Source of the DNA: Ectocarpus siliculosus
Taxonomy: Eukaryota; Sar; Phaeophyceae; Ectocarpales; Ectocarpaceae
Length of the DNA stretch: 64,000 nucleotides
Reading direction: 5' to 3'
Assembly (NCBI GenBank): GCA_000310025.1
Contig: FN648151.1
Coordinates: forward strand, 327,621 to 391,620
This document shows positions 1-64,000 of this stretch, in pieces. The translations under genes were made by a program, and so were the position numbers. Each line of letters starts with the position of its first letter. Within the stretch, counting starts at the first letter, position 1. Under the pieces are notes generated by a model. It was not told the DNA's origin, did not search any database, and worked only from the letters and a program-made list of their open reading frames with translations.

Positions 1-182
1 GCGGAAAAAAAATAGACAACGCGCAACCTTCAATGTGAGTGCAGCACGGGGCCTCGGCCGATTTAACACCCAGTGTGGCACCCGTCAAACCGCCTCTCGG
101 CTACGGAATGCTGCACACCACCCACGTCGCCGCAGTGTGGTTGGCCTGACACACCCATGCCTGAAAGCCTGATGATGCTCAC

Positions 183-3100
183 CTGCACCGTGATCACTCC
201 CTCGTTGCCCACGCGCTCCATGGCGGAAGCGATCAGGTCGCCGATCTCGGTTTCGCTGCAGCACAAGCGAGGAGAGGCGGGCCACCGTTAGCCAATCAGC
301 AATCACCATGCTTTTTGTATCGCTTTAGGTCTTTGGGGGGGGGGGGTTACCTACGGCCGTGAAAATCAGTTCAGTATGTGGGATGGTAAGGGACATGAGG
401 TCCACGACTGCGGCTGAAGGCTGTTCATGATCGTAGTGAGTGAGAACAAACGCAGTCTGCCAGACCGCTCGGCTACAGCGCAGCGTCTATGGCGGCGTAT
501 TGTAGTCTTGCCACGCTGGAACGACGGCTAATACGAAGGCCCACCAACTGGATGCACCACACCTCAAGGAACATCCGCTACAATCAAGGTGCCAATATTC
601 AAAACAACACTCCGTGCTCATGCCTTCTGCTTCTATCGAGCACGTTAGCAGCGGTGATTTCGGCTTCGGAGAAGAGCGTAAAGGGACTGGGCCTCTTCTT
701 CACCTCGACTACTACACCACAAGCCACAAGCCGAGACTTTCCCCGTAAGCCAGAAGAGAGTTTCCTGCGCGTGGGAAGGAGTCGCACAGGCGTGCCAAGC
801 ACGCCGCACGCTAAAAAACCCTCGCATGTGAAGTCATGGTAGTCAGTAGCAGCACACCTGTTGGCAGAGATGGTCCCGACCTGCGCCACCTCCTCCTTTG
901 TGGAGATGGGCTTGCTGATGTCCGAGAGCACGTTCACCACATGGTCCGTGGCCAGCTTGATCCCCTTACGAAGGTCCATCGGGTTCATCCCCGCCGCTAC
1001 CGCCTGGTGGGCGCGAGCACGGCGAACAGTCCGCGGACGAGTTCGTCATTACAGTGGGAGGGGGCTCAATAACGCCGGTGCGAATATGGCGAATCGACCG
1101 GCGCGATTCAGAAGGTCGGTGCTATGCAATGTACAGTATGACTAGGTGATTCAGTCTTTGCCCTGGAATTTAACCGGCGCTATACCGGGCCACCGGTGCA
1201 ATCAACTGGCGTTGTTGACCCCCCCACACTGTTCAGGGTGGTTCTGCATGCCTATCGTCAAACCGAACGTGTCATGTGAATCGAATTCCAACAGCCACGC
1301 GAGGAGTGTCGCCAAAAAACGTCGAAGACTGACGACCAGCTGGTGCTACGGCAGCAGTGGGGACGGCTAAACAACAAAATTTCCGCCCGAGGTCGCGAGA
1401 GGAACCCCCAAGAAGCTGCTCCCTACACTGCACCAGCCAAGGATCAAGACGAGACCAATCATCCAACGACCGCAGCCTCTCGGGTTGTAACGCGACCATC
1501 CACACGCCGTACGCACAGGAAAATAGGTCATGGTAGACGTTGAAACAAGACGACGCTCAAGGTACCTCGCCCCTACAATGAAAATGATGTTTCCACAAGA
1601 CGATGCCCCAGATCCCCCGGCCATAGCATCAAAGAACGACCTTGTAGCAAGACGCTGCTACAAGATGTCTCGACCCCACCCTTAAAGAACACGCTATCGT
1701 CACCACCACGCTCCGAAGGAACAAGAAAAATAACTCATCCTTCGATGCTCCCATATTGTAGTCGATGGGTAAACAAGTTGATATGTTGTGAAAAAAAAAA
1801 AGTGTGACGCTTGTCTGGACCATGTATCGTACCTTGCATCCTTCCCGGAAAATTGCCCGAGTCAGCACGGTAGCGCTAGTCGTCCCATCTCCCGCTGCGT
1901 CGTTGGTCTTCGAGGCCACCTGCGATATGGCAGAGAGCGGACAAAACCAGTACCGTTCCGCCAAGCAACCAACAACCAAAAACGGGCGGTGAGCAAGGGG
2001 AGAGCGTCGAAAAACAGCAGAGGGAATGGGCGCCTTTTGCCGTGCGAGAGTCCACCCAACGACCAACAGCGTGCTGTTTGTGGATCGCAGCACGTCGGGG
2101 GGGAGAGGGGGGGGGAGGGGGGGTATGCGTGTTGCGCCTTGAGAGGACTCTATGGGCGATATGCCTTTTCTGCTACAACTCTTCACAAACATTACACCCT
2201 GCGAGGAGCAAAAAATCGTGCAAAAAAAGCCTTCTCTTCCCGGGGGGTGCCCACAGATAGCAAGGTGGAAGGTGGCGAGAGGGGATTGCTCGTGGAGTCT
2301 TCAGGGCACAGCACTACGACTGCTATGACTGTTGTGGACACAGGATGGCGTCGAAAATGCTTGGCATTGACGGGGGAACAGGAGCGACATGTGGTGGCAT
2401 CAAGGATCGTGTCCGAAAGCACAAGCGTAATTCGTCCAGCTGAAGAATCAGACGAAAATACACGGTCAAGGCCGCCAAACGTATGCATGACGGAGGCATC
2501 CTTTGCCTGGAAATGCCTACACCAGTGCCAGGTCTTGCAAGAAATATTACTTCCCATGGGCGTTGCCGAAAATTCGAAGGCAGTGCCAACGTTCCATCAT
2601 CCAATTGTTGGTCGTCTGTATCTCCCCGCTTCTCGGGACAATTCTTGAGGCCGTACACACGCCTCTTCCAGGGGAACACCCTTGCATCGTGCCACCACTC
2701 CTCCGAGTCGAACAACCCGCCATGCAATGTACTGTTACCACCCATCCGAGCGTAACAATCCGGTAAAAACCGCATGCAACCGACGAACAACCCTGCATCG
2801 CACTACATACCACTCCTCCGAGTCAAACAACCCGCATGCCGTCGACGTTGCTGCTGCTGCACAGCGTCGGAAACCGAGCCGTGTTCAGTGTTCACACCTG
2901 TCGCACGAGCTGCGCTCCCATGTTGTGGAACTTGTCCTTGAACTCGATGCTCTTGGCCACTGTCACACCGTCCTTGGTGATGCGCGGCACGCCGTAAGTC
3001 TGCTCCAGGATAGCGCTCCGTCCCTTCGGGCCCATGGTCACCTGCCATGTTCGTTTCCGCGACAAGCGCGAGGTGGTTGGTGCGTTCGCATGCAGGGTTT

Positions 3101-4773
3101 AGGATAAGCAGAGCCCGTGAACACGCAGCAGCTTTCGTCGCCAAAAACGTCGGATCTGGATGCACAATAAAAAAACAAGGACACACGACGAGTTGCCGCC
3201 ACGTTCAATCGATAGCGACAGAATAAGTTGCCGCCAAGTTTTAGTACGGCTTGAAGGTGGCCAGTGGTTCGTCCTATTGGTTGTGGCTATTGCAGGGTAC
3301 GGAAAATGCCGAGGTGCTTCCTCCCTCCAAGCACGGTCCGCTGCTGATACTGCTGTACACCCCTGATTCCATCGCCAGGCTTTGCTTTGCTTCCCCTGTC
3401 ATCAGGAAGACAAAAAATCGTCCTCCAGTTCGAACGACTCCACCCAAACACACACACACACGGCCGTCTGCTACTCTCGACTCCACCATAAACAAGCAGC
3501 CGTGTTGATTGCCTCTCAGGGCTAAACACTCGACACACACAATGTTCTCGATTTGTGCCATTGTCGCCCGGTTGTTCTAAATTGAACCAGTTGCCCAAGG
3601 CCAACCCCCGTCGTTTACAGCCGTGAAAAGAGCTGCGGGTTTCAGCAGCTTCCACGAAGGGGCAAGCACTGAAGCAAGCATTCGAATAAGCCAACGAGGT
3701 AACAGCACATACGACGGTTGGGGGTGGTGAAAGATATCTACAACGGACGTGCGAAGTTGCACCGCATTTCGTGGGACCTTTCCGCGCGTTGCAATGCCGG
3801 CCTCTTCAAACAAACTGCAACATTGCCGCCGGTAGGCGTGATTCGTGCACATCCTCAATGCGGCCAGTTGCATGCAGCAGAGCAGACCCGCAAGTCGGGG
3901 GACCGAGCTAACGAGAGGCCATTGCGACGTGATAACATTTCAATCCTCTGCTGTGCACACGGACGGACGTGCCGCGAGCACAACCGTACACACCTCCTAC
4001 AAATGTACAATGGTCCGCATCGGGAGCAATTTTTTTCTAGAAGCGATGCGCAGGCCGCCCTTCGCTTCGTCTGAAAGCAACGGGCTCCAACAATGACAGC
4101 ATTCCACACAGCAGCTGCTGCTAGACACGGGCCTTCTTGCGTCATGAGGCCATCTCGACAGCCGGAGAATGGCGGGTGGCTGCAGATGAACAGCTGTGGA
4201 TGCACGGCGTTGAAACTTACCCCCCGTCAGACAAAGCACTAAAACGCCCCGCCGCACCGCAACTTGAGGGACTTCACTGAAGTTGACCTCAAGACTTGGA
4301 CCAAGATTTGGACCTGCCGCTTGAGTACCGATTTCAAGCACCGAAGCGACGGGTACGCAACAACATCTAGGGTGCCAGATCAAGACCGCTGTGCCTATGC
4401 ATGTCCGGCTCAGACTCCACGCAATGACACGTGGGTTCTGCTGAAGGTTCTGCTGAAGCAGCAGAGCAGCACCACACACACACCAGTTGAGGTCTCTTGA
4501 GGATTGCAACACCGGATCCGGCCAGGAAAAAGGGGGCAAAGGGCGCGAGCGTCCCGCCACGACAGCACGCACAGCAAGGCCGGCAGCAGCAGCACTCTCG
4601 CGAGAGCCTGGCGGCTTGCTCACCTGCACAGCGTCAGCGAGCATGTCCACGCCCTGCAGCATAAGCGCCCTCCCCTCCACCCCAAACTTGACATCCTTGC
4701 CCGTTGCGAGCCTACGGACTGAGCCCGCGGTCGCGCGGCGAGCAGCCAGCGCGCTTGCTTGTCGCAGGTACAT
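183..4773 (-). CDS. HSP60: Mitochondrial chaperonin HSP60 (GroEL family), 5' half of gene
   Basis: Group I chaperonin subunit that folds imported proteins in the mitochondrial matrix. Five coding exons are visible, read right to left: 4624-4773, 2898-3041, 1833-1919, 858-1003 and 183-255. Frame and phase agree throughout (0, 0, 0, then 2), and donors are GTGAGC, GTGTGA, GTACGA, GTGTGC and GTGAGC. Together they encode about 200 residues of the usual roughly 560; the rest lies beyond the left edge. The start is the ATG at 4771-4773, followed by an Arg/Ala-rich presequence ([17 protein letters not shown]) typical of matrix targeting, then [10 protein letters not shown]. Diagnostic family motifs are [26 protein letters not shown], the nucleotide-site [48 protein letters not shown] and [12 protein letters not shown]. 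The presequence argues for the mitochondrial rather than the plastid paralogue. Introns are long; that between exons 3 and 4 carries a palindromic repeat. Confidence 0.93.
1076..1215. repeat. Palindromic CCGG(C/T)RCTAT repeat inside an HSP60 intron
   Basis: Short inverted units of the type ACCGGCGCTATACCGG and CCACCGGTGCAAT are clustered here. The same vocabulary recurs at 20.65-20.77 kb and 21.95-22.10 kb, so this is a dispersed palindromic repeat family rather than part of the gene. Confidence 0.5.
2690..2842. repeat. Imperfect short tandem repeat in HSP60 intron
   Basis: The core CTCCGAGTC(G/A)AACAACCCGC is present near 2699 and 2816, with a degenerate copy (CATCCGAGCGTAACAATCCG) between. 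It lies in the intron between HSP60 exons 2 and 3 and has no visible function. Confidence 0.4.
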
Positions 4774-5018
4774 GATTCTCTGTGTGTCGCAGATGAACGG
4801 TGCACTATCTGTTCGGCGTGTGGAGCACAATCAACACCCTGAGTGTGCACGTAGGGCGGTGGTGAATGCCCTCCGGGGGGCGACGCAGACCGCAGAGAGG
4901 GGCACCGCGATTTGCGTGCGGGCTGTTGGGCTACCGTCCCGGAAGGTCTGTATCTCTGCTACTCATGTTTTACTACTGACGTACACCATCTTGCCATGTC
5001 TATCATAGATGCTATGGC

Positions 5019-5072
<54 letters not shown>

Positions 5073-6300
5073 AGTGCCTTCAGCTGCGAATGTTTAGGTC
5101 ATTTTGGTGCTGGCCGCTGAAGCCATACCTCAAGTTTTTCTGGATAACGCGTGAGGATACTGCTCTGTTTCCTTATCAATGAGCGGACAGGCACTTGGTT
5201 ATACGTCGACTACATATGTACTGAGCTGTAAATTTGGGATGTTAGGGAGAAGAAGTGAAGGTCATGAGTTTAAAGGTTTTTAACTGGCGAGACCCACGAA
5301 CGAGCAGGGCCGGGTGGGGGGGGAAGAGGAAGAAAATGATCACATTAATGGTTGGTTGTTGCGGAGGCCTTTCCCTTGATTGAATCCTCCCACGAAAGAC
5401 ATGCGCAGTCCACAGAAAGACAGGAACGCCCGGCCCGTTATGTGAATGTTGCTTCTCCGCGAAGCTCTCGAGCTGCAGCTCTTTTTGCACATTGGGGGTT
5501 TCTTAACGAAAGTAAGAGAACAGAGGATGATACAGTGCAAAGCCCATCAAAACTAGACGGTGATCTTTGTTTGACAGCGATCACCAAAAACGGTGGTGTG
5601 CGTCCGGCAATATTCCGGTCGTCGGTTTTTTTACGGTCACAAGAAGTCGCCCAGACACCTCAAGCCGTGACCCACCCAACAAACGCTGAACATTGAGTTA
5701 CGAGGGCCATTGTACCCTGCCCTAAAACGGTTCGAATCCGCCACAGCAGTGACGGGAATTACCACCACCGCATTTTCTGCAGACCTCAAGAGCTCGAGGC
5801 ACTATAGTCGGTAAAACCTTGGCCAATCCCGTGCAATGGGAGACCGAAATTGAGTCATCACCAAAAACCGCCGACAAACCCCTCTCCCGGGCGTGTGCGC
5901 AACACGCGCTTTGCACCCCAACCGAAGGACTCGCGGCGTGACGAGCCAACTGAAAACACACATACTGTTTCCAACCGCACTGAGACTGATATATTTTCAT
6001 TGGTCAGCTGGTTATGTAGCGCGGTCGACGTCAATTCAAAAGGCACGCACCGGGCAAAACAACAATCAAATCGGCTATCTCTCCGACCGTACTCTCAGAC
6101 CTCGAAGCACTTGTGACAACAACTAAAAACAAGATTACTTGCGCGGTCCCAAGACCATGACGCTCGCCTCCTCCGCTAACGATCCGAAAAAAAAACTCAA
6201 GCTAGATACAATTAGAGAGAAACGTCGCGTACACTAGGAAAACCCCCTCTTTCCTAGCAAACACCACAACCACCACAACATTTGTTTGTATACAAACCCG
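4774..6300. other. Upstream of HSP60; GA microsatellite, no gene seen
   Basis: This should contain the HSP60 promoter and 5' UTR. The main visible feature is a (GA)n microsatellite at about 5021-5072. Open frames here are short and lack splice support or recognisable motifs, and the stretch near 6120-6300 is AT-rich. Confidence 0.5.
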
Positions 6301-6304
6301 GAGA

Positions 6305-6691
6305 CTACACCAGAGTACCCGCGTCCCCTCTCCCCGCAGGCCGAAACGTAACCGCGCCGCTCTGCTCTCCTCCAACCCCCTGATCGGGGGACTCCGCGGC
6401 CCGCCCACGTCTCACCAACGTGCCGGCCGCCCGCTGAGCCACGCCCTCAACCCAACCCCACGCCGCCGCGCCCCCTCCGCCGGCTGCACCAGCGCCCCGC
6501 TTATCCACCCCGCCGTCGCCGCCAACCTGCCGTGCCGACACTCCATCGTCATCCTCAGTCTTGACATTGCGGCCACCGGGGACAGCGGCGCGTAGTGGGG
6601 CGGGGGCGGCGGCGCGGCGGGAGGTGGCGGGGGCGAGCGGCGGGGCGGAGGGACCCCGCGCACCGGTACCGGCACCGGAAGTGGTGTCCAT
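6305..6691 (-). CDS. GC-rich hypothetical ORF, doubtful
   Basis: A minus-strand frame of 128 codons opens with ATG at 6689-6691 (MDTTSGAGTGARG) and is rich in Ala, Gly, Arg and Pro. An in-frame GTGAGA donor after ...QRAAGTL, near 6417, would make this the first exon of a spliced gene, but no convincing continuation was found to the left. GC content is far higher than in the flanks, as in other exons here, yet such composition also produces chance open frames. No domain is recognised. It could alternatively be a 5' UTR or CpG-like promoter of an unseen transcript. Confidence 0.3.
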   Translation of the reverse strand: MDTTSGAGTGARGPSAPPLAPATSRRAAAPAPLRAAVPGGRNVKTEDDDGVSARQVGGDGGVDKRGAGAAGGGGAAAWGWVEGVAQRAAGTLVRRGRAAESPDQGVGGEQSGAVTFRPAGRGDAGTLV

Positions 6692-7062
6692 GCAGCGCCG
6701 GAGGACCTTTAGCTCGTTTTCCGCCTTATTCGTTGCGAATTTTCAGCACGCGCCGGCGGTGGGGAAAACGAGAATGGAAGTTTGATAGTCCGCGCTTCGA
6801 AAACGATGCAGCCGGCGCAGGGCGGACGCTAGTGCTAGCGCATGTTAGTGCCAAGTTGAGCCACGCTTCGGTGTGCTGTCGAGACGCAGCAACACCTGGT
6901 TCAATATAAGTACACAGCAGTGAAACCCGTGCCAACATCGTGGCCGATTCGGTCAATAGAGCGCACGCCCCCCCACCCCCGCTTTTGTCTCTAACGCAAA
7001 GATTCATCGCAACCAAAAGAACGAAAGCACACATAGCAGCGGCGTTTGAAGAACAGCCAGGT

Positions 7063-9082
7063 TTAGGGTTCTCGCATACATGTACCCGTCCCCCGGATAC
7101 GAAGACCACAAACACCGCGGCTCCGCGGACAGTGTTGTCGAACCTCTACCGCACCTCTATCAACTTTCCCTGGAGAGCGTCTCCTCGCATTCGGTCCTTC
7201 CTGCCAAGCGCGCATGCCATCCTTAGCTTCGGCTGAAGTGGGGCGAGGAACGCTACCTGGCTCTCCAAAGCCGTCATCTGCGCAGAGAGACGCGTGTACA
7301 CCACGAAACAGAGGGTGGGTTTTTGGGCGGCTCGAGACGGGGGTCGTGCTGGCAACAAAAAAGGAGGATGGGGTTGCAAGAGGCACACGTGTGGCGCAGC
7401 GCCATAGTTGCCTCCCACGGTGCTCGCAAGTGACCCATCTGAACGGTAGACCCGCGTCACCTGTCGCTGCTGTGTCACGACCTGGCGGCTTAGCTTGCGC
7501 ACCAAGATCTCCATGCTGCTTAACCTGTCGATGGCAAGAGGGAACACGACGACATGTTACGCTTCGGCATGACCAAAATCTGCATGACATGTAGCTCTGC
7601 ACGCGCCACCACAGGGTCAACTCTCTCGAGATTTTCCCTGGTGAACAACCAAACAACACCAACACCACCCAACATTGGCGATAAAAAAGAAACAAGAGCC
7701 TCTGAAATACCCCGCCAGTCTGCCTTCCATGTCTCTAGGCGCTCCGCAAACTCGTGCGGTGCAACAAAACGATGTTGGTATTCCCCCTCCCCCGGTGCGC
7801 GCTCTCTCTGCTCACCGTCGAATCATCTCCAACACGCTCGTTGTGCTATCCCGAGCACCATCCACCATCCTAACCATCCGCAACCTAACAAGCCTCCGTC
7901 GCCTCAAACCCCAGCCCCCGCCTGCCCCATCGCTGCCCCCTCCAACGGTAGCAGCCGTCGTTTGCCGCCGCGGGCCCTTGGCGTCTTCCTTGGTTTTATT
8001 ATCGGCGGTGGAAGCCATGTCACCATCGCTGTAGTCGCCGGTAACCGACCTCAGCTGCTGCTGCTGCTGCTGCTGCTGGGTGGGGGGGGGCGGCGATTCA
8101 TCCCCATGTTGCGTATTTTTAGGTCTTGGTTCTGGCTCGGGAGTATCATCGCCGACGCCGGCGGCACCTACTGTAGCGTCAGCAGCGCTGCTGCTGCTGG
8201 TGATCTCAGGACTGCTGCTGCTGCTGCGCATGCCGTTGCTGTACGAAGATTTTTGGCCGAGAGCAATCTCCGAAATCTCCGAAGGCGACCGGCCGCAGAT
8301 CCAGCCGTCTTGATCCGACGATGCTTCCGTCTCGGAGTCAATCATCCAGCCCCCGACCCACTCCCAGTGATGGCTTGGGAGCTCCACGTCGTCCAGCTCG
8401 AAACGGCTGTGGGGGGACGGGGGGGCGACGGTAAGACGTACACTCCCACAACGGTACTTGAATGAACATAACGATTGGGGGCCCATAGGCGAGGCTCCGT
8501 TTGTCGCCAATTCCCGGCATAGGGGCTAACCTAGGATGAAGGGTGGGATGATCGGATTTACCGCTCCGGAACGTTTACTATCCCCATCTTCTTTATCTTC
8601 GCGGAAACAAATCGCCTGCTCCTCGTATTGTATCGTACGTTCGGGCACCAACCGTAGTCCGGGACATGGGGATTTTGGGCCAGGAGAGAGATACCAACAA
8701 ACGCTTTGGTAGCCAATTCAAATGGACCAATCTTGTGTAAGGATTGTACGTGCCTTTCTCGTCCTCTTGTTGCCCAGTCGGGCACGAGGGGGTGTGGCGG
8801 TGCGTCACAGTTTAGAGGTTTTCGGGGGGGTACTACTCGGACTATCGTAGCAAGTCCTCCTGCTCACGACCACTTTTCGCGAGAACGTTAGGGGTGAGTG
8901 CTGTATGCCAGGGTTTCGTGCTGCGTACTTGCGTACATAGCGTCCGCGAATATCCGCTTCCTGACACGGGCCACAGAGTCTGAGCGCATGGTACGAAACA
9001 ACCCCAATCAGCCACTGGTTTGCTCTAGTCTGTCTCTCACTTTACGCGCACTCAAGCAGCAGCACGGCCAACGACTTATAGA

Positions 9083-9113
<31 letters not shown>

Positions 9114-9536
9114 AAACAGCAGCAGGAAAACACCAGCCTAACTTACAAGGTCACGCCCTCGTCGGTTACCATGCGCCAACCCGGGGCGCCGCCGATTCCA
9201 CCGCCCAGTCCCCTCCCCGCCGCCGCCACCGCCGCCACCGCCCCGCCAATCTTATCCCTCAGCCCGCCGGCCCTAGCGTCGCTCCCCGCCTGCCCCCCAG
9301 CTTCTGATCTCGCGTGGTCAGCCGCGACGGAACCGGTTTGGGCTAGTGCGGGAGAACGGGATCTCGAAGACGATGGCGACGACGATGATGGGCTTGACGT
9401 GGACTGCGGAAGAGACGAAAGCGACTGCGGGGGCGGCGGCGGCTGTGGCGGGGGATGTGGTCCCCCGAGGTGGTGAAGCGGGAGAGAAGAGAGCTCGGTT
9501 GGAAGGGTGCCGAGCCTTGAGCTCCATGCTCCTCGG
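7063..9536 (-). CDS. DysF-motif protein with C-terminal coiled coil (5' end unresolved)
   Basis: Five exons fit together in phase, read right to left: 9147-9536, 7816-8406, 7461-7524, a 21-nt exon 7257-7277, and 7063-7200 with stop TAA. Splice phases are 2, 2, 0, 0, and donors are GTAAGT, GTGAGC, GTGACG and GTAGCG. About 400 residues are encoded. After a Pro/Ser- and Gly/Ala-rich start, the second exon has ELPSHHWEWVGGWMIDSE followed by DQDGW. That is the W-x-W...W-x-[VI]-D...D-x-D-G-W signature of the C-terminal DysF domain of dysferlin and the peroxisomal Pex30 group. A low-complexity Ser/Gln stretch follows (Q tract encoded by a CTG/CAG run at 8054-8080), then a heptad-like segment (SSMEILVRKLSRQVVTQQRQ). 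The first exon starts in phase 2, so an upstream exon is probably missing; the only in-frame Met there is at 9170-9172. In known proteins DysF domains act in membrane contexts; the role here is inferred only. Confidence 0.55.
8054..8080. repeat. CTG/CAG trinucleotide run coding poly-Gln
   Basis: A run of CTG on the plus strand reads as a Gln tract in the DysF-motif gene on the minus strand. A second CAG run lies at 9080-9110, in the intron of that gene. Confidence 0.6.
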
Positions 9537-9847
9537 CTGTCGGAAAGGGACGCCGCAATCGACGATCATGACGTGCAAGGGGGTGGACGGAGGTTACTTG
9601 TCCATCCATTTTCTATGAATCTTTTGGGATACGGTTCTGCAGCTCATGCGTGTGACCCCCCCCAAATAAAAGCGCGCGTTTTAGAGCACAACCAAAAATA
9701 TTAAACACATTAGAGTCGCACATCGCACATGACAGGCTTCTTGCGGCATGCTTCTCTCAGCACGGCGGCGTAAGCCGCCGAAAATCCTGTTATAACTGGG
9801 CATCGCCGCCCGGAAAAGGGGCGTGCCAACGACTACCATACCCTCCT

Positions 9848-12064
9848 CTACCTGTCTTTTCCCTGCCACTCGAAACAGGCCTCCTCCTTCCGAATACCCT
9901 CAAGGACAACATCCGCCCAAGGTGTCCGGTGGAGCAGCAGCAGCACGGAGGGATTCACACCAGGAACGTCCCGCAGGAGGGGATCCAAGTCTACCGTCCC
10001 CTGGATCCTCGTGGTTGTGGCAGAACCTTGCCCCCATCCTTGGGTTTCCTCTCGTGACGAGGCGTGGCTGAGAGACTGGACAATGTTCTTCAACTGTTCC
10101 ACCTGGAGTTGGGACGGATGAAGGTGCGGATGTTGCAACGAGGTGTCGCCGTGAAAAGCACCGGCAGAAAAAATTGGACGGCCCAAAATCGAGTTAGCTT
10201 CGGGCAAAAGTTGTTGACGACTTCCGAGTGCCCGAAACAGCCGCAAAAAAACTACCGCTTCCACGAGAGGGAGGGGGCAAGAAAGCTTGGCGCTGTTGGA
10301 GACGGGGTGCGGGAGGCAGTCGAAATTCAGTCCAGCGTTACCAATAAATGTCCCCCCCATGCCGCCCACCGCCCACCTGTTTAGCAAACGAATGGTGCTG
10401 TATACCATGCATGTCCACCGCAAGGTCTAGTTCCCACGGACTTCAAACCGCCCTACCAACATTGCAGCTGAACTTGAGGATCAACCGCGTAGAAATAGTC
10501 GTGCTTCCACCCAATGCTGGCTGCGGTTTCGAGTGTCAAACACTTTGGAGGCTGCCACTGAGTAGCCGCGGCAAAGATCGTCTGGCTTGGCCCCTGACTG
10601 TGACCGCTCCCGTGTTGAGGGATTGTGTCACCACCCTCACCTGCACCTCCAGCCGGATGGACCGGTCCGTCTTCTCCCTCATCTCGTCGGCCGCCTCCGC
10701 TCTCTGCAACTCCAGCTCCACCACGCGCGCTCTTAGCGCTCCCGCCGCCTGTTCCCTAGCGCCGCCGCCGCCGCCGTTGCTGCTGCCCTTTTGACCATCA
10801 CCCCCGGGCCCGTCCGCGGAGTTTTTCTGGTTCTCTTGGTCCTCTGTAGCCTTCGTTTCGCTGGCCGGCCCGGGTTTTCCGCCGCCTGTGCCGGCGTTAT
10901 TCCCGTTGCGGTCATCGTCGGTGGCTCGGCCTCCTCGCACGCGACCTAACCGCCACTCGGAGAAAATCCCTGACGCCGACGCGATCGCACCGCCGCCGCC
11001 GCCGCCGCCGTCCTCCGGTGGTGCTTGTCCTGGCTCTCTGCCCACTGCTGTCTTGTCCGCTGCTTGCTGCCGCTCGATCGACTCGGAATCGAACGGGAGA
11101 TCGTTGCCAGCGGCGGGGCTTGCAGGAGCAGCGGCGGCGGCGGCGGCGGGGGTATCGGACACGTCAGAGCCGACGGTGACCGTGGCCATGATGTCTCGCA
11201 GCTCTCCGGAGAGGGCCTCCTCCTCCTCCGTCCTCTCTCGCGCGAGCCGGTCCGCGCGCGCCCTTTCCTGATCGAGGTTGACCTGCCCCCAAGAAGGTTC
11301 ACAAAATCGCATCCGGCGGCGGTGTTGCACGGTACGGCCAGAATCAACCGACGGGCACACGTTATATGTGTTGCAGAGCCGCAAGAAATGGCCTTATCTA
11401 GTGGTGCTGCTGCTGCCTGCCGAAAAAGTGCCGCCAGGAGGGTAACAACACAGATGAGAGATGGAAGGTTCACAACACGCCGCTATGTAAATGGTATACA
11501 GCAGTCCTGCTGGTCGGCTACTGCTGTAGACTATGTTTTGAATTCAAATATGCATACATATGCTTCCCCTCGATTGAAGCAGGCAAACACCCTTTCAATA
11601 CTCACAACACAACATGTGGGCACATGTTGCAATATCGTGCCTCCGGCGTCCTACAGTCGCATCTCCATGGCTTCGTTTGTAGAGGCAAGCAGTTAGGCAG
11701 GCGGCCCATGTTCTGTCCCATCGAACTGGTACTGGTAGACTAACGTTCAGGAATTGCGCCGCACTTGAACCTCGATAAAGAGTCGAGCACAAACCAGCAG
11801 TCGGTAGCTCGCTCCCGTGGTGTAACCAAGTTCACACCTGACAGGCAGACTGCTCCACCTTGTCGTCGGCCTCACCTCTAGCTCGATGACCTTGTCGCAC
11901 CTCCGCTGCAGCTCCGCCAACAGGCTGGCCGTTGTTTCCTCCTGTTCGTCTCGGGATTTTCGCAACGACAACACCTCCGTCTCCAGCGACTGCAGCAGCA
12001 AGTGGTTGCCATTCTCAGCTCCTTCTGCCCCCCCTGCGTCTCCTCTACCATCGTCCGAGGCCAT
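9848..12064 (-). CDS. Coiled-coil protein, three exons, complete
   Basis: Exons 11876-12064 (ATG at 12062-12064), 10641-11282 and 9848-10102 (stop TAG) join in phase 0 at GTGAGG donors and CAG acceptors, giving 361 residues. Residues about 20-100 are a coiled coil (LLLQSLETEVLSLRKSRDEQ, LLAELQRRCDKVIELE, VNLDQERARADRLARERTEE). A 110-residue Ala/Gly/Asp-rich, probably disordered linker follows, then a second coiled coil (ALRARVVELELQRAEAADEM to LEVQVEQLKNIVQSLS) and a short C-terminal tail ending in EWQGKDR. No enzymatic domain, signal peptide or membrane segment is seen. It lies head-to-head with the SpoU-family gene with only 225 bp between start codons, suggesting a shared promoter. It resembles structural or scaffold coiled-coil proteins; function is unknown. 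The perfect phase agreement makes the model reliable. Confidence 0.72.
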
Positions 12065-12289
12065 AGTGTGTGGGCAGAGCGTTTAGATGGTCTCCTTGTC
12101 TCCTTGGTTATGACAATGACCGAATAGCAGTCTGCTCTGGTCTGCCTGCTGCTCATCAAGTGCAGCCTGGGGGGTCCGCGGTATAGATTGCCCATATGGA
12201 ATGTCCGAGCTATCAGGTCAGTGATCAGTGATCAGCTGCTCAGCTGCTGCACAGCAGCTGAGCTGTGCTCGCCAAACTGCTGTCGAGCC
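12065..12289. promoter_or_regulatory. Bidirectional intergenic region with perfect palindrome
   Basis: 225 bp separate the start codons of the divergent coiled-coil and RNA methyltransferase genes. Positions 12238-12263 form a perfect inverted repeat: arms GCTCAGCTGCTG and CAGCAGCTGAGC with a CA centre. It contains overlapping CAGCTG E-box cores. A GATCAGTGATCAG repeat precedes it. A shared promoter with an operator-like site is inferred. Confidence 0.5.
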
Positions 12290-15200
12290 ATGTCTGTTGC
12301 TTTCAACTCAGGACCGTCTGCTGCGCCACTGGCGAGGATGATAGCAGCCTTCGTTGCGTCACGCGCGGGCCGACCACCGTCGGCCAGCAGCCGAGATGGC
12401 GGCGGCGGCATCAGAGATCGCGGCACCAGAGCAGCTGCGATGTCGTCGTTGCCGTACGGCCTTTGGCGCGACAGAGGCGGCACACTTGACATCACGAGTG
12501 CGCAGAACCCTAAGGTCAAGCTCATGAGGTTCGTGCGTGCGTTGCGGCGTGTCTGTTGGTGTACCTGTGTTGAACTGTAACAGAAGACATCAGTGTGGAA
12601 AGTGTCATGTCATGTTTGACGGAGCTTCCTGAACCTTTACCTCGCAGAGCATTGTCTTGAGTCCTGTGTTGCTGCCAATGGGTTGGATGCAGAACAAAAT
12701 AGAGCCCAACCTTACCAATGGCATTCCCCTAGGTATCGCAATAGTAGGTGCGAAGCGTCGTAAGCTATTCGGTGACAATTACGCCAAACCTGCCGCAAGT
12801 TGATTTTGAATTCCCCGCAGAAGATCGCCGCTCACAAGATCACACTCGTGTTACACTTGAAAGTTTGCACGTTCTGCATCGCACCTGCATTCGGTTTATC
12901 GACTACCGTTGGGTGCCCTCGCTCGACACACCACACGCCGCTGTATCCCTGTTCGACTACCGCGCTAACACGACCCAGGTCCTTCCATAAGCGACGGACC
13001 CGCGACGACGGTGGAAAAATCTTGGCCGAAGGCCACCGGCTGGTGTGCGACCTCATCGAAGGCGGCCTCACTCCGACCCTGGTCATCGTGTCCCCTGAGG
13101 CGAGTTCAACTTTGTCTCTCTCTCTCGTGCTTGGAAGTACTCGACCAAACGCTGGCAAAGTGATTGCGTTTCTCAACACAGCAGTAAGAGCTCGAGGAGT
13201 GCGCGCACGTTTCTTCAGTACGGGATTGAGCATCACTGTATGATCGCATACGTTTTGTGGGAGAGGCCTACCGCCGTTCATGTGTTGAAGCCTCCGCTGG
13301 TTTGGCACACGTGGTGGCGCTTCTTCGGGAGCGTTGTCTTGGCCGACGACATTGCTGCCAAGGCGGCTCTATACGAAGGAGTTTCAAGTAGTGGTGACGA
13401 AAACTTGGGGGGGGGGGGCGCTGTCGGGGGGAGGCAACACAGGCGCAACAGGGACAAAACTAGGTATGGATCGTCTGTGGAAACAAGGCGTTGTCCTCAC
13501 CCCCCGCCCCTCGCACCCCTACTCCCTGTTAACGGTTAGGTCGTAGTTGTCGCTTCAGCTGTCGTCGTCGACGTTGTCGTTGCCGTCGTCTTCTCCGTAG
13601 TCGGTGTTGTAGTGTCTTCGCCGTCGTCGTCGTCTATTGCTGTTGGCGGTGGCAAAGCACAGTGTACCTTGACCCCCGCACCTGCTCCTCCTCCGACGAT
13701 TTGCAACAGGCCCTGCGCGCGTCCCCGGGCCCCCGGCTGCAGGCCGCATTGGAAACCCTCTCGGCAGACGTCGTCGCCGTCGCCCCCGCGGAAGTCGTCC
13801 AGCGGTGCTGCGACACGGTCACGTCGCAGGGGGTGGTGGCGCTGGTAGAGAGGCCGGTGCTACCCCTGCCGCCGACCCTGCAGACGGTGTTGATTTGCGA
13901 CGGCATTCAGGACCCAGGTGCGGGAAGCAGATACAATGCATGTGGGTACCTACAAAGAGAGCGAGAGTTGTTTGTGGAGTTTTCGTATGGTGAGGGAAAC
14001 GAATGTGGTTGCTTCGAACGGAAGAATTGTTTGTGGTGCTTCGAAAGGTGAGGTGTATCTGCGGGTAGGTAGCGTTGTCGCGGACGGGTGCGGGGCGGCA
14101 AGTCATCAGCGCGGGTGTCTCGGCGTATAGTTGCCCAACTGGTTTGTCGCAGGATCGTGGAAAAAATGAAACACCATCAGACGTTCTATCGCTCGGACGG
14201 ACACACGATGGCCAATAACGGCAGTACCCCCCCACCCCCCCCCTGCCTGTGCCCATGTGCGGTCCCCTCCGACACGGCGAAAGGCAACCTCGGGACCCTC
14301 GTTCGGACAGCGGCGGGTTTGGGAGCAGACGCCGTGGTGAGCGATGCAACGAAGTAGAGCTGGACGCTGATTGGTCAGCGGCGGGGGTCGGCTTGTTCCG
14401 AAACGGTGCTTTGTAGCACGAAAAATAATCGTGTGCTCAGGGTCCGTTCTTGTGGAACTCCCTGTTCGACGCGGGTATGTATAACCGGTAGTGACCCTCC
14501 CTCCCGCTGCGTGACCACGCTGGACTATCCCTGTCTGAAAACTGGAACGTATCCGTCGGTTCAGGTGCTGACAGGTTCGTGTGTAGACTACTGGGCGCCG
14601 AAGACCGTTCGTGCGTCCATGGGGGCTTCGTTCCGACTGCCGTCCCTGAGGCTGGAGTCTTGGCAAGAGGTCGTAGGTAAGTGTCGTCAAGACGTGGTAG
14701 GTGAGAGTCGTCGCTGCAGCGGCGGCGGCGGCGGTGGTGGCGGCTGCTGTCTGCGGAGGCCGCCGCACCAAATCCATTTCTGTACGTTGTGATACCGCAC
14801 CGCCTGGACCGATTTTGCAAGCCTGGATTACTCCACGACGAAGAGGGTGCCAAAGTCAAATTATGCGTTGTCGGAAAATCTCTACACGAGGCGGTTCCAA
14901 TGCCGCCCATTCCGTCATTATCACTTTTATGCTTAAGAAAATTCGAGCTTTGAAAACCGGTCAAGGGAGTGTGGTATCTTGCGTCACCTACGGTACTGTA
15001 TTACCCTCTGGACACGTGGAAGGGGTCATGTATAACTACGGGATAGCCCGCTCTCTCCCGAATTCCCCCTGACCCACCAACTTTTTACGCCCCCGAACGC
15101 TCGCGGAACAAACAGAGTTGATGCGGGCGCGTGGCATCCGCATGTACGCAGCCGATGGGGGCGCGAGACTGTCGCACTTCGACGCCGACTGGACCTCTCC

Positions 15201-15950
15201 AAGCGCCCTCGTCGTCGGCGCGGAGGCAAGGGGTAAGCCAGATAAGAGCGCAGTGGTAGGGGTACAACGGGGGGGCTACTCACGTTTTGCATGCCTTAGT
15301 TATTTGACCAGGGTGGAGCTGTGATACCCATCTTTTCTCGTACGATGCATACCGTATATGACACAAGATAACACACCCCCTGGACCGATTTTCAAAGCTC
15401 GATTACTCCACGACGAAGAGGATGCATAAACGAAACAATACATTTTCGAAAACCTCTCGACGAGACGGTTCCAACGCCGCCGTTTTCGGCGCTGTGACTC
15501 TTCCTGCTGTTGAGAAATCGAGCTTTGAAAATCGGCCCAGGGGGTGTGTTATCTTGTGTCATATACGGTATGCACGTGGCGGCCCTCTGTGTTGGGGGAT
15601 AGGGGTTTGTCGCTGAGCCGATCTCCGTTGGCGATGTGCAGAGGTCTGCTGCAGGAGTTAACATAGGAACCTGACGAACTGGTCTCCTCCCACTCCGCCA
15701 CTAACTGTCAATCCTTTGCGTTGCCCCAGGTCTCAGCGACGCCGCGAGGCTAGAGCTGGAGAGCGGGGGCATCGCGGGGGTCAGCGTGCCCCTGGAGGGG
15801 GGGGTGGAGTCGTTGAACGCGGCGGTGGCGGGCGCTATTGTACTAGGCGAGGCGCAGCGGCAGCGTTTGGTGGCGGAGAGGCACGATGGGATTGGGGGGG
15901 GGAGAGGGGTGACGGGAGATGGCGAGTTGTCGGGGGCAGTCTCGCAATGA
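12290..15950 (+). CDS. SpoU/TrmH-family RNA 2'-O-methyltransferase
   Basis: SAM-dependent ribose 2'-O-methylation of rRNA or tRNA, probably in an organelle. Supported exons: 12290-12528, 12979-13099, 13663-13917, 14285-14337, 14565-14676, 15116-15232 and 15730-15950 (stop TGA). The N-terminal ~50 residues are Ala/Arg/Ser-rich, like a transit peptide. They are followed by DITSAQNPKVKLMR and GGKILAEGHRLV, the substrate-binding start of RlmB/MRM3-type enzymes. The three SpoU motifs are present: DPGNLGTLVRTAAGLGA (split by an intron), PKTVRASMGASFRLP, and GAEARGLS...GVSVPLEGGVESLNAAVA, the trefoil-knot SAM site. Phases agree from 13663 onward. Between 13099 and 13663 the model is open: the second exon appears to end at a GC donor (GAG|GCGAGT), and a phase 0-to-1 exon is probably missing. 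Two hairpin MITEs lie in its last introns. The family call is firm; the RNA target is unknown. Confidence 0.85.
14792..14978. mobile_element. Hairpin MITE, older copy, in SpoU-gene intron
   Basis: The left end GATACCGCACCGCCTGG and right end AGGGAGTGTGGTATC are inverted relatives of each other and of the younger copy at 15347-15573, with the same order of internal blocks (TACTCCACGACGAAGAGG, GGTTCCAA). It sits between the exons ending at 14676 and starting at 15116. Confidence 0.7.
15347..15573. mobile_element. Hairpin MITE, younger copy, in SpoU-gene intron
   Basis: Terminal inverted repeats of nearly 60 bp start GCATACCGTATATGACACAA and end TTGTGTCATATACGGTATGC, matching with about one difference by eye. 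The whole 227-bp unit can fold into a long hairpin. No coding capacity; no clear target-site duplication. It lies in the last intron of the methyltransferase gene. Confidence 0.8.
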
Positions 15951-17894
15951 TGTCACCACCGTTTCGCGACGCGAAATATCTCATCGTTTTTTCGTGGTTG
16001 GCGGAGGACTTTTGAGAAAGTGGTCCCTCATTCCGTTGTGGTTGGTTTTTGGAGGGTGTTGTCCTTGCCGTGATACATTACCGGTGTCAGCACCAGAGAG
16101 AGAGAGGAACGGAGGGAGGGAGGGAGGGAGGGAGGGAGAACAGGCGCCCGCCGGCAGATATTCTAATCGGCCAAGGAGCAGTTTGCCGGCCGGGGTGCAA
16201 CCTTCCGGTAAGTTGTTGGTGCTCGCGGTTGCGACCACCTCACGGAAACAAACGCGTTCACGTGGGCGAGGGGTAGCTCATCAATCTGGCAGTCGGCGAT
16301 TCAGCCTCGCATCGTGGGTTTTCCAAGGCCCCATCTCGCACGCTCATGTGGTTGAGTCCGTGCGGTACCACGTGCTCGTTTTTTTCTTCTTTTCTCCATC
16401 ACTTCTAATCTTTTATTCAGAGCTCACTTGCAATTTTCCGGGTATGAGCTCCGATCCGTTGTGCCCCGTGCACGATTAGGGTCTCGAGATGTCCGTTGAC
16501 ATGTGCGTGCTTTGTTGTGCGAGTGGTTGCTCTGAAAATGAGTACGAACCTTGTTAGGCTGTTGTGGTGCGGATATCGGGGCTGTTAGTGCGAGGTATTT
16601 CTCTCTCTGTGGGTAACGCGTTTGTTAGCAGTTTACACGAATATTTGTTATTGACGGGAATCGGCGTCGCGAAAAGGCCACCCGACCAAGACGCCTCCGA
16701 AGGCGTGTGCGAGCATCTCATGGGCTCAACAAGCAGCGGTGCTAGCCGAGAGAAAACAACGGTACCACGAAACGTCTTCGGGAAACCCTACCGTACCGCA
16801 TGTGTCAACCGTACCGCATGTGTTTCATGTCTCTTTGCGCCGGGACGTGGCTGCGGGATCATCTGTTCGTCTTGTGGAGATAGGACCGACGACTTTACTC
16901 CCCCAGCTCAACAATTGACGACACCAGCTGCGACACCAAATCGCAGGTCAAGCGTGCTGTACCTAAAACACATTTAGACTATTAGCACGGAAACACCAAA
17001 ACGTGTTGCTCGCAACATCCTCTCAAGGGCCTTGAATCCAATGCCGCCTATCACGCCTACACATATCAAAACGATCCATCTATACAAGCTTTGCCAACAA
17101 ATCCCGCAGAGGCTACAGTAGACCCCAAGACTCTTCAAAAGAACACTACATGCAATAAAACCTCCCCACTGCCACCGCGGGGTGACAAATCTAACTCACT
17201 ACAACATGCCGACGAAGGGCCTAAGAGCTTCCCCCAATGCTTCCACAAGAGCCGGGGAGCACGCTTGTATTTGCCCCTCGCGGCGGCTTGCTCGGACACC
17301 CCTGCCCACACGAAAACACCCTCAATAACACGGATTCCAGCAAACCAAGCAACACCTAATGCCTTATCGCCGAGGTGTTCGTCCACAGAAAACCCCGCCT
17401 GCTCACGTCGTCCAGGCCCTCATTAAATCCCTGCTCCCTAGACACGCGTCCACACATACCCGAGCCAAAGGAGCCTCGCCAGCTCTTCTGGGAAGGCATG
17501 GATAGATACGGAATAGCGTCTTGACGCCTTTGAAACTCGTTGTTTGGAATTGGGAAGATCGCGACCGCTTGCTGCTTCCAGATAAAGCACTGATGGCACC
17601 CACAATACAGCCAGATCAACTCGAATGTCGCGCAATGACGCCATCTCGGACGACGGTGGCGAAACCTCTTGTAACGGCAAAGGGTACCTACACTCGCTCT
17701 TGATCCTCTCCTTGTCTCCTTCGCTGCCGCCACGTCACAACCCCCACTGTCCCCCCTGTCCTGTGAGAACCCGGCGTGCTCCGTCCCAGCTATGTAGGGG
17801 TGCGACGTCAATGGCCTACGCCATCCACGGCTATGAATACCCTCCCTCCGCCCAAAGCGCTCATTCTTACCCAGCACTTGACGGCCTGGCCAGC
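15951..17894. other. 3' flank of SpoU gene; no convincing gene
   Basis: A (GGGA)n microsatellite occurs at about 16110-16138. Remaining frames are short or antisense; a minus-strand frame at 17438-17680 lacks recognisable motifs. The left end should hold the 3' UTR of the methyltransferase gene. Confidence 0.4.
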
Positions 17895-19346
17895 TCAGCC
17901 CCCGCTCCCCCAGTACCGGGAGATCGCCGAGAGGCTCCCGACGGCCTTGCCCAACGCGGCCTCTGCCTCCTCGTCGCTCTCGCAGCCGTCCGACTTGAGC
18001 CATTGCACGATCAGCGGCTTCCTCGCCATGCCCCTCGCGTCTCGAAGGGTCACCAGGGGGTCCACCTTCTTGCCCTTGGTCGCCCTCCCCTTCCCCTTCC
18101 CTTTGACCTTGCTCGCTGAACCGCCGCCGCCGCCGGTGGTGGTGCTGGTGGCCGTAGCGGGGGCGGCGACTAGCAGCGCGGGGTCCTCCAGAGCCGGCGC
18201 AGTGCGCCCGCCACCGCCGCTGCTTCGGCGCCGCTTGCCGAACTCGTTCTTCTTCTTGCTGCTGCTGGCGGTGTTGGTGAGCTTGTTCATCGCCGCTGAC
18301 CGGTTCGTGCGCTCACGAGCCTCCGCCGCCGCCGCGGCGGCGGCGGCAGCGGCGGCGGCGGCCGCCTTCTTCTTCTTGGCGTTTGCAGCGCTCTCCCACA
18401 GATCGACCGCGTCGAGAAGGCGAGTGGGCACCCCGGCAGCGGGGTCCGCCGAAACAGAGGCAACCGCTCGAGCATCGATGATGGTGGTGTCGCCGGTGGC
18501 CGTCATCCGACAAGGGCGGCTTTCGCGGTGTTCGTTGTCGCCGTCAGGTTTTCCGTCGCTGTTTCTCTCCACGCCAGACGGCGAGACTCCTCCCGCGTCC
18601 ACCGTCGGAGCCGGAGCAGGCGCGGGCGCATCGGTGAGGTCCACCACGGTGATCGGGCGGTGTTCGTCCCGGACGGCGTCGAAAGCAACGGCAAGGTTTT
18701 CTCCGGGAAGCGCGCCTGGCGTCTCCCGCCGGGGGAGTTCCGCCGGGGACGGCGGGGCCGGGGCGACCGCCAACGTTACCGAGCCCGTGGCTGCCGCGGC
18801 GGCGGCGGTTGCGGCGGACGGGGAGGGCGCGGGGCACATTTGCTGGAGGACCTCGAGGTCCGGGGGGGGCTCGGTGGCGGCCTCCTCGGCACCGCAGTCG
18901 ACTTGCGTGCTCTTCGGGCTGTCGCTGCCACACCCGTGCTTTTCCTGTCCGCGGTCCCCCTTGTCTTCGAGGTGGTCCAAATCGAGGTCTGGCAAATCGA
19001 ACAGTGCATCTGCAGGAGGCGTGCCATACGGTTTATCGGTCGGCGCGGCCGGAGAGAGAGAGGCAAGGGAGGGCGGAGGGGGTTGGGGGGCGTGGTGAAG
19101 ACGCGAGTTCAAAAACTGCTCAAGTAGATTTCGAAAGGGTGAACGTGTTTTTCCCGTAAAGATCGATACTGTTTCAAAGTGTTTTTTCATCCAGCTGCTG
19201 CACGCAGAGAAGAAGTCAGCAATGCTTCCACCTGAAGCTGTCTGGGGACAAACCCAAGCCATCCTCACTGGACCTTGACTCGAGAACAAGGTGGCAACAG
19301 AATGGGATGTCAAGCAGTAATCACTATCCATTCCGCGCTTTATCAA
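17895..19346 (-). CDS. Hypothetical Ala/Lys-rich, probably nuclear protein
   Basis: A minus-strand frame of 483 codons ends at TGA 17895-17897. The convincing coding part begins near 19130 (EQFLNSRLHHAPQ), where a CTTGAG-like acceptor could open an exon; the upstream Met at 19344-19346 may not be the true start. The protein has an acidic stretch (DLPDLDLDHLEDKGD), a VVDLTDAPAPAPA segment that resembles a SUMO-interacting motif (hydrophobic core followed by acid), a 14-residue Ala tract after KKKK, basic clusters GKRRR and KVKGKGKGRATKGKK that look like nuclear localisation signals, and a C-terminal conserved-looking helix-rich end (MARKPLIVQWLKSDGCESDE). No catalytic domain is recognised. High GC and long homopolymer tracts are ordinary for exons here. 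The plus-strand frame of 440 codons over the same bases is its shadow. Confidence 0.5.
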   Translation of the reverse strand: MIKRGMDSDYCLTSHSVATLFSSQGPVRMAWVCPQTASGGSIADFFSACSSWMKKHFETVSIFTGKTRSPFRNLLEQFLNSRLHHAPQPPPPSLASLSPAAPTDKPYGTPPADALFDLPDLDLDHLEDKGDRGQEKHGCGSDSPKSTQVDCGAEEAATEPPPDLEVLQQMCPAPSPSAATAAAAAATGSVTLAVAPAPPSPAELPRRETPGALPGENLAVAFDAVRDEHRPITVVDLTDAPAPAPAPTVDAGGVSPSGVERNSDGKPDGDNEHRESRPCRMTATGDTTIIDARAVASVSADPAAGVPTRLLDAVDLWESAANAKKKKAAAAAAAAAAAAAAEARERTNRSAAMNKLTNTASSSKKKNEFGKRRRSSGGGGRTAPALEDPALLVAAPATATSTTTGGGGGSASKVKGKGKGRATKGKKVDPLVTLRDARGMARKPLIVQWLKSDGCESDEEAEAALGKAVGSLSAISRYWGSGG

Positions 19347-20640
19347 TTCGGCGTTCTACGCTCTAGAACAAGAAACACTATGTCAGAAGTGGCAAGCACG
19401 AAATATAACAAGACTAGCTCGGAAACGGCGTGCCGCAAACAAGAGAAGATATGGAAGAAGATGTCGCGGAAATGCCGTATCTTGACATCCGAAACGTCGA
19501 GTGAAGCATCATCTAATGTTTTCCGCCGGGGAAGCGAGAAGAAACACGAATATCGTGTCACGGCAGCAGCACGAGGTCCAAGATTCTTTGCATCTTGGTG
19601 CCCAAGGTATCAAAAGTCCTCCGGCAGTATATATGTTTCTACCTGTGATCCTGCCGGCACATATGGGGGCGTTCTTGGAAATTGGGTGTTGTTTCCCCTG
19701 GAACTGTTACCCCAACAACCATCTTGTACTGGTCCTCAAGGCTAGCAACAAAAGTTCAGCGTGCCCACGACGACAAACAGCGGGCTTCATCGTTTCCTTT
19801 TTACCGGTGGGCTGCCACTCAACAGCTTCCATGGCAAACGCCCAGTTGCACCAATGCTGCTCGCCACACAGAGGGGACCCCAGCACGAACAAAGCATGTG
19901 CTCGCCAAAGGACAACATATTGAACACACATCCTTGTTAGCTGCGAGAGACACGCCTTTCTTTCCGCCCCCCTACTATGAGAAGACCGAGGAACGTTCCG
20001 CACAATACGCGCGAATTCGGCGCGAAGCCCCTTCGAACCTATGCACCATCTCATAGAATTATTGAGCATGCTGGAAGGCGTACGGCTCGAAGTACGGCAG
20101 CGTGGCCACGTAGAGCTGTGGATGTGGCCGCCGTCCAATATCTCCGGTTTGCCGTACACAGTTATTAACTTCTTCGTTCTGTACTGATTGCGCACAGGCC
20201 TCGCAGTGAAGGGTTCGGAAAGCTAGACGCTGGGGTCGCTTCGTTTGTGAGAGAAAAAAAAAAAAAATCCGTCCATGGAGATCGTGTTTGCTGCTCGATT
20301 GGAATGTACCGAGCCCAGCAGTTGCCCGGATCGGCACATGTAGAAGAGAAGCCCAGCAGAACATACACGAGGAGCCCAGCAGAAAGCCCCGATCCCCGCA
20401 AGCCTTTTCCCTTTAGAATTGGTGGTATGAACCGTTGCAAACGGCCTGCCTTCCTATGCGTAAAAGACAAAAAAAACGAAATCTGCCATCCACAGGGGAG
20501 ACATCGCTATATGCTGCTATGGGAAATCGTAGAGACACAGGTTACAGCACACCGCTAACGCTATGAACTCATTGCCAATTAATCCTCGACCTTGCTATGG
20601 ATAGAGATGGATTCGTTGCGCTATATGTTGAGAAAAAAAA
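19347..20640. other. No gene recognised
   Basis: AT-richer sequence with only short frames. A poly-A tract is at 20256-20268. It may contain upstream exons of the 17.9-19.3 kb gene, but none could be tied in by phase. Confidence 0.35.
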
Positions 20641-20646
20641 AAGATG

Positions 20647-22105
20647 TCCCGATATAGCGCCGGTACGTGTCCAGGCGATTTGACCGGCACCATATCGGAC
20701 ACCGGCACTATTCAGAATTGTGCCTCAACAGTGCCAAACCGGCATCCCTCCATGGTGCCGGCTTGGCACTATTCAAGACTGTTCGACTTCAGAGTGCAGC
20801 GCTTGCGCTTTGCGGGGCTGACAGAGTACCAAACGAACGGTATTAGGATCAATCGTGAGGTGGGCGACGTGGGCGGGCTTCATTAAGTTTCGTGAGGCTC
20901 TTGGACTGTCGAAAACACGGCAAAATTAACTTGATTGACCAGATAGATTTGTTGCACAGCACTTGCTCTCTTCCCACACCTCAGCGCAAGCACTCGCTAG
21001 TGAAACGTTGCTGCTACCTTTCAACTGTAGACCGTGCTGCCCGATAAAAGTTCACCTCGCTATCAAATGATTATGTGTTGTATTGCGCCGTAGTAACTAT
21101 TCAAGCAACCTCAAAGGCATCCCTTGACAGCGAAAGAAAGACGCTCATGCACGCACCCGATGTACATTTGGAGGTTTTAACATGGATGGATGCAGTGCTC
21201 CTTACATGAGCACACAAAAGAAGATGCAACCTAAAAAAGGGGTGAAGAAGATAACGAACTCCCCTGTTCCTTCGATAAAAAGCTAGAGAGAAGACCAAGC
21301 CTTCAGGAGCAAGAAAAACGACTGGCCAACCAAAAGACGTCAGTCTCAGTGCGGTCAAAAACAATACAATATTTGTTTCTCAAGGCCGTGAGAGGGTGTC
21401 ATGGAGGAGGCTGAGCTATTCTCTAGATAAAAGACAGAAATGGTGGCAACAGAGAGAGGAGAACTACGTGACTGCCAAGGCTTAAAAACTTTGAACACGC
21501 GTTCGTTTGGGAGTGTTTTCATCCTTAGAAATATTTTATTTACCACCACTACTACATACACTCTTCACAAATATGTTTCCACTATTTTTCGGGCGGTAAT
21601 CTCTAGATTCTGCGCCCCTGCGGCGTTTTTTATGGGAGGAAGGTCATCTCGCTCGAAACTCTTGTTGTTCCCCTCAACGCCATATTTTCCTCCTGCATCA
21701 TCACTTCTATCCTTGGCTATATTTTCCATATCCTTCTTCACTACCACCATCTTCCTTGTCGCTCGCCTCACCACTGAAATCCCAGCCTATTGGTGGAACC
21801 TGGTCGATCGGTATACCGTGACATTTGAAGACGTCACGCGTACCGAGAGAAACCGAGCTATACTTGTAGCTCGAAGGGAAACCGTCTCAGAATCCTGCCG
21901 GCGTGGAAGGCTTGAGGCGAACAAACGTTGTGTGTGGGGTCTGAACCGGCACTATCGACGGGCTCGATAGTGCCTGAACCGGCACTACAGCGGGCAGCCC
22001 TGAATAGTGCCAAACCGGCACTATTCAGACCTGTGCCTGTGTCGAGAATTTTACCGGCACTATACCGGACGTTGGCACTATTCAACCGGCACTATATCGG
22101 GAACC
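20647..22105. repeat. Region bounded by palindromic CCGGCACTAT repeat clusters
   Basis: The left cluster (20647-20775) and right cluster (21945-22105) are built from the same short units, such as CCGGCACTATTCAG and GCCAAACCGGCA, in both orientations. The outermost bases are inverted: TCCCGATATAGCGCCGGT at the left and ACCGGCACTATATCGGGA at the right. This could be a 1.46-kb foldback element, or two separate clusters. The interior (20.78-21.94 kb) shows no supported gene. Confidence 0.5.
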
Positions 22106-22372
22106 TACTCTACTGATTATCAGGCCGATGGTCCCGCCATGGGCAGAGTTGAAAAAACGAAAAACGCCGCATATATTTGTTCTACACTCTGCTCCCTCTG
22201 CTCCCATCTCGCTGCCAGGAAAGTTCAGCTAATGAACCACTTATTGTTTTTCTTTTAAGCTCAGCCGTGTGCCGTAGCTCGAGATCGGCTTTTGAGACCA
22301 GATCGGGGTGTGTGCATAATAATAAAAATTACTTCGGAGTTATACCGACGGGAAAAAAAGATCGAGTGCTTA

Positions 22373-23593
22373 GGCCATTTCTTGCGGTTCTTTTTTCGCA
22401 GATCTTTTTTCCCCCCTTTCGGACAACCCAGAAAGGGATCTACAAAAACGATGACCCCCTTCTTACGGTGTTGGGCGATCCTTTTTCACCGACCAAAAAA
22501 AAACAGACTCTGCAACGGCTGCTGTCACACATACATGTACCTTCCCACCGAAATGGGTTTTCGGTGATATCTCCTCACAGAGTGAAGCAGCGCCTACTGT
22601 AAAGCTATCCCTCGCGAGCTATGTGTATGGTCCGTCTTGGGTGGCGGCTGACAGAGACCACAGGGCGATAGGAGGCACGGGAATGGAGATGCCGAGAGTC
22701 GACAGCACGCTGCAAAAATGCCCACCGCGCCAGCAACCATTTTTTTTTTGCTCTTGTGCCCCTGTCAAAACTTTGGTTTACCGGTACTCCCTCGCCACCC
22801 ACTCTAGCAACAGCGATGACAAAGGTATGCGCCACGAGCTGTGTGTATGGTCCGTCTTGTGTGGTGGCTGACACAGACCAGGAGGCTATAGGACGTTCAG
22901 AACTTGTGAGCGCGAGAGTGGTGGACAAGCGGGAAAAATGATCCGCCGCATCTTCAAGCAACTTTTTTCGCTCTTTTGCCCGTGTCGCAACTTTGGTTTG
23001 CCAGTACTCCCTCGCCACCCACTCAAGCAACAGCGATGATAAAGGCATGCGCCACGAGCTGTGCGTATGGTTCGTCTTGTGTGATGATTGATACAGCCCA
23101 GGAGGCTATAGGACGCCCAAAAGTTGGGTTCGCAAGGTTGACAGTACACGAAAAATGACCCACCGCTGCTGCGTCCAGGCTCTCTCGGTTTGTTTGCCTC
23201 TTGTTTGCCGCACACATCGGGTTGTCCACCTGGTCCAGCCCACTGAAAAAACATTGGCTACCGCCGGTGCCACCGACTCTGTACCAGCCAGCAACATGAC
23301 ACAACTCGTGTGACCACCGTTAGAGTTTGCGGTGGGCCGTCGAGAGATTCAAGTTTCTAGGTACGAGTGATGTGGTTGTGACCAAAAAAAGACAACAGTT
23401 TTGGACAGCCTCCACTTGTCCAAAACTGCCCCAAAAAAAGACAGGATGGGCTGTCCAAAACGGGTTGTCTTTTTCTGGCGATCTTTTTTTGAGGAAAAAA
23501 GACATTGTAAGAAGACCTTCTACGGCCAGTTGTCTTTTTTTGAGAAGGAAAAAAGAAAAAGATCATAAAAAAAGACAACCGCAAGAAATGGCC
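22373..23593. mobile_element. Non-autonomous DNA transposon, copy 1 of an end-to-end pair
   Basis: 1.22-kb element with terminal inverted repeats GGCCATTTCTTGCGGTT... and ...AACCGCAAGAAATGGCC. It is flanked by TTA on both sides (left TTA 22370-22372, right TTA 23594-23596). Its interior holds three ~220-bp tandem units, near 22620, 22841 and 23061. A three-base TTA duplication with GG-starting inverted repeats fits the PIF/Harbinger superfamily, but no transposase is present. It is a diverged relative of the next element over its full length (shared blocks TTCGGTGATATCTCC, AACTGTAAAGCTATCCC, CCGTTAGAGTTTGCGG). Confidence 0.8.
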
Positions 23594-23596
23594 TTA

Positions 23597-24819
23597 GGGC
23601 CACTTGTTAAGCTTGTCCTTTTTTGGGCTGTCCCTTTTCTCAAAAAGGGACGAACCAAAAAAGAATCTAGCAAAAAGATGACCCACTTGTTACGGTGCTG
23701 GTCGATCCTTTTTGCTCATCCGCCAAAAAAAATGACCCTGCAACAACAAGTGCAACGGCCGTTCGTCACACAATGAGTACCTTGGCACCGAGTTGGTTTT
23801 TCGGTGATATCTCCGCACAGAGTGAAGCATCAGCAACTGTAAAGCTATCCCCCGCGAGCTGGGTGCTTGGTCCGCCTTGTGTGGCGGCTGATCGAGACCA
23901 CAGGGCAGTGGGAGGCACGGCAACTGAGGTGGCGAGAGTCAACAGCACCTTGAAAAACCCCACCGCGCCAACAACCAGCTTTGTTTGCTCTTTTTTGCCC
24001 ATGCCGCAACTTTGGTTCATGGATGCTCCCTCGCCACACACTGAAACAACAGCGATGACAAAGGTATCCGCCACGAGCTATGTGTATGGTCCGTCTTGTG
24101 TGGTGGTTGATACAGACCAGAAGGCTGACGGGCGGTCAGAGGTTGTGAGCCCGAGAGTGGTGGACAAGCGGGAAAAATGACCCGCCGCGTCTCCAAGCAT
24201 ATTTTTTGTTCTTTTTCCCCGTGTTGCAACTTTGGTTCATCGATGCTCCCTCGTCACACACCGAAGCAACAGCGACGACAAAGGTATCCGCCATGAGCTG
24301 TGCGTCTGATTCGTCTTGTGTGGTGATTGATACAGACCAGGACGCTATAGGTCGCCCAGAAGTTGGGTTCGCAAAAGTTGACTGTGCACCAAAAAGACCC
24401 ACCGCTGCTGCGTCCAGGCTCTTTCGGCTCGTTTGCCGCTTGTTTGCCGCACACATCGGGTTGTCCACCTGGTCAGCCGAATGACAACATTACGTCTATC
24501 GCCGAGGCTACTGACTCCGTACCAGTCACATGACACGACTCGTGCGAATACCGTTAGAGTTTGCGGGGATCATCCGTCGAGATATTCAAGTTTGTGGGCA
24601 AGTGTCATGTGTTGTGACAGAAAAAGGACAACAAAAAAGGACCGTCCCATCCTGTCACAAAGTTGCCCAAAAAGGGACAGGATGGGGCGATCTTTTTTCG
24701 CTGTCCCTTTTCGGGAGGTTCAAAAATGCAAAAAAAGACCACGTAACAAGTGGTTCTTGGTCAGTTGTCCCTTTTTGAGAAAAGGGACAGCCCAAAAAAG
24801 GACAGCTTAACAAGTGGCC
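23597..24819. mobile_element. Non-autonomous DNA transposon, copy 2 of an end-to-end pair
   Basis: 1.22-kb element whose terminal inverted repeats reach about 60 bp: GGCCACTTGTTAAGC.TGTCC, TTTTTTGGGCTGTCCC, CTCAAAAAGGGAC and their complements at the right end. TTA flanks it at 23594-23596 (shared with copy 1) and 24820-24822. Three ~220-bp internal units start near 23860, 24080 and 24300. Same length and internal order as copy 1, but different outer repeat sequence. No transposase; Harbinger-like by duplication size. Confidence 0.82.
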
Positions 24820-24955
24820 TTAGAGAGACCAGCTCTATTCGGGATTTATTTATACTCAAACCACCGATGCTCCTTTGGGGATTCACTGCAGCAGAACAGA
24901 CAACGGACATTTAATTGCATACGGTACGCACGGGTCCGTGCGAGCCTACAGCAAT

Positions 24956-25600
24956 TTACACGAAGCACCACTGCGAACCATGCAAAAAGTAGAAAATGAC
25001 CCGCACACGAGAAGGTGAAGGAGTTACAAGCAGTTTCGAAGCAACACGATGCATTTTGCAACCCGCACCTTGCAAATCAGCATCTAGCAGCAGCTCCTCA
25101 GTAGCACCTCCCCCGAGGTACGGCTCCTTGCCCACCCCCCCAGATTTTCCGCCCCCACCATCAGCATCTAGCAGCAGCTCCTCGGTAGCACTTCCCGCGA
25201 GGTACGGCTCCTTGTCGCACCCCGCTCCTCTCTCGCTCCCACCATCACCCGCATTTTCGAAACCGCCTTCTTCGGCGTCATCATCTGCTGTATCGCACTT
25301 CAGATCTGTGTTGCCGAACACGCACTCCAGATCTCCGAGCTCTAGTCCTAGGCGCAGGAGGTCATCGAGCTCTTCCTCTTCGGCCAAGTTAGTCTCATCG
25401 TTCCCCGGCCAACCAAAGTCGGCGAACTCATCCGTGGCAAAGGCAACGGGAGCAGCAACAACTTTCGGAGGTGCTTGCAGAGGTGCCCATTTTTTCGGGG
25501 TCTCGAAAGACGGGCCGGTGTCGGTGGCTCTCTCGTTGTGCTTGGTGACGAGACTGCACGCAGAAGAAGCTACTCCAGGACGCAGCGTCCTCCCCGACAT
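24956..25600 (-). CDS. Hypothetical acidic protein with a duplicated segment
   Basis: Single minus-strand frame of 214 codons from ATG 25598-25600. Residues about 55-95 are acidic (ATDEFADFGWPGNDETNLAE then EEEELDDLLRLGLELGD). The C-terminal half carries an internal duplication: KEPYLAGSATEELLLDAD followed by KEPYLGGGATEELLLDAD, separated by a Gly/Lys spacer. DEFADF resembles the short acidic-phenylalanine peptides that bind clathrin-adaptor ears, an inference only. The opposite-strand frame is a Ser/Pro-rich shadow of similar length; the minus strand is preferred because its composition and leucine spacing look protein-like. Could be a single-exon gene or one exon of a larger one. Confidence 0.42.
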   Translation of the reverse strand: MSGRTLRPGVASSACSLVTKHNERATDTGPSFETPKKWAPLQAPPKVVAAPVAFATDEFADFGWPGNDETNLAEEEELDDLLRLGLELGDLECVFGNTDLKCDTADDDAEEGGFENAGDGGSERGAGCDKEPYLAGSATEELLLDADGGGGKSGGVGKEPYLGGGATEELLLDADLQGAGCKMHRVASKLLVTPSPSRVRVIFYFLHGSQWCFV

Positions 25601-26381
25601 ATCAAGCTGAGATCAGATGGGAAGGGCCTATCCTCTTGTCTCTCGTCCTCTTGGGTGTTTATTAGTGTTGGCTGTCGGTGCTGCGTGTGGCGTCTCCCAC
25701 CTTTGTTGTAATCTGTACAGTCCCGCCGCTTGGTCCCGCCGCGTTTGATTCCCAGGTTCTGGGGAACGGTCCACGGCTGGCTACTGATCCTCCCTGTACA
25801 ACTACACTGCTGTTGTACCAAACAGCACAGCAGTGATTTTGTTGCCTATCGCCGAGGAAGGGGGAAGGACCCAGGATCCAGGCTAGCACAGCCCTAGCCA
25901 GAAAGCCCATAAGACTGGTGCAATCCTTCGGGGCTGTTACATGATAGCGAAGCACGATCTTGACCGGCAACGATCGGTTGTGGTACATATGTCGTGGTGG
26001 GACAGTGCAACCACGATGACGCATGATCGCAATAGCATGCTTGAGGATCGGTAACGCTAGCATAATTGAGGATCGGTAACGCGTTACCGATTCAGCACTG
26101 TCTAATGTTGCATTTTGTCGCAAGGACGCGTGGCGGTATATACAGTTTAAGTCAGTATCGTTCAAACCTTGGACGTATGTGACAGTCTTCCTCTGGTTCA
26201 ACAAGAAAGTCTCAGCGACAAGTCGCTGATCGGTTCAACCCCACAGTCTGGAACGAAATATCCATCCCGGCGCTTCCCGCCCCTCCCACCCCACCCCACT
26301 CACTTTCACCCACACCTCTGATCGCTTGGTCAGAGAGCACAAACAAACCAGCAACCAAGAATCGCTTCACATCTTTTCAAC
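25601..26381. promoter_or_regulatory. Upstream region of kinase gene with 20-bp perfect palindrome
   Basis: 26072-26091 reads ATCGGTAACGCGTTACCGAT, a perfect palindrome. A half-site GAGGATCGGTAACGC occurs 28 bases earlier, at 26044. The region closer to the gene is C-rich (CCCTCCCACCCCACCCCACT, near 26281). No gene is seen in this stretch. Confidence 0.4.
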
Positions 26382-29300
26382 ATGAATATGTTGGTGGCCC
26401 CCTTCCGCTACATCCTGGCTTGGGTCTCCCCCAAGAGTGAACGGTGGGTGCCTGAATCGCTAGTACTCCGTGGTTAGCAAGAAAATTTGGGGTCATGCTT
26501 TGAGTATGACTAACGACCCCTTTTCTCTACCCCTCACGGTTGAACAAATGGTTAATGCCCGCCGCACCAGAAGCTACACGTGGTGCCGGCTTTCCTGCGA
26601 GATGCTGGAGGAAAACTGTGCCCGTTGCCTCCCCCTCCTGCCCAAGCCGATAAACACCCCGAACTGGCTCGCCTGGTTAAGGTCTGCACTGACACCGACA
26701 GAGACCGTCGGGTGTGTTGCTGTTGCGGCGTTGCTGTTGGTCGCCCTGGCCAGAAGGGTCGTCAACGGAAAGCGGTGGGTAGCTCTGTTTTCCCATGAAA
26801 TAGCAGAGTTTGGTCTATCAATAGACTATCGAACTACAATATTCTACCCGACTCAGTCTATACGAACGTTGTTCTGTGTACAATATAAAGAGACAATGAC
26901 AGCAGCAACAACAACGTTCGTTGTGTCACGTGTTGGCTAATGATATCCACCCGGTCAAAAAACAATTTGCAAAAAATCAAGCGCATGGAGGGTCTGACGG
27001 TAGACGCTTTTAACATCTGATGCTTGATACCCTGTCCTCAAAACAAAGGTCGAAACGCGATGCCGAACACACCAAGAAACGATACGACAAGTCCCGAGAA
27101 TGTATTCGGAAGATTAGGCTCCGAGTGTACATCTGGTACGTTCTATTTCGACGCGCCGTCAAGCTACGAGCTCCAGCTCGTTCCCAGCAGCTGCGGATCT
27201 GCGCCGCCCGGATGCCTCCATCAGCGGTGGCGGCATCGTTGAGGCCTCCGGGCCTTCCTCTCCCGGAATCGCTCCGGGAGGTGGCCGTTGCTGACGGTAT
27301 GGTCCTTCAGATCCCGGGGCTGTCATTCCACTTCTCCAATGACCCGACGTCGACACTTTTGGTGGAGACGTTTGGCACACTACAACTCTTCCGAAACCGT
27401 CGGGACACCTCTTCCTCTGACTGCCTAGATGATGGTGACGAGGGGCATCGTCTCGTGCACCCCGAAGAAATGGAACTAACGGTTACCATATTTTCGTCGG
27501 CACGAGCGTATCACGGCCGAGGTGACCCGGGCGCTGCTCCCCCACCGTCCGGGGAGCACGCAATGGACGCTACGGGATTGGTGTTCAAGATGATGATGAC
27601 GTTCACACCACCATCACCGCCCTCGGAGGGCCTGGGCCCGTCGATGGCGGCGGGGGCGACCATTAACCTTTCAGATTTTGGCTGGCTCGGCAATTCGACT
27701 AGGGCACTCGATCTGTCTCAATATCTACACTCTCCTTCTACCGGTCGCAGCAGGGTGAGCACAGCGGGTTCTATGTCCCCAACAAGGTGCATCACCTAAG
27801 GGTCTGATCTGAAACAATCCAAGCAGTGGGTGCGGTACTCGTGCCACGCATAGATTGACTCTGACTATTTTGTCATAACAAGAACTGAGAGGTGTTGCAT
27901 GTGACCTGGTTGTACCAATACTGTTTTCGTCGACACAAACTTGTTTCCCGCGACAAGTGGACTTGCCGGCTCGTCTCCAGGCAGAATACGATCGAAGCCA
28001 TATCAATCTATAACCCATCATCTATCATCTCGCATCCTTTTAAGAGAAGGTTTCAACATTTCTCATCACCTGCGAGGAGCTAGCTAAACACCACGACCAT
28101 CGTTCAATCGGTGGTGTCGACCGCCCCAACAACATTTTCCAACAAGATCTTCCTGTCGTACCTGTTTCCGTCGTTCCCGTCTAACATAAGGGTGACCTCC
28201 TGCCACCGGGAGGACCCGCCTTCGACCTGTTCGAGCCGGAACGGGAGCCCCCGGTGAGTGTAAATACACAAATGCTGTTCTTGTCTAAGAGGTATAAAAA
28301 ATGGCCAGCTCGTAACACGCGTAAGTTGGCATCCCGTCGGCATCCCGACGGCATCCAGTCTCGTCTCCAGGCAGAACACGATCGAAGCCATATCTCTCTA
28401 TCATCCATCACTTTGCATGCATTGAAGAGAAGGCTTCAACATTTCTCATCACCTGCAAGGAGCTAGCTAATCACCACGACCATCGTTCAATCGGTTGTGT
28501 CCACCGCCCAAACAACATGTTCCAGCAACATCTTCCTGTCGTACCTGTTTCCGTCCTTCCCGTGTTACATAAGGATAACCTCCTGATACCCCGAGGACAA
28601 GCCTTCGACCTGTTCGAGCCAGAACGGGAGCCCCCGGTGAGTGTCAATACACAAATGCTGTTCTTGTCTAAGAGTTATAGAAAAACCCAGCTTGTAACAC
28701 GCGTAAGTTGGCATCCCGTCTCGTCTCCAGGCAGAATACGATCGAAGCCATATCTCTTTATCATCCACAATCTTGCATGCATTGAAGAGAAGGCTTCAAC
28801 ATTTCTCATCACCTGCGAGGAGCTAGCGAAACACCGTGACCACCTTTCAATCGGTTGTGTCGATCGCCAACAGTATCTTCCTGTCGTACCTGTTTCCGTC
28901 CTCCCCGTGTAACATAAGGGTGATCTCCTGATTCCCGGAGGACCGGCCGTCGACCTATTCGAGCCGGAACGGGAGCCCGTGGTGAGTGTCAATACACAAA
29001 TGCTGTTCTTGTCTAAGAGCTATAGACAAACCCATCCTGTAACACGCGTAGTAGGTGGACATACCGTCCCGTCTTCAGGTAGCACACGATCGAAACCACA
29101 TATACATCTATTATCCATCACTACCTTCGTTTCTCCCTCCCCGTCTAGCGGCAGGTTCAACTCCTGCACGCGAACGGGCCGAACCTATCACTGCTTGACA
29201 CGGTCGACGAGGAGCCCGCGGTGAGTGTCTTTGCAAGATTGTGTTCGTCGGAGAGCTATATCAACAGCTCCCGCGACATTCGCCTCACAGCAACGTAGCC

Positions 29301-32300
29301 ACCGTTCGTAGACGACATGCCACGAGGAATAGGGTCTAGGCGCACAATTACTTGTTGTATATATTTTGGTATGCTCGTGCATGCTGCTTGGGCCGAAGAA
29401 CATCGTGGTGGGTGGATGCGACCACGGTAGGCCTGCGGAAGCAAGTTAGCCCGGTGCGTCGCCTGCAGAATGGGCGTCTCTTCGCAAGATGTTCAAAGTT
29501 CCCATTTTTTCAAGACCCCCACCCTTCCCGTAGTTTCGGGCGAGGGACATCTGCCAGAATTCGTTTCTGGTCCCCAGCCCTGCGGCAAACTCTGAGTAGC
29601 TACGATTTTCGCCATGATGCCTTTTCGCTTTTGTTTCAGTCAGGCGCGTTCGCGGATCTTCGTTTTTTCACGCACAAGACCACCGGGGAAGTGTTCGCCC
29701 TGAAGACCGCAGAGGTGAATTCAGCTGGGAAGTGTTTTCTCGTTGTCGAATTGCAATGCGGCGACATGATTCTAAGGACGAGTATTCTGAACTGCAAAGG
29801 CTCCGTGGTCCACCACGTGCTGTATTTGTTCTGTGCTTTTACTTTACATCAACAAGGGTAAATCTCATAATCATCCACCAGAGACCGACGTGTGGTGCCG
29901 TGCATCCACTGAGTTTGAGCGTTGTACGGTTACGATGGCATTGGATTCAGTCAAGCAAGGCATGTGAATCCTGGGTCAACAAACCACGATAAGACCTTGA
30001 GCCACGAAACATCCACACAACATAGTTCCGCAGCGCGGCGAGTGCCCAGGGCAGCGCGTGGTTTCAAGGTGGCCGACGTTGACGCACTTGCCAAACCCTC
30101 CTTCGTGGTCTCTCTGAAGGTCTTGCACACACCTTCCATGCGCCCCACGCTTGCCATTCAAATCCCACCAAACTCGGAATTCCTTTTGATCAATTTCAGG
30201 ACACACCCGAGGGGATTAAGAACATCCTCGCGGAGATCAACATCCTTCGCGAGGTGATCGGCAGCGCTCCTCGTCACATTGTGAAGGCTATTGAGACCAG
30301 AGCGACCCCAGTGGCCATGATACTCACCAAGGCGGAGCCCAGGACGTTGAGATGCATCGGAGACAGCCCTGGTGCTTCGAATGCTGGCGACACCGTCAAG
30401 TGAGGCAAATACGATGCAGGCCTTCGTGTGTCGTCAGGTGTGATTGTGTCATGGGTTTGGCTCACCTTCAGACAAGCCCAAACATTCTGCATGATGACCA
30501 CCGTACCGGAAAAGAAGGATTCCTGGTGCTACAGTGTATTCTCTTCATTGAACAATAGCAGACATCCTCATCCCATACATTGTGGTGCATGAACTGGACC
30601 GCGCCAAACCTTGACCGTGCTGACGTAGACAACCTTGCTATCTTTGTAGGCTATATTTGAGGTGACTTCGCAAATATATGATAATAGACGACCACGAGGC
30701 TCAACAATTGTCCCCCCCGGCGTGAATCGTGTTCCCCCTGCTGGTCGGGATTTCCAGGGTGCTTGACGGAGTCCTGACGGCTATCGAATTCCTTAGCTCC
30801 GAGGGGTTTCTGCACCGCGACATTAGGCCTGAGAACATCCACGTATCCGGGGACGGAGAAGGACTTCTGGCCGACTTTGGCCTTTGCACCCACAAGGAGA
30901 TAGCGGTCCTTCCCTGGCAGATCGGTGCGGGTACACCGGAGTACCAGGCTACAGAGGTGGCGACCACGGGGTCGTCCCTATGCTCCGAGCTATTCGCTGT
31001 CTCAGTCTGCTTCCTGGAAATGATGCTCAGCCGAAACCCGTTTGACGGGAAGGTGTGTAAGGCAGGAAGACGAGGGTTCGGCATTGTCGCGCATGGATGT
31101 AGAAACTGGAATTGACTATTAGCATAACCCTTCGGTGTAGAAAGGAGTACCGTGTTCACGCAAGCCGTTTCATTCATGAATGTGTGCAAGTGGAAAGCGT
31201 GTGATCACGTCCCGAGAACAAACATTTCTTGTCACTGTCAACTCTTAAGCAACGTTCCAGCGGGTTGAAAAGGTGGCATCTAACCCTAGATGATGAAATA
31301 AGGAGTGTTTCGCAAACATACCTCCTCGCTGACACGTTCAGTTTCAGTCCAAGCTTCTGCACGTGCTACATGTAGGCCTACCGCCAAAACAACGTGTTCG
31401 GGTTTCCTGCCCCTTGTCTGTGTCGCCACGCCGTAAACTGTAACATGCTGCAACGTCCAGGCATTGCGGTTGGCCAGTGAACGGCGGAGGTCTTACCTCG
31501 AAGGGGTAAGAAAAGAGCTACTCCACGTTCTATCACATCATGCCGAGGATGGAAATTATCGGGGTCACCTTGCCCCCGACCACCACATGGAATCCCAAAA
31601 CAACGAGCGCGAAGCACTAGCGGAGGCATCCTCTAGGCTGGAAAACACACGCAGAACGGAATGGGTGAGACCAAAGTGAACGAGATGAGACTACTTACAA
31701 GGGACAAAATTTGGGATGGGATGAAACGAGGTACTTTGCGTGTGGCATAATACCAAAGGGCAACGTGAGGGAGAACGAGGGCCCTTTTCTCGGTAGCGAA
31801 CAACAACCAACGCCGAAAGCTACGTAGTGCAATACAGCACCTGGTTATGCTATAGTATAAACAAATACGCGGGAGGTCGAATTTTGATGCGTCACTCATG
31901 GAAACGCGCAACTTCTTGGAGGGGAAACCGGCTTGAAATCCAGTTTCTTCCGTCGAGGGAAAGAACATCGCTCATTGCTCCTTGTACTACAGCGACGACG
32001 TGAGCTTGTGGTCATTGCCAGGAAGGCGTACGTAGTGCTCTTCTTGTAGGATAGTGCCGGAATGCTTACAATAGTTCAAGTTTGGTCAGTTTGCAGGATA
32101 TAAAAGACCCACTCTGTTCTCAACGGGTGCATTTCGACAAGGTAGTACCGAAAAACATGTTCCAGTCTACTATCTACATAGGCTAACAACCTTGTGTGGA
32201 ATAATTCTACGTAGGAGATAATTGGTGGCGTAGTAGGTGTTACTCCGGTCTCGACCTTGGCTCGACCTGATTTGAACCGACTTCTTGCACCAGACGGACC

Positions 32301-33228
32301 CGTCAATTATTGCTGATTTGTATTCTGCTGTTGTTCTCGTGCTGCACAAAACCGATTGAACCAAGCAGCTCCTCGGCATTCGCAGCGACGAATGGCGGCC
32401 GGACGCGGAAGCTCTGTCGGCACTGGCCAGGACAGAAGTACCTCTGGAAGTGTACGTCGTGCCCAGCCAGGCCGACACCCGCTCACGGGAGATCAAGGAG
32501 GTGAGAGAAACTCCCACAAACGTGGAGAAATACGAGACAGTTATGAATAAACGATACCTTCATTGGGGTGCGTAAAAACAGAGCTGAGCTCTTGGGTTGC
32601 ACGATTGTATCCAAGATTTACGTAGTCACAGGAAGAGCCCGTTGAGGTTTCACCTGCATCTCTCCGCGGCCCCATCAAACTGGCCCAACGCTGAGAGAAG
32701 ACTTGAGGGTGCATGCGGCACGCGAGATTTCATATTGACCAAACCTGTTTCTACGGCAGTGGTACCTTTAGTGTTCATACGAGTTGAGAATTAATCGATA
32801 TGATAGAGAGTAGAGGAGGATAAATTTGCACATACTATGTTCATACGAAGATGAAAAGACCAACCACGGGACACGCTGCAGCACTAGTGAAAATATAGCT
32901 CTTGTCTTGTGCCTGACTCTCAGCTTCCTCTATGCAACACGTGGCCCCCCCATCGTCTGCGTCCCTCACGTTGTCCCAGAACTGGGCGGGAGTCGAGGCG
33001 AAGAGTTCTCCTCGAAAGGTGTTCGAGGCGGCCGATTGGACGGAATGGCTTCCCGGCACCACCAGGGTGCCTTGCACCAAGGGTCTCCGCAAGATCGTGT
33101 CTTTGGTGGTGGAGAAAGGCATGCTAGATCCGAACCCTGGCGGTAGACCCCAGACCACGGCCGCCTTGCAGGGTCTCCTCCACGAGGCCCTGAGGCTATA
33201 TGAGACTACCGAGGCAGAAGGGGAGTAG
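26382..33228 (+). CDS. Protein kinase with tandem micro-exon array before the kinase domain
   Basis: Twelve exons join without a phase break: 26382-26443, 26571-26774, 27118-27754, micro-exons 28191-28253, 28574-28636, 28919-28981, 29155-29220, then 29640-29714, 30200-30399, 30758-31052, 32369-32500 and 32980-33228 (stop TAG). The sum, 2109 nt, encodes 702 residues if all are used. Kinase motifs: SGAFADLRFF (Gly loop, third Gly replaced by Ala), VFALKTAE (beta-3 Lys), FLHRDIRPENI (catalytic loop; Arg where Lys is usual), LLADFGLCT (Mg site), GTPEYQATE (APE region as ATE) and GMLDPNPGGRP (C-lobe end). Residues roughly 62-82 (TVGCVAVAALLLVALARRVV) look like one membrane span, so it may be membrane-anchored. 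The first three exons and the 32369-32500 exon are joined by phase only. The variant residues leave activity uncertain, though Lys, both Asp and Asn remain. Confidence 0.75.
27976..29235 (+). repeat. Tandem array of ~360-bp units each carrying one 63-66 nt exon
   Basis: Four units start near 27976, 28362, 28723 and 29068 at (G)TCTCCAGGCAGAAYACGATC; spacing is 386, 361 and 345 bp. Each contains an AAG or CAG acceptor, an exon of 63 nt (66 in the fourth) and a GTGAGTGT donor. The first three exons share LFEPEREP. The introns are duplicated too, so the array arose by recent tandem duplication of exon plus intron. Confidence 0.85.
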
Positions 33229-33673
33229 GTTGAACGGCAGTGAGTAGAGGATTCCCTCGAACGAGTACACGGTCATCCTGCTAAAGTTGTACACTTTCGT
33301 CTCGATCGTTTTCATGCGCCCTCCGCACATTGAATGCCGGGACACGTGTAGGTACGTACATGTTGCACATATGATTTTTCTTTTGGGTGGCGAAAATCTC
33401 TAGACTGCTGCGAACAGTTGTGATGCAGGCGATTACCCGGCCGAGGGAAGCATGACGATGTGACGTGTAACAGAATGATTATCCCATTTGGAGCTTTTGT
33501 CCGCTGGAGGTTCGACGAAAGGCGTCCGGGGTGGTGAGGGTGACTGAAAGTGGTTTTGAACGGGTCTCGCGTGTGAGATCGGAGTAAATGTTCCGAGTGG
33601 AGAATTAAGTGGTAGGCTAGGTTGCTGAGGAGACCTTGGTGCTGTAGAATGCGACAATCGTGCTTTGTGTGAT
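33229..33673. other. 3' flank of kinase gene, nothing recognised
   Basis: Short frames only. It presumably contains the 3' UTR of the kinase transcript and the left margin of the dispersed repeat that follows. Confidence 0.35.
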
Positions 33674-34735
33674 TGCAGGGCGTGGGTTGACGGACCAGTA
33701 GACTATCAATTGTCGAATGGACACTGGTGTGAGTTAGAGAACGTGCGTGGAGCAAACATGGACCGGTGTTCTGTCGGTTGCCTGTTGGGTTTATGGAAAA
33801 CCCTCCAAACACAAGCACCTGTATTTGGCAGAATACCTCGATGCACCGAACTTGGAACCGTCCAGGAGTTCTGAACTACATAGTCTATACACGATGTACT
33901 CCACATAAACCTGGTCGCCCCGGTGGTCTAGTTGGTATCCTCGAAACCTTCTAGAGGTCAGGTCAGGGTTCGAATCCCGGCGTAAGCGAGCTTTCCTTGC
34001 AAAGTGAGTGCTTCTCTCCCTTCCGCTCCTGGCCTAGTGGATGACACAAGTTCGTTTGTACACAGAGGGAAGAGAATGTTGAATTGAACTCTTCTCGCAT
34101 TGGAACTCGAAGGCAAAGTACCGCGGGAGGGGGGGGTAGAGAGGGGCTCTTCTGTGTGACCACGGGTTGGAAACGGCACAAAGAAAAAAAAAACACCTCG
34201 CCTGCCACATCTTCAACACACGCGCTTTGTACAACGCCAGCAGCAACACCACCAAAAAACATGACTTCTGCTAGGCGTTGCTTCACTTGTCTGACATTCC
34301 ACATGCAGCGTGTTTTGAGACCACGAAACAACTAGTAGACCAAGTGTACAAGAAAAAACAATTCCGGAACACATACCCCTGCCCACGAACCTGTGGAGGG
34401 GGAAATTCAGAAAAGTTTCCACGTCAACGAAAACATTGGACGGTTTAGAGCTTATTGAAGACAAGTATGGAGTTAAAGAGAGTGGAACTATCTCGACATT
34501 TGTCACGTGTCTTGTCGATATGTGAGAAAATTTGCCCATGTAAATCCTGCCGTATCTCTTAAAATCGGACCCCACAGAGAAAAGACGCATAAAGATAGGC
34601 TCAAAACTGTAGCTACCATGATCTGGGCAGCCGGTAGCCGCTACTTCAGCGCCCACGTTCACACGCCAACAAAGTCGAACAGGTTGCTGTTGCGAGTATA
34701 CTGGCGGAGCTCCAGCGGTGACGACTAGGATGTCC
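33674..34735. repeat. Dispersed repeat, copy 1, interrupted by a SINE
   Basis: Blocks GACCAGTAGACTATCA, GCCTGTTGGG, CAAGCACCTGTATTTGGCA, TTCCACATGCAGCGTG, TTTCCACGTGACC-like and GAAATCGGACCC-like recur in the same order at 46.94-47.47 and 48.56-48.80 kb. A minus-strand frame (GAEVAATGCPDHGSYSFEP...GSDFKRYGRI) is partly conserved between copies, but no known domain is recognised. The SINE at 33913-34193 splits this copy. Confidence 0.65.
33913..34193 (+). mobile_element. tRNA-derived SINE, copy 1, nested in dispersed repeat
   Basis: The tRNA-like head contains an A box (TGGTCTAGTTGG) and a B box (GGTTCGAATCC), the internal Pol III promoter. A ~200-bp body and an A-rich tail (AAAGAAAAAAAAAA) follow. 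The flanks read ACATAAACCT at the left and AAACACCT at the right. The second copy of the host repeat shows the unoccupied site (CATACACCTCGCC, near 47170), which fixes the borders. Confidence 0.85.
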
Positions 34736-35205
34736 GCGTTGGCGTGCAACGGTGAAAAGAGAAGCGCGGAGTGCAGACTCTTAGAGTGTGGTCTTCTTCG
34801 AGTGAAGAAGGAGCGAGGTGGGTGAGGAACGCCTCTATCACCATTTGATTCGCGCGAACGAGTTCCGCGTGGGCATCTTCGAACAACGTTTCAAGAGGCT
34901 TTTCCAAGCTTTGAGATGCGTAGTAAAATATAGGACCAATCATTAATTGTGGCGTTACTCCACGTTACACCAGCGTTCGTCATACCACTACTGCAAACCG
35001 TCAACCCCTTTTGGACTGCGGCAGACAGTGAGAAAGCTTTTGGGAGCTTCGTCCGAAATGTTCTATCGTCGGCATGTGTATCTTGGACATATACTCTCGG
35101 CTCGTTGCCATCCAGCTGGTCACTGTGATATTTACAAGTAGGGATCTCCGGGGACGGACCCCTCGCCAGGCGCTGCCGGAAAAGGAACTAATGGTGCTTG
35201 TGAAA
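34736..35205. other. No gene recognised
   Basis: Between the dispersed repeat and the tRNA-like sequence. Frames are short and no splice-supported exon was found. Confidence 0.35.
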
Positions 35206-35280
35206 GTGACCAGCCGGGATTCGAACCCGTGCGTGTATCCTTTGTTAGAAAGGCTTACCCATTAGACTACTCAGTCAGCG
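35206..35280 (-). tRNA. Degenerate tRNA-like sequence (pseudo-tRNA or SINE head)
   Basis: The minus strand has a perfect A box (TAGTCTAATGGG) and B box (GGTTCGAATCC) at tRNA spacing, and an acceptor pairing TGAC/GTCA. The anticodon arm and part of the D arm do not pair well, so it is not a functional tRNA by eye. It ends within about ten bases of the copia fossil's 3' LTR. Confidence 0.45.
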
Positions 35281-35289
35281 CTGACTAAA

Positions 35290-35521
35290 GACTTCTTCAC
35301 ATGAAAAACATGGACTCACATGAACACATGAACACATGAACACATGAACACATGAACACATGAACAGACATGGACAGACATGAACTGCACGCACGCGTGC
35401 ACGCACCACCATGAGGGGGCGACGCAGTATACAACAGGGGTACCTTGCACACCCTGGAAATACATTCCACGTACCACACAATGCTACAACCACTTGGCAT
35501 TGCTACAAGTATATCTATCAG
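35290..35521 (-). repeat. 3' LTR of copia fossil
   Basis: Direct repeat of 38661-38871, from GACTTCTTC to ATATCTATCAG. It differs mainly in the number of ACACATGA units (a short internal minisatellite) and one visible base change. A purine tract (GCAGGGGGG on the minus strand) adjoins it. Confidence 0.85.
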
Positions 35522-38500
35522 CCCCCCTGCTTGTGACCATGCCATGTCTTTTTCGATCCTCAAGAACTCCAAAACACAAGAAAATAAACTCAGAAACTCA
35601 ACTCAGCTCCAGAACAATAGCCTCACTGGCTAGACATCAATACCCATCCCCGGTCATATCAGATATACTTCTTCGAGCTTCAGTGAACTAATTGCCCCCC
35701 AGCCTAGAACACCATCCATTGAGAAAAACCATAGGCAAAAATGCAAAATGTTGCCACCCTAGTTGTTTGATCACACACAAAATAAACCCAAACATCAAAA
35801 TATTAATCCATACTCATTACGAAGTTACGATGAAACTTGAAATTTCCCACGTTAAGTGCCTTCGTGAGGAAGTCAGCATGTTGATACGCCGATTCCACGT
35901 GAAAAATCGAAATCTCCTTCCTGCGTACCAAATCCCTGATAAAGTGGTGCCTTACGTCGATGTGCTTCGAGTTACTGTTGCTAATCGGTTTCTGCGCCAA
36001 CTGAATAGCCCCCTGGTTATCCTCGAACACCGGAATACACGGCATACCTGCTTCTGGCAACATGAAACGCCGTACTTGCCTCAGAAACAACACTTCCTTC
36101 ATCACATCCGCAAGAGAGACATACTCCGCCTCTGTCGTGCTCAACGTAACGCACTTCTGCGTCCTCGAAAACCAAGAAATTCATCCCCCCCCCACACATC
36201 ACCAACCCTCCTGACACAGACCTCCTATCGGCAGCCTTACTTGCATAGTCTGCGTCTGCGAACACCTTCATGCTCAACCCTGCTACACTACCCCTCCTGA
36301 ATGTAATAGCCAAGTCACTAGTCCTTACCACATACCCCAAAATACCAAGACCTGCTCTCCAATGAATCTCTTTGGGAGAAGCACAGTAACGTGCTACCGC
36401 TCTCACTACGTTCGCGATATCTGGCCTCGTTTGCGTTGCCAGCCACATCAATGATCCTATCAGCTCACAAAAAGGCCTTGATACCACTTCTTCATCTTGG
36501 TCAAACTCTGAAAGCTTCAACCCTACAGGAAGAGGAATTTCCTTCCCGTACTCTACCCCAAACTCCATCCCCAACTCTTCAGCGTACGTCTGCTTCGAGG
36601 TATTCAAAGTCCCTGCATCCCAATTTTCCAAGAATAAAATCTCCTCTACCACCTGCTCCCTCAGGTTGTGATCGCTGTTCACAACCAAACATCCTGTGAA
36701 AACCTCGAAAATAAAATCCTACTCGTTCAGGCTCGACCTCGTACTCAAAAAGACCAAACACAAAGCCGAAGCACCACAAAACAAAGCCAAAACAATGAGA
36801 ACACGAAATAAGAAAAGTCACACCATTGGTCACATGAAGTATTTTTGCCGGCCCATCAACCCCAGCGCTTTCATCCATCCCTCCTGCCACTGCTTCTTCT
36901 CCGCGGTAGCCACCCTCGCCTCTGCCGCGGCCACCCTTTTCTGCTGGCATCGCCGCGGCTCGGGCTTCATCAGGTGCCACGTATCCGCCTGGGTGGGGTG
37001 GGTGCAGCTGTCTCTCCGGGGGGATTGACTCGGCAGTGCAGGGGAGATTGCGCATCCGAAAGGGAAAGGCACAGGCAAAATCAGTCACCCAAAGCGTCAA
37101 TTTAGCACGTGGCACTGCTGGGGAGAATACCTTGCAATACGCCCCCGGTTCTGCGCAGCAGTGATCGTTGTCTTTCGCATTCTGTACGACATCATGGTTA
37201 CCTATCAAATCGAACGCCAATCTACGACTGAGGTTAATTACTCCTCTTTCGTAAAAGTGACACAACGATTCTTGGGATTTGTCTGACAAGGTTAATTATT
37301 CCTCGGTCACGCAAACAACAATGTTGGATCCATGTTAGAGCTTACACAGCTGTGTTTCTGATCAACAACCCAACACATCTTCTTCTTACTGGTGTGCAAC
37401 CACTGCGCTGCTTTCGTGCATACAGTGTTCTGGTACGAAATGGAGATCATTTCCATGTATTCCTGTCGGTTACACAGACCCCTGACCAAACTTCCAAGTG
37501 TATCCCCCTACAACTCCTACCGCTAGACATGCAACAGACTCCTGTTCGTAACACGCAACTCATTGTCGGTAGAGGGTACAAAGATTCATGACGCCTTCGC
37601 ATATCCCGTTATCGACGTGAACGCAAAAATAATGAGTCGGAGATCAATCTCTGTATTTTAACACAAGAGGGACAAAATATTCCCATCAACTTCAAAGCAC
37701 TCAAGAAGGTATAGGCAGCAGCTTGGTTAGGATTCGCTGACACTCTCATCTAATCTTCAGTTTCTGTGGGTGACTGGCAACCTTACGTGGCGTAGTAGCC
37801 ATACAACCTCGCAGTTTTGTGGGTGACTGGCAACCTTACGTGACGCAATATCCATTTAACCTCGCAGTTTTGTGTGGGTGACTGGCAACCTTACGTAGAA
37901 TAGAAGGCCCTTTGATGGGGTCTACTGCTGTACCTCTCAGGAAAAACATGTGCAAGATGATGACGCCTGTGTATGCAGAACTCAACAAGGTGTGCTGTAG
38001 GTTTATCGGAGCACACCCAAACGAAATCGACGAAGACCATACAACATCCGAAATTGGCTCTCAAAAACCTGTACTCTAACCTGGACATCGCCACTAGAAT
38101 CGAACACACCCGTAAATGGGGCTACATGTATTAGTCTACAGGACTGACACGGATGGTGTCCTTGGGGGGTAAGACTTCCCTGGTTTCCTCCCCCGGGGTG
38201 TTGGTCCTTCGCATTGCCCGCGCGAAGGACTCAACGAGACGGTCCTCCAACGATCGTGGCTGGTCTTCAGGTTGCGGGTCTAACGCTGTTCCAGCCGGCC
38301 GAGCATGCCGGGGATCGCCTCCATCGGGGGGCTTGTCCACGCTCTCTGATGCGGGACGCTTCTCTTCGGTAAACTTGATTTTTTCTTGTACTCCCTTCTC
38401 CACTTCCTCTTTGATGTGCGCCGATAATGCTTGGCGGTCCTCTTCAGTTAAGCTGCTGAGGTCGAGGGCTTCCATGATCTACTTCTCTAGCCGAACCCTT

Positions 38501-38660
38501 TTAAGCTAACCTCACCTCGGGATCCCCTGTGATATCACACGCTAGCGTGTTAGTATGATCCGAACTGGGGGTAGCTTGTCGCAAGACGTGTGTTGAATAG
38601 GGTGTCGGCAACTCGGCGAACTCGCGCCAAGGAGGAAAGATGCGCTGAGTTTGTTGTATA

Positions 38661-38871
38661 GACTTCTTCTTCACATGAAAAACATGGACTCACATGAACA
38701 CATGAACACATGAACAGACATGGACAGACATGAACTGCACGCACGCGTGCACGCACCACCATGAGGGGGCGACGCAGTATACAACAGGGGTACCTTGCAC
38801 ACCCTGGAAATACATTCCACGTACCACACAATCCTACAACCACTTGGCATTGCTACAAGTATATCTATCAG
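38661..38871 (-). repeat. 5' LTR of copia fossil
   Basis: Direct repeat of 35290-35521, sharing the block with the palindromic GCACGCACGCGTGCACGC. No clear target-site duplication was found outside the pair. Confidence 0.85.
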
Positions 38872-40254
38872 CTACTGTACTTTAAGACTTCGGCATCTGT
38901 ATCTTGTCCTCACATAGAAGCCAAATATAGAGGCGGTGGGTGCATCTCTTATGAGCTTCCCCCTGGGTGTATACATAGGAGTATCATTGTTGCCATATTG
39001 TATCATCCGACCCTTGTCCGTCCCGAAGAGTCCTCACCAACGTGTTCATTATGCTTCATGAAAGAGGCATCACGGGCGTCCATGAAATGGTTCATCAACG
39101 ACCACGAGTGACCGCCCACGGATTGTGGCCGCTCGCTCATCATCGTTCAACGGCGGTAGTGTTCTTGGATACTCGCGCGTCCACGAAACACCCGCGACCG
39201 TTCAATCTGGGCAATTCTTCAGAGGAAAAATCTCTGGAATTTCTCAAGTCTACCAGATGATATATGGCATCGTGCGCGCCTTCGATGCTGCACACGACCG
39301 CCCGCACCACCCCACACCACACCACAACACAAGACACCACAACACAACACAACACACAGAGCGAACATCACCAGCTATCCTCCACCAACAACCTCGAGGC
39401 ACACCAGTCATGTGAGATGTTATGAGATTAGCCACAGGGCCTACTACATGGCACCAGCAGCGAAACTCTCCTGGTCTATACTAATACGCGCTGTCTACTG
39501 TGTCTACTGTGCCGTAGGGATCAGCGTGAACTGCTGTGGGGTCGAGCAAAGTCACGCAGTGTTAAGCAAGTTGCGCCGAACGCCGGACAGGTACATGTAT
39601 GTTCGAGGCCGGCAACTCTGTGCTCTGCGAAGTTTGTATGGTGTGACGTGGAATGGAAGCGCTCGTGGATTAGCATGTTCATTAGGGCAGTAGTTACATA
39701 GAGTAGTTGTGTCGACAACGGCGGGGTGTCAAAAAAAAACCAAGCGTCCTACAGTAGACATACTACGCTGTTGTTTGCCATGCATCGTGTACCACACGTG
39801 GCTACGGGCAAATTCTTCACATGCGCAAATATGCGGTCAATTTGTTTCCGTTTCACAGCAGCTCATGTTCATACAATGCATGCGCCAAGTTCTCTGCGCA
39901 TGTTTTTCAAAGCTCTTCATTTCATCACACTCGCGCTCCGCATCAACTAAATATTTCGCCGGTCGTTAGTGGGGTGGTCGATTGCCTTTCCGTGCCATAT
40001 CGCTGTTCCGCAGCAGCCGCCCAGTTCTCGGCGGCAAGGCCATGCGAGAAATGGTGCTTTTTGTACCACACTACTCTATCTACATGCGGTCCCGATCATG
40101 CCATTCACAGGTTCCGGGGTAATTCACACTCGGTATGCAACATATTTCACATTTCACCACGAAGTCCCGCCGCGTTACGCCTCGGATGCTTCCACAGACC
40201 ACCACGAACGAGCCCCTACGCTACAACCACTCACAGCACGCCCGGTGTGTGATC
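38872..40254. other. Upstream of LNR-repeat gene; CA-rich tract
   Basis: An (ACCAC/ACAAC)n low-complexity tract lies at about 39304-39358. No supported exon. The segment just before 40255 should contain the promoter and 5' UTR of the LNR gene. Confidence 0.4.
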
Positions 40255-43200
40255 ATGATGATGAAGATTTCTTCGAACCGCTGGCTGGGTCTCGTCGGTG
40301 CTGCGGTCATCATGTGGTCGTCTGCTCGTAGTGTTGTCGCAACCACCAGTGACCAGTTTGACGCCTGCGAGGCGGCGCAAGACATTGGAAACGGGCGCTG
40401 TAACATGGGCAACAACATCGAAGAATGCGGTAGGTAGTGGTACTTGTGATGAATACAGGATGGAGGCCGCCACACCTGGTGGTGGTGCTTGTCATATGCT
40501 TTCTGATACCATACGGTTCTTCGCCACAAGCAGTAAGGGCCAAAAAAGTAAGCTACATCGTGCGGTCTGTGGGGCATAACCACCTCCACCGATTGAACGA
40601 GTATATGCACACACCGACCACATTAGCGCGTTGAAGGCTGCTGGGAACGTTGCTATTGCCAAGGACTGACCATTTCTTGCGGCATCTCGTAGACATCTCT
40701 TTACCCCAAATGAATAATTAATCGATGAGGAATGAATATTCTCCATGTGCTATACGAACCAAAGGGAAAGGTGAGCATGCATCATTGCAACAGAGGCTTT
40801 CGTATGCGGTGCGTCGTGCACTGCCACTGAAGTAGTGCCTGATCGCCACTCTGCTGCTCTCATGAGACGGGAATCAGTTCACATCAGTCCGAATCAGTTA
40901 CAAAATTCCCCGGAGAGATGAGAAACGCGAAATAGACGTACGTATATATTCTGACTAGGGTTAAGGATTGGCCCCCCGCCCCCCAATGGGGCTGGGGGCC
41001 AACATCCAGGACGGATGGTGGTGAGTGTCCGGGAGGAAGGAAAGAGGAAGAAGAAGGGTTGTTGTCCGGATCCCTCTATGAGCTTGCTACGAGGAGACAA
41101 TTTGTAGGGGCGGGAAGAAGGGACGGTGTCGGGAGAGGCAAGGAAGTGGTGAAGAATTTCGGCACTCAACGAGCGCGCGGTCCCGTCGGGGGTGAAAGGG
41201 ACATGTCAGCCGTAGTCTTGTCTATCGGAATCGAAAAGCCGAAAAATCGAGGTATACGAAGTACATTATGTACATAACGATGGAGAGTCTCTTCTTCTGT
41301 TTTATCTCTGTGTCGCTCTTTCTTCTCTCTTTTTCTGGGTCAGATGGCCTTGTCTCTGCTTGCGTGTGAAACACCAAGATTGAACCAAAGGGGGTGTACC
41401 TCTTTCTCTCCGGCCCGTGATGCTGACTCCTAGTCTCAGTTGTTACCTCGCATAGCGCGCAGAGGGAGCGGAGGACTCCAGAATATCTGTCGTTGATTTC
41501 TATTGACTTGCGGACCCCTCGGGGCCAGTTTGTTTGAGCGTATCTTTTTAGGGTAAGTAATGCTGTGACCACGGGAATCGACCGCGTCAAGTGTTAGATC
41601 AGTATGGACATATGAAGGTACTGGGTACGGAGAGATCGGAACGGTTTTTATTGGAAGACAACAACAACAACAGCAATGATGAAGGTCGACCCGTCGGCGT
41701 CGTTCGGTGTAAATGCGAAAGATGGACTGCGTAGAGATCCAGCGGTCTTTTTCGGCAGTGGCAAAGAAATATGCAACCACATGCCGCAAAAAATAAAAGT
41801 TGAGCGGGATACTGTAGTTATAGTATGACACAACGAATCCATCTCTATCATAGAAAAGAGTCAGAGACAGATTAGCAATGAATTCATAGCGTCAGAAACA
41901 GCTACAGTACCTGCATGTCTACGATATTTCTTCTTTGAATGTTTGAAAAATAAAAACACACACACAAACACACACACGCGTGCTCCCTGTCCCCCCTGTC
42001 TGTGGATTCCTTCGACCCGTCCCACCTTGACAAAAAGTACATCTACATCCATGTGGCCTCTACTTCTTTTCTCCGGAATGTGCAACACACCCCATGATGC
42101 TACGGTCACGGCCCTACAATAGGCTGCTATTTGCATGCTAAACGCGCGAATACAACGATTCTCTGCCCGCCTGTGGCGAGGGTGTGTGTGTGCGTTTCCT
42201 GGGCGACAATGCGGCTCTGACGATTTTCAAGTCGTTTGGCGGCCTGGAAGCCGCGGCGGCGCTGGGAGACGCAGCATAAGAAATAAACGGCAATAAATGC
42301 GGAACGAACAGTGCGTACTCTATAATCTATATTTGCTTTGCTTTTTCTACAGTTTGACTGAAACGCCCATGTGACCCCGCTTTGTTGCCCATGGTTGACC
42401 CAAGGGCGTGCCCATGGGTAGCCCGTAGGCAGATCATGGGCGGTCCATGGTAACCCATGGGAAGCCCATGGGCGGTCAATGAGAGCCCTTCAACCGGAAC
42501 CAGTGTACTCTCAAACAATACATTAACTGCTTTGAAACGGGCACTATGGCGACCAATGACCCTACCTAACGCTAACCCTAACCCCAAGCCCAAGCCCACA
42601 CGATACGTCCTAGGCTGGCGCTGGTGGCGAAGTTCTCGGTTCAAGTGCCCACGGTGGGTACTTCATGGGCAGCCCATGGGCGGCCCATGAAGTACAACGG
42701 GTGGCCCATGAGTGACCCATAAGTGTCCCATGGGCGGCTTAGCAAAACCGTCAGTTGTACGGGAGATGGCGCAAGTTGATGAGTCTTTCTGCAGTTTGTA
42801 CCGAAACCAACCGTGGCACCACCGAAGGTTGAGATATACAACGATGCAACCAATGGAAGCAGTGACCATGTGCTCTTGCGTCGCCCCCGCGAGGCAAGCG
42901 CACCTACCTCCCGAGGGGAGCCTTGTAATATGCACACCCTTGAACTTTGTCCCTCACTCACCGTCCCCAAGGCTTCGATGGCGGCGACTGCTGCGAGTGC
43001 ACCTGCGAGGACGGAGAGTATACCTGCGGCCAGTACGTTGGTTACGCCTGCATCGACCCCGACGCCGCGTGCGTGGACGACGACGCTGTCACGGTTGACA
43101 TGATCGAGAACTGCTACGACCCGTCGAGTATTGGAAACGGCGTCTGTAACAGCCAACACAACAATGAAGAATGCGGTAAGTCTATGCATATGTCAAGTAG

Positions 43201-45870
43201 TTGCGATTAACCGTTTGCCAAACTCGCACATACTCTCGGTTGACCTGTGTTCCCCATGATGGGTGGCATGCTGTCGCTACACGGAAGGCACTGGGGTGTC
43301 CTCCTGATGAAATGAGGTGGTACCATGGGAGGCGTAGGCTCGTGCCTTTTCTCTCCCATGAGCCCCAGCCTTTGTTCTCCCACGTTGGTAGTGTGAAGCC
43401 GTTCCGATCTGGAGCTCAGTAGTTTGTGACTGTTGTCGATACGTACATAAAAAATCTTCGTTGTCCATCTGCCACGAGAATGTTTACAGTATGCGCTTCT
43501 CCCCCATCTCATCAAGCGAACGGGGTGATAGAGAAGGGTACAGATGCAAACTTTGAAGTATACTCGTTTTCTGGCAGTGTTCTGAAAGAATACCCCTCAA
43601 TCAGTTAACCCTGACAAGTTGTCCGAAAGCTTGGGGGTAAACATCGACCATGATCCTAAAAACAATATTATTGTTCCATCCCCGCTCCCCAGCTTATGAT
43701 GGTGGAGATTGCTGCGAGTGCACGTGTGACCCTTCTAGGTACCCATGGTACGATTTCGGTGAGGGCTGCCAGGCCGACATGTTTGGCGGCTTCGCCTGCA
43801 TTGACCCGGATGCACCGTGCGTGGATGACGACAGCGTCACCGCCGAGATGATGGACCTGTGCTACACCTTCCAGATCGGGGATGGGTACTGCGACGACAG
43901 CAACAACAGCCCAGAATGCGGTATGATCTGTAACGCGCCGCGTGTCAATTACTATTTTGCACGGTGTTTCGCCTACAAGAAAGCGACTGGTACCTTATCC
44001 ATGCTCCTTTACTTTGTGGTTGGGCGTGTATTCCTGTACGCTGGGATGTTGGGAATTCACCTACACAAGTACTAGGCGGCAACGACAGCACCAACTTTCC
44101 AGAATGGGCATATTCTTCGTGTTGGTGGGTAGTCCCGAACATATTGAAGGGAGTCTCCCACGCCATCCCATGAATGGACGAGACTTCTATGGAAGCTATA
44201 CGATGCTTCAAAGTAGGTAGTTCCGTGGAAGTAAACCATTGCTTCCATGGAAGTTCGTCCAACTTCCTCCATGAGAGTTGCTCAACTTCCGTGTATATTG
44301 AAAGTGCGTTCCGCAAAAGTATGGCGCTCATCAAGGGTTGTGACCTCCATGACAAAAGGAAGTCGTGTATTGGAAGTCCAGGCAAGGCGGATGTGGATCA
44401 GTCGTCAATGGTGAAGGATCAGTCGTCAATGACACGTCGGGTTCGATGACTGTTGTTGCACTACAGTACCACTGCACCACAAGTCTTGTCTGCTCTTCGA
44501 AATGTTATTGAGAACAATCTAAAAATATGAAAGAAAAACAGGATTTGTTTAAGTAGGTAGAATTCCTTACAGAGGGGGTTTACAATGTCGGCCGGGAGTA
44601 AACCACTTGTCGAGAAAACGCTACCAAGCTCCCCGTATACATGTTTTTCTTTCTTTTTCTCTTTCCCTTATTCCTGCCCGCTTAGCGTATGATGGTGGTG
44701 ATTGCTGCGAGTGCACCTGTGAGTCGCACGACGATGGCGACGATCACTACTGCGAACCCGGAAGTTTCGCCTGCATCGACCCTGAAGCGGAGTGCGTGGA
44801 CGACGATGACAATACCGCGGAGCAGTACGAGCACTGCGGCTGGGTAACGCGCATCGGGGATGGCATGTGTGATGACTCAAACAACAAGGAAGAATGCGGC
44901 AAGTACTTTTTTCCCGTTAATGCACTACATACATAATGTGGCTCGCGATCTTTACGTTGCACCTTTTTTGTGCCGGAATTCAGCTTGTTTAAGTCATAAC
45001 GACCGGAATGTTTAGTGAACGAGTTTTTGGGTGTCGATGGAATATAGCTGCAGATGTTGTGGACGAATCGATACCTGCCGATATGTTTGGCGTAGCAAGA
45101 TCTACAGGAATGTGTCGCGTTCTGCAATATATAGTCGGCAATCCTCTCGTTGACGGTTGTCGCAGATTTAGGTGGTAAAACATGACATTCATCCGCGTTG
45201 GAAAACTCTCCATCTGGGTATTGCTAGAATGTTAGCGCAAAAATGACATTCGCCCTCTTACCTTTATCGGTGATTTTCAGACGCTCAACCTCTGTCTTCC
45301 GTTCGCCCTCTCACCATGATAGAGCAATACCCATCGCACAATACTGCAGCATTCGATGCCGGCGGCGATACTGCACCATTATGGACGTGGCTCGAGCTCC
45401 TCTATCGTCCCTTATTGTCTCTCAATCATCGAGCTTCGATCAACACACCGCAGTGATGTTAATTGTGCATTGTGTGATTTTTCACGTCCCATTTTTATAC
45501 ATGCGCCGCCGGAATATCTCTGGTCTTTTCATCACCAGATCTCGTCATTCAAAATTGTGATTCATTGAAATGGTCCCGACAGCCGGAGGAAAATCGGGAA
45601 TATCATGTATGTGTGATTCGGAGAAAAAATCGCAATTTAACCCTCACAGTGTCGTCTCCCTTCCCCTCCCCAAAACACAATTTCGCAGGCTTCGACGGCG
45701 GTGATTGCTGCGATTGCACTTGCGTAGTCCTTTCTTCGGGTTGGCCTGACTATGCATGCCAAGAGGTCTACAACATCAACAGCTTTGACTGCCTCGACAC
45801 GAGCGCCTCGTGCTACGGGGAGGAACATCTGTCGTATGAACTCAGCTTTGTCTGGGACGACAACGAGTAA
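40255..45870 (+). CDS. Secreted cysteine-rich LNR (Lin-12/Notch repeat) protein
   Basis: Five exons: 40255-40429, 42972-43175, 43693-43920, 44686-44898 and 45689-45870 (stop TAA); 1002 nt, 333 residues. ATG occurs at 40255, 40258 and 40261; a basic start (KISSNRW) and hydrophobic stretch (LGLVGAAVIMW) form a signal peptide ending near ARSVVA. Four LNR modules follow, each with C...IG(N/D)G.C(N/D)...NN..EC(G/A)(F/Y)DGGDCC(E/D)CTC, joined by ~40-residue linkers with FACIDP(D/E)A.CVDDD. The conserved Asp/Asn of LNRs bind calcium in known proteins. Every internal intron is phase 1 and splits the module at the same codon (EC|G), so internal exons are symmetric and interchangeable. The last intron uses a GC donor. 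Likely extracellular or cell-wall; no transmembrane segment is seen. Intron 1 is 2.5 kb. Confidence 0.88.
40968..41002. repeat. GC-rich hairpin in intron 1 of LNR gene
   Basis: TTGGCCCCCCGCCCC and GGGGCTGGGGGCCAA are inverted with one mismatch around a five-base loop. Confidence 0.55.
42380..42740. repeat. CCCATGGG-rich inverted-repeat cluster in intron 1 of LNR gene
   Basis: Dense CCCATGGG, GCCCATGGGC and TTCATGGGC palindromes lie at 42385-42480 and again at 42650-42740, in inverted relation, around a unique core. The core includes a short telomere-like stretch (GCTAACCCTAACCCC, near 42570). It may be a small foldback element. Confidence 0.4.
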
Positions 45871-45948
45871 ACGCTTCCAACCCGTCGACCTCGCCTCTCT
45901 ACACCCTTAGCATACATGGGTGCTACTTTTCGGTGTACTGTGTGCTGC
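45871..45948 (+). other. 3' flank of LNR gene
   Basis: 78 bases from the stop codon to the SINE; the SINE therefore probably lies in or next to the 3' UTR. Confidence 0.4.
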
Positions 45949-46240
45949 GGTCGCCCCGGTAGTCGATAATCTCGCAACCTCCTAGCGGGCAGGTCAGGGG
46001 TTCGAATCCCGGCGTGAGCGATCTTTTCTTGTATAAGTGAGTTTTTCTCTCGCTTCCTGGCCTTCGCTTGCTAACCCTGGTGGAAAGCGGTATATTGTTC
46101 TTGTGTCCACTGAAGGAAGAGAGTGCTGGACTCTTCTCGCATAAAAAATCGATGGCAAATCACCGCAGGAGGGGTGGGTAGGGAGCCTCAGGGAGAGGAG
46201 TCCTTCTGTGTGACCACGAGTTGGAGTACACGGCAGAAAT
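45949..46240 (+). mobile_element. tRNA-derived SINE, copy 2
   Basis: Same head (GGTCGCCCCGGTAGTC, B box GGTTCGAATCC) and body (GTGAGTTTTTCTCTC, ACTCTTCTCGCAT, TCCTTCTGTGTGACCACG) as copy 1 at 33913-34193. Diverged by eye at roughly one base in five, so the copies are old or from different subfamilies. The right border is uncertain. Confidence 0.8.
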
Positions 46241-46938
46241 GCTGTAAAGCGCTGAATTTTGAGTGTTGAAAAAACCAAATGTCGCGTTGTAACTGGCTGG
46301 AGCTGCCGGCTCGATGGACGCTAGTATTCGCCTCTGTTGTATGCCGAGTGACGTTTTTGCACATACGAATTATCTGGTCACAACCCAAACTTCGAAACCT
46401 CTGGTGGGATGTGAGATGCGGCCATGTGTGGGTGAAGCCGCCGTCATATGGTAGAGGTGGCAGAAAGTAGTTCTGCTCTCAATACGCCCACAAGGGGTGG
46501 ACCAATGTTTGCGGCAAGAGGTATGGCTACCCAGGGTGCGACGAGCAGCCATCCGATGGATACATGGTTTGCTTGGCGAACGGCATCCTAAAACCTTTTT
46601 CATAATGTGGACGGCTGTCCAGGCGATACACCGAATTACCCATTAAACGTTATGCGTACATGATGCATGCACGTATGATGGAGGCGTGATGATGTATTTC
46701 ACCTTGCATGGTTTCGTCGGCGTGGTCACGACATGGCGAAGAGGCGGGGGTCACACATGTTGCTACTGTGCTTGATTGTTTGGACTGGAAAGGTGGAGAG
46801 GGATCCTCTCGGGTTTCGAGTCCGAGTCGGGATGCCGGGTTGAAACGATGTGGCGACACGCCCAGCTCCATGCCACGCAATCCATCCATCCACGCTGGAA
46901 CCTCACAGACGAGGGAAATATCGCAACACTTGGTGTCT
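46241..46938. other. Between SINE 2 and dispersed repeat; nothing recognised
   Basis: Short frames only; no splice-supported exons or repeats beyond the flanks. Confidence 0.35.
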
Positions 46939-48805
46939 TTTATCATTGCACATGGCTGACCAGTAGACTATCATGTGTTGAATGAGCGTGCGTGGAGAAG
47001 GGACCGGTCTTTTACCGGTCGCCTGTTGGGCTTCCAATACAAGCACCTGTATTTGGCACAACACGTTGGTGCACCGAACGTGGAACCGCCCAGGTGGTCT
47101 GAACTAGAACTTCCCCAGGTAAAAGCCAAACACCAACAAGTTCGCCGCAGGACGCGGTGCGCAATATGTACACCACATACACCTCGCCCACCACATCTTT
47201 TCCCGCGCTGAGTACAACGCCAGAAGCAAAACCAAAAACAAAACGATTCCTGCTAGGCATTGTTTCACTTGTCGTGACATTCCACATGCAGCGTGATCCG
47301 AGACCGCAAAACAACTGGTAGATGAAGGCACAAGCAAAACAACGATTCCGGACACATCCCCACACCTACCCTGGGAGGGGGACATTAGGAAAAATTTCCA
47401 CGTGACCGAAAAAACGCCCCGGTTTAGAGATTGTTTAACACAAAGGTACGGCTGAGTCTTAAGCAACGTATATATCGGGATTTTGTTTGGTGGGGGGGGT
47501 CATTTGCTTAGCCCAAAAACATTTGGGCGTCCTACGCGTAGGACAATGACGAATTCCAACAACGCACTCCAGAGAGGGGCTTTAGGTCGACGACATCCAC
47601 AAACTGCAGCCAATGGCGTGTGGTCATACACATAGAATACAACCTCTGCTCGCGTCCCAGAAACAGCGCGTGTGTTTCAGTTTTGATTGCACACGGCCTG
47701 CAAACGTGAACCAAAATGTGTTTCGGTGTTGACTTTGTGTTTACTTTTTCTGGTTCCGCCGCGTGTTTGCTCCGTGTGTCACCCGCTACCAGTCAAAAAT
47801 GCATACCAGAGGGAGGCTTTAGGCGGATGACATCCACAAACTGCGGCCAATGGCGTGTGGTCATGCTCATACCCTCTGCTCACGTCCCAGAAACAGAGCG
47901 TGTTGTCCGTTTTGATTGGACACGGCCTGCAAACGTGTACCGAACTTTGAATCGATGTTAAAACTTTTTGAACCTTTTTCTTGTTCCGCCGCGTGTTTGC
48001 TCCGCGTGTCACCCACTACCAGTCAAAAACGAACGCCAGAGGAAGGCTTTAGGCGAATGACATCCACAAACTGCAGCCAATGGCTGTGGTCATACACATC
48101 TACCCTCGGTCGCGTCCTTGAAACGGAATGGTTTGTTCAGTTGTGATTGCACACGGTTTGCAACCGTGAACCGAGGTGTGTTTCGTTGTTGACTCTTTTG
48201 TACGTTGCACGTTCTTCCAGTTGCACCGCGTGTTGTCAGTCCACAAAGCATGCCAGAGAGAGGTCTATGGCCGACGACATCCGCAAAACTGCAGCTAAAG
48301 GCTTGCCATCATACACATGCCTTCTTGCAGGCGACCCCAAAACAGGGCGCTCTGTGTCTTGTTGGTCGCACACGAGCCGAAACCGTGAACTGAAGCATGC
48401 TGTGACCCACGAAAACGTGAGCTGACCTTTTTTTCCGCGGGGAACATAATCTGCCTCGAGGAGCCGTAAGAAGGTCGCTCGGATCTGAATTATTTTCCAC
48501 TTGCAAACATCCCCCCTCAGACAGAGAGAACAAGAAATATCCCCGAAAAAAACGGTGCTGAACTATTGTTTGTTATTTGTCACGCGTCTGGTCGATATTT
48601 GAGAGAAGCCTAGATCCTGCCGTATTGTCTGAAATCGGACCCCTCGCATAGAAAAAAGGCATCAGACACAAGCCCAAACCTGAGGCCACCATGTCCTGGG
48701 AAGCGGGAAGCCGCTGCTTCAGCGCCCAGATCACACCCACCCGCCAGACTTTCACGACGCCCGTGCAGGGTCTGCGGAGGCTTAACTCCACGTGGTGTGG
48801 ACGAC
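46939..48805. repeat. Dispersed repeat, copy 2, interrupted by a tandem-repeat block
   Basis: Left part 46939-47470 matches 33674-34480 without the SINE. Right part 48556-48805 matches 34485-34735 (GAAATCGGACCCC, GCCGCTGCTTCAGCGCCCA). The two parts are adjacent in copy 1, so about 1.1 kb was inserted here. Confidence 0.65.
47471..48555. mobile_element. Probable insertion carrying four ~230-bp tandem units
   Basis: Units start near 47580, 47818, 48047 and 48264 at TTTAGGYSGAYGACATCCRCAAACTG-like sequence, with CCAATGGCGTGTGGTCATRC in the first two. The ends are loosely inverted (TCGGGATTTTGTT...GGGGGGGTCATTTGC against the right-end complement). The architecture recalls the 22.4-24.8 kb elements, although the sequence is different. 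No coding potential is recognised. Confidence 0.5.
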
Positions 48806-49686
48806 CCACATGGGGACCATGACGAGATGCAACATGTTGTGCGACAGCTGTTACTACAGCTGTTTGTGCCCCCCCGCAATCCCAGCCTTAGCATTCTCTC
48901 CTGCCTCTGTGCGACGTTACAGTACGGTGCGTATTCGCTCTTCCAAGCCAGATTGCCCTACGAACATGCATGCGGTAGGAGACGTCATGCATACCACACA
49001 TTTTGCTCGGCAATATCCTGGACTTCACCATACTGTAATACCGTTCCTGCCAACCCCGATTACGATGGTGGGCGCACGACTGCTGCCCCCCGGGAGTCAC
49101 CCGTTCCGCCTGGTTCAGACTGATCGAGCTCGTTATCTCAATCCAAGACAATATTCCCACAATATGTGTATGCCCCACATGTACATGTTTGATGATTGTT
49201 TCGTTATTGTTTTGGCTCGCTGTCACTATGGTTTCATATCTGTGTCCATGTGTCGAGCGAATACAACAGCGAACATGATACACTTTCGTCCTCCATGAAA
49301 ATCTTCACGTGGCAGCCAATTTACTTTCATGTTCTCCATGAATATGTCCACGTGGCAACTGAATTACTGTGATGTCCTCGATGAGTATCTTCACGTGGGA
49401 GCGTAAGCAAGGTATCCGGTCTTGAATGACCTAAACTAGCGTAGTTTGGTACGGTTTAAGAGGAACTCTCGCTTATTCTGGTATTCCAAGAGGAACCGCA
49501 TTTACTAGAGATACATGATGGTGTTCCGACCCTCCGTTAAACCCTACCACCGCTTCGAGGCCCCGTTCCCTGGCACTTGAGGTGTGTTGCTCCCCTCCGT
49601 TCTCTTGATATTATTGGTGGGTCGTCTTGTGCCTCTACAGTAGGTATTGTGTGGCGATGAGGCGTCCAGTGTCACTCTCTTTGCAT
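48806..49686. other. Gene-poor; three CACGTG boxes at 43-bp spacing
   Basis: A short direct repeat with TC(T/C)(T/C)CACGTGG places CACGTG at 49306, 49349 and 49392. Nothing else is recognised. Confidence 0.45.
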
Positions 49687-50155
49687 GCAGGGGGGGGGGA
49701 GTCCCCGCTTCCGTTCTCAAGACCGAAGCTTTTCAAGAAAAAGGTGTCGAGCTTGGGACTACATACATCGTCAGTCCGACATTCGTTGCAGAAGACACCA
49801 GTAAGTCGTATACGGACACTCCCCAACGTGTGGCGGGGAGGACCAAAACACGAAGAAGGTTTCCGAAAATGAAGGAATGTCTGATGAAGGGTCGGACGTA
49901 GAGCACCCCCGGTGAAACCACGTACAGAAGAGTGCGGAACGTGAGTCGACTCGAGCCCCGCCGATGATGTCCTGGTTTCCTCCGGAAGTCTTCGCACCCA
50001 GCAAACCCAATATGTGTCCCATGGTATCATGGAGGGGTTGGAGATTGACAGAGGTTGCAGTGTCTGGAACAGTTTATTTTCGCTCGCAGGCTGAGATTGC
50101 CCGGCGACGAGGTGGCAGACAACCTGGACTCCAAACAATACAGATCAGACGTTGA
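49687..50155 (+). CDS. Putative two-exon gene fragment
   Basis: An exon of about 49690-49801 (GVPASVLKTEAFQEKGVELG then TTYIVSPTFVAEDT) ends at a GTAAGT donor in phase 1. It can join a second exon starting near 49993 (after TCCTCCGGAAG) that reads IFAPSKPNMCPMVSWRGW, TEVAVSGTVYFRSQAEIARR and stops at 50153-50155. The alternation of hydrophobic and polar residues looks like beta-rich protein, but no family is recognised. Upstream exons were not found. The end of the second exon lies in a two-unit tandem duplication. Confidence 0.3.
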
Positions 50156-50297
50156 TGTTTATCGCACGAATTTCGTGGATGAAAATGATCGTGTTCAGTG
50201 AAATTGCCGGGCGACGAGGCGGCAAAGAACGTGGACCTGATGTAGAGATCAGACCTCGATAGTTTGCACGGACTTCGTGGGATGAAAATGAAGCGTT
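50093..50297. repeat. Two ~100-bp tandem units
   Basis: ATTGCCCGGCGACGAGGTGG...AATTTCGTGGATGAAAATGA is followed directly by ATTGCCGGGCGACGAGGCGG...GACTTCGTGGGATGAAAATG. The first unit overlaps the end of the putative exon above. Confidence 0.7.
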
Positions 50298-53200
50298 TTA
50301 TTAGCGGTCTGCCCTGTGACTGTCTTCTGCCCTCTCGGTCATGATGACCGGGTCGCTTTCATTCATTGACGTACGACTCCCGACGGAGAAATCCGCAACA
50401 ACAGTTCGGTCGCGCTCGTGCTGTACTGATGCGATCTTAGTGTGTCTACCCAAGGGCACACGCGAGCAAAACCTCAACACACAGAGGCCCGCAAAACAAA
50501 ATCTGGGGTCGTCAGGGGTGCAGGCACACGTAACAGAGATTCCTGGGGTTTAAGCTGACGCATCTTCGCTGAGGCGGGCTCGTACATACTCCGTAGACTC
50601 CAACAACCAGAGATATAGATCCCCCGCATCTAGACTACTTGCTGAAGCGTTTTCGCTGAGGTTTCGAGTTCCTCTGTGTGTGCATGTCATCTGTGGGCCT
50701 GGAGACTGCTGTGGGGTGAGCAACACCCCGCGCTGCCCCCAGGGTTGCCTTGGGCAGCCTCTAGCCCGCGTGTCGCCCGTCTGGCCGAGGGTGGCCCGGG
50801 AATCATTGTCTTTGTTTGCTTTTTCGCTTGCGCTAACTTGCGCGAACACCGTTCAATTAGAAAAGCCTGTCGTGGAGGACGAGCCTCGATGCAAACAAAC
50901 TACCCGCTTCATATAAACCCAACCACACTCGCCACCGCACACACACCTACCTGCTGCCGTTCATTTGGACGTCTCGTACGTGATGTACAGAAAGCGCCAA
51001 CATCATACATACCTACAATAGCAATTTGTAGGCCGATTTTGTGCCGCTGGTTGCTTTTATCTGCGTATCCAACGTCTACCGTGGACACACAGGTTCCGGG
51101 AGTGGGTGGTGGGATCGTGCAAGCTTACAATATGTATGTACGTATGTAGACTGTAGTTTATTTTAGATGTTTTTATTCTTCTCTTGGTTTTCGCGGAGAA
51201 GGCCAGGGCGAAAAACTACAGTTCATAACGAAATCAGGTCCCGGCCCGGGGGTCGGTTCGTTGGCATGGGCCTTGGAATTGACACGAGGTGCGCGCAAGA
51301 ACACAAGAACGGACGATATGTTGGAAATGGCCACGCCTTGGCGCCACGAACCCACAGGCTCCTCGCACGGCGGAAAGACGTTACATCCAGGTATCCAGGT
51401 GTCCTGCCTCCATGGACCAGCTCGGCATCAGATAGATGCACTGATTGGCCGAGGTCAACATTCCAGCTGGCACCCATCAAAATATGACGGGAGGCGTTCC
51501 ACGGACCCCCTTCTCGCTTCTCGCCCTACACTGGCTGCTCTTTGCCGTCTGCTCCTCCCCCACAGCCCACGGCACAGGCAAGAGGAACATTTCCAGAACA
51601 ACTCACCAGGAGTGAAACAGCAGCCGAAGAAGGGAGCACCTGTTCTCTCATCGTTTGATTGGTGGGGCATTTGTGCTTCCACAATCGCACGAGCACGCCT
51701 TCTTCACCCATCCAACAAGCCGTCTGCCGACACGCTCGCTCGTAGCGTGGTATTCTCCGGCAGGTCGAGGACGAGCAGTGGGGATCCTTCCCCTGTCGCA
51801 CCTTGCTCTCTCCCTTTCTTGGTGAGTCGCAGCCCTGCGCAGGTTTCCAGAAGTGTCGCGTTGCTGGAGAACTGAGCTCATTTCCTAGAGCAACGCCTCA
51901 CGGGTGGGGGCGTGGTTCCAGGATTTGTGCCCGCCGTAGGCCGCTGGAACCCTTTTTATTGTATTGGACGCCCAAATATGGGGACATTTTGGGGACACTG
52001 CACTGAAAAGTCTGCTTACCGCACTGTAGCCATCCGCTGTGTGAAACTTGCGTGGGGAACCTCGGTCTACCATGCTTGTGTGAGGTTGTACGCAGTTTGG
52101 TATGCTGGTGCGTGATGCCTGTGTGTCTCTCCTCGGCCTCTGACATGCTGTAAACATTATCTCCCAAGCCGCGTGTCCCCTCTTGGTCAAAGTCTGCATC
52201 GCCTAGGTCTGCATAAATGTGGTGACCTGGCTTCAGTATGGAAAACTTCCCCGTGCATTTAGGGGGACACGTTTATGTCTAAAACCAAGTCATCCTTTGT
52301 TCCTGTACAGCCTCCCTTGATGAGCGGATGCGTTTATGGTCAAGACGAATAACCTGCAACTATGTAGCTGGGTTCTTGGAGGGTCAACCGTTGCTGAATA
52401 CCCGGCAGTTTGAGTGACTCAGCGAGGCTTCTGGTCAGTGATCGAGGAGAAAGCTTGACAAGGAAAGTATGGGTGGGACCGCAGGCCCGCCTCATCCACT
52501 CTACAATACTTCGATGAACGATGGGGAATGATCCTAGGCTAAGAGCAATAATGCAAAAGGGAAAATCGGGTCTACGAACGAATTCAAATTCGGCACGAAC
52601 AGGAATCTATGTAGATGTTGCCCCGACAGCATGTTGAAATTTTGCATACAGCCAATAATTGTCTTTCTCCCTCCCGTAAATACGCGAGAGCACCGGGTAG
52701 AAAAGTATTAGTCTACTGTAGACTGTTTCGGACTGGAGAATCTTTCAGGACCTCCTGTGCGACCAGACAGAGGCACTGGACCCACCCTAGACACTAACCA
52801 ACCACATGGCTAAAGGCGCATCATATACCACCTTAGAGCTGCAGACATGCGGAGTGTTTTGGGCTAGCGCGCCCTCTGCGTGTTGAAACACTGACTTGAC
52901 CTAAGTAAGCACACCAATCATCAGAGCAGCAAGTATATAAAGAGAGAAAGAGCGAGGTCAGCCAGGGATTGCCATTCGCTGCTGCTGCTGCTGCTACTGC
53001 TGTAGATGGACAGGCAGGCAGGCACCAACAACGGCAACACACAAACACCCTTGCGCAGCAGTAGGTTTACGCTCTGCCGTGAGTGACAAGGAGGACCTTC
53101 GCGGCCCTGCTTCGGGTGCTTGTGCGTGAGTCATCAGGCCGGAATTGTTTGCAACCGTTCTCCTGCCCTTGATCAGGTTTCGCCCCACCATCGGCAATGG

Positions 53201-55002
53201 CAAAGACATCCCGCGCTCGAGATGGCGTGGGGGTTGTCCGCGGTGTGTAGCTTGGACAGTTTTAGGTTCATTGCGTCTGCCTTCTTCAAGATAACGGGGG
53301 CGATGTCTGCGAAAGTCCCCAACAAACAGCGGTGGCGTCAGGCCTGTTAAATCTGAGACTTTTGGCATCCAGGACTGGTCCCAGCTACGATGCAAATTTT
53401 GTTTACAAGTGACACATTGACGTAAGTCTGGCACCCAGCAGACCTACATTTCGCTTTCGTTCAGCGCAACAACACTCAATCGAGAGAGAGACAGAGGGAG
53501 AGCGAGCGAGAGAGATAGAGAGAATCAACAAATGTTTGTGTATCAACCGCGGCAAATCGGCCTTCATCATCAGGGCGCAGCATTCAATGACACCTTCTTC
53601 GCTTAGTCCGCAGCCCGACGATCGTCGTTTGTTGTCAGCGATACCTCACAAATATATGGTCACACGGTTTGAACCAATGCAGCGGGTATTTCCAGTCTTT
53701 TGGTGTCGCCCCCGTTGTTTTTGATTTGGTCTTTATATTTTCCAAGGCCCACGCCAGCATGCGTTGCCAACGTCGAAAACATTTTACATTTCCCCTGTAC
53801 AGTATCCACCCACCACGGTAATGCACGGTTTGTTTCGGCGTGGTACCTGCCACGACGGTTCGTTTCGTTCGGGAACGGACCACCACAGTACGTTTCGCAC
53901 ATAACCCAGCCACCAGGACTTGGCGTGGTGTTGTTTTGGATGGTATCTGGCCGCCTTGCCACATATTTTTTCGGGGACCCAGCTTCCAACCCGCCTCGTC
54001 TGCACAATACTGCTCTCGCAGCCAAACCCAGAATGATAGCCAAAGATGTAGAGTAACGACCAGCACTGTCAGATTGTACACAACCAAGAAAATGAAAAAT
54101 ATCACCGTCTATCTCTTCGCGATCTCTTCTCAACCCAACATCGGAGCAGACATCTTTAAAGTTTTGACTGACGCGGATGGTACCATTCGATACATTGGGA
54201 GTAGCCGTGGTAGTCTGTGCTTAAGCTGGTAGTCGAGGCTACGCCCACTGCGGTTGCCGGCAACGCTTTTATTTTATTTTTTGGGAGAAAGGGCAAAGTT
54301 TAACAATCGATTGAAGAATGTGAACAAGAGGAGCTGTACGTAAGCCTTGAACTCGGGAGAGTCTAGCACAGACTCATCCCGTTGCCGCCTGTGTCATAGA
54401 GATATCCAGGCGCTTGTTAGACAGGATTGTATCCGGAACTTTGCGGCATTTGGGAAGTATACTTTTGCGGCGCACTTGAATTCGTGGTAGCAAGAAACCA
54501 CAAAAGCACATGTTCCGAGGTGATTGGTTTGTTGGGAATGATGGTCGATTTTTTTGCCGTTTCCACATCGCCACGGTTATTTCGCGGTAGATGCACTGCG
54601 CTAAAGGTACCGAAGTGCCAGACAACCAGCAATACGGCAGGGAGGGCGGTGGTGTTGCAGTGAATGACAGCTAAGTGTCACATGTATGGCCGCTTTTCGA
54701 ACCCTCCACTACGTTCAAGGAGACAACTCCTTGCTTGATGCAATCCTTGTTATACTGCACACAGGCTCCATATCATCTGCTAGGTTGAAAGCCGAGATCA
54801 GTGATTCTTCTGTGACATTTGCAGTGAGCCTTGCGTACGATAGGTTGTCAGAAGCTTGTCCCCCCTCTATGTCCCACCTACCAGTATCCTGCTACCTGCG
54901 GATGGAATTCCACCAGCCTGCTGCTTGAAACACACGCTGTTTCCTCGCGTGGATTCCGTTCACGCCTGATGTGCTTCTGTCGCGCAGCCCAGCGTGTCAG
55001 GC
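50298..55002. other. 4.7 kb without a supported gene
   Basis: A 204-codon plus-strand frame at 51261-51875 has no motif or splice support. Low-complexity tracts are CTG-like at 52979-53000 and GA-rich at 53480-53520. Three ~35-bp repeats with CG(G/T)TT(C/T)GTTTCG occur at about 53820-53905. These regions are probably intergenic or intronic. Confidence 0.35.
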
Positions 55003-56984
55003 ATGTCCAAATATGAAGGAGACAACTACTGCACACTACAGGCCACCACAGATACCGGAGAGGAACAAGCGTCATCACGCCTCGGCGATGCGGTTTCAGA
55101 GGTTGGAAACACCGATCAGGAGAGGCAAGAAGAAGACGAGGTAGGTGTCCCAGGGTGTTTAGTCTCGTGTGGCGTTGGTTACTTGAGTTAGGGTTGGAGA
55201 ATTGGATTGATTGTCTAGACGACCCAAATGATTGCTAAGGGCCTTCCGGGTGTTGGCTTGGAAAACGCGCACCTGCATCGTATGTTCATGGTGTTGACTA
55301 CGTGTCCATTGATGCCTGTTTGGTGGAGGATTTGTTGCCACCCGCGCCGGTTTAGGACCGTCAGAAGGCCAGCGTTTGCTTGGTATTCAACGGTCATTAC
55401 GTCACGCTACTCCACCTACTTTGTCATTCCAAAGGAAACAGGCCGCCACTGTTTGCCCCGTCGAGACTAATTGAAAGCAGCACGTAGCCGGAAGATTGAT
55501 TGTACAAATAGCTCTGGAGGGCTTTCGATTAAAGGATTTTGTGTGCCTTAATGTTGCACTTCTTTCGTTCCCCTCACCACCAGCTCGAAGGGTTGTAGTA
55601 ATTGTAATTTTCTTGCTATTTAGCACACCGTGCGGTGACCGTCTGTAGTTCGGTGACGTCAACAGGCCACTCCCGGCATCGATGACACCGACGTGAAAAA
55701 AGAGCCGGAGGAGCTGGAACAAGAAGAGGAGGTAGGCTGTAGCGTTCATGGCCGATATGCTGTGTTTTGGTGTGAGATACGTGATGCATATCGCACCGAA
55801 AAGCTACTTGTGGAGCTCGTGCATTTTGCTCCAAGAGCCGATGATTACGTCATTTTGCAGAACCGTCAGTACGACAGCGTTGGAGATGACCGTTCTTCTT
55901 GACATCATGATGTTCAACATTTTCGCACGCGGATGTGCCAGAGTAGACCCATCTCATTCAAGCCGCTACGCGCCATCTCTTTATCTTGGACTGCAACGTG
56001 GGTTCTGTCTGGGAATTTTCTTCGTGCCCTAGCCTACACGTTGCTTGCGCGTTCCGCACGAACAAGCAGAGTTAGTACATCCACCTTTGGTAGCAAATGC
56101 TGCGGCTTGCTTGATAACACCTGATGGTCAGGTAGGTTACGTCTTGCTGCGTAACCGCAGGGTCGTCTTTTCTGGACGGTGTATGAGGCATCAGCAAGGC
56201 TCATTCTTTGCAGTTGTCGGATATCTCGCTGCAGGCAAGGCCACGCAAGCGCGAGTTCGGGGGTATGGCCAAGGCTCTCTGCCGGTACAGCGCCTGGACA
56301 GCTAGCAGCCGGCAACCCAACCACGCTGAAAGGTAAACTGTGATACACGAGTGCGAAGTAAAAGGTGTACTAGAGTGGCTAACACACAGAGGCTCTGGTC
56401 AACAGCGTGTACTTGTGATCCTTGCGAACATCGGGATCTATTTTGGCTCTAGTTCCTAACCAGCGGAAAAATCAGTCCCTAGATGTTACACACCATACGG
56501 CCCCGGTAGTATGTCTTTTTTCCCCTCAGTGCCGGTTCAACATGATCATAAGCAGCCTGCACAGCCACCTAGCGGGTGCAAGCGGGTGCCCTCACCTAGA
56601 CGGTAGCCTCGACGTTCAAATTTGATCAAAGGAAACCGCGATTCTCTCCCAGGAGGCCACATGCTGCAGACGTCTCGGAGCACGATACGAGATTCGCTCC
56701 TCCGCCTCTCGCAACACTACATGTTTTTACTGACAGCACACACACAACGTAACCGCAACCGAAGCCTTCCACTGCTGTACAAACCCAGTATCCCTCTGAT
56801 TACCCTATGGTTGTCGGGTGTGCATGGTCGTCCTCGTTCTCGTTCGTGTGTGATAACTATCTGTGTGTCACATTCTCCGTCAGGGGGAGCTTGCTGGTTA
56901 GATAGCGCCCAGCGTCCGTTGGTGATTGAGGAATTGATTGGCGCGATCGATGGCAATGTCGTAAACACAATCAACCACCTTTAG
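55003..56984 (+). CDS. Putative acidic multi-exon gene, incomplete model
   Basis: Exon 55003-55140 starts MSKYEGDNYCTLQATTDTGE and ends ...QERQEEDE at a GTAGGT donor. It joins in phase 0 to 55666-55731 (ATPGIDDTDVKKEPEELEQ then EEE, donor GTAGGC). Both exons are strongly acidic. A candidate exon near 56067-56131 (VHPPLVANAAACLITPDGQ) and a candidate last exon 56884-56984 (ACWLDSAQRPLVIEELIGA to NTINHL, stop TAG) follow, but the phases between them do not close, so at least one exon is missing. No family is recognised. The first exon could be internal, because a CAG acceptor precedes its ATG. Confidence 0.35.
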
Positions 56985-59900
56985 CCAACGGCGCGGGCGA
57001 ACTCGTTTCACCCAGAATCTTATTTGTTCCCTGTGTGCAAATGCCGTTTTCCATGTTGCCCCCGTCTGGACGTATAGAACGGCTGCTGCTGCAGATAGCG
57101 ATGAAGTCATTTCTATATCGAGGGAAGGTATTTTCACCGCCAATTGTTTTTCTGTAGACTGCCCTTGCTGGGGAAACAGACGAGGTATCGCTTCGGGCGG
57201 GGCTGGGAGCTACACCTGAAATGTTTTGCTTGTTGCTGCTGCTGCGCTTCTTATGGTGATCACGGGAACTATCGCTAGGACCCCTACAACCACCCACGAT
57301 CTCTTCTCTCCGCCTCCTATTTCAAAGCGTTGAATTTTGTCGGTTTCGAGCTGACCCAGAATTCATGTGCAAACCAACGGATATTATTTATGGCCAGGCA
57401 AGGGGAAGGCATAGCCCAAATCGCCCACAAGCTGGACCAGAATGGGTGCCACCATTTTGGTTCTAATTTGCTGTCCCATCTTATGTTGGGCGCCACCATT
57501 GTGCATACCCCTTCCTACATGCTTGACACGCCAGCTCGGCCCACACGAATGATAGTACCACGTTCTACCTGCGGTGCAGGCGTTCAACGTTTATGGGAGA
57601 AGGGTTCAGCAGTGACTTCCCGCATTGATGTGCATACTCACTAAATACGTGTTGCTCGCGTCTGCGTTGCAAGTTCAGTCGGTTGGGGGCTATTCACACC
57701 CGTGACCTAGTTCTCATGTTTTCAGAGTTGGGCCACCCAGCTGTTGTTGCGTGCCCAAGATGACCCTACATGTAACATTTACCTGAAGAACTCTTTCTCG
57801 CGCACCTGTGAAGCCTGGGAGAGTTATCGCCGGTGCTTAGTTTGGCCGGCCTGATCAACCCCGCTCCACACCCTGGAGGCGTGAGGACGGCGTGAGATTG
57901 TCTAGAATAGACAGAATCATATTTCCAAGCGACCACCGAAGGAAAAATGCACAATCAGCACGACAGTGGTGCGCTGTGCCCGTGTCTTTCCCTCCGTTGG
58001 CCCTTGCGATGCCGGGGAGCTCTCTGTCGGGCTCACCACCGATCTGGCGAACATCCCCCCTAAGCCCAGATGTTTAGATGTGGGGACGGTTAGGCCGGGT
58101 CTCAAACAGATTGGCACCCCAAGACTTCGCACTCGGATGAAGACTTAATCTGGAAAAATCCGCAGAATTATCTGTGGTGTGTCCTGACCGCTTCCAAAGT
58201 CATACCTTGAGGTCAAGTGTAGTGTGCGGCACGACAACGACTAGCCTTTGGGTGATGGCTGCGCGGGTTAGGGTTGCATGGGGCTGCGGCTGCGGCCAGT
58301 GAACCTCCCGAGCGGCGCGGTCCAAAGACGACCCTGGCGCAAACTCGGCGGGACGGGGGCAAAACTACTCGAGAACGGTGGCATAAGCCGCGATTGATAC
58401 CCGTGCGGCACCGGTAGCCACTGCTCCTGTTGGTTTTTTCCCTGCCATGTATACACCAACAAGCTTGTGGTCGTCTTGTCTGAATGTTATTAGTTCAAAT
58501 GGTAGTCCAATCTGGCATAGGATAATGAGACACGAGACCCAAATAGCTGCGAACGGCCCGCACTAGAACCTAAGGTAGTGTTTATCAGAGCCACAGAGAA
58601 ACGCCGACAGAATGCCCTCTCTATGGTGTGCGTACTATATTTTTCTCCTCTGACGCGTGACGCTGGTACCTCTCTGTCCAGGGGTAATCATGTTCCAGTA
58701 TCGGCTGGAAAGAAGCAAAATAGGCCGTTCTCTCGCGATACATCTCGACAAGCACGGCGTCCATTTACACACGAGTTGCAGCGGTAGCTGTGTAGAAGGC
58801 AAGAGAGCACATAGTTTGGTCTGTCCGCGCTTCGGGGTGATTGCCCGTACAAGTATGTCACCCTCTCGATCAATTCTGCTGGCAGTCAGACACACAAGCC
58901 AACATGCAGCGTCTGCGTTATATCATAGACCTGTCACTAAGCACGTACAGGAAGGAAGGCCAACAGCAGTCGTGTGTAGCAGCACCAGTGGTGATTGGAG
59001 TGGCACGCCTGTAGAGAAAGGCGGTGCTGCCATGAGACACGGTACTTGCTGGTTGTGTTCGCCGTGCGAAGAACTTGCCTAAGGCTGTACGATCCCCCCC
59101 CATACCCCAACGGCAAGGAATCACCCCCCCCTCTCTCTTTGTGCGCATTCCTTCGGTATTCCCATACCAAATATCCACAAGGAACACCAAAACAGTGATG
59201 TAGTGCCATTGCCCCGATAATTGTGCCAGCTGTCTGCGGTAGTGAAGCTTCTGCGGATCAAGAGGACAGTCCCGTTAGGAATGGATATTACTGCTCCTTC
59301 TTTTGCATGTGTCTCTCTAATCTGCCCAAACGTTGTGACCCACGGTGTCATTTTCAACTCGACTTTCAGTTTTACAATCGCGTGCCGTTCCAACCCTCGC
59401 CGTTGTTTTCTTACCCCTCGCCTATGTTATTGTTCGGGTTTGGTGGTATTATGCTCCACAAGCGATTCATCCAAGCGCCAAAGGAAGGGCTCCGCGCCAG
59501 GCACAAAGGCGCAATGCGGCAGTGGTGGGGCAGCGGCTGCACACAAGACGGCGACGAAATTGGTAAGTGTCGTCGTTTTATGTAAATGCACTGTGAGGGT
59601 GCGGCTTGCCCATGCGTGCATTGCTTTGGTTTGTTGGTGACGTTACTCACACTGTTGTGGCTCCTTGCCGGACAGCTCTGATGGCGTGTTGTATAGAGTG
59701 TAGGTTCGGGAGGGTTGATGCCCGGAACCGTTTGAGTAGTGGTTATATCGAGCAGTGGAATTGTTCTGAGCTGAAATCGGTAGCGCGTTCTACCCTAGTC
59801 ACGCTGCACCAGCGGATGTTGCCATTGTTTCCATATGTCCATCCATCTACTCTTGAAAGGTTTGGTTTCTGAACTGGTTCCAGGTATAGTGAGGGGATTA

Positions 59901-60800
59901 CATGTTGAGTCTGTAAAGCGCATATTTGACCGCCCGTTGTCGAGGAAACAACGACAAGCACGATGGCGTCGAGGCTATTGACTGCTGGATGTCAGCGTCG
60001 TTGTGTTGAGGCGTTCCTGTTCCATTCAAGAAACTTGCTTCAACTGGTGAACGGACACCAAGAAACTACACAAAACGTGTTCCAACACGAAACGTGTTCC
60101 AAAACCCCAAGTTGGCAGGTCCAAGACTCACGTTGATCGTTCTCTCTAATGACGGACTCGAAACAGAGAAGCCACTCCGAGTCTACAGCAGTTTCGCGCA
60201 GCCAAGCTGTTTTGTTTCGATGTCTCTCAGGTCTTTTGCACAAAGGAGAACAGGGTGATTTCCAGTGGAATTGGTCGAGAGAGGAACGATGTCACACGAC
60301 GAGACGAATCCCGTCGCTCCCGGCGGGTTTTGAATCAGGGACGTGGGAACGTTCGGTGTGAAACCAAAAGTGCGCGTTGCGTCCAGGAACTCACGCTTGA
60401 AGCACCGACCGCATAATAGACCCAAACCAGCCGCAGAGAGATACGGCTAGACAGAGGTTTTGGTCAGTGCTCACGTGAGAGGCAACCTTTTTCTTTGCAG
60501 CATGAGGCCATCTCCAGTGATCTTGGGACAACTGCGAGCGTAGCCTTGACGAAGAACGCGGTGTACAGGCATTGGCGATGGAACGCCTACGTCTTTTCTA
60601 CCCCATGCGAAACGACATGGCGGACAGTCTGAACAAACCTAGAGAGGAAGCAGGGACACGCCGTCAGTGGGGTTGCGTGATGCATTGCATTGTCCCTCGT
60701 TGCTGCCCGATGCCGCCCGCACACTTGTGGGAACAACACCTGTTTGTCACTGGAATGCGCATTCTGCTCGGAATTTTTCCAAACCATAACGTTTCTGCAG
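56985..60800. other. Gene-poor, isolated possible exons only
   Basis: One isolated candidate exon near 59478-59558 (QAPKEGLRARHKGAMRQWW then GSGCTQDGDEIG) ends at a GTAAGT donor. Otherwise frames are short. The 5' exon(s) of the EsV-1-7 gene should lie in the right part. Confidence 0.3.
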
Positions 60801-61667
60801 TCAACACCTGTGATCGCCAGACACCGTGGACGGGGACAACCAAGCTGCGAGGAGATCGGCTGCTCAATGCGGCCATCGTACGGCAAAGACAACAGCAAGA
60901 AGGCGGAATTCTGCTCTCAGCATGCGAAGCAGGGTATGGTTAATGTCGTTCACAAGAGGTGCGGTCATACAGCGTGCTCCACCAGGCCGTCGTATGGTGA
61001 CGCCGGCAGCAAGAAGGCAGAGTTTTGCTCTCAACATGCGAAGCAGGGTATGGTTAACGTTCGCAACAAGAGGTGCGGTCATACAGCGTGCTCCACCAGG
61101 CCGTCGTATGGTGACGCCGGCAGCAAGAAGGCAGAGTTTTGCTCTCAACATGCGAAGCAGGGTATGGTTAACGTTCACAACAAGAGGTGCGGTCATCCAG
61201 CGTGCTTCGCTAGGCCGTCGTATGGTACAGCCGGCAGCAAGGCGGAGTATTGTTCTCGGCACGCGAAGCAGGGCATGGTCAATGTCGATCACAAGAGGTG
61301 CGGCCATCCAGGTTGCATGAAGCAGGCATCATATGGTACACCCGGCAGCAAGAAGAGGGAGTTCTGCTCCCGGCACGCGAAGCAGGGCATGCATTGTGTC
61401 AGCAACAAGACGTGCGGTCATCCAGGTTGCATGAAGCAGGCGTCGTATGGTGATACCGTCGGCAGGAAGGCGGAGTTCTGCTCCCAGCACGCGAAGCAGG
61501 GCATGCTTAGTGTCGTTCACAAGAGGTGCGGCCATCCAGGTTGCATGAAGCAGCCGTCATATGGTGACGCCGGCAACCGGAAGGCGGAGTTCTGCTCTCC
61601 ACACGCGAAGGAGGGCATGATTGACGTAAGAAATGGAATACGCCAGAGGTCACGGCTTACGGTATAA
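60801..61667 (+). CDS. EsV-1-7 repeat protein (seven repeats), last exon
   Basis: The frame is open from the acceptor TTTCTGCAG at 60792-60800 to the stop at 61665-61667. It contains seven tandem units of C-x4-C-x16-C-x2-H-x12, the EsV-1-7 motif named after an Ectocarpus virus gene. It is known in brown algae from the developmental regulator IMMEDIATE UPRIGHT and a large cellular family. Typical unit pieces are CGHTACSTRPSYGDAGSKK and AEFCSQHAKQGMVNVRNKR. The first unit starts CEEIGC; the fourth is one residue short in the 16-residue spacer; the last has a divergent tail (RNGIRQRSRLTV). Cys and His are conserved in all seven, consistent with metal binding. The frame continues upstream only to a TTG, so the start codon is in an unseen 5' exon. 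Function in this gene is unknown; a regulatory role is inferred from family. Confidence 0.88.
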   Translation, partial: STPVIARHRGRGQPSCEEIGCSMRPSYGKDNSKKAEFCSQHAKQGMVNVVHKRCGHTACSTRPSYGDAGSKKAEFCSQHAKQGMVNVRNKRCGHTACSTRPSYGDAGSKKAEFCSQHAKQGMVNVHNKRCGHPACFARPSYGTAGSKAEYCSRHAKQGMVNVDHKRCGHPGCMKQASYGTPGSKKREFCSRHAKQGMHCVSNKTCGHPGCMKQASYGDTVGRKAEFCSQHAKQGMLSVVHKRCGHPGCMKQPSYGDAGNRKAEFCSPHAKEGMIDVRNGIRQRSRLTV

Positions 61668-62083
61668 CTCAGAGTGCGCTGTTACGCCGGTGTCCCAAAC
61701 GTTGAGTGATGCGGGATGCACGATTAGTAGACTGCGCAAGCGTTCGACCCAGTCTTATTTAGTTGGCGTTGTGCTTATTCATGTCCATGGTCACGGTCTG
61801 GATGGTCGTGCAGGAGATGCACCTAGGCATACGTCCGCGTTTTTCTCCTTCGCGAACCTGTAGACAAGATGCAGGCGCGCGAGGGCGGCACAAGGTGCAC
61901 CACTTGAAACAGCCAAGCGCTTGGAGGCGAAGTAGACGCCATATGTCGTGTCACTGCCTGTGGAGAAGTACCGAGGTTTGAGCGCTTGGTGTCATGATCA
62001 GTGTATTCACATGGGCTTAGCGGTGCCGAGAACAAGGGCACGTGTTAACGGGCTTGAGAGGAGCACCGTCGCCACAACACATA
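61668..62083. other. 3' flank of EsV-1-7 gene
   Basis: Short frames only; presumed 3' UTR and intergenic sequence. Confidence 0.35.
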
Positions 62084-62644
62084 CTCCCTCTGGGCCGAAA
62101 TATAAGATCGATAAGGACCCCGGGCCACATATCTCGCGAAAACGTTGTTTCGCGGAAGTCCGGAGTTCGATCCCCCCTCAGAACCCATCTTTTACCCCAA
62201 AAAATCACGTAATTTTTTTCCAAAACATATTTCTTCCCTTGTCTCATTTTACTACCCTGACGCTTTGTTTCCGGTCAACACCAAAGATAAAGTACGAACA
62301 AATGAAAATTGCGTTCTATAGATAGGTCAAGATTACGAGGAAAAAATAACATTCGAAAAAAAAATTGGGGGGGGGCGTACGACAATAAAAACGACACGCT
62401 TGATTCCTGACAATTGATTCCTGACAATTTTCGCTCGAAATCATTGCCGTTTGAGTTACTATTCTCAGGGGGAGGGGATAAAACTTTATCATCCCGTTCT
62501 TTTTTTACCTGAAGCCGCGCTTATACTACCCGAGCATCATGGCAAAAAAAATCCCCAAGAAAAGGAACATCTAACCACCGAACCTAGAAACCGATCTTAC
62601 ATTTGGACCATCCCAACCAATCTTTTATTTCGGCCCAGAGGGAG
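62084..62644. mobile_element. Stowaway-like MITE (Tc1/mariner type)
   Basis: Terminal inverted repeats CTCCCTCTGGGCCGAAATAT and its complement (ATTTCGGCCCAGAGGGAG) are immediately flanked by TA on both sides (62082-62083, 62645-62646). The TIR start CTCCCTC and the TA duplication are hallmarks of Stowaway elements. 561 bp; the interior is AT-rich and has no transposase. Confidence 0.82.
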
Positions 62645-62646
62645 TA

Positions 62647-64000
62647 GTAGTAAACAAGACTTTCGCACATTAATCCACACTCTGTTTTATCGCACCACGT
62701 TTAGTATGTGTGGGTGTGTGTTGTTTTCGGCATTTTTAGGTTCAGCTTTGGGGATGCCAATATATGATGTCGATGAAGGCTTGTACAGGGGTCCACTCAC
62801 GCCCCTCGAGTTATTAGTTTGAAGCGGGTTAGAAGGCATTGATTTTGTTCTCCGACATGCTCCTATCGTTGGCGTCTGGAACGCGTTTGATATCCAGCGT
62901 GTGCAGAATCAAGAGTGTGATGCCATTGCCTTCGAAACGTGTCCCTGGGGTACATGCTTGCAGGGAGTGTGGTTGTGAGGGAGAGGACAAGAGATGGGGT
63001 GTCGAGTGTGAAACCACCCTAGAGTCGCCAGGATCCATCCAAAATGGCGTCAAGTGCAACCAGCTCACTGAAACCTGGGGCTGTAGGTGTTGGGTGTGCG
63101 CCTACAACCCCAGGACGACGAACGTGGCGAAGTGAACAGGGCGTATACGACAGAAAAACAGGTAACGAGCGCACACCTCCCATTTGTAACTTGAGGTTTC
63201 GGCTGAACATAAATATGAAAAACAGAGACCGACTACCTCGAAGGAGATACTTTTGTGTGATTTGGGTGATTTCACAGAAATCCTGGCACTCAAACTGAGA
63301 CGGATTTCTCTTAGGAAATCCCAGGCCGAATGCATATCAGTCATTTCATCGTGTGTCGGGACAACGGGCAAGACACACGGTTTCTTTTCAAATTTCTGAA
63401 CAGCCTCGATCAATCCTGGAGGGCAATTCCAAATGCGAAACTGCACTCCGACGGGCCCGGCGGACATGACACGAACGAGAAATTATCTCCGGAAGGCTCA
63501 AACATCTAAACTTGACTTTCGTGGGACGAAACACTTCTTCAACAAGTGAACAATAATGTGGAAACACGGGCTTTTCTCGCTACCCAGGACTCATGAGAAA
63601 GGCCAGCGATCAGGGCTGGCTCCTCTCAGTTGTCTGCAAGAGGCCGCCAGCATGCACAGGATCAACGCAGCATACAGTTCATTCATGAACACCAACCACA
63701 CACAGCTTTCCATTCAATGCACTTACACCTGTTGGTTGCGCGTCTAAGCCGCTGCGAACTAATCGTAGGCGCCTTGGCATTATATAGCATGGCGACTTCT
63801 CGTATTGATCTCAGATCGCGCATCAAAAGAAATTCCTCCGATTCAAGGCCGTGACATGTTCTCCTAGCATACATCAGCCCGCCGCGGCGCTCACAAGAGC
63901 AATCAACTGCTCCAATTGTCCCATATCAACACCTTGGGACATTTAAGGCGAAAGGGGAGGGACACATCATCAAACAGCACATCCTGCACACGGCCCACAG
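62647..64000. other. Right end of window, one weak minus-strand ORF
   Basis: A minus-strand frame 63102-63467 (MSAGPVGVQFRIWNCPPG, HDEMTDMHSAWDFLREIRLS) looks protein-like for its first 60 residues but matches no family I recognise. Otherwise nothing is supported. Confidence 0.3.

What the first reader, a model, noticed from the sequence alone, without database searches (positions are those of the whole stretch)
27976..29714. Array of four interchangeable micro-exons at the border of a kinase domain
Four exons of 63, 63, 63 and 66 nt, all phase 0 to phase 0, lie in tandem ~360-bp units directly before the exon starting with the Gly loop (SGAFADLRFF). Any one, or all, could be spliced to the kinase exon without changing frame. 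They would encode the segment before or including the first kinase strand (e.g. AFDLFEPEREPP). By eye exons 1 and 2 differ at about 10 of 63 sites, five of 21 residues and mostly in the first half, while flanking introns differ at under 10 percent. Exons diverging faster than their introns suggests selection for diversity, as in mutually exclusive exon clusters. I know of no such arrangement described for a kinase.
Basis: partly seen in the sequence, partly recalled or inferred. Interest (0 to 1): 0.85.

Follow-up and report, generated by a model that had tools for sequence, protein, structure and literature searches.

The report
Tandemly duplicated kinase beta-1 micro-exon
In what looks like a brown-alga genome, the tiny exon coding for the first strand of a protein kinase has been copied to make a row of four; the copies are real relatives of a single exon in a sister gene, but whether the three extra ones are used, swapped or ignored in the messenger RNA cannot be told from DNA alone.

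Summary
Four phase-0 micro-exons (63, 63, 63 and 66 nt; the last may be 72) lie in tandem units at about 27969-29264, just before a kinase exon (29640-29714), all with GTGAGT donors. They are true exon duplicates: a paralogue on contig C29 has one exon there (72 nt), and the units match it only over the exon and nearby splice flanks. The three paralogues each show one such exon.

Copy 4 looks ancestral. Copies 1-3 lost the TAG acceptor that copy 4 and C29 share and must use AAG, seen at 0 of 16 junctions placed in three genes.

'Exons diverge faster than introns' is not significant among copies 1-3 (p 0.27, 0.69, 0.08). It holds for copy 4 against 1-3 (41-48% versus 20-22%, p 0.0002-0.008), with few sites and intron homogenisation as a rival. 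Nothing found shows mutual exclusivity. A kinase precedent exists: human FYN has mutually exclusive tandem exons over its linker and ATP-binding N-lobe (PMC9741552).

Best reading: copy 4 constitutive, copies 1-3 optional alternatives with weak acceptors; close rival: decaying unused copies. New member of a known kind.

The parts
27014..27754 (+). open frame holding the upstream coding exon (true exon start uncertain), reaches a GTGAGC donor in phase 0
   Evidence: ORF; 42% identical to the C29 paralogue over 139 aligned positions, with a stop in the C29 frame near the start; no Pfam match
27969..28329 (+). tandem unit 1
28191..28253 (+). micro-exon 1, GDLLPPGGPAFDLFEPEREPP, AAG acceptor, GTGAGT donor
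28351..28710 (+). tandem unit 2
28574..28636 (+). micro-exon 2, DNLLIPRGQAFDLFEPEREPP, AAG acceptor, GTGAGT donor
28711..29060 (+). tandem unit 3
28919..28981 (+). micro-exon 3, GDLLIPGGPAVDLFEPEREPV, AAG acceptor, GTGAGT donor
29061..29264 (+). diverged tandem unit 4, lacking much of the upstream intron of units 1-3 (right end approximate)
   Evidence: blastn and alignments: 56-61 nt upstream and 40-50 nt downstream homologous to units 1-3
29149..29220 (+). micro-exon 4, RQVQLLHANGPNLSLLDTVDEEPA with the TAG acceptor (72 nt) or from 29155 with the CAG acceptor (66 nt); ancestral-like copy
   Evidence: same TAG acceptor position and 72-nt length as the C29 exon
29640..29714 (+). kinase exon K1, SGAFADLRFFTHKTTGEVFALKTAE (Gly loop, beta 2-3, ATP lysine)
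   Evidence: PF00069 match starts at profile position 9 with SGAF; junction
30200..30399 (+). kinase exon K2
   Evidence: junctions read
30758..31052 (+). kinase exon K3 with HRDIRPEN and DFG
   Evidence: motifs read; 72% identical to C29; PF00069 E about 1e-20 for the joined domain
31461..31664 (+). exon K4
32369..32500 (+). exon K5 (an AAG lies directly before its CAG acceptor)
32925..33228 (+). last exon K6, C-terminal part shared with the paralogues (start approximate)
   Evidence: 66% identical to C29

Best explanation
The exon that codes for kinase strand beta 1 and the residue at the first position of the Gly loop was duplicated in tandem within its gene. Copy 4 keeps the acceptor and length seen in the C29 paralogue and is taken to be the constitutive exon. 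Copies 1-3 descend from one copy that lost the TAG acceptor and then amplified; they keep strong donors, pyrimidine-rich tracts and open frames but depend on an AAG acceptor. They are therefore most likely optional exons, included at low or regulated frequency, that would change or lengthen the segment before SGAFADL and put Pro or Val in place of Ala at Gly-loop position 1. Shown: homology, phases, splice motifs, one exon in each of three paralogues. Inferred: the placing of beta 1, the splicing outcome and any effect on activity.
For: Exon homology to the single C29 exon, confined to the exon plus up to 34 nt before and 18 nt after it. The same junction before S/D-G-x-F in the window gene, C29 and the C19 gene. 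One exon per paralogue: 1 strong match in each of L016, L017, L018. Copy 4 and C29 share CCCGTCTAG| and 72 nt; copies 1-3 have TAA or TTA there. Against C29, NG86 dN/dS is 0.44 (copy 1), 0.61 (copy 2), 0.45 (copy 3) and 0.34 (copy 4) with the best gap placement, beside 0.35 for 975 nt of other exons, which suggests past coding constraint on copies 1-3. Within units 1-3 the splice flanks vary least (6 of 82 sites v 38 of 192 in the rest of the intron, Fisher p 0.011).
Against: AAG acceptors: 0 of 16 junctions placed in the three genes (the three K6 junctions and the N-terminal junctions were not placed, and one of the latter could be AAG by eye). The 15 variable exon sites in copies 1-3 fall 5, 4, 6 over codon positions and are no rarer than in the far intron (p 0.48), so no protein constraint is visible since the amplification. 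With another gap placement the dN/dS of copies 1-3 against C29 rises to 0.81-1.06. The flank limits (45 and 37 nt) were chosen after seeing the alignment. No transcript data exist here.
Confidence: 0.47

Rival explanations
1. Copies 1-3 are decaying, unused copies: a tandem duplication caught the exon, the founder lost its acceptor, and the copies drift as intron. Only copy 4 is spliced.
For: Loss of the TAG acceptor; AAG at 0 of 16 placed junctions; no codon-position bias and an intron-like rate among copies; one exon only in each of three paralogues; dN/dS against C29 up to 0.81-1.06 under one gap placement.
Against: No stop or frameshift in any copy and intact GTGAGT donors; splice flanks more conserved than the rest of the intron (p 0.011); dN/dS 0.44-0.61 against C29 with the best gap placement. 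With 9-12 differences per pair, open frames would often survive anyway.
Confidence: 0.31
2. All four are always included in series, so the linker before the kinase gains three extra 21-residue segments.
For: All phases 0-0 and multiples of 3; introns of 320, 282 and 173 nt give no obvious bar to joining neighbours.
Against: The acceptor triplet of copies 1-3 differs from all 16 others placed; the three paralogues have only one segment.
Confidence: 0.12
3. One reading: a mutually exclusive array under selection for diversity, choosing one beta-1 strand per transcript.
For: Copy 4 differs from 1-3 at 26-30 of 63 exon sites against 20-22% of alignable intron (p 0.0002-0.008), with dN 0.69-0.76 and dS 0.41-0.74 (best gap placement); the first half of exons 1-3 varies most (10 of 30 sites v 5 of 33). 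FYN shows that the principle exists.
Against: Not significant among copies 1-3. On exon sites copies 1-3 share more with C29 alone than with copy 4 alone (13 v 5; 12-13 v 5-6 over three gap placements), which fits an old exon split with later homogenised introns as well as it fits selection. No frame-based or pairing-based device for exclusivity was found.
Confidence: 0.1

Closest known systems
FYN tandem duplicated exons (FynB / FynT), human Src-family kinase
   Same: [quoted passage not shown] four related kinases each kept one (PMC9741552, passages read).
   Different: Two exons, described as mutually exclusive with tissue-specific transcripts and proteins; here four micro-exons, splicing unknown, in a kinase of another kind.
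Brown algal ROCO LRR exon arrays (NB-ARC-TPR arrays were seen only as a reference title)
   Same: Tandem same-phase exons of 72 bp, reported alternative splicing and diversifying selection in brown algae (PMC11378527, abstract and passages read).
   Different: Those exons code for binding repeats and are phase 2; this one codes for a single kinase segment and is phase 0.
Tandem exon duplications in general
   Same: Local in-frame duplication of one exon with its splice sites (PMC9013439, search listing only; PMC9741552, passages).
   Different: Array of four, with the ancestral acceptor lost in three.

Membership tests
Tandem exon duplication | adjacent homologous exons with the same phase and with splice sites | tested here: met
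Tandem exon duplication | a single-copy exon exists in relatives | tested here: met
   C29 and both C19 genes, one strong match each; the C19 exon is matched to the others by position, its sequence match is weak (E 0.51)
Mutually exclusive exon cluster | exactly one exon per transcript | not testable with these tools
   no transcripts held
Mutually exclusive exon cluster | device that bars joint inclusion (frame, steric, RNA pairing) | tested here: inconclusive
   none in frame or spacing; pairing scan against 10 mononucleotide shuffles each showed nothing above them in 12 comparisons, a crude test
Exon array under diversifying selection (ROCO-like) | nonsynonymous change above the neutral rate | tested here: inconclusive
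   not significant; significant for copy 4 only, with caveats; codon-position tests without power
Protein kinase (PF00069) | Pfam match above cut-off and catalytic motifs | tested here: met
   74 bits v cut-off 31.7; FALK, HRD and DFG (read) in the translation

The most novel reading that the evidence does not exclude
A brown alga diversifies the first strand and Gly-loop lead residue of a kinase by a Dscam-like or ROCO-like array of interchangeable micro-exons, with splice signals held constant while the coding part is driven apart.
Probability: 0.1. Interest if true: 0.7.

Novelty: new member of a known kind. Interest (0 to 1): 0.36.

Why it matters
If the copies are used, one gene would make kinases that differ only in beta 1 and at Gly-loop position 1, a clean natural test of how that edge of the ATP site tunes activity, and a second exon-array habit in brown algae beside the candidate immune-receptor LRR arrays. 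If not, it is an example of exon duplication followed by acceptor loss.

Tried and rejected
Relatives outside the genome: a protein scan of viral contigs with exon K3 found no relative and an exact 26-nt pattern had no match there; no other algal genome was offered by the tools that I used. Longer exons beginning at the CAG near each unit's start: rejected for copies 1 and 3, where TAA lies in frame just before CATAAG; in copy 2 that frame is open (28325-28912), so a longer exon is not excluded for copy 2 alone. Pfam scores for versions with no micro-exon or with copy 1, 2, 3 or 4 are nearly the same (74.3-74.7 bits), since the match begins at profile position 9, so they do not rank the copies. 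Codon-position tests against the other exons had no power (all p above 0.4). Structure prediction was not run, because a spliced product is not a plain translation of the window. A first codon alignment placed the gap badly and was redone with three placements. Papers on tandem exons with the glycine-rich loop: 0 papers hold all four terms. Brown algae with mutually exclusive exons: 6 papers hold both terms, 5 listed, none on a kinase array by title or abstract start. JNK exons as a further precedent: search listing gave nothing that I used. Zambounis 2012 is not held.

Full report
What is there. The window is part of a 189 Mb assembly (C45:327621-391620). The gene at about 26383-33228 (start read by eye) codes for an N-terminal part with no Pfam match in the two pieces tested (I read a likely membrane segment by eye), then a protein kinase domain (PF00069, 74 bits) with FALK, HRD and DFG, then a C-terminal part that in this genome matched only its paralogues and relics (5 places with itself).

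Unit 1-3 comparison: exon differences 9, 10 and 12 of 63; intron differences 28 of 289, 37 of 275 and 29 of 282.

Relatives. Searches of the same genome found three further members with both kinase exons and the last exon: C29 (72% identical in K3) and an inverted pair on C19 (45% in K3; 96% identical to each other over 6.9 kb), plus pieces on C2 with no kinase exon found. Those searches score only the best candidates. C29 has one micro-exon of 72 nt, QNRELLLPDGPNLDLLEPSEGDPA (L016 5972-5901, minus). In the C19 genes the matching coding exon is longer and ends LNMDLCILDGVNS before DGGFGDV (L018 read by eye); it is matched by its place, for its sequence match to the C29 exon is weak (E 0.51). 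Each of the three paralogue loci holds one strong match to its own exon and no second copy. So the junction just inside the Gly loop is shared by the four members found, and the array is seen only in the window gene. In listings against solved kinases many rows begin at the paralogue's residues 24-26, at the junction (for example 25 aligned to residue 19 of MELK 4cqg), while others begin further on; that this is the Gly loop of MELK, and that the segment before it is strand beta 1, is recalled knowledge of the fold.

Order of events. Copy 4 and C29 share the CCCGTCTAG acceptor and one codon that copies 1-3 lack; copies 1-3 have TAA, TTA and TAA at that acceptor and use AAG six bases on. At 16 junctions that I could place in three genes, acceptors are CAG or TAG. 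Three K6 junctions and the N-terminal ones were not placed; one of the latter could be AAG by eye, and the window's K5 has AAG directly before its CAG. This makes copies 1-3 the derived and probably weaker exons.

Rates. Within units 1-3, variable sites are 15 of 63 in the exon, 6 of 82 in the splice flanks and 38 of 192 in the rest of the intron: flanks below the rest p 0.011, exon against the rest p 0.48, exon above flanks p 0.008. The flank limits were set after viewing. The pattern, splice signals kept and codons free, fits optional exons with little protein constraint, young copies or diversification. Between copy 4 and copies 1-3 the exon differs at 26, 30 and 28 of 63, while the alignable intron differs at 23 of 107, 22 of 110 and 20 of 96 (p 0.008, 0.0002, 0.002, and 0.013, 0.0005, 0.008 without the first 8 nt of the donor). 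These are not three independent tests, and local alignment lowers the intron figure. Other gap placements give 27-32 of 63. On exon sites, copies 1-3 share 13 sites with C29 alone and 5 with copy 4 alone; copy 4 shares 9 with C29 alone. The exons thus look about as old as the split from C29, while the introns look younger. Either selection drove the exons apart or unit recombination homogenised the introns; I cannot separate these. Against C29, dN/dS of copies 1-3 is 0.44-0.61 with the best gap placement, about the same with the second, and 0.81-1.06 with the third.

Background. Tandem repeats of period 200 or more in the 64 kb window: this array and one at 47557-48174; the EsV-1-7 array of 114-bp units is also listed once with period 339. 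None in 95.5 kb of 20 other loci held, which are biased towards kinase loci. Tandem duplication of this size is therefore neither unheard of nor common here.

Precedent. FYN carries mutually exclusive tandem exons over the linker and the start of the kinase domain with the ATP site, and four related kinases kept one each (PMC9741552, passages). Brown algal ROCO genes carry arrays of 72-bp LRR exons with alternative splicing and diversifying selection (PMC11378527, abstract and passages). The present case combines these two themes but adds no new principle that DNA can prove.

Verdict. A real, well-formed exon duplication array; ordinary in kind, unusual in place and copy number; function of copies 1-3 open.

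Noticed in passing
60681-61664: Open frame with seven EsV-1-7 cysteine motif stretches (PF19114, E 1.3e-119), period 114 bp in DNA.
   Followed up: partly
47557-48174: A second tandem array, 230-bp unit in 2.7 copies; no open frame of 150 aa or more overlaps it.
   Followed up: no
L017 and L018 (C19, about 36 kb apart): Inverted pair of a kinase gene of the same family, 96.3% identical over 6.9 kb, which suggests a recent inverted duplication.
   Followed up: partly
L045 and L046 (C2:8244000-8258900): Pieces of the family's N-terminal and last exons, the latter on both strands, with no kinase exon found; the last-exon match from the genome search has two stops: probable gene relics.
   Followed up: no
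36017-36718, minus: Open frame whose text resembles a Copia-type reverse transcriptase/RNase H tail (recalled); Pfam gave no match at E 0.01.
   Followed up: partly
29149-29154 and L016 about 5972: Closely spaced in-frame acceptors (TAG|CGGCAG in copy 4, TAG|CAG in C29) could add or drop one or two residues at the start of the exon.
   Followed up: no
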